This document shows positions 1 through 64,000 of a stretch of DNA of 64,000 nucleotides, one piece after another. The stretch covers positions 2,950,501 to 3,014,500 of the forward strand of contig NZ_LT828648.1 of assembly GCF_900169565.1 (NCBI RefSeq), read 5' to 3'. The notes beneath the pieces were generated by a model, which had not been told where the DNA came from, searched no databases, and saw nothing but the letters and a program-made list of their open reading frames with translations. A program made the translations under genes and the position numbers. Numbering within the stretch: the first letter of the stretch is position 1; each line of letters starts with the position of its first letter. This stretch comes from Nitrospira japonica. Its GTDB lineage: Bacteria > Nitrospirota > Nitrospiria > Nitrospirales > Nitrospiraceae.

Positions 1-237
1 ATGGTCAAGAATGCGGTACGTCCTCAGGAATGCATCTTTCCTCTCTAAGAGGGCATTGATACACTCGCCGTCTAAGTACAGCACAACTGCCAAGGCCGGA
101 CCCGTTACCCACTTCGCGTACCTGCGTATGATGCGGATTAAGTCGGTACGGAACGCGTCATTCCGTATCAGCAGTCTCCACCTGTTGCAGCGCTCTTGCT
201 TCAATTCCTCGCTAGCCGCCCGTCCGCGTATTGCCAT
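1..237 (-). CDS. Partial hypothetical protein running off the left edge
   Basis: An open frame on the minus strand starts at ATG 235-237 and stays open for 79 codons to the first base of the window, so only the N-terminal part is visible. A strong purine-rich ribosome site (GGGAGGGG) lies just upstream of the ATG. The protein starts MAIRGRAASEELKQE and is rich in Arg, Leu and Ile, with an amphipathic helical look. I recognise no family. The plus-strand frame over the same bases (11-298) has no ribosome site and is judged a shadow. The gene diverges from the one at 538. Confidence 0.5.
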   Translation of the reverse strand, partial: MAIRGRAASEELKQERCNRWRLLIRNDAFRTDLIRIIRRYAKWVTGPALAVVLYLDGECINALLERKDAFLRTYRILDH

Positions 238-537
238 ACACCCCTCCCTGAGCGGGAGCGATAACGCGTTAGCAGACGGAGTCAAGAGCGCGGGATGAAA
301 TCTCTAGATTTTCTAGATCTAGAGCAGTGCTTCCTAGATCTAGCGCGATCAGATTCTAGTGAGAACCCGTATCCTGCTATCAAATGAGAATATGTATAAA
401 GAGAAATACTTATACTGTAATATTACTGTACGCAATTTATTAAATATGTGATAAAACTATAGACAAAAGTGGCATGTTGCATTTTAATTATTTTTAATGT
501 ATTACAAAGGCACGGGTCTAAAAACATAGGAGGAATT
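238..537. other. Divergent, AT-rich intergenic region
   Basis: No gene is seen between the divergent starts at 237 and 538. The part from about 360 to 530 is strikingly AT-rich compared with the rest of the window. It holds the operator-like palindromes at 312-343 and must contain promoters for both flanking genes, but no hexamer pair is good enough to assign. Confidence 0.6.
304..359. promoter_or_regulatory. Tandem CTAGATCTAG palindromes, probable operator
   Basis: CTAGATCTAG occurs at 313-322 (12-bp palindrome 312-323) and again at 334-343. The centres are 21 bp apart, two helical turns. A looser CTAGA-ttt-TCTAG lies at 304-316 and another TCTAG half-site at 355-359. Two identical dyads on one face of the helix between divergent genes look like an operator for a dimeric regulator. 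That role is inferred; no regulator is identified. Confidence 0.55.
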
Positions 538-834
538 ATGCTGCAGCACCATGATACTGACCTTGATCGTGCTCTTGATCGATTGTATCTAGATGGAGCG
601 GTCTCAATCCCTTGGGACCATCTGTACATTTGGTTTAATGTTGATAGGCTCAGCAAGGGAGCATACAGAGAGATCAAACAGCGCTGGGAGAAACGCTGTA
701 CCTATTACGGATATAAGAAGGCTCCTGCTCTCTCAATACTCCAGGGGAATAATTCCTACCCGTATTTGCTGCGAATCATTCGAGAGCCATTTCAACCAGG
801 AGAAGATCTAGTACGCCTTGACTCGGAAATATAA
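538..834 (+). CDS. Small hypothetical protein (98 aa)
   Basis: ATG 538 is chosen because TAGGAGGAATT sits directly before it; the frame is open further upstream from 469 but without a ribosome site. The protein is 98 residues, aromatic- and Arg-rich (a WDHLYIWF stretch near residue 25, then RWEKRCTYYGYKK), with an acidic C-terminus. It has no signal peptide or membrane segment and no family I recognise. It could be a regulator of the palindromic operator upstream or an orphan accessory gene; the sequence does not decide. Confidence 0.6.
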   Translation: MLQHHDTDLDRALDRLYLDGAVSIPWDHLYIWFNVDRLSKGAYREIKQRWEKRCTYYGYKKAPALSILQGNNSYPYLLRIIREPFQPGEDLVRLDSEI

Positions 835-1611
835 CGGCCGGCCAGAGTTCAGTTGGGAGAGTGAATGGGCTAAAGTCTCGCTGTAAGGCTTGAAAAAATA
901 GGATCACATCGCAGGCGGTGAGCTGGCGGGGTAGGCTCGGCGGCATTCCTGCGGGGGAACATGACAGCCGAGACATTCAGATTTGTGTTAGCACGGCTCG
1001 CAGTTTTGATTGCGAAGCAAGACCGGTTGCTCTTACCGACTCGGGTACGTCGGGGAGCAGTTCTTGCCCGTCAGGATGAGAGGGGATTCGCCTACAGTGC
1101 TCAAGACTGTTGTGCCCGACATTGGCGGATAAGGCACGCTGACGCCCGAACAGGTCGTCGTCTTCCACGGATGCAATGCCGGCGAGCGATACGTGAGTGT
1201 TTACCCGGCCAGCCGTGCCGCCGCCGTTCGGCAGTCAAATCTCGGTTTGGGCCTCCGGATTGATACCCCAGAGATATGCGGTAAGTGTGACCGAAAAAAA
1301 TCGTCAACCCGCAAGGCGCAGGCCGTGACGAGTCAACTCCTCAACCAGGCGAAGCAAATTGAATCCTTCGAAATACGCCGAGACAAGTATTTTCGATTCC
1401 TCGCGGGATTAAGGCTGACGGGAAGGGCACTTCTTGATGCCGGGCTGGCCGTACCGCACACGGGGGCACCAAGACGGCCAAGTGGTGTCCTGAATCCCTC
1501 ACGGCACCGCCTAGAGGAATATTGAGGAGTTGCCACTTGGTTTCGTTGCTCATACAATGCGCCGAACTAATTAGGTCCAGAACAATAGCGCCCCAATTTC
1601 CCTTACATCGG
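835..1611. other. 777-bp stretch without a supportable gene
   Basis: Several short overlapping frames exist on both strands (for example 961-1263 and 1193-1525), but none has a convincing ribosome site or recognisable sequence. The locally GC-richer composition between about 940 and 1500 differs from both sides and may be decayed coding sequence from another source. The possible early TTG start of the methyltransferase (1522) falls at its end. Confidence 0.5.
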
Positions 1612-2577
1612 ATGAATAGAATGCCAAAAAGGCCAGTTAAATCGGAACTGAATACTCTGAAGAAAGCCTATATTTCCACTCGCGGCCTAATGCTTAGTGG
1701 CAGGTCGGAACAATTTTTGAGATCGAGGCGTGCGAAACGATTAGGCGGAAAGATTCAGCTAATATTTACCTCTCCGCCGTTCCCTCTAAATCATAAGAAG
1801 AAGTATGGAAATCTCACTGGGGATGCTTATGTTGACTGGTTCGCGAGCTTTGCGAAGCCCTTTAGAAAATTACTAACCAGGGACGGTTCAATCGTTATCG
1901 AATTGGGGAATGCTTGGGAAGCCGGAAAACCCGTCATGTCAACGCTTGCCCTTCGTGCACTCTTGGCTTTTCAAGAAAGAGGAGACTTCAACCTTTGTCA
2001 ACAGTTCATTTGCTATAACCCGGCACGTCTACCAAGTCCTGCTCAGTGGGTGAATGTCGAACGCATCAGGGTAAAAGATTCATATACGCATCTATGGTGG
2101 CTGTCGCCGTCAGAACGACCGAAAGCTGATAACAGGCGTGTGCTGAAACAGTATAGTGACTCTATGTTAAGACTGCTCTCTTCTAATAAATACAATTCTG
2201 GACATCGGCCTTCTCAACACCGCATAGGGGAAAAATCTTTCCTCAAGAACAATAATGGGGCCATTCCTTCTAACGTGCTGATTCTTTCCAACACTAACTC
2301 AACAGATCCTTATTTGAAGTATTGTAGGAAAGAGGGCCTTCCGCTTCATCCTGCGCGCATGCCAACGCAGCTAGCCGAATTTTTCATCAAATTCCTCACA
2401 ACCCCACGCAACTTAGTCTTTGATCCTTTTGCGGGAAGCAATACAACCGGGGCAGCAGCAGAAACTTTGAAGCGGCGCTGGCTATCCGTTGAAGCAGAGC
2501 GTGACTACATTCTTGGGTCTAGGGTGCGTTTCCGAGCCACACGAAGGGGACAAAATGACAAAAGAAGAGCTCTTTGA
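1612..2577 (+). CDS. DNA (cytosine-N4) methyltransferase, PvuII-like beta class
   Basis: The SPPF catalytic motif (IFTSPPFPLNHKKKYGN) comes near the N-terminus and the AdoMet-binding motif (FDPFAGSNTTG) near the C-terminus. The order IV then I is that of class beta enzymes, and SPPF rather than DPPY points to N4-cytosine methylation. The region between would be target recognition. The product is about 321 aa from ATG 1612; ATG 1621 and an upstream TTG at 1522 (after AGAGGA) are alternatives, and none has a strong ribosome site. Its 3' end overlaps the GHKL ATPase by 23 bp, so the two are probably co-translated. No partner endonuclease is seen. Confidence 0.88.
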   Translation: MNRMPKRPVKSELNTLKKAYISTRGLMLSGRSEQFLRSRRAKRLGGKIQLIFTSPPFPLNHKKKYGNLTGDAYVDWFASFAKPFRKLLTRDGSIVIELGNAWEAGKPVMSTLALRALLAFQERGDFNLCQQFICYNPARLPSPAQWVNVERIRVKDSYTHLWWLSPSERPKADNRRVLKQYSDSMLRLLSSNKYNSGHRPSQHRIGEKSFLKNNNGAIPSNVLILSNTNSTDPYLKYCRKEGLPLHPARMPTQLAEFFIKFLTTPRNLVFDPFAGSNTTGAAAETLKRRWLSVEAERDYILGSRVRFRATRRGQNDKRRAL

Positions 2578-4849
2578 GGTCTTGCTGACTGCTACAACTA
2601 TCGGGCAAGTGGAACAGGCACTGGCCGCTTTCGAGGCCGCTAACCTTTCAGATCTTAGCTGGCAGCCCATCGGTGGGAGGGAGAATAACAGAGGGATAAT
2701 AGAGGTCTCAGCGGACCCGGGCAGGGCACTCGTCGAAAGATTGACCAATGGAATTGATGCAATTCTGGAAATCGAGTGCAACAGCCGCGCTGGGCCAGGA
2801 AACATTGCAAGTCCACGAGAAGCGGCATCCGCGTGGCTAAATGTTCCGGAAACAGGGCTAAGCGACATGACACCAGCCCAGAGGCGGGTCTTGGCCCAAA
2901 AAGCCGCGATTCGCATACTGCCAGGCGGAAGTCGGGAAACTCGAATAGTTGAAATAATTGACCGTGGAATCGGACTTTCTCCGAGCGAAATGCCAAGCAC
3001 CATATTGAGTTTGAACGAGAGTAATAAGCTAACGAAACTTTATTTGGCAGGAACTTACGGCCAAGGAGGATCGAGCACATTTGCAGTTAGTCGGTATACA
3101 TTTATAGCCAGCCGGTCTAGTGAAGAACACATAGGTTTCACTTTGGTACGTTTCGAAGATCTTCCCCCGGACAAATACAAGACCGGTCACTATGTATACT
3201 TAGCTCTTGATGGAGGCGTCTTGACGACACGCCTTCCTAACGAAACTTTTCCCAGAGGAACGCACATACGCCACTTTGGCTACGACCTCAGCAACTACGG
3301 CTCACCTCTTGGGCCTAATAGCGTTTATGGGATGCTGAACCAGATTCTTTTCGATCCTATTTGCCCCGTGTGGCTTGATGACCGCGTTCATGACTATCGG
3401 AGAGTTATTAAAGGTTCCAGGAATGCCTTAAATGGGGCGGTGGATGATGGTGATGCTCAAAGAGGACCTAATTTAGCGCACAGCGTCAGGATGTTTTATG
3501 TCTCCCTCGGCGACTTCGGACGTATTGGTATTGAGTATTGGGTTCTAGAAAAACCAACGCAGGGCAATAAAAGACCAACGGCGGCCTTTATTAATCCAAA
3601 CAAGACAATTATTCTTACCATTAACGGACAGAATCATGCCGAGCTCTCTAGCCTCTTGGTTCGGAAGTTAGCGGAACTACCATACCTATCTCAGCGGTTG
3701 ATCTGCCATATTGACTGTAACTACCTCTCTGCTCAGGCAAAGCGGCTGCTGTTTGTTTCAAATAGAGAGGATGCCCGTCGAGGATATGTCTCTGACCTTA
3801 TACAAGAAGAAATCATTAGAGTACTAAAGTCCGATGATGAGCTGACTCGGCTGAATAACGAGGCACGTGAGCAGGGCTTGCAACAACAAGACGATGCGGC
3901 TCTTCAACAAATGCGAAGTGAGGTAGCGCGCATACTGAAAATTCAGGGAATAGATTTTACCCAAGGTGTTGGAGGAAAGCCGACAGCGGGGGACTCAGAC
4001 ACAGATAGGCCCACTCCCCCGCCTCGGCCTCGGCCCCGTCCTTCGCCGATAGTCGTTGTGGAGCCCCCTACGTATATCCGTCTCCTATGGGATGAGGAGA
4101 AAGAAATTTCCTTCTATCCGGAGCAAAGGAGGTATCTTCGCATAGAGACTGATGCCAACGGCAACTACCATAATCCCAACAATCCGAGCGCTTCTCGGCT
4201 GAACTTCATTGTTGAGGGGCCTGGTGTAGCATTCATTGGCTCAACATCGCTTCAAGGCGGCAGACTGCGGGCCATATTCGAAGGTACTGCCGGAGCTGGT
4301 GTGGGAATGAACGGGACTATCCGGGTTGAGCTGAGCAGAACAGGGTTACAATCGCTCTCCGACGAGAGAGACTTTTCCATAGTCGCACGCCCCCCCGCTA
4401 GGCCAAGTGACAGGCGAATTAGCTTACCGCCGTTCGAGGTTAGGCCCGTTGAAGGCCCAGAGGATGAGAAATGGGCGATGCTTGGCTGGCCCGACCAACC
4501 CACGATAATTGCTTCTTCTGCCGATCTGGAAAACGGAGTACTCGTGATTTATTACTCCCGAGTGTTTCCGAAATACGCCTCAACTTTAGCAATGTTCGAA
4601 CGTCGAGACACTGCTAGCGCGACATCGTTCGACGAGCGTTACAGAATTTGGCTGGCAGCGCACTCACTTCTTTTATATCAGGATCAGCAGAATGCGCTGG
4701 TTTCAGAAGGAAGACAACAGCAGTCGGCTGAGGGAATGTCGGAAGAGATGGAGACTCTCGAACGCCAGGAGCGTTGCAGAATGGCAACCTTAGCCGCTAT
4801 CTTTGCTTCAAGGGAGATACAGTCGCAGTCTCCACCAGATAGTGAATGA
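2555..4849 (+). CDS. GHKL-fold ATPase (MutL/MORC/Hsp90-like) linked to a methyltransferase
   Basis: 764 aa; ATG 2555 is preceded by AAGGGGA and lies inside the end of the methyltransferase gene. The GHKL motifs are in order: N box ERLTNGIDA (E61, N65), G1 box DRGIG (136-140) and G2 box GTYGQGGSST (166-175). A transducer-like region follows. Next is a Pro/Arg-rich linker (about 480-500), then a beta-rich module (about 510-640) and a helical C-terminus. It lacks histidine-kinase dimerisation and receiver parts, so it is not a sensor kinase. GHKL ATPases next to methyltransferases are known from restriction-modification-like loci of the MORC/MutL lineage. Here it may be the ATP-driven effector or sensor. 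No nuclease motif was identified. Confidence 0.82.
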   Translation: MTKEELFEVLLTATTIGQVEQALAAFEAANLSDLSWQPIGGRENNRGIIEVSADPGRALVERLTNGIDAILEIECNSRAGPGNIASPREAASAWLNVPETGLSDMTPAQRRVLAQKAAIRILPGGSRETRIVEIIDRGIGLSPSEMPSTILSLNESNKLTKLYLAGTYGQGGSSTFAVSRYTFIASRSSEEHIGFTLVRFEDLPPDKYKTGHYVYLALDGGVLTTRLPNETFPRGTHIRHFGYDLSNYGSPLGPNSVYGMLNQILFDPICPVWLDDRVHDYRRVIKGSRNALNGAVDDGDAQRGPNLAHSVRMFYVSLGDFGRIGIEYWVLEKPTQGNKRPTAAFINPNKTIILTINGQNHAELSSLLVRKLAELPYLSQRLICHIDCNYLSAQAKRLLFVSNREDARRGYVSDLIQEEIIRVLKSDDELTRLNNEAREQGLQQQDDAALQQMRSEVARILKIQGIDFTQGVGGKPTAGDSDTDRPTPPPRPRPRPSPIVVVEPPTYIRLLWDEEKEISFYPEQRRYLRIETDANGNYHNPNNPSASRLNFIVEGPGVAFIGSTSLQGGRLRAIFEGTAGAGVGMNGTIRVELSRTGLQSLSDERDFSIVARPPARPSDRRISLPPFEVRPVEGPEDEKWAMLGWPDQPTIIASSADLENGVLVIYYSRVFPKYASTLAMFERRDTASATSFDERYRIWLAAHSLLLYQDQQNALVSEGRQQQSAEGMSEEMETLERQERCRMATLAAIFASREIQSQSPPDSE

Positions 4850-4916
4850 ATGCTTATCCAACTTAGTACGTTTCCTTCGCATCTTCACGGTGCGGCCCTT
4901 TATATAGTGCTCTCTT

Positions 4917-6182
4917 ATGACTGACTTCCACAAAAGAATTTCAGACCAGCTCGTACGCTTAATACAGATAGTTTTTGGCCTAGTGCTTGCTCAAAGCCTA
5001 CTCTTATATAAAGAAGTCATTCTGCATCCTCTGCATGAGTCGCATTGGATCTCACTGTTAGCCCTTTCTACCGTTTTTATAACAACAATAATGAGTTGGA
5101 TTGATTGGCACATAACGATGGAGCTACGCCCATACAATTTTGATTACAAGAACGAGCGACGCAGGTCTGAGGAGATACGTCTGGGCGTTGATATGATAAC
5201 GGTTATTCTTTACGCCTATCTGCTTTTTTCTATCCAAAGTATAGTCAATGGGCCTTCCCAATCAATCGCAGGTTACCTAACGGGGTTTCTTCTAGTATTT
5301 ATTGCATATCTCTTGTCGGGATTAGCCCGGAGACACGCACATGGGCCTCTTGCGAGCAATCCCGTGCCAATCATAAGATTTGGGGCCATTTATGCTCTTT
5401 TACTTATTGTCTACCAAGTAGTCTTCAACAGAATCTCCACTTCCTCATCATCAGGAACGTATGTGCTAAATGCAGTAACAGTCGTCGTAACATTGGCCGT
5501 AATGGTTTCATATAGAATTGTACGACGGTCGGCCGGCAAAATGAGACAACAAGAAAAAGACAAGGGATTTAAATTGGGCATTGATATAGACGGCGTACTT
5601 GCCAATCAAATCCATGGGGTGTTGCCTCGCATTAAAGCTCGCTCAGGAATTTCTCTTAGATATGATGAAATATCGGAGTGGCGTTTAACTGTTGGAGACA
5701 GTGACATAGCGCGCGAGATTGAAGCAGCATTGACGGATGACGAGTATGTTCTAAACATGCCTGTGCACAAAGGTGCCCGGGCTATGTCCGATAAGTTGTA
5801 TGAGAGAAATAGAATCATACTTCTTACAGCTCGTCCTTCAGCGAGTCGTGCCGCAACAAAACAGTGGCTGAGTAGTAAGGGGTTTTCCTATGACGAGCTT
5901 GTCAACGCTAAAGAGCAGAAAAAGAGTTTTTACGGGGTGGATGTTCTTGTCGATGATTACATACAAAATATCCTCGACTATCTTCAGAACTCAAACGGGC
6001 TTGCTATACTTGTCTCGCAGCCTTGGAACCAAGATCGGACGGCATTGAAACCATGGCTCTCAACGAGAAGATTGTTCATTGTCAACGACTTAAGCAGAGT
6101 TTCAGAGATTATTAGCGATCGGCCGGAATTATCTACCCTAAATCTTCGCCAGCAATTAACCGCTGGTTTTGTGATTTTCTAA
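4917..6182 (+). CDS. Six-TM membrane protein with C-terminal HAD (NT5C-like) phosphatase domain
   Basis: 421 aa. About six hydrophobic segments (near residues 13-33, 41-62, 89-110, 116-136, 150-170, 180-201) are followed by a soluble HAD domain from about 218. Motif I is GIDIDGV (D223, D225), motif II is LLTAR (T304), a Lys cluster lies near 332-336 and motif IV is VLVDD (D346, D347), so the catalytic set is complete. The domain most resembles the 5'(3')-deoxyribonucleotidase/NT5C-like group. It lies 67 bp after the GHKL gene on the same strand with similar low GC. It may dephosphorylate nucleotides or lipid-linked phosphates at the inner membrane; the substrate is unknown. The start lacks a clear ribosome site. 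Confidence 0.72.
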   Translation: MTDFHKRISDQLVRLIQIVFGLVLAQSLLLYKEVILHPLHESHWISLLALSTVFITTIMSWIDWHITMELRPYNFDYKNERRRSEEIRLGVDMITVILYAYLLFSIQSIVNGPSQSIAGYLTGFLLVFIAYLLSGLARRHAHGPLASNPVPIIRFGAIYALLLIVYQVVFNRISTSSSSGTYVLNAVTVVVTLAVMVSYRIVRRSAGKMRQQEKDKGFKLGIDIDGVLANQIHGVLPRIKARSGISLRYDEISEWRLTVGDSDIAREIEAALTDDEYVLNMPVHKGARAMSDKLYERNRIILLTARPSASRAATKQWLSSKGFSYDELVNAKEQKKSFYGVDVLVDDYIQNILDYLQNSNGLAILVSQPWNQDRTALKPWLSTRRLFIVNDLSRVSEIISDRPELSTLNLRQQLTAGFVIF

Positions 6183-6553
6183 GAAATCCTAGTTTAGTCT
6201 AGGCCAGATCTAACAGGCCTACCCCGGGTCCGCCTCAGCGAGTTTCAAAAATAATCGGGACCGTAACACGCTGGCTACCGATACCGGGGCCGCCCCCCCG
6301 GGGGCCACTGTCCCAAGCCTGCCCCCCGGGTGCCTCTCCACTGTAGGACGGGGCGGGGCTGAGTCCGTCGGCCCGCTGGAGCCCGCCGACTGGTTGCGCG
6401 GGGGTTGCGTTGGCGAGTCTATGTGTCCTCTCTTGTCTCGTTCGTCTCCTCGGATTCCTCAGGAATTGCCGTGTTTCCCTGTGATCCCGTCGTATCTGAT
6501 CCATCTACGGATCTGGGGGTTACAGGTTCAAGTCCTGTCGGGCGCACCAGACT

Positions 6554-6580
6554 GCACTTCGTGTGAGCTGCGGGCTCATC
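6554..6580 (+). repeat. tRNA-tail hairpin, copy 1
   Basis: A 27-nt motif begins GCACTTCGTGTG four bases after the CCA at 6547-6549. GTGAGC (6563-6568) pairs with GCTCAT (6574-6579) around a 5-nt loop. The same motif recurs at 6647-6673 and 58361-58387, each time exactly four bases after a tRNA-type CCA. Confidence 0.6.
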
Positions 6581-6646
6581 AGGCGCAGCCAGGCTCGTCT
6601 ACGGATCTGGGTATATCAAATTCAGTCCTGTCGGGCGCACCAGACT

Positions 6647-6673
6647 GCACTTCGTGTGAGCTGCGGGCTCATC
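6647..6673 (+). repeat. tRNA-tail hairpin, copy 2
   Basis: Identical to the copy at 6554-6580 and likewise placed four bases after a CCA (6640-6642). It belongs to the second unit of the tandem repeat. Confidence 0.6.
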
Positions 6674-7003
6674 AGGCGCAGCCAGGCTCGTCTACGGATC
6701 TGGGTATATCAAACAAGCAACTGAACAAATCTGGATTTCCACTGCAGTCCGTATTGAACCTCGGTGTGTCGAGTACAACAGCGGACCATGGATGGTCTGT
6801 TGCCTCTAGAGACATCCCTGGAAATCAGCTGAGTCAAATTGCCGGACTGGAAAAGAAGGTTGCTACCGAATGGAAAACAGCCAAGATGAGCCGAGCGAAT
6901 TAACGAGAGGTTTGAGGCTGGGGAGGGTGCTCGCTGGCAGTTCCTGTCGTCAAGCCTCAGGGGGATTTCAGGAACTCAGCGATGATGTGTAAAATATTGT
7001 CCG

Positions 7004-7381
7004 CTACTCCCTACAGGTCACAATCTCAGATTCCCCTCGTACCCTCAGCATAGACCTAATTTTTCGACGAGCCTCTGAACAGTCGGCGCGGTTCTCGATA
7101 TCCTTGTCCATGTCATTCTCGAGTTCCTTCAGTTCGGAACTGGGAGCGACACGGTACAATTCCCGCAATCTCTCGAGATGATCGGATTCAAGGCCTGCAA
7201 CTCGCTCGTACGCGCAGTAGGTTTTTACGAGTTCTGTGGAGGACATGCCTTCAAGTTCAGTTTCCTCAGTCACTCGGCAGGTGTCGGATTCGGATAGGGC
7301 TTGACGCGCAGGGACTAATACACTGAACAACGTAAGCCAAGCCGTTAGGATACATTGAGACGTAGGAAGCACTTTATTCAT
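7004..7381 (-). CDS. Small exported hypothetical protein with paired cysteines
   Basis: 125 aa starting at ATG 7381. An N-terminal hydrophobic segment (ILTAWLTLFSVLVPA) with a likely cleavage near residue 28 suggests export. The mature part is acidic and helical with four Cys (near residues 35, 56, 99, 123), which could form disulfides in the periplasm. I recognise no family. It stands alone, with about 500 bp of non-coding sequence on its upstream side. The start lacks a clear ribosome site. Confidence 0.55.
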   Translation of the reverse strand: MNKVLPTSQCILTAWLTLFSVLVPARQALSESDTCRVTEETELEGMSSTELVKTYCAYERVAGLESDHLERLRELYRVAPSSELKELENDMDKDIENRADCSEARRKIRSMLRVRGESEIVTCRE

Positions 7382-7917
7382 GGGAAAATGAATTATTCTG
7401 ACCCGAGGTCGCCATCAAACTTCCGAATACCATTTTCGCTTTATGGGACCTCCCCGGGACTAGCTGTGACGGTCCAAGACCAGACAACGGGCAAAAGGGA
7501 ACGCCGACCCGTTGCATGGTCAGTCGGTATTATACTCCTGCCAGTACGGTTTGTACGCGCCTCAGATTAGCTGGCAAGAGAAGGAAAGTGAAGATCCTGC
7601 ATAGCGTCATCATGTCGGACAACCCGTCGGTTGGTTACATCTGGGTTGAGCCGTCAAACCATCGCGTCTGGCAGTGAACTGATTCGTGTCAGAAGGTCAC
7701 GGGCAAGGGTCAGCTGTGTGAAGATTACTGGTTGTGTGTGCTTTTAAGCGCTTCGGCATTTAGCCTGAGATGCTGCATGGTCTTCTCGGAACCCGAGGGG
7801 AGGATGTTGTTGGAGAGAGATCGGGGGACATGACACCACCGCCCTTTTCAGGTGCCGGCGGTAGGCCCTTCCGAGGCCATCGGCACCTGGCTGCAGCTAG
7901 GGAGAAGTGTTCCGAGA
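7382..7917. other. 536-bp stretch without a recognisable gene
   Basis: A 71-codon plus-strand frame (7355-7570) overlaps the start of the exported protein and has no ribosome site or recognisable sequence. Nothing else stands out; the region separates the island edge from the response-regulator remnant. Confidence 0.5.
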
Positions 7918-8990
7918 TTAGGTGAGGAGATCTGTGCCGGTCGGCTTCACCATCGCGATAGCCGTTCGGATCGTACGGTCTAGCTCTTCACCGGACGTAC
8001 GCCCTTTCACAAGGTAGGCTCGGGCGCCGTTGTTGAGCGCCAATTGGCGCATTGGGGCAAAGACCGTTTTGGCCAGCACGACCACGGGTCGCCGTGGATG
8101 TTGAGCCTGCGGGACCAAATTCCACAGGACCTCAAAGCCCGACATGTCCGAGAGGTTCAGTTCCATCACCACGCAATCGACGCGCTGCGAACGACATAGA
8201 TCTAGTCCGGCCTTACCCGTTTCGGCTTCGAGGACAATGCAGCCTGGTGAGCGCGTCTTCAGACATTGCGCCCAGTACTCCCGATCCTCTTTCTGTGAAT
8301 CGATGAGTAGCACGGTCGTAGGAGCAGGGCCAGATACAGGGCCTAGGCGGTTCAACGCCCGTTGCCGGACGTGGTGTTCCACTTGAGTCGCAAAATCGGA
8401 GAAGCAGACGAGGCTCTCATCAAGCTGCAGAATGGTGCCTTTGACCGAGGCAATCGTCTCCTCGACCAGCGCGAGGGCTTTCGTAAAGGACTCTTCGAAC
8501 TGCTCGCGCTCGCGAGGGTACTTGTCCATATGGTCCTGGTATGTGGCCAGCGCCAAGTCTTTGCGCGCGATGAGCGTCCTCAACGTACTGTGCCACAAGG
8601 CCAGTCGGACGGTGCGCACCGTCTGCTCGCGGTCTACGGGAAGGGTGATGAGATCGAAGGCGCCCCGGAGTAAGGTCCGTCGCGCAAATTCTCGCTCATC
8701 GCCGGTCGCGGTGACCACAACGGGCACGCATGTCTCCACGCCTGGGCGCGCTTCAATAACAGCGCATCGTCGCTCTCCGCCATCGCTGCCGCACTGATGA
8801 TGAGTTGACAAGGCGTCGCCTCTAACTTCCGAACGGCGCCGAATGCGGTGGTACACACATCGTAGTCAACGTCCAACCGCCGGTCCCCAATAGTGCTCAT
8901 GAGCGGTTCGGCGCGCGAGAAGTTATTTTCGACGATCAGGAGGCGAGGAACCCGAGGAGAGGGCGTGAGTGACGCAGGGTCCGGACCCAT
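7918..8990 (-). pseudogene. Frameshifted two-receiver response regulator
   Basis: Two frames join into one protein of about 357 aa. Frame one (ATG 8990) has a degenerate N-terminal receiver (RLLIVENN; the phospho-Asp strand reads QLIISAAA). It must switch near 8730 to the second frame, which continues with CVPVVVTATG, a helical linker and a C-terminal receiver. That receiver has the acidic pocket (LLIDSQKED) and conserved Lys (YLVKG), but the phosphoacceptor position is Glu (VVMELNLSDMSGFEV) in place of Asp. There is no output domain. Either this is a real inactivating frameshift or a single-base sequence error. No histidine kinase is adjacent. Confidence 0.72.
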
Positions 8991-9257
8991 ATGGCCCTAC
9001 TCGCTTTCTCAGATATCGGCGGTGGGCCGCCCGCAAGAGGCCGCCACAATCTATTGATGAATGAACGATTTCGGGGAGCGGATTGTAAAGCTGCTGAACG
9101 GCCCTAGTCAAATTTGCTGGACATCCGCTACGTCATGCAGATGACAAAGAGGACAGTTGTTGAAGAAAGAAGAGAAACCTTTACGAAGCCTCGCATGAAA
9201 GCGAATACGATGGATCATTCAAGCGCTTCCGTCATGCATCACAAGACATGCCCTCGC

Positions 9258-9938
9258 TCACCGAGTTCTGGGTAGGACTACCATCGTTTCCGATGGAATG
9301 ACGATCATATCGCCAGGCATCAATTCAATGTTCTGTCCCGAGCCGTCTCGAACCACGATATCGTCATAGCTGGCTTTGAGTTTCGCCTGTCCTTGACCGT
9401 CCTTCGTAAAGCGGAAAATGACGATGGAATTTTTGGCGGCCACGCCGGTAAACCCGCCTGCGACCGTAATTCCTTGCAACAGAGTGGTTTTGCTTTTCAG
9501 TGGATACTTGCCTGGTCTATTCACTTCTCCAAGGACATAGATTTGATAGCTCTGAACGTCTTTTACTGTCATCGATATCGTGGGATGTTCCATGTACTTT
9601 TTAAGACCGGCGGATATTTCATCTGTCAATTGGACAGGCGTCTTCCCCACCGCAGAGAGATCGCCAAGTAGCGGAAGGGAGATTCTTCCGTCGGGTCTGA
9701 CCTGGACCTCTTTGGAAAGTTCGGGATTCTTCCAAACAGTGATTTCTAGGATGTCTTCAGGACCGACGATGTATTCCGGCGTCACCACCAGTAATGACTT
9801 CTCGTTTGCGCCGGGACCTCCTGTTGCCATTGGTGCTAACTGTTTCTCTAAAATATTTTGCTCAGCAGTCGATGGTGCGGGATTGATAAAAATGAGGATC
9901 GAGAAGCCTAGGATGATATGGGAAGAATAGATTCGCAT
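9258..9938 (-). CDS. Polysaccharide export protein (Wza/BexD-like, periplasmic)
   Basis: 226 aa from ATG 9938, chosen for the GGAAAGGAG upstream; the longer frame to 10193 lacks support. After a signal peptide (HIILGFSILIFINPAPSTA) comes a Poly_export domain (YIVGPEDILEITVWKNPEL, then RISLPLLGDL), followed by an SLBB-type domain (IYVLGEVNRPGKYPL). Proteins of this family form the outer-membrane or periplasmic conduit for capsule or exopolysaccharide. It has no lipobox Cys and is shorter than full Wza. No polymerase, tyrosine kinase or glycosyltransferase genes are adjacent, so it is an orphan here. Confidence 0.88.
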   Translation of the reverse strand: MRIYSSHIILGFSILIFINPAPSTAEQNILEKQLAPMATGGPGANEKSLLVVTPEYIVGPEDILEITVWKNPELSKEVQVRPDGRISLPLLGDLSAVGKTPVQLTDEISAGLKKYMEHPTISMTVKDVQSYQIYVLGEVNRPGKYPLKSKTTLLQGITVAGGFTGVAAKNSIVIFRFTKDGQGQAKLKASYDDIVVRDGSGQNIELMPGDMIVIPSETMVVLPRTR

Positions 9939-10191
9939 AGCGGTACTCCTTTCCACCATTGCCCATAGTACACGTTCAGTTCGAAAAAGTAGACGATACA
10001 TTGGGCAGGCCCATAAGGTCGGCTGAGGACAACGAAAGAGACCTTGTTGATCCGGGTATCGGGAGCTTGTCGTTCCAGCAACGGGAGGAGGGTAAGGGTT
10101 TGTGCGAACTAGGGCGGACAATGGAAGATCAATATGGCATTGGTGTAGGATGATCCTGTGGCTTGCGGCTGCCCATGAGGAAGGGAGTGCC

Positions 10192-10542
10192 ATGAAGCGC
10201 GTTCTGCTGGTGCTGTCAATGGTGGCGGCTGCGTCCCTAGCGCAAGCTCAATTGGATGGCGGAGTGCTCATCTCCCCAGGACTGTCGACGGTGTTTGTAT
10301 CTCCCGCATTCAATGGCAGCGCGAATGTGTTGAGGCCAAACCAATCCTCTTTATTCTTCAACCCTCCCTCCAGTGGCAGTACGATCACCAGAGGAAGCGA
10401 TCAGCCGTCGTACTACATCCCATTGTCTCCGCCTCCCATTTCGGGTTTCAGAACTACACCATATGGGATTGTGATGCCGGGCCATCCGAGCGTCCTGGAT
10501 AGGCCTTTGGCTCCATTTGGAATTACCCTTCCACCTCCCTGA
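10192..10542 (+). CDS. Exported Pro/Ser-rich hypothetical protein
   Basis: 116 aa from ATG 10192, preceded by AAGGGAG. It has a clear signal peptide (LLVLSMVAAASLAQA, cleavage after AQA). The mature part is low-complexity, rich in Ser, Pro, Gly and Phe, and ends in PPP, with no cysteine or membrane segment. I recognise no family. It diverges from the polysaccharide export gene and converges on the lipoprotein gene at 10580. Confidence 0.6.
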   Translation: MKRVLLVLSMVAAASLAQAQLDGGVLISPGLSTVFVSPAFNGSANVLRPNQSSLFFNPPSSGSTITRGSDQPSYYIPLSPPPISGFRTTPYGIVMPGHPSVLDRPLAPFGITLPPP

Positions 10543-10579
10543 CGTGATCTGCCGATATTCTAGCTACGGCATGCTTCAA

Positions 10580-11248
10580 TCATCTATCGCGCCTGGGGAC
10601 AGATAAACGAGACTCGGGTGAACTGTCAGTTTGCTTCTTGCATCCGACCGGTGGTTGTTCCCACGTTGACCCCTTCTCTGCTGAACACAGTGCTACCTGA
10701 ATGGCCCAGTACGTTCCATTCACGACGGCTTGTTCTGGTTCGGGGACGGCCACTGGATACTTGGCTTGTCCAGCCCACATGATTTGCGAGGTTTCGACAG
10801 AGATTTCACGGACTAAAACCGTCACGTCATAGCCGCTGTTGACATAGGCGGAACGGGGTACAGCGATCGTCGCGTCGCCGAACACAACATAGCCAGCTCC
10901 CGCCATCCGGCCAAGCTTGACCATATCCTCCAGATCATCGGTATTGTGATGGAGAATGATTTGTTGCTCGTCGAAGAGTCGTTGTGCCTTGCGATGTTCG
11001 ATAACGCGCAGCGTATTTTCCAGATAAAACGAGGTGAGATAGTCTGTCATCTGTTCATTGTTCGTCCAAATGATGCGGGAGGCGGTTCGATAATCGGATG
11101 GTAATTGCGAAATATGGGATCCATTCGCGATCGGATGGAAAGAATGGCTACAACCAAAAACACCAAGAAATGACAATAGCAACAAACACAATGTAGTCGT
11201 CAACGATGAGGAGGATATAACGGGCACTGGATTTCTGTGGAAACCCAT
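10580..11248 (-). CDS. Lipoprotein, CsgG/LpoB-like fold suspected
   Basis: About 222 aa from ATG 11248 (a TTG at 11290 is also possible). A lipobox ending LGVFGC marks it as a lipoprotein. The mature domain has the pattern of CsgG/LpoB-type periplasmic domains: an Asn/Gln-rich helix, then LGRMAGAGYVVFGDATI and a paired beta strand (DVTVLVREISVETSQIMWAG). That assignment is by pattern only. It lies downstream of the split helicase genes on the same strand, about 100 bp away, without evident functional link. Confidence 0.6.
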   Translation of the reverse strand: MGFHRNPVPVISSSSLTTTLCLLLLSFLGVFGCSHSFHPIANGSHISQLPSDYRTASRIIWTNNEQMTDYLTSFYLENTLRVIEHRKAQRLFDEQQIILHHNTDDLEDMVKLGRMAGAGYVVFGDATIAVPRSAYVNSGYDVTVLVREISVETSQIMWAGQAKYPVAVPEPEQAVVNGTYWAIQVALCSAEKGSTWEQPPVGCKKQTDSSPESRLSVPRRDR

Positions 11249-11389
11249 TTCTATGGATGGCGCAATACAAATAGGGGCATTGCAAGCCAATCTGTCAGCT
11301 GGCTAGGCCTGGTTTTCAGATTCACGGAATGAACGGGGGAACAGCGACGGATTCTATGACGCGATTGAACTATCTGCAACAGCTGTCCC

Positions 11390-12460
11390 TTAGCGGCGAC
11401 GGCCGGATGGCATGGTCTCTTCTTCGTATCTGGCGAAGAGACGTTTGGCTTCTGGATGCCAGTGGCCGGCGTGGCCGTGGGGAATGCCGATGGTGCGGAA
11501 CAACGGCGTGAGTTTGCCGTCGGGATGGAGATAGCCAGCTCGAAGAGGCACGGTTCGCTTGCTGTGCCTGATCAAGTGGCAAGGAACCGGGCGGATGGAG
11601 GTCAGCCAGTCGGCAATGTCTTGCGGATTGCCGATCGAGGCGGAGAGAAGCAGGAGGCGAGCCTGTGACGGGCAGAAAATGATCGTTTCCTCCCACACGA
11701 CCCCTCGCTCCGGATCGGCGATATATTGAGATTCGTCCATGATCACGAGCCCGAGCGTGTCGAGCCGCAGGTCGATCTCGCCTCCCGCCGCATCGTACAG
11801 GAGATTACGCAGGATTTCGGTCGTCATGATGAGCAGAGGCGCCTGGCCGTTGTCGCGCCGATCGCCGGTGAGAATGCCGACCCGGTCGGCTCCGAAGATT
11901 CGCGAGAATTCCGTGAACTTGGTATTAGACAGGGCCTTGAGCGGCGACGTGTAGATGACGGTGCGATTCTCTTCGATGGCGCGCCTGGCTGCTTCCACCG
12001 CCACGTAGGTCTTGCCGCTTCCGGTCGGCACGCTCACGATCACGTCCGTCTGCTGTAACCGCTCCACGGCTTCCACCTGCCAGGCATCCGGCACAAACGG
12101 TTGCGGCGGCGGCACGCCGATTCCCGACAACCATTCGGGAAGCGAGACGGATGGCTCGTGCGATTCCGGCTCGTGATGGTGAGACTTTTGACGCGGCGCA
12201 TGCTGTGTCTTGGCGTGCGATGAAGCGCGCGGTGCGGGCGCAGCCTGAGGCGGGGTGGCTGGTCTCTCGGGCCGCTCTCCGATCAGCGCCATGACGTCCG
12301 ACTCAAAGCCGGCGCGGTTCTCCGCCGAATGGCGGATCAGCAGATCGATGAGCCGCCGTTTCCCGACACGGAAGTGCCGGTGAATCCGGCCCCGGGCCAG
12401 ACGGTGCAACAGGGCCATCGGTTGCTGCGCGAGCAGTTTCTCCAACTCGTCGGTCGTCAT
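11390..12460 (-). CDS. Ski2-like DExH helicase, RecA1 (N-terminal) half as a separate gene
   Basis: 356 aa from ATG 12460 (frame open to 12556, overlapping the previous gene). After a helical N-terminus and a His/Pro-rich linker come the RecA1 motifs: VPTGSGKT (Walker A), PLKALSNTK (Ia), LVIMDESQY (II) and LSASIGNP (III). It stops just where the RecA2 domain would begin. That domain is encoded by the gene immediately upstream in transcription order (12516-14375). The two proteins would have to associate to form one ATPase site. Ski2-like helicases are normally single chains with RecA1 first, so this is a split with permuted gene order. Confidence 0.85.
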   Translation of the reverse strand: MTTDELEKLLAQQPMALLHRLARGRIHRHFRVGKRRLIDLLIRHSAENRAGFESDVMALIGERPERPATPPQAAPAPRASSHAKTQHAPRQKSHHHEPESHEPSVSLPEWLSGIGVPPPQPFVPDAWQVEAVERLQQTDVIVSVPTGSGKTYVAVEAARRAIEENRTVIYTSPLKALSNTKFTEFSRIFGADRVGILTGDRRDNGQAPLLIMTTEILRNLLYDAAGGEIDLRLDTLGLVIMDESQYIADPERGVVWEETIIFCPSQARLLLLSASIGNPQDIADWLTSIRPVPCHLIRHSKRTVPLRAGYLHPDGKLTPLFRTIGIPHGHAGHWHPEAKRLFARYEEETMPSGRRR

Positions 12461-12515
12461 CTGGTCGTCTCTGGTTTCTCTCGTCCGTACATCATTCTCA
12501 AGTCGTGCGTTGGCG

Positions 12516-14375
12516 TCACGGGAGTTCTTCCAACACGCCGCGGCGGAGCACCGCAATGGCTTTTGACGCGCATTCGGCCAACTCCGGATGCGTGCCTTTG
12601 AGGCCGTGCAACTGCGACAGGAATTCCAACGTTCTGGCCAGCAGCCGATAGATGTCTCCCTCGGCCATCGTAGTCATCTTGCAGAGGCCGATCCAGGTGA
12701 GGGTGGGATCGCCGATCCACCGTTCCGTCACGGCTGCGATATCCGCACGCAGGAGCGGCGGCTCCTCATAGGGCGCAAGCGACTCGGCGAGTTTTCGGAC
12801 TTGCCCTAGGAGCGAGCCCAATCCGGTGCTGATCCTCGGGAACATGCCCGGCCGGTCGTCGTCGTGGGCGATGCTGGACATGACCGCCGCAAGGAGCGAC
12901 GGTTCTCCGCCGATGAAGGCCTCCGCGCGAATGAGTTCCGTAATGAGGAGCGAATGGTCGATGCGGATGAGGCGCGCCCACTCGCCGGCTTCTGTCAATT
13001 GCGCCGTCGCCGTGAGATAGCCGAACTTCTGCAGCGCTTCGATCCGTTCTTGAAACCTGTGCCAGAGGCTCGTGCGCAAGGCTTGAATCGACTTCATGTG
13101 CCGCTGTTGTTCCTGCCGGAGCTTGGAGGCGTTGGCATAGTCCTTCTGGCAGGCCGAGCGCGACGGGCAGGTGGGACAGGAAAAGTCCCCGAGTGTTTGC
13201 ACGATCGCGTCGGGGATCGGCTCATCGTCTTTCGACACGAGAATCGGCAGAATCGGCAGCCTGCCGGGGAGTTCTTTCAAGGTTTCGAGCAGTGAGTCGA
13301 AACTCTCCGGCGTGCACCAGGGATAGGACGGGGCCTCATGACATTCCAGTATACGGTCGAAGACGTCGGTCACGACGGCGGCGGGACATTCCGTGATCGC
13401 GCCGTCCGGGCGGAGCACCGTAACCATGGCGCTCTTCTGGCCCTTGCTTCGATATTGCCGCAAGACGACTCCGCGAGTCTTGGACAACCCCACCACGCGT
13501 CCGGTGCTGAGGAAGTGGAAGCGCGCCGTGACCTCGGGCGGCTCGTGGCGTTGAACAGCCGGGCGGTGATGCCGCTGGCGGCGCACCTGATCGAACATGT
13601 GCCATTGGGATATCCAGTCGGTGCACACGCGGGGGCCGTACGGTTCCATCTGGCGGTGCACGTCGTCGAGTTTCTGCTCGATGACTTCGGCCCGCTGGTT
13701 CAGCTGAAACTGCGCGAAGCTCTTGGCCAGGATGGACTGCATCTGATCAAGCGGATGGGCCTTGAGCAGATTGAGGACCATCGGATAGGTGATGACAAAT
13801 TGGCTGTTGATCGCTTCCGGATGGCCGGTCAAGCCTTTCGTGAGCACGCTCAAGTCGATGTAGGGCGAGGGCGTCACGATGGCGAATCCGACGAGATCCT
13901 TGCCGCGACGGCCGGCCCGGCCGGCGATCTGCTGAACCTCTCCGATCGTCAGGTCGGTGAAGTCGCGCGCCTTGCGGATGCTCGACTGGGTGATGATCAC
14001 CGTACGCGCGGGAAAGTCCACGCCGGCCGCCAGGGTGGTCGTGGCGAACACGGCGTCGAGACAGCCGTGCCGCATGAGCTCTTCGACGGCGATCTTCCAC
14101 GACGGAAGGTGACCCGCATGGTGGGCCGCCACGCCGATGCGCTGGACCGTGGGAATCAGCGGGTGTTCCGCGATACTGGGATACTGGGCGATGACCTGTT
14201 CCAAGACTTTCGCGATGGCTTCCTGTCGGGCGGGAGGCAAGAGCGCCTCGCTATGGTCGAAGGCCTGCATCGCTTCGTCGCACGCGCGACGGGACGTCAA
14301 AAACACGATGGCGGGCGTGAGGTGTTTCTGTCGGAGGGCCGAGATTAGGTCAACCGGATGAATCGACGGAGGCAT
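12516..14375 (-). CDS. Ski2-like DExH helicase, RecA2 and C-terminal half as a separate gene
   Basis: 619 aa from ATG 14375 with AAGGGA upstream. It begins at a domain boundary (PVDLISALRQKHLTPAIVFL) and has the RecA2 motifs SRRACDEAM, TTTLAAGVDFPAR (V) and QQIAGRAGRRG (VI). A long helical part and a C-terminal domain of the Mtr4/SkiV2 (DSHCT) kind follow. A four-Cys cluster (CPTCPSRSAC plus neighbours, about residue 400) may bind metal. No Walker A is present; that lies in the downstream gene. It overlaps the end of glgC by 26 bp, so translation is likely coupled. Confidence 0.87.
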   Translation of the reverse strand: MPPSIHPVDLISALRQKHLTPAIVFLTSRRACDEAMQAFDHSEALLPPARQEAIAKVLEQVIAQYPSIAEHPLIPTVQRIGVAAHHAGHLPSWKIAVEELMRHGCLDAVFATTTLAAGVDFPARTVIITQSSIRKARDFTDLTIGEVQQIAGRAGRRGKDLVGFAIVTPSPYIDLSVLTKGLTGHPEAINSQFVITYPMVLNLLKAHPLDQMQSILAKSFAQFQLNQRAEVIEQKLDDVHRQMEPYGPRVCTDWISQWHMFDQVRRQRHHRPAVQRHEPPEVTARFHFLSTGRVVGLSKTRGVVLRQYRSKGQKSAMVTVLRPDGAITECPAAVVTDVFDRILECHEAPSYPWCTPESFDSLLETLKELPGRLPILPILVSKDDEPIPDAIVQTLGDFSCPTCPSRSACQKDYANASKLRQEQQRHMKSIQALRTSLWHRFQERIEALQKFGYLTATAQLTEAGEWARLIRIDHSLLITELIRAEAFIGGEPSLLAAVMSSIAHDDDRPGMFPRISTGLGSLLGQVRKLAESLAPYEEPPLLRADIAAVTERWIGDPTLTWIGLCKMTTMAEGDIYRLLARTLEFLSQLHGLKGTHPELAECASKAIAVLRRGVLEELP

Positions 14376-15588
14376 GCAGCTTCATTCCCTTGGAGATGAC
14401 GACAAGCCCGGATTCGGTGACGGTGAACCGTTGGGCGTCCGCTTCGCGGTCGTAGCCGATCTCCGTCTTAGCCGGAATGACGACGTCCTTGTCGACGATG
14501 GCGCGGCGGATCCGGCTGTGCTCTCCGATGACGACGTTTTCCATGATCACGGAGTCGCGAACGTCGGAATGGTCTTGGACGCGGACGTTCGGAGACAGGA
14601 CGCTGTTCTGGACGCGCCCGCCGGAGATAATGCAGCCGCCGCACACGACGGAGTCCAGCGCGACCCCCATGCGGCCGCCCTGGTAATCCTGCGCGAAGAC
14701 GAACTTGGCCGGAGGAAACTGGCCCTGGTAAGTTCGAATCGGCCACTGCTGGTCGTACAGGTTGAAAAGCGGATCCACCGCGACCAGGTCGAGGTTGGCT
14801 TCCCAATAGGCGTCGAGGGTTCCGATGTCGCGCCAGTACTTGACGGCCTTCCGATTGGCATCCTGAAACTTGAAGGCGTAAACCTTGCGGTTGGCGATCA
14901 TCCGGGGAATGATGTTCTTTCCGAAATCGTGCGCCGTGCCTTCCTTGGCGTCGGCGATCAGTTCTTCGCGCAGGCTCTTGGAGCGGAACAGATAGATGCC
15001 CATCGAGCCGAAGACCGTATCGGGATCGTTCGGAAGGGGAGTGGGGTTGGAAGGCTTTTCATCGAAACGCGTGACGCGGTAATCCTCGTCCACCGTCATA
15101 ACGCCGAATCGGTTGGCCTCCTGGATGGGGATGTCGATGGCCCCGACCACGACGTCGGCGTTCTTGGCGACGAGCCAGTGAAACATCTCCATGTAATTCA
15201 TCTTATAGATGTGGTCGCCCGCCAGGATGAGGATATATTCGGCCTGCTCCCCCTCCCACAGAAAGAGATTCTGGTAGACCGCATCCGCGGTGCCCCGGTA
15301 CCACTCCTCGCTGATGCGCTGCTGCGGCGGAATCGACGCGATGTACTCGCCGAGTTCGGCGTTCAGAACGTTCCATCCGATGCGGATGTGGCGGTCGAGC
15401 GAATGGGACTTGTATTGAATCAGGACGGCGACGCGGCGCAAGCCCGAGTTCAAACAATTGCTCAGCGTGAAGTCGATGATCCGATATTTGCCGCCGAACG
15501 GAACGGCGGGCTTGGCCCGGTGTTCCGTCAAGGGCTTCAACCGTTCGCCCTTTCCGCCGGCGAGCACCATCGTAAAAATACTGTTCAT
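14350..15588 (-). CDS. glgC: Glucose-1-phosphate adenylyltransferase
   Basis: 412 aa. It makes ADP-glucose from ATP and glucose-1-phosphate, the committed step of bacterial glycogen synthesis, in the cytosol. The nucleotidyltransferase signature LAGGKGERL is at residues 9-17, followed by KPAVPFGGKYRIIDF, AGDHIYKMNY and YWRDIGT. The C-terminal third is a left-handed beta-helix (SGGRVQNSVLSPNVRV). ATG 15588 fits the family's N-terminus. A TACAAT (minus strand, 15595-15600) lies only 6 bases upstream, so the mRNA may be leaderless. No other glycogen genes are adjacent. It leads an overlapping run with the two helicase halves. Confidence 0.95.
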   Translation of the reverse strand: MNSIFTMVLAGGKGERLKPLTEHRAKPAVPFGGKYRIIDFTLSNCLNSGLRRVAVLIQYKSHSLDRHIRIGWNVLNAELGEYIASIPPQQRISEEWYRGTADAVYQNLFLWEGEQAEYILILAGDHIYKMNYMEMFHWLVAKNADVVVGAIDIPIQEANRFGVMTVDEDYRVTRFDEKPSNPTPLPNDPDTVFGSMGIYLFRSKSLREELIADAKEGTAHDFGKNIIPRMIANRKVYAFKFQDANRKAVKYWRDIGTLDAYWEANLDLVAVDPLFNLYDQQWPIRTYQGQFPPAKFVFAQDYQGGRMGVALDSVVCGGCIISGGRVQNSVLSPNVRVQDHSDVRDSVIMENVVIGEHSRIRRAIVDKDVVIPAKTEIGYDREADAQRFTVTESGLVVISKGMKLHASVDSSG

Positions 15589-15633
15589 GGGCCGATTGTA
15601 GCAGGACGCTCGACCAAGATGAAACCGAATTCG

Positions 15634-15662
15634 TTGACATCCGGTCACGAGCGGTTGATACT
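15634..15662 (+). promoter_or_regulatory. Putative sigma-70 promoter
   Basis: TTGACA (15634-15639), a 17-bp spacer and GATACT (15657-15662) lie upstream of the small gene at 15712. The -35 is perfect and the -10 matches four of six positions. Confidence 0.5.
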
Positions 15663-15663
15663 A

Positions 15664-15692
15664 CCGCTCAGAAATACGTGTTATCTGAGCGG
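15664..15692 (+). promoter_or_regulatory. Perfect 9-bp inverted repeat in the leader
   Basis: CCGCTCAGA (15664-15672) and TCTGAGCGG (15684-15692) are exact inverted repeats around an 11-nt loop. They sit just after the predicted -10 and before the ribosome site (AAGGAG, about 15700). It may be an operator or an mRNA hairpin; no T-run follows, so it is not a classical terminator. It could also serve the divergent glgC. Confidence 0.5.
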
Positions 15693-15711
15693 ACCGGGCA
15701 AAGGAGCAGAC

Positions 15712-16005
15712 ATGAAGCAGGATGTCGTGGTTTCGTCCCTTTCCAAGCGGGCCGCCGCGTCTGGGAAACAGTCCGGCGAGACCCCGTTGCAGAACGCTCT
15801 GTGGCGGCTCGAGCGACTGGAAGCGCAGATGCAGAAACTCTCGGAACTCGTCCGCGATCACGCGGAAGACGTCGATCGGCTCGTCCGAATCGTCGCGGAA
15901 GACCGCAATACCATTCGCCGTCAATTGTTGCGAAAGCATCATGAACGCGTCAGGGTCAGAAAGCACCTGCGCACGGCCAATGCCAAGGCCGTATTTGACG
16001 AGTGA
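15712..16005 (+). CDS. Small basic coiled-coil protein (97 aa)
   Basis: ATG 15712 follows AAGGAGCAGAC. The protein is predicted almost entirely helical: a heptad-like stretch (RLERLEAQMQKLSELVRDHAED, about 33-54) precedes a strongly basic tail (RRQLLRKHHERVRVRKHLR). No signal or membrane segment and no recognised family. The basic coiled coil suggests nucleic-acid or protein binding, but that is only inference. A much longer plus-strand frame that contains it (from 14374) is a shadow of glgC. Confidence 0.6.
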   Translation: MKQDVVVSSLSKRAAASGKQSGETPLQNALWRLERLEAQMQKLSELVRDHAEDVDRLVRIVAEDRNTIRRQLLRKHHERVRVRKHLRTANAKAVFDE

Positions 16006-16107
16006 CGGCCGCTTACATACCAGGATTTTCCCCTCTCCCGCGCACCTCTCTTCGATCACAGGACAAGCTGTCCTTCCGATTCTAACCATCTGTTTCCGTG
16101 GAGGTTC

Positions 16108-16136
16108 TTTGCATCGCGCTGCAGACACGGTATAAT
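16108..16136 (+). promoter_or_regulatory. Promoter of the efflux operon
   Basis: TTTGCA (16108-16113), a 17-bp spacer and a perfect TATAAT (16131-16136) lie about 75 bp upstream of the TolC-like gene. Confidence 0.6.
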
Positions 16137-16211
16137 GCCTTATTTTTTGAGGGATAAGCGGCAACAGGAGTGCTGTAGTTCGCATTGACGGGTTTTGCGA
16201 GGAGACGGTTC

Positions 16212-17543
16212 GTGTCCGTTGCACCCCTTCGACGACGGTTCCTATCCTGGATTTTTCTCGGTCTCAGCGTCCTGATCATCAGCCAGTCCGTGGCCGGTGC
16301 GCAGCAGCCGTCGCCGCCCGGTCTCTCCGGTCCGCCCGGTCCGTCCGAACCTCCGGCGGTCATTCGACTGAGTCTCAACGAAGCCATCGCGCTGTTCATC
16401 AAGCAGAACCTGTCCGTGCTGATCACCAGGTACGGCATCGACTACAATAAGGGCCAGGAAATTACGGCCTCTCTCTTTCCCAATCCCGTGGCCTTCATCG
16501 GCACCCTGAGTTCCTATACGCAGGGATTGAACCTCAAAAACAGCGGGCAGCTTGCCATGATCGTGCAGCAATTGTTCGAGCTGGCCGGCAAGCGGGGCTA
16601 TCGCATCGAAAGCGCCACGTTCGGAACCCAATCGGCCGAAGCGGCGTTCGAGGATGCGGTGCGCCAATTGGGCTTCACGGTCAAGGACACCTACTACCGC
16701 ATTCAATTGGCGCAACGGCGGCTCAACCTGGCCGAAGAGAATCGCGACCGCTTCGCCCGTATCCTGGACATCAATACCATCCGCTTCAAGAAAGGCTATA
16801 TTGCGGAAGTGGACCTGATCCGGATCAGGCTGCAGATGGTGGACTTCCAATCCCAGGTCATTCAATCCCTCCAGGACGCCGAAATGGCGCGGGGCGACCT
16901 GCGGCAGCTCTTGAGGTTGTCCCCGAAGACGGCCATGGAACTGACCACGGAAATGGACTTCCGCCGGATCGATCCGGATATCAACAAGCTTCGGGTGACG
17001 GCGATCGATCTGCGGCCGGACATCCGGGCCAAACGGTTCGCCCAGTCGCAACGAGAGTCTGATCTCCGCCTGGCCAAAGCCTATCGGGTTCCCGACGTCA
17101 CCGTGGGGGCCGGCTACGAGATTCAGGGAGCGCAGGGGCCTGACAACCCCCAGCAATGGGTGCTGAATTTCGGAATCCCCATTCCCTTGTTCAACCGGAA
17201 CCAGGGCGGTATCCTACAGGCCGAGGTTGCCGTCCAGTCCGCGGAAGCGGACTTGAATAAAACAGTAAATCAGGTAGAAAATGAGGTCGAAGTCGCCTAT
17301 CGGAACTTGATTCAGAGCCGCCGGTTGGTCGAAGCATTCGTCGGCGGGATTCTGGACGATGCCCGATCGACTCTGACGATCGTCGAACGTGCGTATGAAC
17401 GGGGAGGGGCCACCATTCTCGACCTACTCGATGCGGCGCGCACCTCCCGCACCATTCAGCAAAATTACATCGAGGCCCTGTTCACCTATCAACACAATCT
17501 GTTCCAGTTGGAAAGCGCAGTGGGTCAGGAGATTCGCTCGTGA
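16212..17543 (+). CDS. TolC/CusC-family outer-membrane efflux protein
   Basis: 443 aa. GTG 16212 is preferred because GAGGAG lies at a proper distance; a TTG at 16185 is the alternative. It has a signal peptide (FLGLSVLIISQSVAGAQ) and the two repeated outer-membrane efflux (OEP) units of TolC-like proteins: long helices with LNLAEENRDRFARILDI in the first half and the family's NFGIPIPLFNRNQGG turn in the second. It forms the trimeric outer-membrane channel of a tripartite pump. Its stop overlaps the GTG of the adaptor gene (GTGA), and the RND pump follows, so the three form one operon. Confidence 0.93.
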   Translation: MSVAPLRRRFLSWIFLGLSVLIISQSVAGAQQPSPPGLSGPPGPSEPPAVIRLSLNEAIALFIKQNLSVLITRYGIDYNKGQEITASLFPNPVAFIGTLSSYTQGLNLKNSGQLAMIVQQLFELAGKRGYRIESATFGTQSAEAAFEDAVRQLGFTVKDTYYRIQLAQRRLNLAEENRDRFARILDINTIRFKKGYIAEVDLIRIRLQMVDFQSQVIQSLQDAEMARGDLRQLLRLSPKTAMELTTEMDFRRIDPDINKLRVTAIDLRPDIRAKRFAQSQRESDLRLAKAYRVPDVTVGAGYEIQGAQGPDNPQQWVLNFGIPIPLFNRNQGGILQAEVAVQSAEADLNKTVNQVENEVEVAYRNLIQSRRLVEAFVGGILDDARSTLTIVERAYERGGATILDLLDAARTSRTIQQNYIEALFTYQHNLFQLESAVGQEIRS

Positions 17544-18733
17544 ACATCGGAACAGGTGACGCCCCGGAGGGCGACGACAATCGTCACGCTGCAGCCGGCA
17601 GCCTGTTGATCTTTTCAGTCTGCGCCGCGCTTCTTTTCCTCATCTCGTGCGGCCGCGCGGACCAGCCGCCTCATTCGAACGCCGCCATTCCACCCAAAGC
17701 CGCCCCGCATCCGACCGATTTGGGACCTCGGGTCGAAATCGGAACCGTCGAAATGGGTTCCGGCGAACACGACCTGACCCTGTCCGGGAAGGTCGCCTAC
17801 GGAGAGGATCGGTATTCACGCATCTCCTCGCCTCTGCAAGGGCGGGTGGTCGAAGTCCGTGCCCACCTTGGCGATCGCGTCAAAGCCGGAGACATCGTCC
17901 TCGTGGTGGATAGTCCGGACATCGCGCAAGCCTATTCGGAATACGTGAAGGAGGATTCGGATTTGCAGTATGCAGTCCGGGCCCACGAGCTGGCTAAAGA
18001 TCTCTATGAGAACAAGGCCCTGCCGTTGAAAGACCTCAAGCAGGCTGAAAACGAGCTGGTCAAAGCCCGCGCGGAATTCCGGCGCGCCAAAGAACGGCTC
18101 CTTTCTCTCCGTATTCCTCAGGAAGAACTGAACAAGCCGGTGGACAAGCAAACGATCACGTCGCGCTTCGAAATGAAGAGTCCGCTGACCGGCATCGTCG
18201 TCGAACGAGCCGTCACGCCCGGACAATCGGTCGGCGGCGATCCGAGCCAGATCCTGTTCACGGTGGCCGATCTTGCGATGTTGCAGGTCGTCGCCGACGT
18301 CTACGAACGCGACCTGGCCCTGGTGAAGGAAGGCCAATATGCCAAGGTGATGGTCGAGGCCTATCCGGGCGTGGCATTCCCCGCCACGGTCGCGGCCATC
18401 GGCGATGTCGTGGATCCGACGACCAGGACCATCAAGCTGCGCGCTTGGGTGAACAACCAGGAAAATAAACTCAAGCCCGAAATGTTCGCCCGCCTGGTCC
18501 TGCGCGTGGGCGGGACGACCCCGCTCCTGACGATTCCGCGGGAAGCGGTGCTCGAGGCCGAAGGGAAACAGTTCGTCTATCTCGTCGAAGGCGAGAATCA
18601 GTACGTGAAGCGGGAAGTGACGGTGACGCCGATCTCGTCGGACCAGGTTCGCGTCGTCGAAGGCCTGGCTTCCGGACAGCGCATCGTCATCAAAGGGGCG
18701 GTCCTTATCAAGGGACAGGAAGCCAAAGGATAG
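17540..18733 (+). CDS. RND efflux adaptor (CusB/CzcB-like membrane fusion lipoprotein)
   Basis: 397 aa; GTG start overlapping the previous stop by 4 bp. A lipobox near residue 34 (ALLFLISC) anchors it as a lipoprotein. The order is a barrel-sandwich half (ISSPLQGRVVEVRAHLGDRVKAGD), a helical hairpin (about 130-190), the second half (MKSPLTGIVVERAVTPGQSVG), a beta-barrel (VYERDLALVKEGQYAKV) and a C-terminal membrane-proximal domain. It bridges the RND pump and TolC-like channel in the periplasm. There are no obvious Met/His metal clusters at the N-terminus, so the substrate (metal or organic) is open. Confidence 0.92.
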   Translation: MNIGTGDAPEGDDNRHAAAGSLLIFSVCAALLFLISCGRADQPPHSNAAIPPKAAPHPTDLGPRVEIGTVEMGSGEHDLTLSGKVAYGEDRYSRISSPLQGRVVEVRAHLGDRVKAGDIVLVVDSPDIAQAYSEYVKEDSDLQYAVRAHELAKDLYENKALPLKDLKQAENELVKARAEFRRAKERLLSLRIPQEELNKPVDKQTITSRFEMKSPLTGIVVERAVTPGQSVGGDPSQILFTVADLAMLQVVADVYERDLALVKEGQYAKVMVEAYPGVAFPATVAAIGDVVDPTTRTIKLRAWVNNQENKLKPEMFARLVLRVGGTTPLLTIPREAVLEAEGKQFVYLVEGENQYVKREVTVTPISSDQVRVVEGLASGQRIVIKGAVLIKGQEAKG

Positions 18734-18783
18734 GCAACCTTGCCTCACGCCTCCCTCTCGTCACCGGATAGTCACCCCTCCAC

Positions 18784-21700
18784 ATGATCGCCCGCATTGT
18801 CGAAATTTCCCTGGTCGAGCGGTTCCTGCTGTGCATGTTGGGCTTGGCCCTTCTCTTCGGCGGACTCTACGCCTTTCACCTCCTCGATATCGTCGCGTAC
18901 CCGGATCCGTCTCCTCCCATGGTCGAGCTGATCACCCAGAATCCAGGGTGGTCGTCCGAGGAAATGGAGCGACAGATCACGATCCCCATCGAGGTGGCGC
19001 TGACGGGTATGCCCGGCCTCAAGGACATCCGGTCCCTTTCGATCTTCGGCTTGAGCGACATCAAGGTGTATTTCGATTTCGGGACCGACATCTTTCGTGA
19101 CCGCCAGGAAGTGCTGAACCGGCTGATGTCGGTGCAATTGCCGAATGGCGTGCAGCCGAGCCTGTCGCCATGGTGGGCCATCGCCGAAATCTACCGGTAT
19201 GAACTGACGGGCTCCGGCACGACCTCGCTGACGGATCTGAAGACGATTCAGGACTGGCAGGTGCGCAGGGAATTCCGGCGCATCCCCGGCGTGATCGACG
19301 TGACGGCCTTCGGCGGGACGACGAAGGAGTACCACATCGATATCGATCCCGGGAAATTGATCTCCTACGGCGTCAGCCTGTCCCAGGTCATGCAGGCCCT
19401 GAGCAACAGCAACGCCAACGTCGGAGGCAACTACCTGACGGTCGGCTCGCAGAACTACAACATTCGGGGACTCGGATTGATCGACGACCTCCACGACATC
19501 GAGAACGTCATGGTCACCGCCAAGGACGGCACGCCGGTGTTCGTGAAATCGCTCGGTACCGTGTCCATCGGCCATCGCGTGCGACTGGGAAAAGTCGGCA
19601 TCGACGACCGCGACGACGTCGTGGAGGGCGTGGTGCTGCTCCAGCGTGGCTACAAAGCTCTCCCGGTGCTCGACAGCGTCCGGGCCAAGGTGCAGGACCT
19701 GAACTCGTGGAAACTGCCGGCGGCGGTGAAGGTCACCACGTTTTACGACCGGACCGCCCTGATCCATACGACCGTCGAAACCGTCACCGACATTCTCATC
19801 AGCGGCATGGTCCTGGTGTTCCTGATTCTTTTCGTTTTCCTCGGACATTTCCGCGCGGCGCTGATCGTGGCCCTGACCATTCCCCTCTCGCTCCTGTTTA
19901 CGTTCAGCATGATGGTGTTGGTCGGTCAGTCGGCCAACCTCATCTCGCTCGGCTCCATCGACTTCGGCATCATCGTGGATGCCACGCTGATCATGGTGGA
20001 GAGCATTTTCTTTCATTTGGCCCACGCGAAGACGCAAAACCTCACGGTGAACCAACACATCGTGCGCGCGGCGCGCCAGGTCGGACGGCCCATTTTTTTC
20101 TCGACGGCGATCATCGTGGTGGCCTTCATTCCGCTGTTCACAATGACGGGCGTCCCGGGAAAGATCTTCGCGCCCATGTCGGTAACCTACGGATTCGCCC
20201 TGGTCGGGGCCCTGATCATGGCCTTCACGCTGGCCCCCGTGCTCTGCTCGTTTCTTCTGCGGGGGCCGCTCAGCGAAGAGGATACGGCGGTCGTCCGGGT
20301 GATCCGGCGCCTCTATCACCGGATTCTCGGCTTCTCGCTGGACCACCGTTTGCTGGTCCTGGCCGTGGCGGCAGGCCTGTTGTTCCTGACTTTCATCGCG
20401 CTGCAATCGCTTGGCGGAGAATTCATGCCGGCGCTGGAAGAAGGCAATCTCTGGGTGCGCGCGACGATGCCGGTGGACATCTCGTTTGAGCAGGCAGCCC
20501 GTTTAACCAACGACATCCGGAGGATGTTCCGCGACGCGCCGGAAGTCACGACGGTCGTCTCGCAATTGGGGAGACCGGACGACGGTACGGATCCGACGAG
20601 TTTCTTCAATGCCGAGTTTCTGGCGAATCTGAAACCGCAAAAAGAATGGCGCTCCGGTCTGGACAAGGACGGGCTGATCGAAGAAATCGAAGCCAAGCTG
20701 CACAAGATCCCCGGCGTCATTTTCAACTTCTCCCAGGTCATTCAAGACAACGTCGAAGAAGCGATGTCGGGGGTCAAGGGGGAAAACTCGATTAAGTTGT
20801 TCGGCCGCGACCTGAAAACTCTGGAAGCCAAGGCCGTCGAGATTGAAAGTGTCATGCGAAGCGTCAAGGGCGTAAAGGATCTCGGCATCTTCCGGCTCGT
20901 CGGCCAGCCGAACCTCCTGATTCAGGTGGACCGGGAAACCAGCGCGCGGTATGGGCTCCAAGTGGCGGACGTCAACGCCGTGGTGCAGGCGGCGGTCGGC
21001 GGTCAGGCAGTCACGCAGGTCTTCGAAGGAGAACGCCTGATCGATCTGGTGGTGCGGTTCATGCCGGAATTCCGACAGGACGTCGAATCGATCAGCAATA
21101 TTCTGGTCAGCACGCCGGATGGCGCGAGGATTCCGTTGAAGCAGCTGGCCACGATCACCTCGCAAACGGGAGCCTTCATCATTTACCGGGAAAACAATGA
21201 GCGCTACATCCCGATCAAATTCAGCGTGCGCGAGCGCGATCTCCAGAGTACGGTGGAAGAGGCCCAGGCCAAGCTGGGAAAAGAGGTGACGCTGCCGGAG
21301 CGGTACCACATGGAATGGGCGGGACAGTACGATCAGTTGAAGGACGAGCAGAAGCGGCTGCTGACCATCGTGCCGGTGAGCCTGCTGATCATCCTGTTCC
21401 TGCTGTATACGACCTTCGACTCGCTGAAAAACGCGTTGCTCGTGCTGGCGACGGTGCCGTTCGCCCTGGTCGGCGGGGTGCTGTCGCTGGTGCTGACCCA
21501 AACGCATTTCAGCATTTCGGCGGCGGTCGGCGTGATTTCGACCCTCGGCGTGGCGATCCTGGGCGGTGTGTTGCTGATCTCGCGGATCGAAGAATTCCGC
21601 CTCACCGGCCTGAGCCTTCGCGAAGCGGTCATCAAAGGGGCGGACGTGCAGATGCGGCCGATTCTCATGGCGACCTTGGGAGCGGCGATCGGATTGCTGC

Positions 21701-21855
21701 CCGCGGCTCTGGCGACGGGCATCGGCTCCCAGGCCCAGAAGCCCCTGGCCCGCGTGGTGGTCGGGGGGATGCTGACGGCCGCCTTTTTGATTTTAGTCGT
21801 GTTACCGGTATTATATGAGTTGGTCCATCGACGATGGAACGATACCGGCGAATGA
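18784..21855 (+). CDS. RND efflux pump of the CusA/CzcA (heavy-metal efflux) type
   Basis: 1023 aa, the normal length. It has 12 predicted membrane helices and two large periplasmic loops. TM4 carries the proton-relay Asp region (DFGIIVDATLIMVES). It exports substrate from periplasm or inner membrane with proton antiport, working with the two preceding gene products. Family resemblance (SLERF-type N-terminus, YPDPSPPMVELITQNPGWS) is to CzcA/CusA-like HME pumps; in Nitrospira-type bacteria copper or another divalent cation is plausible but not shown. A 50-bp gap separates it from the adaptor, and its end overlaps the next frame slightly. Confidence 0.93.
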   Translation: MIARIVEISLVERFLLCMLGLALLFGGLYAFHLLDIVAYPDPSPPMVELITQNPGWSSEEMERQITIPIEVALTGMPGLKDIRSLSIFGLSDIKVYFDFGTDIFRDRQEVLNRLMSVQLPNGVQPSLSPWWAIAEIYRYELTGSGTTSLTDLKTIQDWQVRREFRRIPGVIDVTAFGGTTKEYHIDIDPGKLISYGVSLSQVMQALSNSNANVGGNYLTVGSQNYNIRGLGLIDDLHDIENVMVTAKDGTPVFVKSLGTVSIGHRVRLGKVGIDDRDDVVEGVVLLQRGYKALPVLDSVRAKVQDLNSWKLPAAVKVTTFYDRTALIHTTVETVTDILISGMVLVFLILFVFLGHFRAALIVALTIPLSLLFTFSMMVLVGQSANLISLGSIDFGIIVDATLIMVESIFFHLAHAKTQNLTVNQHIVRAARQVGRPIFFSTAIIVVAFIPLFTMTGVPGKIFAPMSVTYGFALVGALIMAFTLAPVLCSFLLRGPLSEEDTAVVRVIRRLYHRILGFSLDHRLLVLAVAAGLLFLTFIALQSLGGEFMPALEEGNLWVRATMPVDISFEQAARLTNDIRRMFRDAPEVTTVVSQLGRPDDGTDPTSFFNAEFLANLKPQKEWRSGLDKDGLIEEIEAKLHKIPGVIFNFSQVIQDNVEEAMSGVKGENSIKLFGRDLKTLEAKAVEIESVMRSVKGVKDLGIFRLVGQPNLLIQVDRETSARYGLQVADVNAVVQAAVGGQAVTQVFEGERLIDLVVRFMPEFRQDVESISNILVSTPDGARIPLKQLATITSQTGAFIIYRENNERYIPIKFSVRERDLQSTVEEAQAKLGKEVTLPERYHMEWAGQYDQLKDEQKRLLTIVPVSLLIILFLLYTTFDSLKNALLVLATVPFALVGGVLSLVLTQTHFSISAAVGVISTLGVAILGGVLLISRIEEFRLTGLSLREAVIKGADVQMRPILMATLGAAIGLLPAALATGIGSQAQKPLARVVVGGMLTAAFLILVVLPVLYELVHRRWNDTGE

Positions 21856-21875
21856 TTCTGAAGAAAGGGGAACCA

Positions 21876-22673
21876 GTGCGTACCAGAGGACGTCACGTCA
21901 TCATCCGAGCGACTGCGGTGGTTTGTCTTGCTCTGCCGCTGGCGGCGTTCGCCGTGGAACGGCCTGCGCCGATTCCGGTGCAGATGCCCTACGAGATGCC
22001 TCCGGCCGTTCAGCACTCGCCGGCCGAAACCGTTCCGCAGAACACCAAGCCCCTGACTCCGGAGGAACTGCAGCGGGCGGAAGCCCTGCTTCCTCTGTTG
22101 GAGGGCAAACAGGAATTCTGGGCCATGGGCGAGTTCGTTCATCTGGGCGAGCCGGTGGTACCGGTCCTCGTGAAGGCGCTGACCATGCCGGGTCCCAGAA
22201 TCCGATACAACGCGATCGAGACGCTGTCCATGCTCAAGGCACCGGCGGCCGTGCCGGTGCTGATCACGACCGCCAAGGATCCGAACGAGATGCCCAGGGT
22301 ACGTGAGCATGCCCTGCGGGTATCCATCCGCCTGGATCCGTCCAAGACGCCCGAAGCGATTCAAGCGATGTCAAAGGATCCCAATTCGTCGATCCGAAAG
22401 GCCGCCGCCTTCGAATCCCGGTATGTGAGGGACAAGGCAGTTGTGCCCATCCTGATCGACATGATTGCCGACGATGAACGGTTTGTCGGGCTGTCGGCCG
22501 TGCAGTCTCTCTGGATTTTGACGCGACATGAAACCGAATTCCATGATTGGGACAGCTCGACCAAACAAGATCGGACGGAATGGACCAGGGAATGGACCGA
22601 CTGGTGGAACATCGAAAAAGACTCGTTCCAGCTTCCCGAACCGAAGCGTCGTTCCACGGCCCAGCCCGGATGA
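21876..22673 (+). CDS. Exported HEAT-repeat protein
   Basis: About 265 aa from GTG 21876, which follows AAAGGGG; ATGs at 21834 and 21852 overlapping the pump gene are alternatives. It has a signal peptide (AVVCLALPLAAFA). The mature protein is helical with repeated pairs resembling PBS/HEAT repeats (VLVKALTMPGPRIRYNAIE, then VPVLITTAKD and VPILIDMIADD), each about 30-35 residues. It would act as a periplasmic binding scaffold. Its place at the end of the efflux operon suggests an accessory role there, unproven. Confidence 0.75.
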   Translation: MRTRGRHVIIRATAVVCLALPLAAFAVERPAPIPVQMPYEMPPAVQHSPAETVPQNTKPLTPEELQRAEALLPLLEGKQEFWAMGEFVHLGEPVVPVLVKALTMPGPRIRYNAIETLSMLKAPAAVPVLITTAKDPNEMPRVREHALRVSIRLDPSKTPEAIQAMSKDPNSSIRKAAAFESRYVRDKAVVPILIDMIADDERFVGLSAVQSLWILTRHETEFHDWDSSTKQDRTEWTREWTDWWNIEKDSFQLPEPKRRSTAQPG

Positions 22674-22766
22674 GGCGCGCCTTGCGGCGGTGAAAATCGC
22701 TATGTTATATCTGATGGATTCGACGTGTGATACCGATGTCCGGTGACGAAAGGATTCCGTCGACCT

Positions 22767-23297
22767 ATGGCCGTGCTTCCCATCGCAAAACTCGGCAATC
22801 CCATCCTGCGTAAGATTGCAGCGCCGGTCGACGTCCGCGAGATCCGCACCAAGGAATTCCAGCAGCTGATCGACGAGATGTTCGAAACCATGCTGGATGA
22901 GCCTGGCATCGGTCTGGCCGCGCCTCAAGTCTCCCGCTCGATTCAACTGGTTGTGATGGGATGCGAAGGGGAGGGGGGATTTCCCACCACCACCTTGATC
23001 AATCCCAAGATCGTCTATTACGGCCCGCAACAAGCCGAAAACTGGGAGGGCTGTCTGAGCGTCGACGGGTTGCGCGGCAAAGTGACCAGGCCGTCGGTCA
23101 TCCGCGTTCAAGCCCTGGATCGAGACGGCAAGCCGGTCGACATCGAGGCGGACGGACTCTATGCCGTCTGCGTCCAGCACGAAACCGATCATCTCCTCGG
23201 TAAATTGTTCGTGGATCGGATGACGGATCTGTCCACGCTCACTCAATTGACAGAATTCGACAAGTACTGGCGGAAAGAACCGACTCCGGTCATCTAA
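22767..23297 (+). CDS. def: Peptide deformylase
   Basis: 176 aa. It removes the N-formyl group from nascent proteins, using a metal ion held by one Cys and two His. All three motifs are present: GIGLAAPQV (about 47-55), EGCLSV (about 94-99) and QHETDHLLG (about 136-144). ATG 22767 gives the usual N-terminus (AVLPIAKLGNPILR); a GTG at 22743 is the alternative. It sits between the efflux operon and an ABC exporter without the common fmt partner. Confidence 0.95.
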   Translation: MAVLPIAKLGNPILRKIAAPVDVREIRTKEFQQLIDEMFETMLDEPGIGLAAPQVSRSIQLVVMGCEGEGGFPTTTLINPKIVYYGPQQAENWEGCLSVDGLRGKVTRPSVIRVQALDRDGKPVDIEADGLYAVCVQHETDHLLGKLFVDRMTDLSTLTQLTEFDKYWRKEPTPVI

Positions 23298-23321
23298 ACG
23301 AATCCAGCCCGGGCAGGCATC

Positions 23322-25046
23322 GTGAAATCCCTTTTGCGCGTCCTATGGTATTTGCGGCCCCATCGGGGCCTGGTCGCCGTCACGCTGTTGTGTGCGCTGG
23401 GCGCCACAGCCATGGAATTGGTGCCGCCCTGGATCGTCAAAATCGTCATCGACGACGTGATCCAGGCCAAGCAAGAATCGCTATTGCCTTGGGTGCTGGC
23501 AGGCCTTGTCGCCGCCTATGTCGGCAAGAACGTGTTTGCATCCCTCCGCATCCGATTGAACAATACGCTCGAACAGACCGTCGTGCACAAACTCCGCAGC
23601 GACGTCTTCGCGGCGGTCCAGCGGCTTTCGGTCACGTACTTCGAGAACCGCTCGACCGGCGAAATCATGTCGCGGTTGACGAACGACACGGAGCACGTGG
23701 AGCGCATCTTCATCGACGGGGTGGAAGCCGCGCTCACGGCGTCTCTGACGCTGGTCGGCATCACGATCATGCTGTTTGCGTTGAACTGGAAACTCGCCCT
23801 ATTGTCGCTGGTGCCGATTCCGTTTCTCATATGGTCGGCCGGGCGGTTCACCACGAAAGTGCACGGGTTCTATCACGGCATCCGTCAGGGCGCGGCGGAG
23901 GTCAGCGCCTATCTGCAGGACGCCTTGTCCGGCATCCGCGAGATCATGGGATTCGGCAGGCAGGCGCACGAGCAGGAACGGTTCGACCGACTGAGCCAGG
24001 CCTACAGCGCCGCCAATCTCAAGGCCATGTATCTATGGTCGCTCTATTCGCCGGGCATGATTCTCGTGGGCAGCCTGGGGACCGTGCTCATTCTCTGGTA
24101 CGGGGCCGGTGAGGTATCGGCGGGACGGTTGACCCTCGGGGAACTCGTGCTGTTTCTCTCGTACCTGAGCCTGTTCTATGTTCCCATCAACCAGATTCAT
24201 TCCGTGAATCACCTGCTGCAGCATGCCCTGGCGGCCAGCGATCGGGTCTTCGAGGTGTTGGACACGAAGCCTGAGGTCGCCGACGCGCCCGGTGTCTCGG
24301 CGCCCGCTCACAAGGCCCGCGGGGAAGTCCGGTTCGACCGCGTCGAGTTTCGGTATCGCCCTGACGTGCCGGTGCTGGACGGGTTGTCCGTCTCGGTATC
24401 GGCCGGGGAGCGGATCGCGCTGGTCGGACCAAGCGGCGCGGGCAAGAGCACGTTGCTCAAGTTGTTGATGCGGTTCTACGACGTCACGGGCGGGGTTGTG
24501 CTCATCGATGAGCGGGATGTCCGGGATATGCCGCTCGACTATCTGCGGCGTCAGATCGGATACGTGCAGCAGGAGCCGTTCCTGTTCAACGGGACCGTGC
24601 GGGAGAACATCCTCTATGGCGATTTGACCGCGACGGGCGATCGGGTGGAGGCCGCGGCGCGAGCCGCCAGGGCCCATGATTTTATCGTCGATCTGCCGGA
24701 AGGATACGAAACCAGAATCGGGGAGCGGGGCGTGAAACTGTCGGTCGGACAGAAACAACGGGTGTCCATCGCGCGGGTGCTGCTCAAGAATCCGCCGATC
24801 GTGATCTTCGATGAGGCGACGTCAAATATCGATACCGAAACGGAAGTGAAGATCCGCGAGGCCTTGAACGAGTTGACGAAGGGACGAACCACCTTCATCA
24901 TCGCACATCGGCTGACGACCCTCCACGACGTGGACCGTATCCTGGTGATCGAGAAGGGGCATCTCGTGGAAATGGGAACCCACGAGCGGCTCATGGCGCT
25001 CGGCGGAGTGTATGCCGGATTATATGAGGCGCAATTTCAGACATAG
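23322..25046 (+). CDS. ABC exporter with fused membrane and ATPase domains (MsbA-like)
   Basis: 574 aa from GTG 23322, the usual size of a half-transporter that works as a homodimer. The N-terminal part has six membrane helices with an ABC_membrane signature (TYFENRSTGEIMSRLTNDT). The ATPase domain has Walker A GPSGAGKST (about 369), the signature LSVGQKQR (about 472), Walker B VIFDEATSNID (about 496) and the H-loop IIAHRL. It may flip lipid A core or another lipid, or export a hydrophobic compound; the sequence does not tell. It starts 24 bp after def. Confidence 0.92.
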   Translation: MKSLLRVLWYLRPHRGLVAVTLLCALGATAMELVPPWIVKIVIDDVIQAKQESLLPWVLAGLVAAYVGKNVFASLRIRLNNTLEQTVVHKLRSDVFAAVQRLSVTYFENRSTGEIMSRLTNDTEHVERIFIDGVEAALTASLTLVGITIMLFALNWKLALLSLVPIPFLIWSAGRFTTKVHGFYHGIRQGAAEVSAYLQDALSGIREIMGFGRQAHEQERFDRLSQAYSAANLKAMYLWSLYSPGMILVGSLGTVLILWYGAGEVSAGRLTLGELVLFLSYLSLFYVPINQIHSVNHLLQHALAASDRVFEVLDTKPEVADAPGVSAPAHKARGEVRFDRVEFRYRPDVPVLDGLSVSVSAGERIALVGPSGAGKSTLLKLLMRFYDVTGGVVLIDERDVRDMPLDYLRRQIGYVQQEPFLFNGTVRENILYGDLTATGDRVEAAARAARAHDFIVDLPEGYETRIGERGVKLSVGQKQRVSIARVLLKNPPIVIFDEATSNIDTETEVKIREALNELTKGRTTFIIAHRLTTLHDVDRILVIEKGHLVEMGTHERLMALGGVYAGLYEAQFQT

Positions 25047-25091
25047 GCGCGGCCACATTCGGGGCACGCGCCGAAGCCGACAGGAAAAAGT

Positions 25092-25286
25092 ATGGTCTTG
25101 ATCTACGAAAACGATCCGCTGGATAATGAGCATGCGCGCGGCCGGTTCTATCACGTGTGCCGGGGACGGGTGGACCGTACGGAACTTTCGATTCCCCCGG
25201 TCGATCAGCCGCACGAATGCCCCTCCTGCGGCATTGACTTGGAGGCGGAGGACTTCTTCGTGGCGATGCAGAAGGGATCGGTCTAA
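25092..25286 (+). CDS. Small zinc-ribbon-like protein (64 aa)
   Basis: A short cytosolic protein with HVCRG near residue 23 and HECPSCG near residue 42. Its Cys/His arrangement suggests a single metal site or a degenerate zinc ribbon. The start ATG 25092 follows GGAAAAAGT. It is followed within 6 bp by another small CxxC protein, so the pair probably forms a unit after the ABC exporter. No family recognised. Confidence 0.6.
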   Translation: MVLIYENDPLDNEHARGRFYHVCRGRVDRTELSIPPVDQPHECPSCGIDLEAEDFFVAMQKGSV

Positions 25287-25291
25287 CGACA

Positions 25292-25501
25292 ATGAGCGGC
25301 AGCACGGGACGGAAAACGGTATCGGTGATGCGCGGACTGATGATGCTGTGCGATACGTGCCACAGCCAGGTCCTGCTCGAAAAACTGGTCGATCACAAGA
25401 ATTTCGTGATGGACCATGAAGCGTTGTTTGATACGATCTGCATGGGCTGCACGGACATCAATCGCCCATTGATCGACGACATGTTGGGCAGTTCCGAGTA
25501 A
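25292..25501 (+). CDS. Small double-CxxC protein (69 aa)
   Basis: It has LCDTCH near residue 20 and ICMGC near residue 50, the spacing of a zinc ribbon (CxxC-x27-CxxC). Acidic C-terminus, no signal peptide. ATG 25292 lies 6 bp after the stop of the preceding small gene. It likely binds zinc; function unknown. Confidence 0.6.
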   Translation: MSGSTGRKTVSVMRGLMMLCDTCHSQVLLEKLVDHKNFVMDHEALFDTICMGCTDINRPLIDDMLGSSE

Positions 25502-25525
25502 GAACGGTCCGGATCGGCCAGTCCG

Positions 25526-25852
25526 CTATTTACAGCCTTTTCCGTCGAAGACCATACAGGCCGAGTCCCCGGATTTCACCTTCCAGGTCTTGATCAGCGG
25601 CGTCTGTCCGTTGGCGCGCATCTCCACCACGAAATCGACGAGTCCCGAGATCGGCAACTTCTCCATGTGAGGCCATCCCGCTTCGGGCACCTCGATCCAA
25701 AATACCGATCCCAACGTGGAAATGAGGATCCGATGGGTATTCGGTTCGATGTCGATGACCGGGCTGTAGAAGCTCTTGTCCTCGGCCAAGCCGGCACCGT
25801 TGAGGAGAAGAACCAGAAATCCTGCGAGAAGAATCGTTCGCATGAATGGCAT
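25526..25852 (-). CDS. Exported hypothetical protein
   Basis: 108 aa from ATG 25852, preceded by GGAAGGAGCG. It has a signal peptide (TILLAGFLVLLLNGAGLA) and a compact beta-rich mature domain with two Cys near the C-terminus (SACMVFDGKGCK) that could form a disulfide. I recognise no family. It converges on the small CxxC genes. Confidence 0.6.
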   Translation of the reverse strand: MPFMRTILLAGFLVLLLNGAGLAEDKSFYSPVIDIEPNTHRILISTLGSVFWIEVPEAGWPHMEKLPISGLVDFVVEMRANGQTPLIKTWKVKSGDSACMVFDGKGCK

Positions 25853-25990
25853 CACGATCGCTCCTTCCAATGAAAGAACATGATTTATGGGGGACATTAT
25901 CTCACCTGAGTATGGAGAAGGAAACCGGAAATTCGGGGATTTGCCGGAAGGGGAGTGACTCGATATGCCGCCGTTCGATCGGAGGGGCGA

Positions 25991-26506
25991 TCAGGAAACG
26001 GGCGAGAGAGTGGCCGGAGTTACCCGCCCTTGCGAGATGCGATAGGCACGAATGTCCGGACGGGCCTTATCTTGAAGGGAAATCAAGAGGTAGAGGGGAA
26101 GCGTGAGGTTGAGCCGCGCCCAGTTCTCTTCCCAGTCGTCGGCGATCTTGATGTCCGTGACGGAGGGACGCGCGGGATCATGGGGATGAGAATGATAGAC
26201 GACCTGAAGCGTCAGGCCGCTGTTTCGGATGTCCTTGACGGCCTGGAACATCTCCCGCGCGTCCATAATGAAGGCGATCTCGGCGCGTTCCTCGGGAGAA
26301 AGCCTGGACAAGTGTTGAATCTTGGCTTCGTCGAAGGCCGCGGCATCGGCGGCGCCTTCGAGGCTGACCACGTTCTTGATGCGATACACGCGACTGACGG
26401 TCTGGCCCGTCCCCGCGAGAAATCCGCAGCACTCGTAGGGATCCAGCGTCCGTGCATGCTCGACGAGTTCGTCGAGGACCGACTGGGGAATAATCAGATC
26501 TGGCAC
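25991..26506 (-). CDS. JAMM/MPN+ metalloprotease (Mec/HcyD-like)
   Basis: 171 aa. It has the JAMM zinc motif HSHPHDPARPSVTD (HxHP-x8-D form) and an upstream Glu-rich helix (PYECCGFLAG). Enzymes of this kind hydrolyse the bond after the C-terminal Gly of ubiquitin-like sulfur carriers: Mec+ frees cysteine from CysO-Cys, and HcyD trims HcyS. It is the last gene of the sulfur-carrier locus, 37 bp after a MoeB-like gene. Two ThiS/MoaD-like carriers in the same locus are the obvious substrates, especially the GGGC-tailed one at 31013-31213. Confidence 0.88.
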   Translation of the reverse strand: MPDLIIPQSVLDELVEHARTLDPYECCGFLAGTGQTVSRVYRIKNVVSLEGAADAAAFDEAKIQHLSRLSPEERAEIAFIMDAREMFQAVKDIRNSGLTLQVVYHSHPHDPARPSVTDIKIADDWEENWARLNLTLPLYLLISLQDKARPDIRAYRISQGRVTPATLSPVS

Positions 26507-26543
26507 GATGACCGGTCGCCTCTCGTCCGTTTCGATCGCTCGA

Positions 26544-27347
26544 TCAGATCGTACACGTGACCGTGTAATCGGTGCTCAGATCGGTAATGGAGGGGGTGGG
26601 GCCGCAGAGGCGGCAGGCCGGATCCTTGGGACGTCCGACTTTGCGGAATTTCATGTCCAGCGCGTCATAGATCAACAGGCGGTCGGCAATGGTTTCGCCG
26701 ATGCCGAGGATTTCCTTGATCGCTTCGGAGGCTTGAAGCACGCCCATGGTGCCGGCCAGGACCCCCAACACACCGGCTTCCTGACAATTCGGAACCAATC
26801 CGGCCGGGGGCGGTTCGGGATAGAGACAGCGGTAGCACGGATAGCCGGCATGCGGCTTGATCGTCGTCAGTTGGCCTTCGAAACGGAACATGCTGGCGGA
26901 GATCAACGTTCGCTTGGCGAAAAAGCAGGCGTCGTTCACCAGGAAACGAGTCGCGAAGTTATCCGACCCGTCCAGCACGATATCGTATTCCTTGATGAGC
27001 GGCAGGATGTTGTCGGCGTCCACAAGCTGATGATAGGTCTTGATCGTAATTTCCGGGTTGATCGCCGCAAGCGTGTTCCGGCCTGATTCCACCTTGGGCT
27101 GCCCGAGACTGGCGGTGGAATGAAGAATCTGCCTCTGAAGGTTGGAGAGATCGACCACGTCGCCGTCCACCAGCCCGATCGTGCCGATTCCCGCGGCGGC
27201 CAGGTAGAGCGCCGCCGGCGAGCCCAGGCCTCCGGCTCCGATCAGCAGCACCTTGGCGCTGTTGAGTTTGAGCTGCCCTTTTCCGCCGACTTCCTGAAGG
27301 ATGATGTGCCGGCTGTAGCGTTGAACCTGCTGCTCGGTAAGTTCCAT
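26544..27347 (-). CDS. MoeB/ThiF-family adenylyltransferase (E1-like), copy 1
   Basis: 267 aa. It adenylates the C-terminal Gly of a small ubiquitin-like carrier before sulfur transfer. The nucleotide-binding loop is IGAGGLGSPAA (about 36-46), followed by NLQRQ, DGSDNF and two CxxC zinc pairs (CYRC and CRLC). No C-terminal rhodanese domain is present. A close paralogue lies at 29206-30018. With two carriers in the locus, each E1 may serve its own, or both may be shared. Confidence 0.92.
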   Translation of the reverse strand: MELTEQQVQRYSRHIILQEVGGKGQLKLNSAKVLLIGAGGLGSPAALYLAAAGIGTIGLVDGDVVDLSNLQRQILHSTASLGQPKVESGRNTLAAINPEITIKTYHQLVDADNILPLIKEYDIVLDGSDNFATRFLVNDACFFAKRTLISASMFRFEGQLTTIKPHAGYPCYRCLYPEPPPAGLVPNCQEAGVLGVLAGTMGVLQASEAIKEILGIGETIADRLLIYDALDMKFRKVGRPKDPACRLCGPTPSITDLSTDYTVTCTI

Positions 27348-27419
27348 GTTGGATCAACCCTGTCTGTAAATCGTGGCGATCGGTCCGGTGGCGCGAGGGC
27401 CAGGCGGACGGGGCCGTGA

Positions 27420-27659
27420 TTATTCGACGACGTTCAACTCGATCGGATCGACGACGACACCTTTCTTGCGGAGCCCTTCCACCGCGCGCTCGATCTCGGC
27501 GGTCTCGCCGGTCAGTTCCAGGTCCATCCAGCCGGTCGTTTCGCGGACGTCGGCGCGCCGGACGTTGGTCACGACCTGATACTCACGGCCGATCTGATAA
27601 ATGACGGGTTCCTTGATTTTCTCTTCCGGAAAACGGATGTGAAATCGCATGTTGGACAT
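27420..27659 (-). CDS. NIL-domain protein
   Basis: 79 aa, a single NIL domain (ferredoxin-like beta-alpha-beta; it contains RETTGWMDLELTGETAEIERA). NIL domains occur on methionine ABC transporters and on proteins of alternative homocysteine synthesis. Its position 2 bp after the MoaD-like carrier gene and before the E1-like gene ties it to sulfur amino-acid metabolism. No DUF39 partner, its usual companion in methanogens, is visible in the window. Confidence 0.85.
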   Translation of the reverse strand: MSNMRFHIRFPEEKIKEPVIYQIGREYQVVTNVRRADVRETTGWMDLELTGETAEIERAVEGLRKKGVVVDPIELNVVE

Positions 27660-27661
27660 GG

Positions 27662-27934
27662 TCAGCCTCCCGCAATGGCGGGCACGATGGACACTTCGTC
27701 GCCGTCATTCAACGATGTCTCTTTTCCTTTGAGGAACCGGATATCCTCTTCGTTGACGTAAATATTGACGAACCGCCGTAGTTCGCCGGTTTCATCGCAC
27801 AGCCGGTCCTTCAGACCCGGATGGGCCTGGTTCAACGTGTCGATCATGGCCGCGATGTCGGCGGCCTGGGCCTCGACCTCGCTCTTGCCTTTCGTCAACG
27901 GACGGAGGGGAGTCGGAATCCGAACCTTAATCAT
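27662..27934 (-). CDS. MoaD/ThiS-like sulfur-carrier protein ending in GG
   Basis: 90 aa, beta-grasp fold, with C-terminus VSIVPAIAGG, a mature Gly-Gly end ready for adenylation and thiocarboxylation. This MoaD-like group includes CysO. Its ATG overlaps the stop of thrC (ATGA), and the NIL gene follows 2 bp later. It most likely donates sulfide, as a protein thiocarboxylate, to the cysteine synthase or a homocysteine-forming enzyme rather than to molybdopterin, as no moa genes are near. Confidence 0.9.
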   Translation of the reverse strand: MIKVRIPTPLRPLTKGKSEVEAQAADIAAMIDTLNQAHPGLKDRLCDETGELRRFVNIYVNEEDIRFLKGKETSLNDGDEVSIVPAIAGG

Positions 27935-29178
27935 GCATCACCGCCATTTTTTCCCATCTTGAATGTTTTTTCAAAGGCCACCAAACTCGGAGAAATCCGG
28001 ACCGGACGGCCTACGGCGTCGATCACGGCTTCCTGGGTCTTGAGACCGTTGCCGGTAATATAGGCGACCGTCACGTCGGACTTCTTGATCGTGCCCTGCT
28101 TGACGAGCTTCTTCAGGACCCCGATGGTCACGCCGCCCGCCGTCTCGGCGAATATGCCTTCGGTCTGGGCCAGCAGCTTGATACCGTCCACGACTTCTTC
28201 GTCGGACACCATGTCCATGGCGCCCTTGCTTTCCGCCGTCGCCTTCAAGGCGTAATAGCCGTCGGCGGGATTGCCGATCGCCAGCGACTTGGCGATGGTC
28301 TTGGGTTTCACCGGCTTGAAGAAGTCCCGACCGTCCTTGAACGCCGTCGAGATCGGCGAGCAGCCCTCTGCTTGGGCCCCATTGACCCTGGTCCGGACCT
28401 CATCGATCAGCCCGATGGCCTTCATCTCATGGAGGCCTTTCCAAATCTTGGTCAGGAGTGAACCCGAAGCCATGGGGATGACGACCTGATCCGGCGTACG
28501 CCAACCGAGCTGTTCGACCGTTTCGAATGCCAGCGTTTTCGACCCCTCCGCGTAATAGGGGCGGATGTTGATGTTGACGAAGGCCCAGCCGTGCTCGCCG
28601 GCGATTTCACTGCACAGGCGGTTCACGTCGTCGTAGTTGCCTTCGATCTCCACCACGTTGGGTTTGTAGATCAAGTTGCCGAGCACCTTGGCCGCTTCCA
28701 AATCCCCGGGGATGAACACGTAGCAGCGCATCCCGGCCGAGGCCGCGTGGGCCGCCACCGAGTTGGCGAGATTGCCGGTCGAGGCGCAGGCGACGGTTTC
28801 GAAACCCAGTTCGCGCGCGCGCGTCAACGCGACCGCGACGACACGATCCTTGAACGACAGGGTGGGGTGATTCACGGTGTCGTTCTTGATGTACAGCTCG
28901 TCGAGGCCGAGATACGCTCCGAGGTTCTTGGCCCGAACCAGCGGCGTGAAGCCTGCGTGCGGGCCGAGGAACGCCGGGCCTTCCACCGGCAGCAGATCGG
29001 CATAGCGCCACATGCTGCGCGGTCCCGCTTCGATCTTTTGCCGCGAAATGGTTTTCTTGATCTCGTCGTAGTTGTATTTCACTTCGAGCGGACCGAAGCA
29101 CATTTCGCAGACGTGGATCGCCTTGGTCGGATATTCCTTCCCGCACTCGCGACACGTCAACGCTTTCATCTTGGCCAT
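27931..29178 (-). CDS. thrC: Threonine synthase
   Basis: 415 aa PLP enzyme of fold type II, converting O-phosphohomoserine to threonine. It has an N-terminal zinc-ribbon (CRECGKEY, CEMCFGP) typical of one thrC class, a PLP-lysine in HPTLSFKDR, and a phosphate loop ACASTGNLANS. Its place inside a sulfur-carrier locus is notable: O-phosphohomoserine is also a possible acceptor for homocysteine synthesis, so a PLP enzyme using thiocarboxylate sulfur cannot be excluded. Orthodox threonine synthesis is the default reading. Confidence 0.92.
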   Translation of the reverse strand: MAKMKALTCRECGKEYPTKAIHVCEMCFGPLEVKYNYDEIKKTISRQKIEAGPRSMWRYADLLPVEGPAFLGPHAGFTPLVRAKNLGAYLGLDELYIKNDTVNHPTLSFKDRVVAVALTRARELGFETVACASTGNLANSVAAHAASAGMRCYVFIPGDLEAAKVLGNLIYKPNVVEIEGNYDDVNRLCSEIAGEHGWAFVNINIRPYYAEGSKTLAFETVEQLGWRTPDQVVIPMASGSLLTKIWKGLHEMKAIGLIDEVRTRVNGAQAEGCSPISTAFKDGRDFFKPVKPKTIAKSLAIGNPADGYYALKATAESKGAMDMVSDEEVVDGIKLLAQTEGIFAETAGGVTIGVLKKLVKQGTIKKSDVTVAYITGNGLKTQEAVIDAVGRPVRISPSLVAFEKTFKMGKNGGDA

Positions 29179-29205
29179 CGTGACACCACCTTCGGCATTC
29201 TGTGA

Positions 29206-30018
29206 TTACGGTCTGGACGCACAGCCCGCGAACGGATCTCCGTCGTCGAACAACTCCGTGATCGTCGGATGCTCACCGCACAAGGCGCACGCAGGATTGC
29301 GTTTGACCCTGATCTCCCTGAATTGCGTTTTGCGCGCATCATAGTCGAGCAGGCGATCGGTCAACGGACGGCCGATGCCGAGCACGAGCTTCAATGCCTC
29401 CGTCGCCTGAATCGTTCCGATCACGCCGGCCAACACGCCAATGACGCCGGCCTCCTGGCAGGAAGCCACCAGTCCGGCGGGAGGAGGACTCTTGAACACG
29501 CAACGATAGCAGGCGGATTTTCTCGGAATGATGGTCGTGACGCGTCCGTCGAATCGCAAGATCCCGCCGTGCACCAACGGCTTATCGGCGAAGAAACAGG
29601 CGTCGTTGATCAGGAACTTTGCCGTGAAATTGTCCACCCCGTCGATCACCACGTCGTAGTCCTGGAAAATCTTGATGGCATTGCCCGCCGTCAGCCGCTC
29701 TTCGTACATCGTCACGGCCACGTCGGGATTGAGCCCGTGGATCTTCTCCTTCCCGGACAGGACCTTGGGACGTCCGACGTCGGAGGTATGATGGAGGATC
29801 TGGCGTTGGAGATTTGTGATATCGACCACGTCGCTGTCGATCAAGCCCAGCGTGCCGACTCCCGCCGCCGCCAGGTACAGCGCCGCGGGGGATCCGAGGC
29901 CGCCGGCGCCCACCAGGAGAATCCGCGCCTTTGCGAGCTTCTTCTGCCCCTTCCCGCCGACCTCCGGCAGGAGAATATGCCGGCTGTATCGGTTGATTTG
30001 TTCTTCGGTGAATTCCAT
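29206..30018 (-). CDS. MoeB/ThiF-family adenylyltransferase (E1-like), copy 2
   Basis: 270 aa, closely similar to copy 1: VGAGGLGSPAALYLAAAG, NLQRQILHH, DGVDNFTAKF, and CYRC/CALC zinc pairs. It lies between the cysteine synthase and thrC, closest to the GGGC-tailed carrier, so it may activate that carrier. The duplication within one locus looks old, since the two differ over much of their length. Confidence 0.92.
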   Translation of the reverse strand: MEFTEEQINRYSRHILLPEVGGKGQKKLAKARILLVGAGGLGSPAALYLAAAGVGTLGLIDSDVVDITNLQRQILHHTSDVGRPKVLSGKEKIHGLNPDVAVTMYEERLTAGNAIKIFQDYDVVIDGVDNFTAKFLINDACFFADKPLVHGGILRFDGRVTTIIPRKSACYRCVFKSPPPAGLVASCQEAGVIGVLAGVIGTIQATEALKLVLGIGRPLTDRLLDYDARKTQFREIRVKRNPACALCGEHPTITELFDDGDPFAGCASRP

Positions 30019-30086
30019 GATCTCGCTTGTCCCGCCGTGGCGGCCGACCGGGTCGGCTTCCGGATACCCTGGTCGAATGCTCCGGA

Positions 30087-31010
30087 TCAGATGTTAAAGT
30101 ATTTTTCGATGCTGATATAGCGCTCGCCCGTATCGCACAAAATCGTGACGACGTTTTTGCCCGGACCCAGCTCCTCTGCGATTTTTTGCGCGGCGAAGAC
30201 GTTGGCTCCGGAAGAAATCCCGACCAGGATTCCCTCTTGTTTGGAGATCCGCTTGGCCGTCTGGTAGGCCTCGTCGTCCGTCACGGTGACGATGCGGTCG
30301 ACCACCTTCTTGTTCAAGACCTTGGGAATGAATCCTGCGCCGATCCCTTGGATCTTGTGGGGACCCGGTTCCCCTCCGGAAAGCACAGGAGAGCCGGTCG
30401 GCTCCACGGCCACTATTTGAACGCTCGGATTGCGCTCCTTGAAGACTTCCCCGCAACCGGTAATCGTCCCTCCCGTACCCACGGCGGCCACAAATGCATC
30501 GATTTTCCCGTCCATCGCTTCGAGAATCTCCGGAGCCGTCGTCATACGGTGCATGGCCGGATTGGCCGGATTTGAAAACTGATCCGGCATAAAATACGAC
30601 GGGTTCTGGCTCAGCAAACTTTCAGCCTCGCGGATCGAACCTTTCATGCCTTCCCAGGCGGGAGTCAGCACGAGTTGAGCGCCATACGACGACAACAGGC
30701 TGGCGCGCTCCATGCTCATGCTTTCCGGCATGACCAGAATGAGCTTGTATCCGCGGACCGCGGAGATGAGGGCCAATCCGATGCCCGTATTGCCGCTCGT
30801 CGGCTCGACGATCGTCCCGCCTGGCTTGAGCTTGCCCTGTCGTTCCGCCTCGTTGATCATATTGAGGCAGATTCGATCCTTCACGCTGCCGCCCGGATTG
30901 AAAAACTCCACCTTGCCGTAGATCGTCGCGCAGCCGGGCTTGCTCAGCCGGTTGAGGCGCACGAGTGGGGTGTGCCCGATCGCTTCGGTGATCTCTTTGT
31001 GCAGGGGCAT
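30087..31010 (-). CDS. cysM: Cysteine synthase (CysK/CysM family)
   Basis: 307 aa PLP enzyme. The PLP-lysine is in GGSVKDRI, with TSGNTGIG substrate loop and GTGGTITG phosphate loop. ATG 31010 is chosen because a G-rich ribosome site, itself the coding end of the carrier gene, lies before it; GTG 31019 overlaps that gene. Linkage to a carrier, E1 and JAMM protease suggests it uses a protein thiocarboxylate as sulfur donor, like mycobacterial CysM, rather than free sulfide. I cannot tell CysM from CysK type by motif alone. Confidence 0.88.
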   Translation of the reverse strand: MPLHKEITEAIGHTPLVRLNRLSKPGCATIYGKVEFFNPGGSVKDRICLNMINEAERQGKLKPGGTIVEPTSGNTGIGLALISAVRGYKLILVMPESMSMERASLLSSYGAQLVLTPAWEGMKGSIREAESLLSQNPSYFMPDQFSNPANPAMHRMTTAPEILEAMDGKIDAFVAAVGTGGTITGCGEVFKERNPSVQIVAVEPTGSPVLSGGEPGPHKIQGIGAGFIPKVLNKKVVDRIVTVTDDEAYQTAKRISKQEGILVGISSGANVFAAQKIAEELGPGKNVVTILCDTGERYISIEKYFNI

Positions 31011-31012
31011 GA

Positions 31013-31213
31013 TCAGCACCCACCCCCCATGTAAAATAGGAATTCGAGCCGGTCGCCTTCCTTCAACGTCGTCGTGGCCAGTTGCGTCCGCTCCACCATG
31101 GTATCGTTGACTTCCACCGCCACCATCTGTGGCTCGATCTTCTTGGCTTGCAGCAGGTCCATGACTGTTCCAGCGGAGACCTCTTCAACTTTGCCGTTGA
31201 TCTTGACTTGCAT
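31013..31213 (-). CDS. ThiS-like sulfur carrier with encoded C-terminal GGGC
   Basis: 66 aa beta-grasp protein of the ThiS/MoaD group (MQVKINGKVEEV start, KEGDRLEFLFYM). The chain ends Gly-Gly-Gly-Cys, so the reactive Gly is blocked by one extra Cys. Carriers such as Wolinella HcyS also carry an extra residue that a JAMM protease removes; the JAMM gene of this locus lies at 25991-26506. The encoded tail resembles the CysO-Cys product of CysM. It is first in the operon, 2 bp before cysM. Confidence 0.88.
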   Translation of the reverse strand: MQVKINGKVEEVSAGTVMDLLQAKKIEPQMVAVEVNDTMVERTQLATTTLKEGDRLEFLFYMGGGC

Positions 31214-31365
31214 GAAGTCTCCTAACTTGGCCCAGGGATTAAAGAATTCAGACAGGTTAACAAACTGTCCTCTCGAAAGTCAACGGAACGGAGCCGCTGG
31301 GAGCCTTGCTTGACATTGCGCCGAGTCCGCCGCCACTATGCACGACTTCTCGGAAGGAGTGCCGC

Positions 31366-31743
31366 ATGTGGAAACGCAATTTCATGTTTCGAGCGAGCGA
31401 CGCCACGCCGCTGAAGGAGTCCGAAAACGAGTTGTTTCATGAGACCGACCCGGCCATGGACAGCGCCGGTCTCCAGTTGGAGAAGTTTTTGTCGGTTTGG
31501 ATTCAAGGCGACGGCGACGACGAGGCCCCGGCCGCATATACGAACATGTATGTCAGAACCGCCACGTTGGATTTCCAGCGGAAGGTCGGATTTTTGCAGC
31601 CGCTCCAGGGACGCACGCATCAGATCAAGCAATTGCTGACGCCCGGTCAGAAACACTTCCTGAAGGAATGGCTTTCGCGCAACGCCCCTCACGCCTGGGA
31701 CTCGACCGACGACCACTTCAAGCTGCTGTTCGAAAACGAATGA
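31366..31743 (+). CDS. Hypothetical protein (125 aa)
   Basis: ATG 31366 follows GGAAGGAGTGCCGC, a strong ribosome site. A TTGACA lies at 31310-31315. The protein is soluble and starts MWKRNFMFRAS. Its C-terminal half is helical and basic (QGRTHQIKQLLTPGQKHFLKEW). I recognise no family. Its stop overlaps the ATG of the PLD-like gene (ATGA), so the two are translated together. Confidence 0.65.
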   Translation: MWKRNFMFRASDATPLKESENELFHETDPAMDSAGLQLEKFLSVWIQGDGDDEAPAAYTNMYVRTATLDFQRKVGFLQPLQGRTHQIKQLLTPGQKHFLKEWLSRNAPHAWDSTDDHFKLLFENE

Positions 31744-32306
31744 GTGGCCGCCTGGCTTCCAGCCCTCACCGGATCTCCCGTGCGCTCGCGGTCTGCCTGC
31801 TGTGGATTCCATACGTGTCACCCATCGATCAGGCGGTGAGTGCCGGCATCGAGATCTATTTTGCCCCGGAAGAAGCCCCGCTCGACAGGGTGGTCTCGCT
31901 CTATGGGAAGGCCAGACGCTATATCTATGTCTCGGTCTACGGCCTCACGTCGCCCCGCGCGGTCGAGGCCCTGGTAGCCGCCAAGAAACGCGGCCTTGAC
32001 GTGCGTTTGATGACGGATCAGGGGCGCGCGCAGGATATCAAGCAACGAAGCGCGCTCCGCACCCTCCGGTCGGCCGGCATTCCCATCCGCGTCAATCGGC
32101 ACGACGGACTGATGCATTTGAAACAGGTCGTCATCGACGACGACGTCAACACGTCCGGCTCCATGAATCATACGACGAGCGGAAACCGATACAACGATGA
32201 ACGGCTCGACATCGTCACCGACCATGCGACGACGGTCAAGGCCCGTGAAAAATTCCTGGCGATGTGGAATGATCGGGAACGGTTTGAATCCTGGGTTGAG
32301 GAATGA
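31740..32306 (+). CDS. Exported PLD-like protein with one HKD motif (Nuc-like)
   Basis: 188 aa. An N-terminal hydrophobic segment suggests export. One HKD motif is present (HLKQVVIDDD, followed by SGSMNHTTSG), as in Nuc endonuclease and BfiI, which dimerise to build the active site. Members cut DNA or phosphodiesters without metal. The ATG overlaps the previous stop. Its role could be periplasmic nucleic-acid breakdown. Confidence 0.85.
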   Translation: MSGRLASSPHRISRALAVCLLWIPYVSPIDQAVSAGIEIYFAPEEAPLDRVVSLYGKARRYIYVSVYGLTSPRAVEALVAAKKRGLDVRLMTDQGRAQDIKQRSALRTLRSAGIPIRVNRHDGLMHLKQVVIDDDVNTSGSMNHTTSGNRYNDERLDIVTDHATTVKAREKFLAMWNDRERFESWVEE

Positions 32307-32312
32307 GCGATC

Positions 32313-32974
32313 GTGGCCGAACTGATTGAAGAAACCGACGTGGCGGTGGTGGGAGCGGGCGGGGGAGGCGCCGTCCTCGCCCTCGCCATTGCCCAGAAGG
32401 GAATCCGCACCGTCGTTCTGGATCAGGCGCCCGGTCCGCCGCAAGGGCTGCGCGGTGAGATCTTGCACCGAACGGGCAGGCGGTGCTGGATAGGCTCGGT
32501 GTGCTGCAATCCTTGCCGGCCGTCGTCGGAGCCGACGGGACGTTTTCGAAGGTACGGGGAGCGTTGGCTCACGCGATGAACCCGCACGCCTCGCAGGGAC
32601 GCATGCAGGCCATGGTCGACGCCATGACCCTCTCCGACCTGATTCCCGACTGTCTCCGCGACGGCGACTGCTCGGCCGAACGTCTGCGTGCATGTGAAGC
32701 GGCTCGTCGCCCTCACGTGACGCTGCTGCAGCGGTTGGCCGATCAACAGGTTTTTTATTGGAACACCGGTAACCCCGGTGTCGCGTTTCTGCGGGATCGC
32801 GTATTCCGAACGTTGAACAGAAACGCGCGCTTGCGGTATCAAGTGCTTTCGACGACCGCCGGCTTGCAGATGACGGAGCCCTTCACGCTCCTCGACCGCG
32901 TCATTGCCGCCGGATTTCTGCCCGACTTTCGGGCGGGGCATCGCCCGGCCATTCCCCAAAACGGAGGATCATGA
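32313..32974 (+). pseudogene. Decayed FAD-dependent monooxygenase (PHBH/UbiH-like)
   Basis: The first frame (GTG 32313) has the FAD-binding VVGAGGGGAVLALAIAQKG. Around 32460 the sequence must shift one base to give the expected NGQAVLDRLGVLQSL. After VVGADGTFSKVRGA it jumps straight to the FAD-end motif HAMNPHASQGRM, so a large middle part (substrate domain and part of the GD motif) is missing. The C-terminal helices are intact. Frameshift plus internal deletion mean it is not functional. Family assignment is by the two FAD motifs. Confidence 0.78.
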
Positions 32975-33714
32975 GCGAACGGATCATCGAGGGTTTGCCG
33001 GACGACACACAGCGGGTCGTGCAGTCCTATGCCAAGGACGTCAAGCAGGCGTTCGGCGAGCGCGTGGAAGGCTTGCTCATCTACGGAAGCGCCGTGCGCG
33101 GTGAATTTCTTCCGGGCCGCTCGAATCTCAACATGCTGCTCCTGATGACGTCCTACAATTCGGAGGCGCTGCGGACCTATGCCCCGTTACACAAGCGATG
33201 GAGCAAGGAGCAGATCGTCGTGCCGCTGTTCCTGACCGAGCAGGAGTTGAACGACTCGTCCGCACTTTTCCCCCTGGAGTTTCTGGAAATTCAGGATTGG
33301 CATCGGGTGCTGGGCGGACGTGATCCGTTCGTCGGCTCCCACATCGACAGAAGCCGGCTCGCGGATCAGGTCCTGCAGGGGTTTGCCGGCCACGCGCTCC
33401 GTCTCAGGCAGCGTTATGCCGAAGCGGGCGGTGCGGACGATGCGGTGACCATTCTGCTTCCGCTGTCCGTGACGTCCATGGTTCCGCTGCTCAGGGGACT
33501 TCAACGGATGTTGAGCCGGCCGGTTTCAGCCCACTCGGACGCCGTGATTTCCGACATCGCCGGGCACTTCAAGATCGACTTGCAGGGACTGCTTGATGCC
33601 CTGGCCCTCAAACGAGGGCAGATCTCCCCGGGACCGAGTGAAGTTCCGCGGCTGTTCGATCGCTATCTGCAGGCCGTATCTTCCTTGTCCGCAACCGCAT
33701 TGACGCTTCGATGA
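32971..33714 (+). CDS. Nucleotidyltransferase-fold protein with substituted catalytic Asp
   Basis: 247 aa. The N-terminal part has the polymerase-beta-type GSAVRGEF loop, but where active enzymes have DxD the sequence reads SNLNML, so both Asp are Asn. The rest is helical, with no other recognised domain. It is probably a non-catalytic nucleotide-binding relative. It overlaps the pseudogene end and the TPM gene start by 4 bp each (ATGA), so it belongs to a tight plus-strand run. Confidence 0.7.
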   Translation: MSERIIEGLPDDTQRVVQSYAKDVKQAFGERVEGLLIYGSAVRGEFLPGRSNLNMLLLMTSYNSEALRTYAPLHKRWSKEQIVVPLFLTEQELNDSSALFPLEFLEIQDWHRVLGGRDPFVGSHIDRSRLADQVLQGFAGHALRLRQRYAEAGGADDAVTILLPLSVTSMVPLLRGLQRMLSRPVSAHSDAVISDIAGHFKIDLQGLLDALALKRGQISPGPSEVPRLFDRYLQAVSSLSATALTLR

Positions 33715-34445
33715 TGCTTAAAATTCTTCTGGTCTTCTCCGGACTCCTCCTGCTCGGCGCCATCGACGGAAGCGTCTCGGCCCGCCCGTATGACCGGCCG
33801 ACGGTCAAGTTGCCGGATCCGATGGGCTACGTCAGCGATCACGCTCAGACCTTGGACGCGGATTGGAGAGCGCGCATCAGATCGGTCTGCCAGGATCTCG
33901 AACGAAAGACCGGCGTGGAGATGGTCGTGGTGACGGTGCCCACGATCAAGCCGTTCGGTTCCGCAAACGAATTCGCCGGCGCGCTGTATGAGAAATGGGG
34001 CATCGGCTCGACGCAGCAGGAACACGGCGTTCTGATTCTTCTTGCCGTTGAGGAGCGGCAGGCGGCCATGACGCTCGGCCGGCAGATGTTTCCCGTGATC
34101 ACTCCGGCCGTGATGAATCAGGTCGGCGGCGAATATCTCCATCCCGCAGTGGAACGGGGGCATTTCGGCGAGGGGCTGTATCGAACGGTGGTCGCGCTGG
34201 CCTCCGTGTCACAGGAAATCCGAACCGGAACATTGTCGAAAACGCATTATCGAAACTTCGGCATCTGGATTACGGTCTTGACGAGCGTCGGCGCGCTGCT
34301 CTTTCTCTGGTGGATCAGCCGTCCGGATCTTCGGCATCCTTACCGACGAATCAGAAAAGCCGAATATTGGGGGACAGGTCAGGGCGGATTCGGCGGCAAC
34401 TGGGGCGGGTTCGGAGGAGGGACGAACGGAGAAGGCTACACCTAG
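33711..34445 (+). CDS. TPM-domain membrane-anchored protein
   Basis: 244 aa. A signal peptide, then a TPM (TLP18.3/Psb32/MOLO-1) domain (VEMVVVTVPTIKP, YEKWGIGSTQQEHGVLILLA), then one transmembrane helix (FGIWITVLTSVGALLFLWW) and a Gly-rich tail (GGFGGNWGGFGGG). Related proteins include a chloroplast acid phosphatase and photosystem II repair factors. In bacteria they are envelope proteins of unclear function. It overlaps the previous gene by 4 bp. Confidence 0.88.
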   Translation: MMLKILLVFSGLLLLGAIDGSVSARPYDRPTVKLPDPMGYVSDHAQTLDADWRARIRSVCQDLERKTGVEMVVVTVPTIKPFGSANEFAGALYEKWGIGSTQQEHGVLILLAVEERQAAMTLGRQMFPVITPAVMNQVGGEYLHPAVERGHFGEGLYRTVVALASVSQEIRTGTLSKTHYRNFGIWITVLTSVGALLFLWWISRPDLRHPYRRIRKAEYWGTGQGGFGGNWGGFGGGTNGEGYT

Positions 34446-34684
34446 TTATTTTCTGGTCCTGCGTACAGTAATTCCTACATTTCTACATGCCAGCGTTGTG
34501 ACGCGTTCGGCTGCCGCGCGCGCCACGATCGGCCCATCGTCCTGAGATTCAACAGAGAACGCTTCCGGTTTCAAGATTAATTCCTCTGGCATATGTGTTG
34601 CTCGGCTCCCCCCCCTCGGACTTCGCCGGAAACGTATTCCGACACAAGTCTGTAACGCTTCGAACAATACAAGAAGGAGGACTC

Positions 34685-36307
34685 ATGCCACCCGTCAATC
34701 GCTCCCATGTCATGTCCGCCGTGCTGGCCACGGTGGTCGGATGCTCGACCATCGCATCCGTCACGCCGTTCACGGCTTCGGCCGCCGATACGCTCTTCCT
34801 CAAATCGCCGAGAACTCCGTCTCGGGCCGACGATTCATTCATTCGAATGTTTCCCGGGCTTCCACCCTTTGCCGCTGCGACCGACGAAATGAGGGACAAG
34901 GCGAAGAAGGTCGGCGAAGCCGGAGGAATACTCGATGCGATGGATCTGTTGACCGATCCGGTTCAATCCATCACCAACCCGGCCGTGTTCAGCCCGAACA
35001 ATCCCGACAATCCCAATATGACAGCGGGTATGACCTTTCTTGGTCAGTTCATCGATCACGACCTAACGCTCGATCCCAAGTCGCCGTTGCTGCAGAACGC
35101 CGATCCCCGACGCACCACGAACTTTCGCACCGCAGCCTTCGACCTCGACAGCCTGTACGGCCAGGGTCCGCAGGACTCGCCGGAACTCTATGACCGGAGC
35201 TCCGGCGACATCAAGTTGCGCGTGGACGTATTGCCGGGGGCCGAGGCGGTGTCGCGCAAAGGGGCGACCCGCTATGATCTGCCGCGCGACGCCAGCAACA
35301 ATGCCGTAATCGGCGACAGTCGAAACGATGAGAACGTCATCATCAGCCAGTTTCATGTGGCGATGCTGCGCTTTCACAATGCGGTGATCGACAATCTGCG
35401 CGCCAAGCCGGAACTGGCAAAAGCCTCGCCGGATCGGGTGTTTCAAATGGCGCAACGCTTGGTCCAATGGCACTATCAATGGATCGTCCTCCACGAGTTC
35501 CTTCCGATCACGATCGGACAAGGCCGCGTGGATGACATCCTGCGACGCGGCACGACGTTCTACAACGGGGACGACGCGCGGTTCAGAAATTTGCGCGGCA
35601 ATCCGCAGATCCCGGTGGAATTCTCGGTGGCCGCGTACCGCTTCGGCCACTCCCAGGCTCGCCCGAGCTATCGCCTGAACTTCGGGCCGGACGGCGGGAA
35701 TCCGTTCTTTGTGTTCATTTTCGAGGACAGCAACGACCCGAACGATCCTGATCCGGCCGATCTGCGCGGAGGCAAGCGTGCCGCGCGCCGGTTCGTGGAC
35801 TGGCAGACCTTCTTCAATTTCGGGGACGGCAACGTGCGTCCGAACAAGCGGATCGACGCCAAGCTGTCCACGCCTCTGATGCACTTGCTGGGTATGCGCG
35901 GTCCGGCTCCGGGCATGCCGCAAGACGGGGTGCAATCGCTGGCATCACGCAACCTGATGCGACACGTCAACTTCGGATTGCCGTCCGGACAGGCGATCGC
36001 CCGGGTGATGGGCGTGCAGGTGCTCACGCCGGCTCAACTGACGGAATTGCAGCCGTATAGCATGGATCGGAGTACGCCTCTCTGGTACTACATCCTCAAA
36101 GAGGCCCAGGTCTTGGAAAGCGGGCTCCGGATGGGACCGGTGGGTGCGCGGATCGTCGGGGAGGTATTCATCGGCCTGCTCAGGGCGGACCGGAGTACAT
36201 ATTTGAGTGTGGATCGGAACTGGAAACCGACCTTGCCGTCGGCGACTCCGGGCGACTTCAAGGTCACGGACCTGCTCCGACTTGCCGGTGTGGTTCCGCC
36301 GCTGTGA
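34685..36307 (+). CDS. Animal-type haem peroxidase, exported
   Basis: 540 aa from ATG 34685 with AAGGAGGA upstream. After a signal peptide comes an An_peroxidase domain: TFLGQFIDHDLTLD with the distal His and calcium/haem-linking Asp (about residue 124), FDLDSLYG, and AAYRFGHSQARP with the proximal His (about 320). Bacterial relatives are peroxidockerin-like enzymes that use hydrogen peroxide to oxidise halides or organics. A periplasmic or secreted place fits oxidative defence or competition. It stands alone. Confidence 0.9.
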   Translation: MPPVNRSHVMSAVLATVVGCSTIASVTPFTASAADTLFLKSPRTPSRADDSFIRMFPGLPPFAAATDEMRDKAKKVGEAGGILDAMDLLTDPVQSITNPAVFSPNNPDNPNMTAGMTFLGQFIDHDLTLDPKSPLLQNADPRRTTNFRTAAFDLDSLYGQGPQDSPELYDRSSGDIKLRVDVLPGAEAVSRKGATRYDLPRDASNNAVIGDSRNDENVIISQFHVAMLRFHNAVIDNLRAKPELAKASPDRVFQMAQRLVQWHYQWIVLHEFLPITIGQGRVDDILRRGTTFYNGDDARFRNLRGNPQIPVEFSVAAYRFGHSQARPSYRLNFGPDGGNPFFVFIFEDSNDPNDPDPADLRGGKRAARRFVDWQTFFNFGDGNVRPNKRIDAKLSTPLMHLLGMRGPAPGMPQDGVQSLASRNLMRHVNFGLPSGQAIARVMGVQVLTPAQLTELQPYSMDRSTPLWYYILKEAQVLESGLRMGPVGARIVGEVFIGLLRADRSTYLSVDRNWKPTLPSATPGDFKVTDLLRLAGVVPPL

Positions 36308-36330
36308 ACTGACGCGCGCGGATGGACTGA

Positions 36331-36816
36331 TCAGTGGGAGGCTGCGGCGCCTGTTTGAGGCGCCGCAGCGGCAGGCGCCGATTCCTTGCGGCCCCAATTG
36401 GTGGCCGTGACGCAAATTCCCGCTTCCCGATCCTGAACAGGAATGTCCCGGACCGTCACCAGAGCCCCGCCGCGGGCATCGTTCGTCCAGATACGGAATG
36501 CAGTGGTTTTCGATTGGACACTGCTGACGTACACGGTGGTAAACGCCAAGGTCGTCAGCGCGATACCGTTCTGATCCAGTGTCGGTTCCCGGTAGGATAC
36601 TTCCATCTTGTTCCTGCCTTCCGGGAGCGACATTGTGACGGTGGGACAGCCGGAAGGGAGGACAGGGTCGAGGGTCGTCTCTTTTCTGAGTTCGTTGCTC
36701 GAAGCGTTCTTTTCGAGGACCTTCGAATCGAACGTCTGGCAACCGGCGGAGAGGAGTCCCAGCGCCAACAGGGTCAATGTTCTCGCTCCATCGAACATCC
36801 AGTGATATTTTTTCAT
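36331..36816 (-). CDS. Lipoprotein of unknown function
   Basis: 161 aa. Lipobox LGLLSAGC near residue 26. The mature domain is beta-rich (TVYVSSVQSKTTAFRIW) with two further Cys, and the tail is Ala-rich. I recognise no family. The tail codons form a perfect inverted repeat at 36342-36368. It converges on the haem peroxidase gene. Confidence 0.6.
   Translation of the reverse strand: MKKYHWMFDGARTLTLLALGLLSAGCQTFDSKVLEKNASSNELRKETTLDPVLPSGCPTVTMSLPEGRNKMEVSYREPTLDQNGIALTTLAFTTVYVSSVQSKTTAFRIWTNDARGGALVTVRDIPVQDREAGICVTATNWGRKESAPAAAAPQTGAAASH
36342..36368. terminator. Perfect 10-bp GC hairpin between convergent genes
   Basis: CTGCGGCGCC (36342-36351) and GGCGCCGCAG (36359-36368) form an uninterrupted stem around a 7-nt loop, just after the peroxidase stop and inside the 3' end of the converging lipoprotein gene. 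There is no T-run, so an intrinsic terminator role is likely but not certain. Confidence 0.4.
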
Positions 36817-36820
36817 AACC

Positions 36821-37279
36821 TCAATATGTCTCCCGGTCTGAATTCGCCGCCTGACGGCATGGAACGTCCCGACCCTCTTCCAAGTCTTGGAGATCGGCCC
36901 AACTCGTGAGATCGGTTCGTGAAGGATCGACGGCGTCCCGATAGGCGTCGAACCGCTTCTGACTGTCCGTCGAACTCGGTCCTCTCAGCAACAGTGCCCT
37001 ATTCCACTGATCCACTTCGGATTGAGGCCGAGGCGTAGCTGTTCTTTGGAACCAGGCGATCATTTCTTCATCGGTTCGCGAAGCGGTCACCGCTTCGGTA
37101 AATTGCTCGGCCGTCACTCCTGCGAACTCCATCAGCCGCTTGTCCAGGGGGCAGGGGTAGATGTATTCGCCCTCCGTACCGGCCAACACTGCCCGGCACT
37201 TATCGATCATGCGCGCCAGATGCACATACCCTCCGAGGGTCACCCGCATGCTCCTCGGGAACGAGGTCCTGAGATCCAT
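36821..37279 (-). CDS. DUF5069-family protein
   Basis: About 152 aa from ATG 37279 (GTG at 37285 is possible). It has the family start LRTSFPRSMRVTLGGYVHLARMIDK, with the catalytic-looking KCRAVLAG next and EEMIAWFQR in the C-terminal half. Function of the family is unknown. It begins within about 8 bp of the stop of the DUF3386-like gene, so the two are probably co-transcribed. Confidence 0.8.
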   Translation of the reverse strand: MDLRTSFPRSMRVTLGGYVHLARMIDKCRAVLAGTEGEYIYPCPLDKRLMEFAGVTAEQFTEAVTASRTDEEMIAWFQRTATPRPQSEVDQWNRALLLRGPSSTDSQKRFDAYRDAVDPSRTDLTSWADLQDLEEGRDVPCRQAANSDRETY

Positions 37280-37286
37280 AAGCACG

Positions 37287-37961
37287 TCACAGGAGCTTAT
37301 GATTGGAAAAGGTGAGGCTCTTGACCGTCACCCGGCCGTTCTCGTAGCTGATGATCCGTCTGGTTCCGGGCAAATCGGAGTTGCCGATCCGCACGTGGCT
37401 GTCGCTGAAGCTTTCGACGTTGTTCAACTTTCCATCCTTGGGAGCATAGTAGTACACCGTATATCTCGTCGTGAGATTCTTGCCATCCTGGGTGACGGCG
37501 CTGTCCTCGACGTTGATCGTGAATGCGAACGGAGCCATCCCGGGATGGGCCATCGTTCGGTTGATCTGGGTGATCCGGTCGTTCTTCAACCGATAAAAAG
37601 AGTTGGAACCGTGTATGTTCAACTTGATGCCGAGCGGATGCCCGTCTTCCTCCATCGTCAGAGAGTACTTCCCGTCGGACTCTTCAAAACTGCGCGGGCC
37701 GCGATGCACAGCGATCATACCCAGCTGCTCCTGTGCCCACTTTTGAATGTCGGCGTCCGGCAGTTGCACCGAAACCTCGCGCGGACCTTTGACCATGATC
37801 GGGCCGGCGCTCTCGGCTCCGTCGACATTGACGGTCAGATCGGCCGTAAACCCCTTGAAGTCCTTCTGCCAGCGGGCGGTGTTCTCGAATGCCTTTCGCA
37901 AGGCTTCACGTGCGCGTGGATCGTCGGCTACGGTCGGTTGCTGCGGCGTATGTGCATCCAT
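37287..37961 (-). CDS. DUF3386-like protein
   Basis: 224 aa from ATG 37961 with GGAG upstream. The pattern of a leading helix (REALRKAFENTARWQKDF) and then a beta-rich body (FTADLTVNVDGAESAGPIMV, later RRIISYENGRV) matches DUF3386, best known from cyanobacteria. No signal peptide. Function unknown. A plus-strand frame over the same bases is a shadow. Confidence 0.7.
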   Translation of the reverse strand: MDAHTPQQPTVADDPRAREALRKAFENTARWQKDFKGFTADLTVNVDGAESAGPIMVKGPREVSVQLPDADIQKWAQEQLGMIAVHRGPRSFEESDGKYSLTMEEDGHPLGIKLNIHGSNSFYRLKNDRITQINRTMAHPGMAPFAFTINVEDSAVTQDGKNLTTRYTVYYYAPKDGKLNNVESFSDSHVRIGNSDLPGTRRIISYENGRVTVKSLTFSNHKLL

Positions 37962-38174
37962 GGGGTTCTCCAAAAGAATAAAGGTCTATGGTCAACGAGA
38001 AGCATTCCTTCCCGATTATACTCGTCTTGCGGAAGCCTGCTCAATGGGACCCGAGTTATCCGGGCAGACTCGACGTTTTCAAATGACTTCCGACTCTGTT
38101 ATAGTTCCGTAATTTTTTTGGATCTCCCTCCCGGCGAGGGAGCTGCACTGATATAGATATCGGGGGAAGCGAGA

Positions 38175-38510
38175 ATGGAACGAAGGGCGGCGTCGCATAC
38201 CGAAGAAGAAGAGATGAACCAGCGGCGGCGTCTTCTGAACGCCGCGAAAAAGGGCGACCAGAAGGCCGTGGCCAAACTCTTTGAATTGTACCAAGTTCGT
38301 GTCTACAACAGCGAGATGGTCACCAAACTCAACCGCGCGGCCGGTACGCACAAGTTACAGAGCAAAGGGGCTCCCGGGAAACAACCCAAGGGAGCCGTGC
38401 CCGCGAAGAATGCTCCCGCGAAAGGCAAGCATCAACAGGTGAAGGATGCTCCGCAGAAGAAGTCCGGCCCTCTTCAGACGAAAGACCGCGCGGCAAAACA
38501 CAAGAAATGA
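38175..38510 (+). CDS. Small protein with Lys/Ala/Pro-rich tail
   Basis: 111 aa from ATG 38175, with GGGGGAAG upstream. The N-terminal half is a short acidic then basic helix resembling the start of sigma-70-like or ankyrin helical repeats (RRRLLNAAKKGDQKAVAKLFELY). The C-terminal half is low-complexity Lys/Ala/Pro/Gln sequence like histone H1 tails. It may bind DNA or RNA. Function unknown. Confidence 0.6.
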   Translation: MERRAASHTEEEEMNQRRRLLNAAKKGDQKAVAKLFELYQVRVYNSEMVTKLNRAAGTHKLQSKGAPGKQPKGAVPAKNAPAKGKHQQVKDAPQKKSGPLQTKDRAAKHKK

Positions 38511-38520
38511 TGCGGCCCGG

Positions 38521-38817
38521 CTATTGAATCGCCACGCGTAACCCGCCGTTGCCCAGTTTTCCGGCAATCTCCTCCGCCTGCTTCCACGCGCCGGTGAAGA
38601 CGACGGCCTCGCCGTGATGATCGATCTTCCAGGCCAATTCAAAGGCTCTGGACGCGGTCATGCCGGGAATACATTCGCAGAACAGCCCGATAACCTGCTG
38701 GTACGTGTGGCAGTCACAATTGTAGACGATGACGCGGGCTTCGAGGCCGTCGCCTGCGCTGGTCGAAGGCGTTTCAGTCGTCAGAGGCGTCGCGACTGGG
38801 GTAGGGGATTCGGCCAT
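38521..38817 (-). CDS. ClpS-like adaptor with Cys substitutions
   Basis: 98 aa from ATG 38817; longer frames upstream lack support. After a Ser/Thr/Pro-rich N-terminus comes a ClpS fold: VIVYNCDCHTYQQVI, then ECIPGMTASRAFELAW, IDHHGEAVVFTG and KQAEEIAGKLGNGGLRVAI. In canonical ClpS the binding pocket is NDD; here it reads NCDC, while the pocket His is kept. Classical ClpS hands N-degron proteins to ClpAP. The extra CDC and CEC pairs hint at metal or redox control. No clpA is adjacent. Confidence 0.8.
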   Translation of the reverse strand: MAESPTPVATPLTTETPSTSAGDGLEARVIVYNCDCHTYQQVIGLFCECIPGMTASRAFELAWKIDHHGEAVVFTGAWKQAEEIAGKLGNGGLRVAIQ

Positions 38818-39056
38818 AGACTTCGGGATTCTAGCAGAGTTGCACGCCACGATTAACATCCGGTTCGAAAAAGACTCGAGGCCGCCACGGATCCCTCTCC
38901 TTCCCCGGCATCGTCGATCGCCTGTCTCTCCGAATCTGTTTCCTGACGTTGGTGTTGGCCCGCTTCTTCCAGTGCGCACGCGTCATGCGTCTTCATTCCC
39001 GGGATCGATCGCCGTATTCATCGACAAAGCCTGGGACCCATGCTAGGGTGCCGCCC

Positions 39057-40130
39057 ATGAAGGATCTGTTCAGATCCTGGCTCGACATCCTGCTGATCTT
39101 TGTCCCGGTCTCCGTAGGTCTGGAACTCATCCACGCCGATCCGCTCGCAATATTCATCTGCTCGGCTCTCGCCATCATTCCTCTTGCGGGGGTTCTAGGG
39201 CGCGCAACCGAACACCTGTCCGCGCACGTCGGGGAGGGAATCGGAGGTCTGCTCAATGCTTCCCTCGGCAATGCCGCGGAGTTGATCATCGCGCTGGCCG
39301 CACTACGAAACGGTTTGCACGACGTCGTCAAAGCATCCCTCACCGGCTCGATCCTCGGCAACATCCTGCTGGTTCTCGGGGCCGCCATGATCGCGGGCGG
39401 CGTGAAGTACGAGCGTCAGAAGTTCAACCAAACGGCCGCCGGAATGGGAGCCAGCCTGCTGCTCCTCGCCGCAGTCGGTTTGATCATCCCCGCGCTCTTT
39501 CATCTGACGGCGGCCTCTCAAGGGGCAGCGGTTGAACGTGAATTGAGCTTGGAAATCGCCATCGTCCTATTTGCAATTTACGTCTTGAGTCTCGTGTTTT
39601 CCTTGAAGACCCATCGCCATGTCTATACCGGCGAAGAACATGGACCGGCCGATCTCGGGGAGACCCCATGGACGCAGACGAAATCAACCGTCGTGTTGGG
39701 AGTGGTCACGGTCCTGATTGCCGTCATGAGCGAGACGCTGGTGGGGGCGTTGGAACCGGCTGCCCACCGGCTCGGGATGACGCAACTCTTCGTCGGTGTC
39801 ATCCTGGTGGCGTTGGTCGGCAATGCCGCCGAGCATTCGACCGCCGTCATGGTCGCGATGAAGAATAAAATGGATCTGGCGCTGAGTATTGCCGTGGGAT
39901 CCAGCCTTCAGATTGCTCTTCTGGTTGCGCCGCTCCTGGTGTTTGCCAGCTATCTCTTCGGCAAACCGCTCGACCTGATCTTCACCCCGTTCGAGGTTGC
40001 TTCCGTTACCATTTCCGTTCTGATCGTCGGATTCGTCGCGATGGACGGGGAATCACATTGGATGGAGGGAGTCATGCTGGTGGGTGTCTACGCGATGCTG
40101 GCGGTGGCGTTTTTTTTCCTGCCCGCCTAA
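39057..40130 (+). CDS. Calcium/proton antiporter (CAX family)
   Basis: 357 aa with about 10-11 membrane helices in two homologous halves. The alpha-repeat motifs are [20 protein letters not shown] and [18 protein letters not shown], with the acidic residues that bind calcium. An acidic linker ([13 protein letters not shown]) separates the halves. The inner-membrane protein expels calcium in exchange for protons. ATG 39057 fits the family's start ([19 protein letters not shown]). Confidence 0.93.
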
Positions 40131-40141
40131 GAGCCGGCGGA

Positions 40142-40441
40142 CTAGAATCGATCCATGTCGATGACTTCCGTGGCATCCCACAGATTCTTGTTTTCCGCGT
40201 CGGCAAGGGCCTTCTGCCGATCCTCTTCCGTCTCATCGCCATAGTGGCCCGGCGAAGTCGGCTTGGCCGCGGGATCGGACTGCGTGGCCGGCGCAGCCGT
40301 ACGGCGACGCTTCTTGCTTGGATCCATGTTCACAGGCACGTGGCGCTCCTCCAGCTCTCCGATCCAGTTTCCACTTCCGGGGAAGGAAAAGTCAATCGCG
40401 TCCACCTCATCAGTAGAGGAGTTCGGCGACGTGGTCCGCAT
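40142..40441 (-). CDS. Hypothetical acidic protein (99 aa)
   Basis: A soluble protein, Asp/Glu-rich, with a basic patch (DPSKKRRRTAAPA) near the middle and an acidic C-terminus (NKNLWDATEVIDMDRF). The start at 40441 lies inside the end of hemW, 32 bp before its stop, which suggests coupling. No ribosome site decides the start. No family recognised. Confidence 0.45.
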   Translation of the reverse strand: MRTTSPNSSTDEVDAIDFSFPGSGNWIGELEERHVPVNMDPSKKRRRTAAPATQSDPAAKPTSPGHYGDETEEDRQKALADAENKNLWDATEVIDMDRF

Positions 40442-41543
40442 AGAGCCGGCCTTTGGCGGTCAATCTGGTATATCGATCCACTTCTTCGATCAGGCGCTCT
40501 TCGCGTAAGTGCTTGAGCGCGTGCTCATGACCATAATTCCCGCTATGGGCCGAGAGACTGGCCGTCGGAATTCCCTGGAGCAATCTCAGTCCGAAGATGA
40601 CGGAATCCCTCAGCTTCTCCGGATCGGATAAGACGGCATGGTCTGACAGCGGCAATCGCTGCGCAGCCAAGTCCCTCTGATAGATATTCAAATCAGCCGT
40701 TTTGCCGAACCGGCTCCCATCCACGAACGACTGCGCGCTGGGCCCGAGACCCAGATACTCGCCATGCGTCCAATAGAGAAGATTGTGTCGGCACATGCGA
40801 TCCGGTTTGGCATAGTTCGAAATCTCGTACCGGATATAACCGGCCTCATGAACCGTGGCGTCCGCCGCCTGTTCCATGGCGACCTGCAGCCCTTCGTCAG
40901 GAGGGAGACATCGACCGGATTCGACGTCGGAAGCCAATGCCGTTCCCGGTTCAATGGTCAGTGCATAGCACGAGAGGTGTGAGGGCGTCAGGTCCAAACA
41001 CTGTTCGAGCGTCGAGAGCCAGCTGGCCACCGATTGGCCAGGAAGCCCGTACATCAGGTCCAGATTGACATTCGTGAAGCCCGCCCGGCGGGCATGCCGC
41101 ACGGCGGTTACCGTTTCGCCGGCAAGGGCCGAACGCCCGATGCGGGCCAGCTCGGTGTCCTCCATCGATTCGGCACCGAAACTTACCCGCGTGAATCCGG
41201 CGCCGAGCAGCGTCGAAAGATCGTTCATCGTGACCGTGGACGGATGGGCTTCGATCGTGACTTCGCAATCAGGCAACAGATCAAAATGATTTCGGATGCC
41301 GTCCAGAATACCGGTGAGATCCGACGTCTCCAAGGCCGTGGGGGTTCCACCCCCAAAATAGACCGAAGACAGCGGCCGTCCCTGTATGGCCTCCTGGCGC
41401 GCGTGCAATGCGATTTCGGTGTGCAGCGCAGCCAAAAATCTCCCCGCTGCGGCCGGATGATGGACTTCCAGATAAAACGCGCAGAAATCGCACCGGCGGC
41501 GACAGAAGGGAATATGGACATAGAGGCCGAAGGGCCGGCTCAT
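40410..41543 (-). CDS. hemW: HemW-like radical SAM haem chaperone
   Basis: 377 aa from ATG 41543. The radical SAM CxxxCxxC motif is CRRRCDFC (C14, C18, C21), followed by GGGTPTAL, EAHPST and the HemN C-terminal domain. The fourth Cys that typifies coproporphyrinogen dehydrogenase HemN (CxxxCxxCxC) is replaced, since the motif continues AFY, which fits HemW, a haem-insertion factor. It overlaps its upstream neighbour by 4 bp (ATGA). Confidence 0.9.
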   Translation of the reverse strand: MSRPFGLYVHIPFCRRRCDFCAFYLEVHHPAAAGRFLAALHTEIALHARQEAIQGRPLSSVYFGGGTPTALETSDLTGILDGIRNHFDLLPDCEVTIEAHPSTVTMNDLSTLLGAGFTRVSFGAESMEDTELARIGRSALAGETVTAVRHARRAGFTNVNLDLMYGLPGQSVASWLSTLEQCLDLTPSHLSCYALTIEPGTALASDVESGRCLPPDEGLQVAMEQAADATVHEAGYIRYEISNYAKPDRMCRHNLLYWTHGEYLGLGPSAQSFVDGSRFGKTADLNIYQRDLAAQRLPLSDHAVLSDPEKLRDSVIFGLRLLQGIPTASLSAHSGNYGHEHALKHLREERLIEEVDRYTRLTAKGRLYADHVAELLY

Positions 41544-41812
41544 GACGGGATACGGAACGGTTGCGGGCCGGAAAAATCCCGCGATACCACGATCTCGATT
41601 TCGTCGGCCGGGGAGATTCCGCGATTGCGGATATGCGCGTTCCAGGCCGGATGTCGTCGAAGCGACTCGAACACATCCTTCAGCAATTCCGGTTTGATCC
41701 GCCCTTCCCACTCACGGGCCCAGGCGAATTCGTCCTCCTCGCCGTCGAAGTCGTCGGGGAAGGATACCTCGAGGCTGAAACGAAGGCGAAACGTCTTTTC
41801 TTCCCGGTGCAT
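41540..41812 (-). CDS. Hypothetical protein (90 aa) coupled to hemW
   Basis: From ATG 41812 (frame open to 41920, but the fmdB promoter lies there). A soluble acidic protein with an alternating beta pattern (TFRLRFSLEVSFPDDFDG), a helix (ELLKDVFESLRRHP) and a final strand (EIEIVVSRDF). No family recognised. Its stop overlaps the hemW start, so they are co-translated. Confidence 0.6.
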   Translation of the reverse strand: MHREEKTFRLRFSLEVSFPDDFDGEEDEFAWAREWEGRIKPELLKDVFESLRRHPAWNAHIRNRGISPADEIEIVVSRDFSGPQPFRIPS

Positions 41813-41827
41813 CGGTTTCTCGGCAGA

Positions 41828-41856
41828 TTGCAAGGTCAACCGGACGAATCTATAAT
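41828..41856 (+). promoter_or_regulatory. Promoter of the FmdB-like gene
   Basis: TTGCAA (41828-41833), 17-bp spacer, TATAAT (41851-41856), 26 bp before the gene; a strong ribosome site (AAGGAGCACC) follows. Confidence 0.65.
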
Positions 41857-41881
41857 GACGCTCCGACAAAGGAGCACCACT

Positions 41882-42106
41882 ATGCCTATCTTCGAATATG
41901 TCTGCCGCGAATGCAATCACCGATTCGAACTGCTGGTTCAGGGAGCCATGCAGCCGGCCTGCCCTCAGTGCCGTTCAACCGACCCGGAGAAGCAATTCTC
42001 CGCGTTCGGGGTCGGCGCGACCGAATCCTGGGCAACCTCCTCGGGAGGCGGCGCCTGCGGGAGCTGCGGTGATCCGCGAGGTCCCGGAGCCTGCTCAATG
42101 AATTGA
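41882..42106 (+). CDS. FmdB-family zinc-ribbon protein
   Basis: 74 aa. It has the FmdB start PIFEYVCRECNHRFEL with CxxC (C8, C11) and CPQC (C27, C30) forming a zinc ribbon, then a Gly/Ser/Cys-rich tail (GGGACGSCGD). Family members are small putative regulators. ATG 41882 is well supported. The next gene begins 3 bp after the stop. Confidence 0.9.
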   Translation: MPIFEYVCRECNHRFELLVQGAMQPACPQCRSTDPEKQFSAFGVGATESWATSSGGGACGSCGDPRGPGACSMN

Positions 42107-42108
42107 CC

Positions 42109-42429
42109 ATGGACTCGGAAGAGCAGACATTGCAGGAGGCCATCGCCGCCATCGCGCAATCCGACCCTTTGGTCAAGCTTCTGCAGCAGGTGAAGGTAGG
42201 CCGCATGAAGCCTACGGATCCGGGATTGGCGGCCGTGACCGAATCCTGGCTTGCGACCTACCGAAAGGCCGTCATGGTCGAGGGGCTGACCAAGCAGGCT
42301 CTCAGGCGAATCAACCCGGAGCCCCGCCTGGCTCTCTTGATCGAAACCGGTATCATCACATCCTCTCATCCCTTCGTCTCAGCCCTCGTGTCGAATTTCG
42401 AACAGGCCCTCGATCGGGCTAATGACTGA
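42109..42429 (+). CDS. Helical hypothetical protein (106 aa)
   Basis: ATG 42109. The protein is almost entirely alpha-helical (SEEQTLQEAIAAIAQSD, EQALDRA), without signal peptide or cysteine. No family recognised. It sits between fmdB-like and an exported protein in one tight plus-strand run; its end overlaps the next start by 8 bp. Confidence 0.6.
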   Translation: MDSEEQTLQEAIAAIAQSDPLVKLLQQVKVGRMKPTDPGLAAVTESWLATYRKAVMVEGLTKQALRRINPEPRLALLIETGIITSSHPFVSALVSNFEQALDRAND

Positions 42430-43102
42430 CTTCACCCTACGGCACATTGCGCTCGCCACTCTTTGTCTTGGCGCACTCCTTTCGACTCTCAATGTCGCCG
42501 CTCAGGACCTGAACGGAAGGGGGCCCCTGCATATCGTATCCGACCCTGCAGAGATCACGGCATTTCTTCCCCCCTCCACGCATCTCATGCTGGAACCGTC
42601 GTCGATCGAACGGTTCTTGGACCAGCTCGACGAGCGGCCTCCGGACTGGAAGACCGTCTACGGTCAAGGACATCATGATCCCGGGCACGACGACCGACTG
42701 TTCGCGCTCAATCGCGAACGCGATAGGCGACGCGAGGGAAATCCGGCGCTGTCATGGCTCGTTGCGTTCGCCTGGATCGGCGAACTGTCTCCCTTCGATC
42801 CGCAGCTTGGCGGATTTCCCGTCGCCCTCGGACCGAAATTCATCCCGACTCGATGGGGCGTAGTCCGCTTCAAAGCGGAGGAGCCGCCGGGCAATCTGGT
42901 CGTGGTCGCCGACGAAGCGTCCGCCGGGATACTGAATGCGGAATCTGGCCGGACGCTCCCGGCAAACATCAATGTCCTCATGACCGGACGGCTGGTGCCG
43001 GACGAATCGCTGGTGTACGATTTTTCACATGAGGAGGAAGGCCTGGGACTCATCATGCCATTCGTCCGCGTGGAGCAGGTCCATTATGTTCTGATGCGGT
43101 AA
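42422..43102 (+). CDS. Exported hypothetical protein (226 aa)
   Basis: A signal peptide (LATLCLGALLSTLNVAAQ), then a mixed domain with an acidic/His cluster (GHHDPGHDDR) and a beta-rich end (GVVRFKAEEPPGNLVVVAD, VYDFSHEEEGLGLIM). I recognise no family. The His/Asp cluster could bind a metal. The ATG overlaps the previous gene by 8 bp. Confidence 0.6.
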   Translation: MTDFTLRHIALATLCLGALLSTLNVAAQDLNGRGPLHIVSDPAEITAFLPPSTHLMLEPSSIERFLDQLDERPPDWKTVYGQGHHDPGHDDRLFALNRERDRRREGNPALSWLVAFAWIGELSPFDPQLGGFPVALGPKFIPTRWGVVRFKAEEPPGNLVVVADEASAGILNAESGRTLPANINVLMTGRLVPDESLVYDFSHEEEGLGLIMPFVRVEQVHYVLMR

Positions 43103-43335
43103 CGACACATCGCTTTCACCTACGCATTTACCCACCGTCGAGTTCTGAACGCCTGAGGCCCAAAACCATACAGTGCAGGGGTGCGGACCATCGGCATCAC
43201 CCGGCGCGCTATGGCCGGACAATCTCCGCATTCCCATCGCTTCCTACCGGAACGGTAAGCAAGACGGCAGGGTATCGGACTTGCTGATTCACGACTTCCC
43301 AGCGTGGGTTTGTCAGCGGGCTGACACGGAGGTCG

Positions 43336-45522
43336 ATGATGGGGCTCGGATCATGCGGCATAGGTCCATTCGGCCATGGGCGGCTCGTCACCATGACCGC
43401 ATTGCCCGCCATACTGCTGCTCTGGACTTCGGGTGTGTTGGGCCATGATGGGGAACGCCATTCCACATCTGGTGGGATGAAACCGGAACAGACGGCCGCA
43501 ATCTCGAGCGACAAGACCCCCTCACGCACGGAAGGGGCCGGCCTCCAGACGCCGCCCAGAAAAGCGCGCCGTCTGATCAAGAAACCGAGGGAACAATCAC
43601 GGGCCGTGCTACCGTCGGATGTACCCATGCAATCCGGCGCCACGGCTCAGTCTGCGGCCGTGCCGTCGAGAGAGGTGCAACCTCGAGAGCGATCCGAAAG
43701 AAACTCGCCAGCCGGATCATCGGGACTGTCACCCATGATCCCGATGGCAAGTATGGCGACTGTCACGCCGATGATTCCTTTGGCGTCCGCCGCGGGAAGT
43801 CCAGTTCCTTCATCAAGTGCCGCTTCGACTCCTGCGACGGGAATTGCCGCTGTTGGCGCGGAGGGGGCAAGACCATCCGGTCGGTCCTTCCAGTATCTGA
43901 TTCAACAGGCACCGGGGCTCACGCAGTTAGTGACCGGCGTGCCGCTGCCCCCCGTCATTCCACAAGAGCCGATCGCGCCCCTGCCGCCCCCTTTATCGGC
44001 ACCGCAACCGGGATTGCCGACGCCGTCGCCAAATTGGTTCGCCTATCACGTGGTCAATCGACTGACTTACGGAGGCACGCCCAATCAACTCAACATGATT
44101 GCGTCCCTGAACACCGCGGCGGAGGCGCAACGCTGGGCGACCTCGTTCATGAAAGAGCAACTCGAGCTGGACCCGACGAAACCTTGGCCGACCAATCTGC
44201 ACAGCACAAGTCCGCTGCCGCGTCCGGTTCCCATCCAGGACATCGCCACTGACCTCCTCCTGTCCGAAGACAAAAGCACATGGAAAGCGGACGAGAGTGA
44301 CGCGGGAATTCTTTCTCCCAGTTTCAGCGAGCTCCAAGATCACGACTTGATCAGAAAGATGCACAGCCGGCGCCAGCTGAAGGAGAAGATGGTGTATTTC
44401 TGGGAGAATCATTTCAATACCAGCTATCGCACCCACAGCAAAGGCCAATACGAGTTACAGGAGAACGAGGCGTTCCGCGACCGGGCGTTTGGAAATTTTC
44501 TGGACCTGCTGCTGACGAGCGGCAAAAGCGCCGCGATGATGATTTACCTGAACACCGACGTCAACGTGAAAGAAAACCCGAATGAGAACTACGCCCGCGA
44601 AGTGCTGGAGCTGCATACGCTGGGCGTCACGGACCAGGGCACGCCCAACGGATACACCCAGTTCGACATCGTCGAGGCGGCCAAAACCCTTACCGGATGG
44701 GATAACACGGCGGACGTGCGGGGGGGCTTCCGCTTCGTGTCCAGCCGGCATAGCCCGGGATCCAAGCTGTTTTTGGGACAATCGATTCCGTTCAACGGCA
44801 GCGGACCCGGCGAAGGCGAACAAGTGCTCACGCTGGCCGCCCGGCATCCCTCGACCGCCCGCCATGTGTCGCAGAAGCTCTGCGAGTATTTCGTCAGCGA
44901 TGCCTGTTCCACCGCGCTCGTGAACGAGGTCGCGTCCGTCTTTTCGGATTCCAACGGAGACATCAAAAAAGTCCTCATCGCGATCTTCACGTCATCCGAT
45001 TTCATGAACGTGGCCAACTACCGTGGACAGGTGAAGACGCCGCTCGAATATCTCGTCGGCCTCCACAGAAACCTCGGTGTCTGGTCGTCACGGGAGCCGT
45101 TCCGGACCCGCCTCGTGAACGTGGGGCAATCGATCTACGAATATGCGCCCCCGGTCGGGTTCAAGGAAAAAGCAGTGGAATGGCTGAACACCAACGTACT
45201 GTTTCATGAATGCAGCATGGTCTACGAGATCACGATCCCGGGATTCGGCAATACCATCCGCTACGGGTCGTCGAGCAGCGGCGGGCAGATTCGAATCTGG
45301 ATGGAAGAGCTCAAATTGACGACCGAAGAGCAGATCCTGGGCTTCCTGACGAATCTGACCGTCGACCGGATGGTCACCGTGACGGAGTATCAGCTGTATC
45401 TCAATACGTTGAGAGCCGGATTGGGCAGCAGAGCATTCGACATCAAGAATACCTCCCGCGAGGATGCGCTCGACCGGACGATGGCCACCATCCTCACCAA
45501 CCCGCGCTATCTATATCAATGA
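43336..45522 (+). CDS. DUF1800-family exported protein
   Basis: 728 aa. A likely signal segment (ALPAILLLWTSGVLG) is followed by a 200-residue low-complexity Pro/Ser/Ala region, then a DUF1800 domain. That domain has HVVNRLTYGGTPNQLN, the YFWENHFNTS helix, and NENYAREVLELHTLGV. GGAGG precedes the tandem ATGs at 43336/43339. The family's function is unknown, but it is nearly always encoded next to a DUF1501 protein, as here, 8 bp downstream. Confidence 0.9.
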   Translation: MMGLGSCGIGPFGHGRLVTMTALPAILLLWTSGVLGHDGERHSTSGGMKPEQTAAISSDKTPSRTEGAGLQTPPRKARRLIKKPREQSRAVLPSDVPMQSGATAQSAAVPSREVQPRERSERNSPAGSSGLSPMIPMASMATVTPMIPLASAAGSPVPSSSAASTPATGIAAVGAEGARPSGRSFQYLIQQAPGLTQLVTGVPLPPVIPQEPIAPLPPPLSAPQPGLPTPSPNWFAYHVVNRLTYGGTPNQLNMIASLNTAAEAQRWATSFMKEQLELDPTKPWPTNLHSTSPLPRPVPIQDIATDLLLSEDKSTWKADESDAGILSPSFSELQDHDLIRKMHSRRQLKEKMVYFWENHFNTSYRTHSKGQYELQENEAFRDRAFGNFLDLLLTSGKSAAMMIYLNTDVNVKENPNENYAREVLELHTLGVTDQGTPNGYTQFDIVEAAKTLTGWDNTADVRGGFRFVSSRHSPGSKLFLGQSIPFNGSGPGEGEQVLTLAARHPSTARHVSQKLCEYFVSDACSTALVNEVASVFSDSNGDIKKVLIAIFTSSDFMNVANYRGQVKTPLEYLVGLHRNLGVWSSREPFRTRLVNVGQSIYEYAPPVGFKEKAVEWLNTNVLFHECSMVYEITIPGFGNTIRYGSSSSGGQIRIWMEELKLTTEEQILGFLTNLTVDRMVTVTEYQLYLNTLRAGLGSRAFDIKNTSREDALDRTMATILTNPRYLYQ

Positions 45523-45530
45523 GGTCGACG

Positions 45531-46934
45531 ATGCCGAATAGACCGCGTCTCAAGCGAGACATACCGGAGCCCCCGCCCGCTGATCGGGACGAAAAGGAAC
45601 GCACCTGCGCGTGCTGCGGGGAATCCAACGAGATTCTTTCGCGGCGGGCGTTTCTTCGGCGCGTCGCCGGCACGGCGGCCGCGGCCACGTTTCTGAGTTT
45701 GTTCCCAAGCGTCCTCTTGAAGCATCGGCAGGCCTGGGCCGCCGGCAATGCGGGAAAAACCCTGGTGGTCATATTCCAGCGGGGAGGAAATGACGGCCTC
45801 AATACGATCGTGCCCTACAGCGACCCCGAGTACTATGTGATGCGGCCGCGCGCGACAAGCGGAGGCATCGGCATTCTACCGCCCGGCACCGGAGACGGAG
45901 CCGGACTCGACCTGCCCGGGACCGGCTTTGCCATGCATCCCTCTCTCCAGCCGCTGCTCAGTCTGTATACCAACGGTGCCCTGGCCGTCGTCACCAGAGC
46001 CGGATTTGCCGGTTCCACTCAATCGCATTTTACCGATCAGGATACGATCGAGCGCGGGGTGTTCACCATGAAGAACGGCTGGCTCAACCGCTATCTACAG
46101 GCCGTGTCTCCATCCGGTTCTCCGGCAATGCGCGCTGCCGGTTTCGGCAATGATCTTGCCGATTCCCTGCGGGGAGAAGTGCTGGTTCCAGCCGTCAATA
46201 ACCTGCGTAGCTTGAGTTTCGCGCGGTTGAACAGTACCAAGGGCCTCTTGGAGGACAATCTGCGAACCATGTATATGCAGGATCCCGCCCTCACGACGAC
46301 GAATCCATTCCGCTCGTTGGTTCATCAGTTGGGACCGGACATGTTGAACCGGATCGCGGCCATCGAGGCCATTGGGCCGGCAGCGCCCCAAAATGGCGCT
46401 GCCTATCCCAACACCAGCTTTGGCACGCAACTCCGGGATCTCGCGCACCTCATTCGGGCCGGCATGGGATTGGAGATCGCGACGGTCGACATCGGTGGCT
46501 GGGATACCCACGAAGATCAGGGAGCGGGAGGAAGCTTTGCGCGCAATCAAGGCGCGCGTCTGGCAGAAATGGCCGGCGGCATACGGGCCTTCCATGACGA
46601 TTTGGGACCGTTGATGAACAACGTCGTTGTCATGACCTGCACGGAATTCGGACGAACCGTCCGCCAGAATGCCAGCAACGGTACCGATCATGCCAAGGGA
46701 ACGGTCTGGTTTCTCGTGGGCGGGGGAATCAAAGGCGGACTGTACCATGGGACCGCGGGATGGCCCGCCGCATTACTGCCGGCCAATCTGGACCAAGGAC
46801 GATACATCGCGCCGACCGTCGAATTCCGCGACATCTTCTCCGACGTGCTGACCCGGCATTTCGGGACGACGCCGTCCGAACTGGCCGCGATCCTGCCGGG
46901 ACACGTGCACAAGCCGGTCGGCCTTTTTGCCTGA
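45531..46934 (+). CDS. DUF1501-family protein with Tat signal
   Basis: 467 aa from ATG 45531 with GAGGTCG upstream. The twin-arginine motif SRRAFLRRVAG (about 37-47) is followed by a hydrophobic stretch, so folded export by Tat is likely. The domain belongs to the DUF1501/alkaline-phosphatase-like fold: VVIFQRGGNDGLNTIVPY and DIGGWDTHEDQ, then VVMTCTEFGRTVRQN. These resemble the metal sites of sulfatase-like enzymes. With the DUF1800 partner it is probably a secreted hydrolase pair. An N-terminal CACCG may bind metal. Confidence 0.9.
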   Translation: MPNRPRLKRDIPEPPPADRDEKERTCACCGESNEILSRRAFLRRVAGTAAAATFLSLFPSVLLKHRQAWAAGNAGKTLVVIFQRGGNDGLNTIVPYSDPEYYVMRPRATSGGIGILPPGTGDGAGLDLPGTGFAMHPSLQPLLSLYTNGALAVVTRAGFAGSTQSHFTDQDTIERGVFTMKNGWLNRYLQAVSPSGSPAMRAAGFGNDLADSLRGEVLVPAVNNLRSLSFARLNSTKGLLEDNLRTMYMQDPALTTTNPFRSLVHQLGPDMLNRIAAIEAIGPAAPQNGAAYPNTSFGTQLRDLAHLIRAGMGLEIATVDIGGWDTHEDQGAGGSFARNQGARLAEMAGGIRAFHDDLGPLMNNVVVMTCTEFGRTVRQNASNGTDHAKGTVWFLVGGGIKGGLYHGTAGWPAALLPANLDQGRYIAPTVEFRDIFSDVLTRHFGTTPSELAAILPGHVHKPVGLFA

Positions 46935-46937
46935 ACG

Positions 46938-47819
46938 TCAAAAGGCATCTTTGGCACAGCGAAATCCCGTACCGCTCGGACGGCTGTCCATGGTCCCCCA
47001 GTCTCGGTCGCTCGTCCGAAGGCTGACGGCCGGTTTTAACCAGGACCCTCCCCGCATGGACTTGATTGCGCCGCGTTCAGGACCGACGGGGTCGGCAAGA
47101 GGAGCGGACCGGTAATAGTTGGGATCATACCAATCCTGGACCCATTCGGCGACGTTGCCCGCCATGTCGTGAAGTCCATGGGCACTGACTCCCTCTGGAA
47201 AGCTTCCGACCGGCAAGGTGAGCACTTCACCGTTGAGTCCTTTGGCCTTTGCGATCCGTGCTCCTTCTCCGTGAATCCAGAAGGCCTCCCATTCCGTCGA
47301 GTTGATGAAATCGATTCTACGGCCGGCCCAATAGCTGGCGCTATTGGCCCATGCCGGGTTCCACTCGTCGCCCCAGGGATACGTCCGGCCATCGGGACCG
47401 CGGGCCGCCTTTTCCCATTCGGCTTCGGTCGGCAACCGCTTTCCCTCCCATCGGCAAAACGCCGTGGCATCGAGCCAACTGACATTCACGACCGGATGCC
47501 GCTCGCTCCCGGGAAAGGGATGACGATCGTTCCATAGAGTCGCGCGCGGGTTGGAATTCTCGGGCATCGGATGTCCCGTTGAAGCGATGAACCGACCATA
47601 GGCCTCGTTCGTCACTTCGTAGAGGTCGATGTAGAAGCTGCCGACGTAGACGAGTCGCTGCGGCTGTTCGTCCGGCAAGCCATCGCCGCCGGCAGGGGAA
47701 CCCATTCTGAATTCTCCCGCAGTAATCAGGACCATGGAATCCGGATCGGAAAGCGCGAACGCTGGAGCGGACGACAGGACGACCAAAAGGAGGCGGGCGA
47801 TGAAGCGAAAAACACTCAC
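46938..47819 (-). CDS. Exported FGE/SUMF-fold protein without catalytic cysteines
   Basis: 293 aa from GTG 47819, which overlaps the previous stop (GTGA). It has a signal peptide (IARLLLVVLSSAPAFA) and a complete formylglycine-generating-enzyme-like fold: FRMGSPAGGDG, YEVTNEAYGRFI, VSWLDATAFCRWEGKRLPTEAEWEKAA (read in parts), MAGNVAEWVQDWYD, SMRGGSW and GTGFRCAKD. The CxxxxC pair that oxidises sulfatases in true FGEs is absent (the place reads AVSLRTSDR). It is thus more likely a binding or other oxidising relative than a sulfatase activator. Confidence 0.87.
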   Translation of the reverse strand: MSVFRFIARLLLVVLSSAPAFALSDPDSMVLITAGEFRMGSPAGGDGLPDEQPQRLVYVGSFYIDLYEVTNEAYGRFIASTGHPMPENSNPRATLWNDRHPFPGSERHPVVNVSWLDATAFCRWEGKRLPTEAEWEKAARGPDGRTYPWGDEWNPAWANSASYWAGRRIDFINSTEWEAFWIHGEGARIAKAKGLNGEVLTLPVGSFPEGVSAHGLHDMAGNVAEWVQDWYDPNYYRSAPLADPVGPERGAIKSMRGGSWLKPAVSLRTSDRDWGTMDSRPSGTGFRCAKDAF

Positions 47820-48571
47820 GACCGCGCTTTGGTGAGGCCGCACGCACGGGCTACCGCGTCGCGATAGGCGTGCCAGAGCGTCAGACATTTCTTGAGGCAG
47901 GAAAGAATCGCCCGCTGCTGGGCGCTTGTCACGGCGTAATTGACCACCATATCGTAGGCGTCGTGACGATGCCCTGCTTCCACCATTTGATGGGCACGGA
48001 TCAGGTCCATGCAGTCCGGCGACAGCCCGTAGTGCTTGACCAGAGCATGCTCGCCGATGACCGACTCCACTTCCTCGGCGGTCTTGGGTTTCGACGGCTC
48101 GGCAAGTTCCTTTCGGTCTTTGACGCTTCCCTCGACGAACACCGTCATCGCGGCCGCTCCGACCAGCCAGGCTCGATTGTCCGACGCCCGTTCGAGCCAT
48201 GCCCGATACTGTTTGGCCGCCGGAAGCAGGCGAACATCTTCGAAATCCCGTTCCATATAACCGAGGCCGCTCATCATGCTCAGAAACAAGTCGGGATGCG
48301 ACTTGCCTAACGAGAGACCGCCGGTATCTTCTTCGTAAATATTTTCGGCCAACATTCGTCTGACGCCGGGCGGGGGATTGTGTCCATGGATGCGCGCGAG
48401 CAACACGGGAAAATCCCGGACGTACACTTCGTACTCCTGTTGAAAGTGCCGCTTCAGTCGGTCGACAGGAACCGCTCCCTTGGCAAAAAACGGCCAGGCC
48501 CAGTGATCTTTTCGATCCATGATGCGGAGGATTTCCTCTTGAAATCTCGCTTTGGTCATGCGTTTCACCAT
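47816..48571 (-). CDS. PqqC/CADD-like haem-oxygenase-fold oxidase
   Basis: About 251 aa from ATG 48571. An all-helical protein of the TENA/PqqC group (HWAWPFFAKGAVPVDRL, FQQEYEVYVRDFPVLLARIH, AENIYEEDTGG, IRAHQMVEAGHRHDAY). The Glu and His in those helices are placed like the di-iron ligands of CADD. CADD-type enzymes in chlamydiae and Nitrosomonas make p-aminobenzoate from a tyrosine side chain, and this is the attractive candidate role. PqqC itself is less likely, as no other pqq genes are near. It is coupled to the FGE-fold gene by a 4-bp overlap. Confidence 0.8.
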   Translation of the reverse strand: MVKRMTKARFQEEILRIMDRKDHWAWPFFAKGAVPVDRLKRHFQQEYEVYVRDFPVLLARIHGHNPPPGVRRMLAENIYEEDTGGLSLGKSHPDLFLSMMSGLGYMERDFEDVRLLPAAKQYRAWLERASDNRAWLVGAAAMTVFVEGSVKDRKELAEPSKPKTAEEVESVIGEHALVKHYGLSPDCMDLIRAHQMVEAGHRHDAYDMVVNYAVTSAQQRAILSCLKKCLTLWHAYRDAVARACGLTKARS

Positions 48572-48576
48572 ACGGG

Positions 48577-48606
48577 TTGCCTTCCTGGCCGCCGACTCAT
48601 TACAAT
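48577..48606 (+). promoter_or_regulatory. Putative promoter
   Basis: TTGCCT (48577-48582), an 18-bp spacer and TACAAT (48601-48606) lie about 20 bp before the gene at 48625. Confidence 0.4.
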
Positions 48607-48624
48607 TCGTCACGGAGCGGCGAA

Positions 48625-48909
48625 ATGAAACCGGTCACTGTCCAGAATCCCGAGGAAATTTTGACGATGCTTGCCGACGTGGCGCTTCGGGGAACCGGGT
48701 TCGTCACCGAATGTCTCCTGGACTACGTTTTGGACGAAGGGTTTACGGAGCCGATTTACTTCAACGCAAGCGGGGAGGACCCGGAAGCCTATTTCAAGGG
48801 TCAATCGCCGGCGTGGGCCGTGTATCAGGTGCGTGAATGGAAACGGGTCCTGACCGTTTCCGGAGGACCGGGCAAGGCGCGCCGAGTCCAAATTACGGAA
48901 ACTCCCTAG
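48625..48909 (+). CDS. Hypothetical protein (94 aa)
   Basis: ATG 48625 with CGGAGCGG upstream. A small soluble alpha/beta protein (EILTMLADVALRGTGFVTE, YFKGQSPAWAVYQVREWKRV) with a basic final strand. No family recognised. It diverges from the CADD-like gene. Confidence 0.55.
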   Translation: MKPVTVQNPEEILTMLADVALRGTGFVTECLLDYVLDEGFTEPIYFNASGEDPEAYFKGQSPAWAVYQVREWKRVLTVSGGPGKARRVQITETP

Positions 48910-49002
48910 AAGAATAGAATTGAGTCTACGGTGAGGCGACTGAAAAAGCAACGAATCGGAGAAGTGCCGCCCGTCTGCGCCTGATCACGCGGAGATCGAC
49001 GA

Positions 49003-49251
49003 ATGAGCCTTATTCGGATTGCGGAGCCTTTTACGCCGGGCGAGTTGGTGATGCTGCAGAGTTTGCTGGACGGAAGCGGTATCGAATACGTTCTTCGTCA
49101 TGCGAACATCGGCAGTTTGTATCCCGGCATTCCAGCGCTTACGTCCCAAGTGTTCGTCGACGAGCGCGACGTCGCTCGGGCGGAGCACTTGCTGAGTCGC
49201 CTGAGATTGGAGCTTCGCGAGGTGCCTCAAGCTGCACCGGATAACGGCTAG
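49003..49251 (+). CDS. DUF2007-family protein
   Basis: 82 aa. The DUF2007 pattern is present: IRIAEPFTPGELVMLQSLLDGSGIEY (in parts), a middle strand and VFVDERDVARAEHLL. Family members have a GlnB-like ferredoxin fold and are called putative signal-transducing proteins, without a proven role. It converges on the next gene, overlapping by 4 bp. Confidence 0.85.
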   Translation: MSLIRIAEPFTPGELVMLQSLLDGSGIEYVLRHANIGSLYPGIPALTSQVFVDERDVARAEHLLSRLRLELREVPQAAPDNG

Positions 49252-49703
49252 CTTGAGGGTTTGGGTATGTGGGGATTGGATGGCCCCTGAGCGGGAAGAC
49301 GCTCACCCGATCCTTGAAACCACCCGCCGATCAATGTCCCTTCCTCGAAGTAGAGATAGCGGTGCTTCACGACGGCCGTACTCTCCCAGTCTTCGAATAT
49401 CCATTCCTCCTGCCTGATTCCGTCCTTGGTAAACGTCGTATTGATCGTCTGCGGACCACCCCAGGATTGGAGAACCTGCTCCTTGGACATGCCGACCATG
49501 ACGCGATGCTCGGCAATGTGGTTCTGAAAACTGGGGTCTCTTATCTGGACGATAAGCGGCCACACGACCATCAGCAGCGCAAACAGGGTCAACCCTGCGT
49601 AAATGGCAATGCGGACCGGACGCTGCCGGATAAAGGAAACCGGTTCGGAATCGTGAGAGGACGAGGACGACATGTTTTCCGTCAAAAAAGTCTCTTGAGC
49701 CAT
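49248..49703 (-). CDS. Membrane-anchored BamE/SmpA-like protein
   Basis: 151 aa. One N-terminal transmembrane helix (IAIYAGLTLFALLMVVWPLIV), then a small domain with GMSKEQVLQSWGGPQTINTT and EEWIFED, the pattern of the SmpA/OmlA (BamE) alpha-beta fold. It lacks a lipobox, so it is inner-membrane anchored rather than an outer-membrane lipoprotein. Role unknown. Confidence 0.7.
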   Translation of the reverse strand: MAQETFLTENMSSSSSHDSEPVSFIRQRPVRIAIYAGLTLFALLMVVWPLIVQIRDPSFQNHIAEHRVMVGMSKEQVLQSWGGPQTINTTFTKDGIRQEEWIFEDWESTAVVKHRYLYFEEGTLIGGWFQGSGERLPAQGPSNPHIPKPSS

Positions 49704-49810
49704 ACCGGGATGCTCGCCGGTTGTGAAACAGGCGCGCGAATCCTAACAATCACCTGCGGAGGGCGTCAAGAGATGCGGACGCAAGATTGAAGGACGGGGA
49801 GGACACCGCA

Positions 49811-50587
49811 TCAGTCGGCGTACTGGGGGACCGGGATTTTCTTGGCCTGAGTTTGCCGGGGCGGGGCCGGTTGCTGCAGGAATTCCTTGGAATAAGGATT
49901 CATGACGGGATCATGCGTATGGCGTTGCCGCCGCTTGACCAGTTCAATGCTTTGCGTGCCGATCTCCAGCCGATCGACCGGCGATTTGATGGTCAACGGA
50001 TCCGGCAAGCCTTGCAGCGAAAATAATTGGTAGGCGAGGGTCCAATCCAGCTGGTCCTTGGCGGCTTCCTTGACGATGAACCGGGCCTGGGGAGAGGGAG
50101 CTCCCTTGAACAATAACAACCAGATATTCGAACGAAAGGACGGAGCGGCCGGATCATCGGAAGGATGAAACTCGGGAATCAAGGCGGGTACTTGGGCGAT
50201 GGGGACTGGCGGCGTAAATTCGACGTCCACCAGCCTCACGTATAATGCGCGGTTCTCACTATGATCATTGGGGTCCACCGCATAGCTGAAGGAATACCGC
50301 ACCTCGATGCCGTCCCGCTTGAACATGTAGACATCTTCGCCATTTTCCGGGGAGACCAGTTTGCGAAAGTACTTTTCCCAATCGGCAATCGCGTAATACG
50401 TGAACACTCGCAACGCCGATTTTCGGTCCCTCACCGCTTGCGGCATCCCAAGTTTTTCATGCAGTTCGATTTGCGTAAGCCCCAGAAATCCGTCCTCAAA
50501 ATAGGCCGATGCCGCTGCGCGCGTCGGCGCGCACACACCAAGAGCCAAGGCAAACGAAAGGAGAAGGCGGGGAAGGCAGGCGTACAT
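49811..50587 (-). CDS. Exported hypothetical protein (258 aa)
   Basis: ATG 50587 (another at 50602). A signal peptide (RLLLSFALALGVCAPTRA), then a domain beginning GLTQIELHEKLGMP, again reminiscent of the SmpA/BamE helix-turn, and a long beta-rich part (DGIEVRYSFSYAVDP, YVRLVDVEFTPP). Not recognised. It diverges from metH. Confidence 0.6.
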   Translation of the reverse strand: MYACLPRLLLSFALALGVCAPTRAAASAYFEDGFLGLTQIELHEKLGMPQAVRDRKSALRVFTYYAIADWEKYFRKLVSPENGEDVYMFKRDGIEVRYSFSYAVDPNDHSENRALYVRLVDVEFTPPVPIAQVPALIPEFHPSDDPAAPSFRSNIWLLLFKGAPSPQARFIVKEAAKDQLDWTLAYQLFSLQGLPDPLTIKSPVDRLEIGTQSIELVKRRQRHTHDPVMNPYSKEFLQQPAPPRQTQAKKIPVPQYAD

Positions 50588-50667
50588 CCGATGCTGGAGC
50601 AACGTTCATCTCCGGCTTTTTGTCATCGTATCGGCGGTATCGTAATGATGTCAAGCTCGTGTTTTGG

Positions 50668-50696
50668 TTGCCGCTTTCCCGTCTTCTCAGTATGAT
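50668..50696 (+). promoter_or_regulatory. Promoter of metH
   Basis: TTGCCG (50668-50673), a 17-bp spacer and TATGAT (50691-50696) leave a leader of about 30 nt. That is too short for a cobalamin or SAM riboswitch, and none is seen. Confidence 0.55.
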
Positions 50697-50734
50697 GACG
50701 CATTGAACGTTCATATCACACAGGATAGAGGCAG

Positions 50735-54412
<3,678 letters not shown>

Positions 54413-54418
54413 AGTTGA

Positions 54419-54928
54419 TCAGGAGACTTCTGCTAGCAGAGACTGACGGGCTGGCTTTCCCACGGCGGACGACAAGCCGCTTTTCACCGTTCGATACCGC
54501 TCCTCGGCCCACCGGTTAAACTCCTCCGAATCGGCGAACACGAGTTCCCAAGCCTTGACGGCATCCACCATCAGCAACTGGTGGGGATGACGGTCGGCCG
54601 GAAAATACACGACGAGCACGGCGGATTTGCCGGTCAGGCTGACGTCCGTGAACACATGCAGTTGAGCGCCCTGCGGAAGCGTCACGTCGCGTGAGGCGGC
54701 CTCCACGAGTGGATGATACATGCGCCGCAAAAACTGAACGGTCACCTCGAAAGCATTGGTGGTGCCCAGAAGACGGGGATTCGGCTTTTCGCCAAAGAGA
54801 TGTTCGGTCAGGTACGTGGCGGCTTCCCAGGTGGGCATGGAGCCGGACGTGACGAGCGCTTCACAGAGGTACGCGATCCAGTTTCTGGTGATTCCCGTTT
54901 TCTTCGTCGACGCGGACTTTTTGGGCAT
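54419..54928 (-). CDS. Hypothetical protein (169 aa)
   Basis: A soluble protein with a Lys/Ser-rich start (PKKSASTKKTG), a helical region (IAYLCEALVTSGSMPTWEAATYL) and a beta part (QLHVFTDVSLTGKSAVLVVYF). No family recognised. It converges on metH with only 6 bp between stops. Confidence 0.6.
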   Translation of the reverse strand: MPKKSASTKKTGITRNWIAYLCEALVTSGSMPTWEAATYLTEHLFGEKPNPRLLGTTNAFEVTVQFLRRMYHPLVEAASRDVTLPQGAQLHVFTDVSLTGKSAVLVVYFPADRHPHQLLMVDAVKAWELVFADSEEFNRWAEERYRTVKSGLSSAVGKPARQSLLAEVS

Positions 54929-55073
54929 GGAGGCCGATCCTTTCCAGATTGACCGGAGCCGTCGGAATGCGCGTGACTTGCCGATACCACCGCCGGTTTT
55001 CGAGCGCGATGAAATGGAGTATATCGGCGAGGGAAAAGACGGTCAACGAATTGGCGAAAAGGACGCGGCGCGG

Positions 55074-56216
55074 TCAGGATTCACGGATGGAGCCGAGCGT
55101 GGCCTTGTCGGCATATTGCTCGTAGATGCGCCGGATGTCGCCGAGAGAGGCCAGAAACACGTCGAGGAGTTCCGGATCAAAATGCAGTCCACGCTTTTTG
55201 ACCATGAGCTCGACCGCATGGTCGAACTCGAACGCCGGCTTATAGACGCGGGCGGTGGTGAGAGCATCAAACGCGTCCGCAATGGCGACGATGCGGCCCT
55301 CGATGGGAATCTCTTCGCCTTTCAATCCCCGCGGATAGCCGGTGCCGTCCCATCGCTCGTGGTGAGTCAGCGCGATGGTCGCGGCCACGTTGAGGATCTC
55401 GGCCTCCGAGCCGGCGAGAATCCGATATCCGATTTCGGCATGCTGGGCCATGACGTACAACTCATCCTGCGTGAATTTTCCGGGCTTCAAAAGCACATGG
55501 TCCGGCGTGCCGATCTTCCCGATATCATGCATGGGACTGGCCGTCCGGATGAGTTCGCACCGTTCATTGGGGAGGCCGTAACGTCGGGCCAGCAATTCCG
55601 AATACCGGCTCATTCTCTGAATGTGTTGCGCCGTGGCCCCGTCCCGATACTCCGCGGCGATGGCCAGCCGCTGAATCGTCTCTTCCCGCGACAGTCGCAG
55701 TTCCTTTTCACTCCGCTCCAGCCATTCGAGGGCCTGTTGAAGCGCCATCGTCCTCGTTCTGACGATGTCTTCCAAATTGTCCCGATGAAGCTTGTTCTCG
55801 ATTTCCAGCCGACGACGGCGAAGCGCGTTCGTCACGTTGATGAGCACTTCGTTGGATTCGAACGGTTTGACGACGTAGCCGAACGCACCCATGTCGAGCG
55901 CGGCATTGGCAAGGACGGCGCTGTCGAGACCGGTGACCATGATCGCGGCGGTATACGGGTAGTCGGCCAGAATGCTCCTCACGAGATCCATGCCGGACTC
56001 GCCCGGCATGTTGACATCGCAGAGTACGAGCGCAAACGGTTGTTCCTCCAAACGCTGGCGCGCTTCTTTCGCATCGGCGGCAAGAATCGTTTCGTATCCG
56101 TGCGACTGCAGCATGTAACCCAACAAGCGCCTGATCGGTTCCTCATCATCGACGATCAATAAGCGCTTGAGGTCGAGTGTGGTCTGTCGGTTGGCGGGGT
56201 CCAAAAGTAACGTCAT
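55074..56216 (-). CDS. Response regulator with HD-GYP phosphodiesterase domain
   Basis: 380 aa. An N-terminal receiver (LLIVDDEEPIRRLL, phospho-Asp in LVLCDVNMPG, Lys in YVVKPF) is joined by a coiled-coil linker to an HD-GYP domain. That domain has HDIGK, HHERWDGTGYP and metal-binding HAEIG. Such proteins degrade cyclic di-GMP to GMP when phosphorylated. No kinase gene is adjacent. Confidence 0.94.
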   Translation of the reverse strand: MTLLLDPANRQTTLDLKRLLIVDDEEPIRRLLGYMLQSHGYETILAADAKEARQRLEEQPFALVLCDVNMPGESGMDLVRSILADYPYTAAIMVTGLDSAVLANAALDMGAFGYVVKPFESNEVLINVTNALRRRRLEIENKLHRDNLEDIVRTRTMALQQALEWLERSEKELRLSREETIQRLAIAAEYRDGATAQHIQRMSRYSELLARRYGLPNERCELIRTASPMHDIGKIGTPDHVLLKPGKFTQDELYVMAQHAEIGYRILAGSEAEILNVAATIALTHHERWDGTGYPRGLKGEEIPIEGRIVAIADAFDALTTARVYKPAFEFDHAVELMVKKRGLHFDPELLDVFLASLGDIRRIYEQYADKATLGSIRES

Positions 56217-56314
56217 GATGTGTGGCGGCCGCGCGGGCCGTCTGCAGCCGGCATCGCAGGGAGGTTATCCAAATCTCGTGACATCATCATGTTGCTCGGA
56301 AACTCTAAGATGAG

Positions 56315-56346
56315 GGCACCTTTTGTGCCACTCTTTTTGTGTTTTT
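56315..56346 (+). terminator. Hairpin with T-rich tail
   Basis: GGCAC (56315-56319) pairs with GTGCC (56325-56329) and is followed by CTCTTTTTGTGTTTTT. It looks like a weak intrinsic terminator, but no plus-strand gene ends here; it might end a small RNA or attenuate a longer rph leader. Confidence 0.35.
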
Positions 56347-56573
56347 GAGCATCGCCACCAGACCGCTTGGGCCGGAATCGAGTCCGTAGGACCCAGTATT
56401 TAGGTGTCTCTCCCAGACGAAGAGACAGTTTGCACAAATGCCATCAGTCGGGCAAGTCGGGCCTTCGACAAACCGGAACAGATGACTCCACCGCGGCCGC
56501 ACTTTTGTACGCTCAAAGACGCTCTGCAGTCAGCTTCCATCGCATGCGGGACGTTGAATCGCCCGCCGTTTCA

Positions 56574-56602
56574 TTGCGCTTTAGACGCACCTTTACTATA
56601 AT
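56574..56602 (+). promoter_or_regulatory. Promoter of rph-rdgB
   Basis: TTGCGC (56574-56579), a 17-bp spacer and a perfect TATAAT (56597-56602), about 35 bp before the rph start. Confidence 0.6.
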
Positions 56603-56636
56603 GCGCCCAATCGTATCACAGGAGAAACCCATTGCT

Positions 56637-57380
56637 ATGAACGGTTCTGGAGGAATGTTGCGCGCCGATGGACGCAGAAAAGATCAGCTTCGTCCGATCA
56701 AAATCACCAGGAATTTCATCAAACATGCCGAAGGCTCCGTCTTGATCGAAATGGGCGACACGAAAGTGATCTGCACCGCGTCGGTCGAAGAGAAGGTCCC
56801 TCCGTTTCTCAAGGGAAAAGGTACGGGATGGGTGACCGCGGAATATAGTATGCTTCCTCGCTCCACGCACGATCGATCGCCTCGTGAGGCCGTCAAAGGC
56901 AAGCAGGGTGGCCGCACGCTGGAGATCCAGCGCCTGGTGGGACGGGCCTTGCGCGCCGTCACCGGCATGGACCAGATGGGCGAACGATCGATCTGGATCG
57001 ACTGCGACGTCATCCAAGCTGACGGGGGCACAAGAACCGCCTCCATTACCGGAGCGTTCATCGCATTGGCCGATGCATTCACCACGCTCAAGACGCGGGG
57101 CTTGATCAAGAAGCGCCCGTTGACCGATTACCTGGCCGCGGTCAGCGTGGGAAAAGTCGGAGGGGAGATTCTCGTCGATCTCGCATATGTGGAAGATTCG
57201 GCCGCTGAAGTCGATATGAATCTTGTGATGACCTCGAAAGGCCAGTTCGTTGAAATTCAAGGAACGGCTGAGCGGACTCCCTTCGCCAAGCAAGATATGG
57301 ACGGCTTTCTGGCTCAGGGATGGTCGGCAATTCAGACACTCACGAATCTGCAGCGGGATCTCGTCGGAGCGCTGGATTGA
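56637..57380 (+). CDS. rph: Ribonuclease PH
   Basis: 247 aa. It trims tRNA 3' ends phosphorolytically. Motifs: [49 protein letters not shown] (basic phosphate-binding stretch), [19 protein letters not shown] 56637 is 12 bases after AGGAG, and a longer frame upstream is not needed. The rdgB gene follows 2 bp later, a very common pairing. Confidence 0.96.
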
Positions 57381-57382
57381 CC

Positions 57383-58015
57383 ATGGCCGGAGTGATCACC
57401 GAACTTGTCCTTGCCACGCGGAACCTTCACAAAGGAGAGGAGCTTACCGCCCTCCTGAGCAGCCTCGGGATCCGCGTGCGTACCTTGGCGGAATTTCCGG
57501 ACGCACCGGAGGTCATCGAAGACGGCGATACCTGTGAGGCGAACGCGGTAAAAAAGGCCAGAACCATCGCCGACGTCACAGGACTTCCCGCCGTGGCCGA
57601 CGATACCGGTTTGGAAGTCGATGCGTTGGACGGCCGGCCCGGAGTTTTTGCGGCTCGCTATGCCGGTGAGCACGTGACCTATGAGGACAATTGGCGCAAG
57701 CTATTGAAAGAGCTTGCCGGGGTTTCGAGAGAAGGGCGGCAAGCGCGTTTTCTCACCGTGGCAGCCTTGGCTCTGCCGGGCGGCGTTGTCGAGGTGGCGC
57801 AAGGAACCTTGGAGGGAATCATCGCGGAGGAGCCGGCCGGGACCGGCGGGTTCGGCTATGATCCGGTATTTCACGTCCCGGAACTCGGCAAGACCTTAGC
57901 CGAGCTTTCGGCGGAGCAGAAGAATTGTATCAGTCATCGCGCGAAGGCCTTTGCCGAGATACGCGAGATATTGCTGAGCAAGTCTGAATCGTCGGGAACC
58001 GTCCGATCCGCGTAG
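57383..58015 (+). CDS. rdgB: XTP/dITP diphosphatase (RdgB/HAM1)
   Basis: 210 aa. It cleans deaminated purine nucleotides such as dITP and XTP from the pool. Motifs: LATRNLHKGEEL at the N-terminus, ANAVKKA, AVADDTGLEVDALDG-PGVFAARYAG and GFGYDPVF, SHRAKA. It starts 2 bp after rph and is in the same operon. Confidence 0.96.
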   Translation: MAGVITELVLATRNLHKGEELTALLSSLGIRVRTLAEFPDAPEVIEDGDTCEANAVKKARTIADVTGLPAVADDTGLEVDALDGRPGVFAARYAGEHVTYEDNWRKLLKELAGVSREGRQARFLTVAALALPGGVVEVAQGTLEGIIAEEPAGTGGFGYDPVFHVPELGKTLAELSAEQKNCISHRAKAFAEIREILLSKSESSGTVRSA

Positions 58016-58140
58016 ATACTCCAACCGGCCTCCAACAAGGCCGCAGGAAGCGAGATCGCCGAAGCGTACCGCGGGGTGGTACAGTAAGGCGAATGGGCGA
58101 CCGATAACGATGCTCGAGGGTAGTTCCCATCCAGAAAAGT

Positions 58141-58358
<218 letters not shown>

Positions 58359-58360
58359 CC

Positions 58361-58387
58361 GCACTTCGTGTGGGCCGCAGGCTCACC
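58361..58387 (+). repeat. tRNA-tail hairpin, copy 3
   Basis: It starts GCACTTCGTGTG, four bases after the duplicated CCA (58354-58356). Compared with the copies at 6554 and 6647, the stem changed in a compensated way: GTGGGC now faces GCTCAC. It follows the second tRNA end, not the intact gene. Confidence 0.6.
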
Positions 58388-58665
58388 ATCGTTTTACCGT
58401 ACTTACCGCCTGCGGATAAACACCTTTAGTGCTATGTTGTAGCGACTCCCTGCCACTTTTTTTCGATAACCTTCTCTCTGCAGCGCTTCGTCTCCATATT
58501 TAATAGGCACCCGATAAAGAGTCAGTTGGCCATCCAAAGTACTGAAGTTTGTCGTGCCCGCGTGAATCCAGCCAAGGTTTTCTCCTCAGCCGTGAGTCTT
58601 AATACAGAGATGGATGCGCGCGTTCGCGGGCATGACGCAAGAGGAAATTGTCCCGCACGTCTGCG
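58388..58665. other. Intergenic stretch
   Basis: No gene is seen between the tRNA-derived repeat and the metalloprotease stop; the sequence is AT-richer than its surroundings. Confidence 0.5.
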
Positions 58666-59952
58666 TCAGAGTTCCGCTAAGGCGTCGGCATAGGTCGCGG
58701 CATGCGGTATGTGATAGGCGTCGAACGCACTGCGTAGGTCCGCTCCACCGGTGGCATCAGTGAACATCACGAACAGGCTGTTGCCGGTCCGCCGGTTCGT
58801 CGGCGAACAGCTGTCGAAATTGTAGGAGCGCTTGGGATGGTAGAGCTTTTCCCAAAACTGCGGGGTCAAATGCCCGCCTTGGAACAGCGGCCAGAAGTAA
58901 CAATTGCCGACATCGTGACTTTCGCTCATCTGATCGCAGCCCTTGGTATATTCGATACCTCGAAGGCCCCTGGGTCCGAATTGATCCAGAGGCAGGAATC
59001 CGGAGCTGTAGGCCAGCGCGTCGGCCTGACCTTCGTTGAAGCAAGAATAGTTTCCGCCAAAGGAACCGGAGATCTCGTTGAAGAGCTCGTGCGCGATCTC
59101 ATGCGCAATTCGCGGCGTCACAGTCGGAACCAGCCCGCCGAACAGGTTGAAATACAGGGGATGGGCATAGTTCGCCGTGATCACACCGTTGCCATAGCTG
59201 AAATTTCCCTCTCCGTGCTCTGAAGTGGCCAGTTCGGTGGGCATGACCAAGGCCGTGATCGGATCCGATGTGACTCCTGTCAATCTCCGTTCCGCAGACT
59301 GAATTGCCAGGGCGTTCGTAAAAATCTCCGTCCCCGCATTGCCGGCTTGAAACGAAGCCTGTCGATAAAACACCGTTCGGAGGCCTGTGGCGGGATCGGT
59401 CCGTTGATCGGTCACGAAGTCTACAGGCGTGACGCCACCCCATACAGGCGGTAACTCGTACCAGGTCATTGTGACGTCGCTCTCGGTGGACAGGACGACT
59501 GACGGCGCGTAGGGCACGGTCACGAACGCACCCGGGCCTTGTGGGTACACCGTGGCAAAGACATCGGCGAATCCGCTGACCAATACCGGTGAGGCTCCGA
59601 TGATGGGGAACGCAAGGCCGCTGATCCGAATACCGTCGACCGACGGGATGATCGTCGTTGCTCGGCACGTTCCGCCGCAGGTAGAGATGACGGCCGGGCT
59701 TTGGTTACGACACCCCGCATCATCGCAGTAGGACAACCAAGGAGGTAACGGCGTCCGTCCGCTGGCCGGCGGTATGGACGGAGGTGTCGGCGGCGGCGTG
59801 GTCGGTTGATTGGGATTCGGGTTGCCCGGCGGCGGAACGCCCGGTTGAGTCGGCGTTTGCGGTTCCACGACGGTGGTTGACTGTGGAGATGTGTCACCGC
59901 TGCTTGAGCAGGCAGTCAAGAACAATGTGACGAAGATGACAAACAGTACCAT
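58666..59952 (-). CDS. Lipoprotein zinc metalloprotease-like protein
   Basis: 428 aa. Lipobox FLTACSSS near residue 15, then a Pro/Thr-rich linker (about 20-70). The catalytic domain has HEIAHELFNE (gluzincin HExxH) and downstream NEGQADALAY, where an acidic residue could be the third zinc ligand. A CDDAGCRNQ...CGGTC cluster suggests disulfides. It is anchored in the outer or inner membrane facing the periplasm or exterior. Family beyond gluzincin-like not assigned. Confidence 0.75.
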   Translation of the reverse strand: MVLFVIFVTLFLTACSSSGDTSPQSTTVVEPQTPTQPGVPPPGNPNPNQPTTPPPTPPSIPPASGRTPLPPWLSYCDDAGCRNQSPAVISTCGGTCRATTIIPSVDGIRISGLAFPIIGASPVLVSGFADVFATVYPQGPGAFVTVPYAPSVVLSTESDVTMTWYELPPVWGGVTPVDFVTDQRTDPATGLRTVFYRQASFQAGNAGTEIFTNALAIQSAERRLTGVTSDPITALVMPTELATSEHGEGNFSYGNGVITANYAHPLYFNLFGGLVPTVTPRIAHEIAHELFNEISGSFGGNYSCFNEGQADALAYSSGFLPLDQFGPRGLRGIEYTKGCDQMSESHDVGNCYFWPLFQGGHLTPQFWEKLYHPKRSYNFDSCSPTNRRTGNSLFVMFTDATGGADLRSAFDAYHIPHAATYADALAEL

Positions 59953-60239
59953 AACGCTCGGCTAAGAATACGCAGTTTCCCCAGTTCGTGCTACCCCCCC
60001 GTCGAATGAGGGAGGAATGTATAGACCTGGAGATTCACCCAGCCGTATCGGTGTAACACGATCGTGCCAGGCCTTTCTAGAGTGGACTCTCCACGACATA
60101 CGGTCTCCCTTGAAAAACCCGGCAACTGTACGCCCAATCGCGAGCATCTCCTAGTAGCGCTGACTCCATCTCGAAGCTAGGCTGAAAAAGAACGGAGAGT
60201 TTCCGAATCGGATCACCACAAACAGAGGAGAGCAATCCT

Positions 60240-60695
60240 ATGTCGCGGATTGAAGAGTCGATCGACGTCAACGTACCCGTCCGGACGGCCTATAACCAAT
60301 GGACTCAGTTTGAAGAATTTCCACGGTTCATGGAGGGTGTACGGCAGGTCTCTCAACTCGACGAGCGACGCCTTCACTGGAAGGCGGAGCTTGGAGGGAA
60401 GGAAAAGGAATGGGATGCCGAAATCACGGAACAGGTTCCGGATCGACGTATCGCGTGGACCAGCAGGAATGGAGTCGGTACGGCGGGCGTCGTCACCTTT
60501 CACCGTCTCTCCGATGCCCAATCGCGGATCATGTTGCAAATGGAGTACGACCCGGAGGGGTTTGTTGAACATGTAGGCGACGCGGTGGGTATCGTCACCC
60601 AGCGGATTATCGGCGATCTCCAACGGTTCAAGACGTATATTGAAACCAGAGGACGGGAAACCGGTGGATGGAGAGGCTCGATCCAGCATTCCTGA
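60240..60695 (+). CDS. SRPBCC (polyketide cyclase/dehydrase-like) protein
   Basis: 151 aa START-like fold: it starts SRIEESIDVNVPVRTAYNQW, has FEEFPRFMEGV and ends with the long C-terminal helix (VTQRIIGDLQRFKTYIE). These proteins bind hydrophobic ligands in a deep pocket; the ligand is unknown. Followed by an exported protein gene 69 bp on. Confidence 0.88.
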   Translation: MSRIEESIDVNVPVRTAYNQWTQFEEFPRFMEGVRQVSQLDERRLHWKAELGGKEKEWDAEITEQVPDRRIAWTSRNGVGTAGVVTFHRLSDAQSRIMLQMEYDPEGFVEHVGDAVGIVTQRIIGDLQRFKTYIETRGRETGGWRGSIQHS

Positions 60696-60764
60696 ATCCC
60701 GCGGTTCACAGCGGTAGCGATGAACGACCGATTTCTACATCACCCTATTGACCAAAGGTGACGC

Positions 60765-61427
60765 ATGCAACGAACGTGGATCAATTACAGTCGCTGGCTC
60801 TTCGGCATGGTGCTCCTATTCGGAACGTCCGCCGCGCAGGCAGCCGAAGGAACAGCAAAAGGCGAAACGTCAGACGAAAAGGGTCAACAAGGACTCGGCC
60901 TAGGACCACATGGTCAATCGTCGAACGTGGTCATGAGCGGACCCGACATGGTGATCGGCAAGATCACGAAGATTCAAGGCGAACAGTTCACCGTTCATGG
61001 AGACCGCGGCCAAGACATCAGCCTCAAGGTTACAAAGGACACCAACAAGATCTGCGCGGGGGGAAAAGGTCCCGCTAAGACTTCCAGCGGGCAAGAGAGC
61101 AGTAAAGAAAAACAGGAGATCCCACCGACGGCCTTCATGGAACAGCATGCGGCGAAAGGGCGCGTGCTTTCCGAACAGGAAATGATGCAGCAACTGCACG
61201 AAAGCGGCACTCAAGACGAAGTCGGTGCCCTATCCAAAGACCCGAGTAAATTGAAGGACACAGTCGGAACCACCGATCCCAAAGCCAAGGAAGACACGGC
61301 GAAGGGATCCGGTTTCATGGTCGGCGGACAGGATTGCAACTTTAAGGTCGGAGACAAGGTGCGTGTGGAAGCCTCCGATATGGGCACTGTGACGACCATC
61401 AAACAATTAGCTCGGGCAACCGAATAA
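60765..61427 (+). CDS. Exported hypothetical protein with a split beta domain
   Basis: 220 aa. A signal peptide (WLFGMVLLFGTSAAQA) precedes a beta-domain beginning VIGKITKIQGEQFTVHG and closing CNFKVGDKVRVEASDMGTV. Between them lies a long charged, disordered insert (about 105-185). Two Cys, one in each half, could link them. No family recognised beyond the OB-like look of the two halves. Confidence 0.6.
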   Translation: MQRTWINYSRWLFGMVLLFGTSAAQAAEGTAKGETSDEKGQQGLGLGPHGQSSNVVMSGPDMVIGKITKIQGEQFTVHGDRGQDISLKVTKDTNKICAGGKGPAKTSSGQESSKEKQEIPPTAFMEQHAAKGRVLSEQEMMQQLHESGTQDEVGALSKDPSKLKDTVGTTDPKAKEDTAKGSGFMVGGQDCNFKVGDKVRVEASDMGTVTTIKQLARATE

Positions 61428-61632
61428 CCTTCCTCAGTCACGGCTCAGGTTTTGATTGGTGGGTGGGGAGAAGTTAAATCCCGCCCACCAAACCTCCAGC
61501 AGGTGTGCCGACATCGCCCAGCAAACGGACGGGTAGGCTGGTACTTGACGCAAGCTCCCAAAACGGTCACAAATATCCCTCGATAGCGTAGGCCGTAACG
61601 GCGACCACTCCGTCACGCCAAGACGGAAGCAT

Positions 61633-61673
61633 GCGCCCGTAGCTCAGTCGGATAGAGCATCAGCCTTCTAAGC
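61633..61673 (+). pseudogene. 5' fragment of tRNA-Arg (TCT)
   Basis: Acceptor GCGCCCG, TA, a complete D arm (GCTC..GAGC), anticodon stem TCAGC and loop CTTCTAA (anticodon TCT at 61667-61669), then only GC of the 3' stem before the sequence diverges. No 3' half follows. Insertion of an element within the anticodon stem is the simplest explanation; the element would lie to the right. Confidence 0.75.
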
Positions 61674-61954
61674 CTTTCTGAAACTGTCGTACGAGCGCTC
61701 TTCAGCACAGCACAACATCGCTTCGGAGCGAGTTTTCGTCTTTTTGATTGCTGAGTTTTATTCAGTCGAATTCAGGTGAGTTTAGGTGGTTTTTGCTTTG
61801 ACGAGAACACGCCGGGAACACGTAGGGTTTCTCGTTACTGGTTATTGAGCTACTCCCTGTTTACCTTCATAAGCTTCACTCGATGTTGATGATGAATTCG
61901 TCACTTTGTGCAACACAGCAACCTTTAACTTATTGCGGAGAGATAAAATCTCTT
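61674..61954. other. Junction of the right accessory region
   Basis: 281 bp with no gene seen. GC is clearly lower than in the core. No integrase frame is recognisable here. Confidence 0.5.
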
Positions 61955-62545
61955 CTATTGGTCAGGTATCTTAAATCTGTCCGTGCACTCTTTGACGATT
62001 TCAGCCAGCAGGTTGTAGTATTTGTTACATTCCTCAAGCGTGTCCTTGTGAGGGAAGAATTTCGGCTCAACCCTCCCAAACTTCTTTAGCGTTACCATCT
62101 GAAAGATGACCATCTCTCCAGCTGAGTTCAGGTGAATCACACGACAGTTTTGCATCGTGCCTTGCAGCATGATCCTCCCTGGACCGAGCTTGTTGAGTCG
62201 TGTGATTTCCATCTTCGGCAGACCGATCTTTGTAACGATTTCTGCCATTATAGGACCCACCTTCTGAGTGTAATTCCGCATTTTAGTGGTGCGTCGAAGA
62301 AGGTCCTGTACTTCAGCACTCGCCGTCCTTCCCTTTTCTCTGTTCCATTCATTCCAACCAGGCACATCCTTATACTCGCGGACCATAATCCAATAGACGG
62401 AACGGGCCGCGCTGATGAATGCACTCAAATAGAAGTTGAACTTATTGAACTTGCCATGATTGCGTTTCAACTGGGCTAGGAAGAACTCTGCTTCAGCGAG
62501 CTTATATTGAGTATCAGATAAATCTGTAATAGCATCACCTCTCAC
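61955..62545 (-). CDS. Hypothetical protein (about 196 aa) in the right island
   Basis: GTG 62545 is proposed because the upstream part of the frame (to 62644) reads through the end of the kelch gene. The protein is helical in its first half (KLAEAEFFLAQLKRNHG, SAFISAARSVYWIMVREYK) with basic beta strands after. It overlaps the kelch gene end by 11 bp, so the two may be co-translated. No family recognised. Confidence 0.55.
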   Translation of the reverse strand: MRGDAITDLSDTQYKLAEAEFFLAQLKRNHGKFNKFNFYLSAFISAARSVYWIMVREYKDVPGWNEWNREKGRTASAEVQDLLRRTTKMRNYTQKVGPIMAEIVTKIGLPKMEITRLNKLGPGRIMLQGTMQNCRVIHLNSAGEMVIFQMVTLKKFGRVEPKFFPHKDTLEECNKYYNLLAEIVKECTDRFKIPDQ

Positions 62546-63584
62546 GATTACTAAACTCAAAGATATCGTGAGCGTCCGTGACCACGTGCATGCCTGTAAT
62601 TCCTGCGGATTGAATGTCACCACTCGCAAGGTAGAGGCGGTCACCGACTACGGCACCGGCCAGGCCGTGTCGGGGCATTGGCATTTTCGGTAGATCTTCC
62701 CAACTATTGGTCGCGGGATCGTAGGCTTCAAGCGCGCGAAATGCCGCCATCAAATGCTCATCCTGGTGCTCTCCGCCGGCAACATAAATCCGATCCCTAT
62801 ATACCATCCAAGCTCCACCGCTCCGTGCGGTCGGCATCCGTGCTTTCACCAAGCCCCATTGATCAGTCGCGGGATCATATTCCTCGACAACGTTCGTATT
62901 GCTGGCGGTGAAAATGAAGGCGCTGCCGAGTCGACCACCGATCACGTAGATCTTGCTATTTACTGCTCCGACCGCCGCATGATTGCGAGCCGTGGGCATG
63001 GACGAGCGCACTGACCAGGAATCGTTCTTGGGATCATATTCTTCGACGGTGGATACCGAGCGATGAGGCCGTCCTGGCTGGAGCGAGGTTTCCTGGGAAC
63101 CCGGATGAGGTGCTGCACCCCCAATCACATAAATCTTGCCATTCACACTTGCCGCAACCGCGGATCCTCGTTTTGATGGCATAGGCGCCAGCGCCTTCCA
63201 GCGGTCCGTCGTCGGGTCATATTCCCAGGCATTGTTGATCGGCACCCACGCGGGCGGTCCGGAGTGGGGCGGCACAAAGCCGCCGAAGACATAGAGCTTG
63301 CCGTCTAGCTCAGTAATAGCTATGTGATGCGACGGTAGGGCCATTGCCTTTCTCTTGGTCCACTTATCGATGGTCGGCTCATACTCATACACGAGGCCTT
63401 GAGGGATCCAGCCTGGCCCAAGTCCGCCGAGCACGTAAAACTTGCCCCCGGACGAGACGCCAACTAACTCTTCGGACGGCTGGGGAAATGGGGCGCCCTT
63501 AACCCATTTGCCTGTTGTCTGTGCTTGGGCCGGGCTAAGGATAGATAGGAAGCTCATGAGAAACATTAATAGGAGAGCTTGCAT
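62535..63584 (-). CDS. Exported kelch-repeat beta-propeller protein
   Basis: 349 aa from ATG 63584, preceded by AAAGGAATAG; a longer frame begins at 63614. After a signal peptide (LLLMFLMSFLSILSPAQAQ) come about six kelch units with the typical GG doublet and spaced Tyr/Trp (KFYVLGGLGPG, KLYVFGGFVPP, KIYVIGGAAPHPG, KIYVIGGRLGS, RIYVAGGEHQD, RLYLASGD). It would be a periplasmic or secreted propeller that binds proteins or carbohydrates. It lies in the right accessory stretch. Confidence 0.88.
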   Translation of the reverse strand: MQALLLMFLMSFLSILSPAQAQTTGKWVKGAPFPQPSEELVGVSSGGKFYVLGGLGPGWIPQGLVYEYEPTIDKWTKRKAMALPSHHIAITELDGKLYVFGGFVPPHSGPPAWVPINNAWEYDPTTDRWKALAPMPSKRGSAVAASVNGKIYVIGGAAPHPGSQETSLQPGRPHRSVSTVEEYDPKNDSWSVRSSMPTARNHAAVGAVNSKIYVIGGRLGSAFIFTASNTNVVEEYDPATDQWGLVKARMPTARSGGAWMVYRDRIYVAGGEHQDEHLMAAFRALEAYDPATNSWEDLPKMPMPRHGLAGAVVGDRLYLASGDIQSAGITGMHVVTDAHDIFEFSNRER

Positions 63585-64000
63585 ATCACTATTCCTTTCA
63601 ATGTCTGATTGCATTCACTCTAAGTTATGTAGTTGCCTATATCAATCGCTCTTCACAGCAAAAATTAGTTTCCACTTGGAGGACCTTCTTCAACAACCTG
63701 AAAAGTGTCATTAGCTTTGAACACTGGAACAATCTTGCGGAGGGGACATTTTCAGCTCCAACGTTTGTTGAGGTGCTATTAAATAGCCACAGTATGATGT
63801 GATATTCAGGTCGGAATAGCGAAAGCGAGGACAGGAGCCCTTTAGCTAGGTGCGATTTTCTTCATCAGACAATAGCCTTTCGCAGCACAGCTAATTCCTC
63901 CAATACCCTTCGTTTTCGCCTGGTCCCCATACCCTCACCACGTCCCTTAATCTCCTTCATGGGTGACCTGCGCCCTTAAATAGCCGGCAATATTGACTTC
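63585..64000. other. 416-bp end region without a supportable gene
   Basis: AT-rich sequence. A minus-strand frame of about 24 codons ending near 63669 and a short ATG frame near 63960 are open but too short and without context. Nothing is assigned. Confidence 0.5.

Follow-up and report, generated by a model that had tools for sequence, protein, structure and literature searches.

A sulfur carrier with an encoded residue after Gly-Gly-Gly in a Nitrospira japonica cysteine synthase operon: a probable pro-form with a variable tail

Described carrier systems and the Nitrospira japonica locus

In the CysO and HcyS families of sulfur carrier proteins, an E1-like enzyme adenylates the terminal glycine, and the addition of sulfur yields a thiocarboxylate on which a PLP enzyme assembles the amino acid; a JAMM protease then releases this product. 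Protease trimming of a precursor is also required for ubiquitin and for many ubiquitin relatives. The HcyS-Ala carrier of Wolinella succinogenes, attributed to Krishnamoorthy and Begley in 2011, reportedly has an extra C-terminal residue that is removed by the JAMM protease HcyD. This system resembles the locus described here in its ThiS-like carrier with one extra residue, its E1 without a rhodanese domain and a JAMM protein that later frees the amino acid, and differs in that HcyS works with MetY to form homocysteine, whereas the N. japonica partner is a CysK-type synthase accompanied by thrC and a NIL-domain protein. A further difference is that the Nitrospirota tail is variable and can be an entire cysteine synthase. 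In the QbsE/QbsD system of thioquinolobactin synthesis, the carrier residues after Gly-Gly (Cys-Phe) are also said to be removed by a JAMM protein; this would be a direct precedent for a Cys right after Gly-Gly, but in a siderophore pathway with no cysteine synthase.

The CysO-CysM-Mec+ system of Mycobacterium tuberculosis is similar in gene content (carrier, cysteine synthase, E1 and JAMM protein), and its Mec+ hydrolyses CysO-Cys, an adduct (carrier-GG-Cys) with the same composition as the end encoded in N. japonica (PMC3227635). The thiocarboxylate of CysO is described on the last glycine of the GG motif. The M. tuberculosis E1 (MoeZR) has a rhodanese domain and the operon E1s of N. japonica do not; by profile scores the N. 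japonica synthase matches the CysK/O-acetylserine type better than CysM, the M. tuberculosis type. Ubiquitin-like carriers fused to a partner enzyme are known from the molybdopterin pathway, where the partner is MoaE: MoaX requires a cut after Gly-Gly, at Gly82 (PMC4326299), and DRJAMM of Deinococcus cleaves the MoaD-MoaE protein DR2607, leaving a C-terminal Gly (PMC8832034). Passages of Iyer et al. 2006 propose that JAB proteins free fused ThiS and MoaD and describe an operon type (4c) with the same gene association as here, namely ThiS, E1, JAB and cysteine synthase; in those passages the type 4c E1s have rhodanese domains, Nitrospira is unlisted, and there is no report of a carrier fused to cysteine synthase or of free tails at the C-terminus (PMC1779556).

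The window analyzed here is a stretch of 64,000 nucleotides from N. japonica (contig NZ_LT828648.1, positions 2,950,501 to 3,014,500), whose genome is a single contig of 4.08 Mb. The locus is a run of eight genes on the minus strand, carrier first, in the order carrier-cysK-moeB-thrC-CysO-like carrier-NIL-moeB-JAMM (Table 1). The carrier frame was translated as MQVKINGKVEEVSAGTVMDLLQAKKIEPQMVAVEVNDTMVERTQLATTTLKEGDRLEFLFYMGGGC followed by a stop, so the end FYMGGGC given in the initial annotation was confirmed, and the cysK ATG lies at 31010, right after the carrier TGA. In profile searches the carrier scored within the ThiS family (PF02597, 45.8 bits with a cut-off of 22.5; TIGR01683, 62.5 bits with a cut-off of 37.45). 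Both models stop at residue 65, which leaves the Cys outside the family model. The free Gly-Gly C-terminus of ThiS proteins is absent from the primary product, where GGG is followed by Cys, and would appear only after trimming. Sequencing error was ruled out as the source of the Cys because an independent sister genome (G005) encodes GGGC with the identical codon at the matching locus, in a carrier that is 88% identical. A second copy of the carrier in the N. japonica genome ends in GGGL and lies upstream of a second cysteine synthase.

The CysO-type gene set was found within this single locus, as was the HcyS-type combination of a residue after GGG in the primary product with a JAMM gene; the cysteine synthase and JAMM protein to which the initial annotation refers belong to the same operon. 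The partner of HcyS type was not found, the synthase being CysK and O-acetylhomoserine sulfhydrylase being absent among the identified operon proteins. The synthase scored 463 bits with TIGR01139 (cysK) and 288 bits with TIGR01138 (cysM), and its closest solved chains are cysteine synthases A/O-acetylserine sulfhydrylases, the nearest being 2EGU. Throughout the phylum, thrC is found in the sulfur-carrier operon adjoining the CysO-like carrier and the NIL protein.

Table 1. Coordinates of the carrier, its C-terminal codons and the operon genes within the window
Feature	Position	Strand	Basis
ThiS-family sulfur carrier, 66 aa, primary product ending FYMGGGC	31013..31213	-	Translation and profile match
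Gly-Gly-Gly codons (GGG GGT GGG), predicted mature C-terminus	31019..31027	-	No nonsynonymous change among the 118 relatives with a one-residue tail
Tail codon TGC (Cys) directly after the GGG motif, position unconserved	31016..31018	-	Survey of relatives
Carrier stop codon TGA	31013-31015	-	
Cysteine synthase, CysK type	30087..31010	-	TIGR01139 463 bits; in-frame fusion with carrier in 7 related genomes
E1-like MoeB/ThiF adenylyltransferase (1), without rhodanese domain	29206..30018	-	Profiles
Threonine synthase (thrC)	27931..29178	-	Profiles
Second carrier, MoaD/SAMP1-like (CysO-like), ending exactly in PAIAGG	27662..27934	-	Profiles; tailed in 46/122 relatives
NIL-domain protein	27420..27659	-	Profiles; in-frame fusion to CysO-like carrier in one relative (L102)
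E1-like MoeB/ThiF adenylyltransferase (2), without rhodanese domain	26544..27347	-	Profiles
JAMM/Prok-JAB metalloprotease, HSHP-x6-S-x2-D motif; candidate maturase and Cys-releasing enzyme	25991..26506	-	PF14464 72 bits

Tail identity and codon change across the phylum

The phylum set consisted of 149 distinct carrier plus CysK rows from Nitrospirota genomes. The position after GGG was occupied by Arg in 90 rows, a long tail in 24, Ala in 8, an in-frame fusion in 7, Gln in 5, Cys in 4, Leu in 3, Thr, Trp and Ser in 2 each, and Gly and Lys in 1 each, the lone Gly row (L079) being merely a fourth glycine. No tail-less carrier was present among the 149 rows; one tail-less fragment lay outside the set, in the close relative G004 (fragmented assembly, 81% complete, no JAMM found), where the carrier ends exactly in GGG. 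Arg was the family consensus, following the motif in 71 of 80 named genome contigs (the others had Leu, Cys and Gln in 2 each, Trp and Thr in 1 each, and one in-frame fusion). Six other genomes of the genus have the carrier, and their copies of this locus end in Cys, Arg, Arg, Arg, Thr and nothing (GGGC in G005, as in N. japonica; GGGR in G001, G002 and G003; GGGT in G006; the bare GGG of G004). The four Cys rows required three changes by parsimony on the tree, at least two of them on well-supported branches, giving at least two origins. Cys is a derived variant and Arg the consensus, and what is conserved is the presence of a tail rather than its identity. The extra residue noted in the initial annotation held across homologous carriers (149/149 rows), and the meaning attached to the Cys itself did not, since the Cys is not conserved among close relatives with the same locus. 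The nearest solved carrier structure (2K5P/3CWI), of a Geobacter protein, ends in FMGGG-K ahead of the tag, so an extra residue is probably not limited to Nitrospirota. A plasmid collection returned ThiS matches only, all below 60% identity, and the annotated ones were ordinary thiamine thiS.

Codon changes were counted on the tree for the 118 rows with a one-residue tail. At the tail codon there were 11 synonymous and 23 nonsynonymous events, close to the 1:2 expectation from CGG when transitions only are counted, and the three Gly codons had 19/0, 26/0 and 18/0 on the same tree; the Met before GGG was invariant. These counts show no purifying selection on the tail codon, with GGG fixed and the following residue free. 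The constraint ends sharply at GGG, the pattern of a recognition and cut site ahead of a segment that is thrown away. The near-universal tail, its free identity and the fixed GGG together support a pro-form, and do not support reading the Cys as a mimic of the adduct.

The carrier is probably made as an inactive pro-form, from which the tail would be removed, most likely by the operon JAMM protein, before a CysO-like cycle is entered; the cleavage, the part of the JAMM protein and the order of the cycle are all predicted. The mature end would be GGG, with whatever follows (Cys here) cut off, and trimming would expose the glycine carboxylate. A MoeB-type E1 would then adenylate the exposed glycine, sulfur addition would give the thiocarboxylate, CysK would build cysteine on the carrier from it, and the same JAMM protein would hydrolyse the carrier-Cys bond and so regenerate carrier-GGG. 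The tail would be free to drift because the JAMM protein would read the carrier and GGG and not the downstream residues. In N. japonica the newborn carrier and the carrier-Cys adduct would happen to be one molecule, by coincidence at a drifting position rather than by design. Several remarks of the initial annotation survive in this scheme: that the residue after GGG blocks the Gly that must be adenylated is supported, the chemical remark that Cys is the residue of the CysO-cycle adduct is right, and a pro-form needing maturation is the best reading of a residue or longer tail conserved after GGG across the phylum. The release of a Cys in the first turnover, also foreseen there, would amount to a minor side effect confined to a few species.

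A possible but not likely addition that is compatible with the pro-form reading is that the tail itself has a function, with its presence selected and its identity free, either as a zymogen cap delaying activation until the JAMM protein is present or as a block to cross-talk with the thiamine ThiF. The complete lack of tail-less forms in the set points this way when set against the operon's second, CysO-like carrier, which ends exactly in AGG in 76 of 122 loci, the other 46 having a variable tail, but the bare GGG of G004 argues against it, and tail-less forms may be scarce through mutational inertia: selection for any tail is at most suggested, since no stop codon lies one step from CGG, the commonest tail codon. 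A tail needed for cysK translation was not favored, as judged by inspection: in many relatives a GGAGGT-like site ahead of cysK is already formed by the Gly codons, and a fused protein requires no such site.

Candidate maturase and in-frame fusions

The operon JAMM protein has the JAMM/MPN+ metal site H-S-H-x7-S-x2-D (YHSHPHDPARPSVTD) with the upstream Glu in DPYECCGFLAG, and among solved structures it is related in sequence to 2KKS, 2KCQ and PfJAMM1. It was the only strong JAMM match in the N. japonica genome, which has one weak JAB match elsewhere. A JAMM gene lay downstream within the operon, closing it, in 101 of the 108 loci for which the available sequence reached 5.5 kb or more; the remaining seven include three fused loci, and the JAMM gene is elsewhere in those genomes. 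The motif HSH[PT]...PS..D was kept across loci, with a lone apparent failure (L116) in a stretch with an ambiguous base. The operon JAMM protein is the best candidate maturase, with cleavage predicted. Trimming of this kind draws direct support from DRJAMM acting on MoaD-MoaE (PMC8832034), from the cut that MoaX requires (PMC4326299) and from the proposal of Iyer et al. 2006 (PMC1779556).

Carrier and CysK were fused in frame in seven genomes (G056, G160, G017, G026, G007, G035 and G188; loci L064, L098, L109, L110, L111, L114 and L119), all seven of which have a strong JAMM match. In these proteins MGGG is kept and is followed by an unconserved linker of about 5-20 residues and a complete cysteine synthase; the Pfam ThiS and PALP domains were both confirmed in two of the seven. 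The fusion had at least three origins on the tree, and the fused form is common to four genera of one family (f10). In one case (L102, genome G137) the CysO-like carrier and the NIL-domain protein form an in-frame fusion, and thiamine ThiS was fused to ThiG in two genomes (G113 and G161), an architecture already known elsewhere according to passages of Iyer et al. 2006 (PMC1779556). In the literature searched, which covers few subscription journals, no report of Nitrospira pro-carriers or of carrier-cysteine synthase fusions was found, and within that scope the near-universal arbitrary tails and the repeated fusions are new.

A GGG inside a fusion can be freed by an endoprotease only, unless the fused protein works uncut. 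Removal of the tail by a housekeeping carboxypeptidase or another endoprotease, with the JAMM protein acting solely on the carrier-Cys adduct, is unlikely. Most tails are one residue, and a Cys, Arg or Ala could be removed by a carboxypeptidase; moreover, thiamine ThiS is tailed in four assemblies without a JAMM match (by 2 aa in G024, G082 and G124 and by 12 aa in G128). A site-specific endoprotease is nevertheless needed where the tail is 6 to 35 aa long or a whole enzyme, and gaps in the assembly or a recent loss could explain some of the four exceptions (the G082 assembly is 74% complete, and a relative of G124 in the same genus bears a JAMM gene).

The other reading of the fusions, that the tail stays and that carrier-CysK functions with no thiocarboxylate chemistry at the carrier terminus, for instance with a regulatory or scaffolding ubiquitin-like domain, is very unlikely. 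The stable fusions across the four genera of family f10 would suit it, but GGG is perfect in every row, fusions included, where a non-catalytic domain would not need it, and two E1 enzymes and the JAMM protein remain in the operon.

It is extremely improbable that the encoded Cys was itself selected, as a pre-formed carrier-Cys intermediate by which the JAMM protein would recognise the newborn protein as its usual product-bound substrate: the encoded end is chemically identical to the carrier-Cys adduct that the CysO pathway forms once the S-to-N shift has taken place (PMC3227635) and Cys arose more than once at the tail position, but the survey, tree and codon counts given above, with Cys one or two steps away from Arg codons, refute it as a general rule.

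Other tailed carriers and additional observations

Besides the GGGL paralog, two further N. japonica carriers have residues after the glycines. The thiamine ThiS (G000:C1:48401-48598) has GGG followed by 10 aa, and a MoaD-MoaE fusion (L002:1492-2184, PF02597 and PF02391) has an internal GG, after which it too would need to be cut. Across the phylum, thiamine ThiS (L122-L151 and L165-L204) often has 1-21 unconserved residues after GGG. It was tailed (1-21 aa) or fused in 56 of the 70 genomes with a strong JAMM match and in 4 of the 13 without one, the other 9 of which end exactly in GGG (Fisher p 8e-4), an association that lost significance with phylogenetically independent pairs and is therefore a lead and not proof; JAMM presence was accordingly rejected as a predictor of ThiS tails.

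It is plausible, though we hold it tentatively and a little short of probable, that one JAMM protein is a general maturase of several Nitrospirota carriers (thiamine ThiS, the cysteine carriers and MoaD-MoaE), and that their C-termini are thereby unconstrained, so that tails drift, lengthen and repeatedly become in-frame fusions with the partner (carrier-CysK, ThiS-ThiG and CysO-NIL). Were this so, thiamine synthesis would depend on a JAMM protein, contrary to Iyer et al. 2006, where the thiamine pathway is said to lack JAB proteins (PMC1779556).

On the pro-form reading, a bacterial sulfur carrier would follow the precursor-trimming logic of ubiquitin almost invariably throughout a phylum; the cut site would be retained without exception, and whatever comes after it would be free to vary, even to the point of a fused whole enzyme. 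The tails (Cys, Arg, Ala, Gln, Trp, 2-35 aa and CysK) would offer a cheap natural substrate series for measuring what the JAMM protein reads, and residues after Gly-Gly should not serve as pathway clues.

Elsewhere in the window, two overlapping frames at 32313-32974 resemble, by eye, the opening and closing parts of a single FAD-dependent oxidoreductase, which looks decayed with a central deletion. Two records titled 'uncultured Nitrosospira sp.' (L229 and L239; isolates NOB2 and CMX) have Nitrospira-type loci and fall inside Nitrospira on the tree, and their titles look misnamed.
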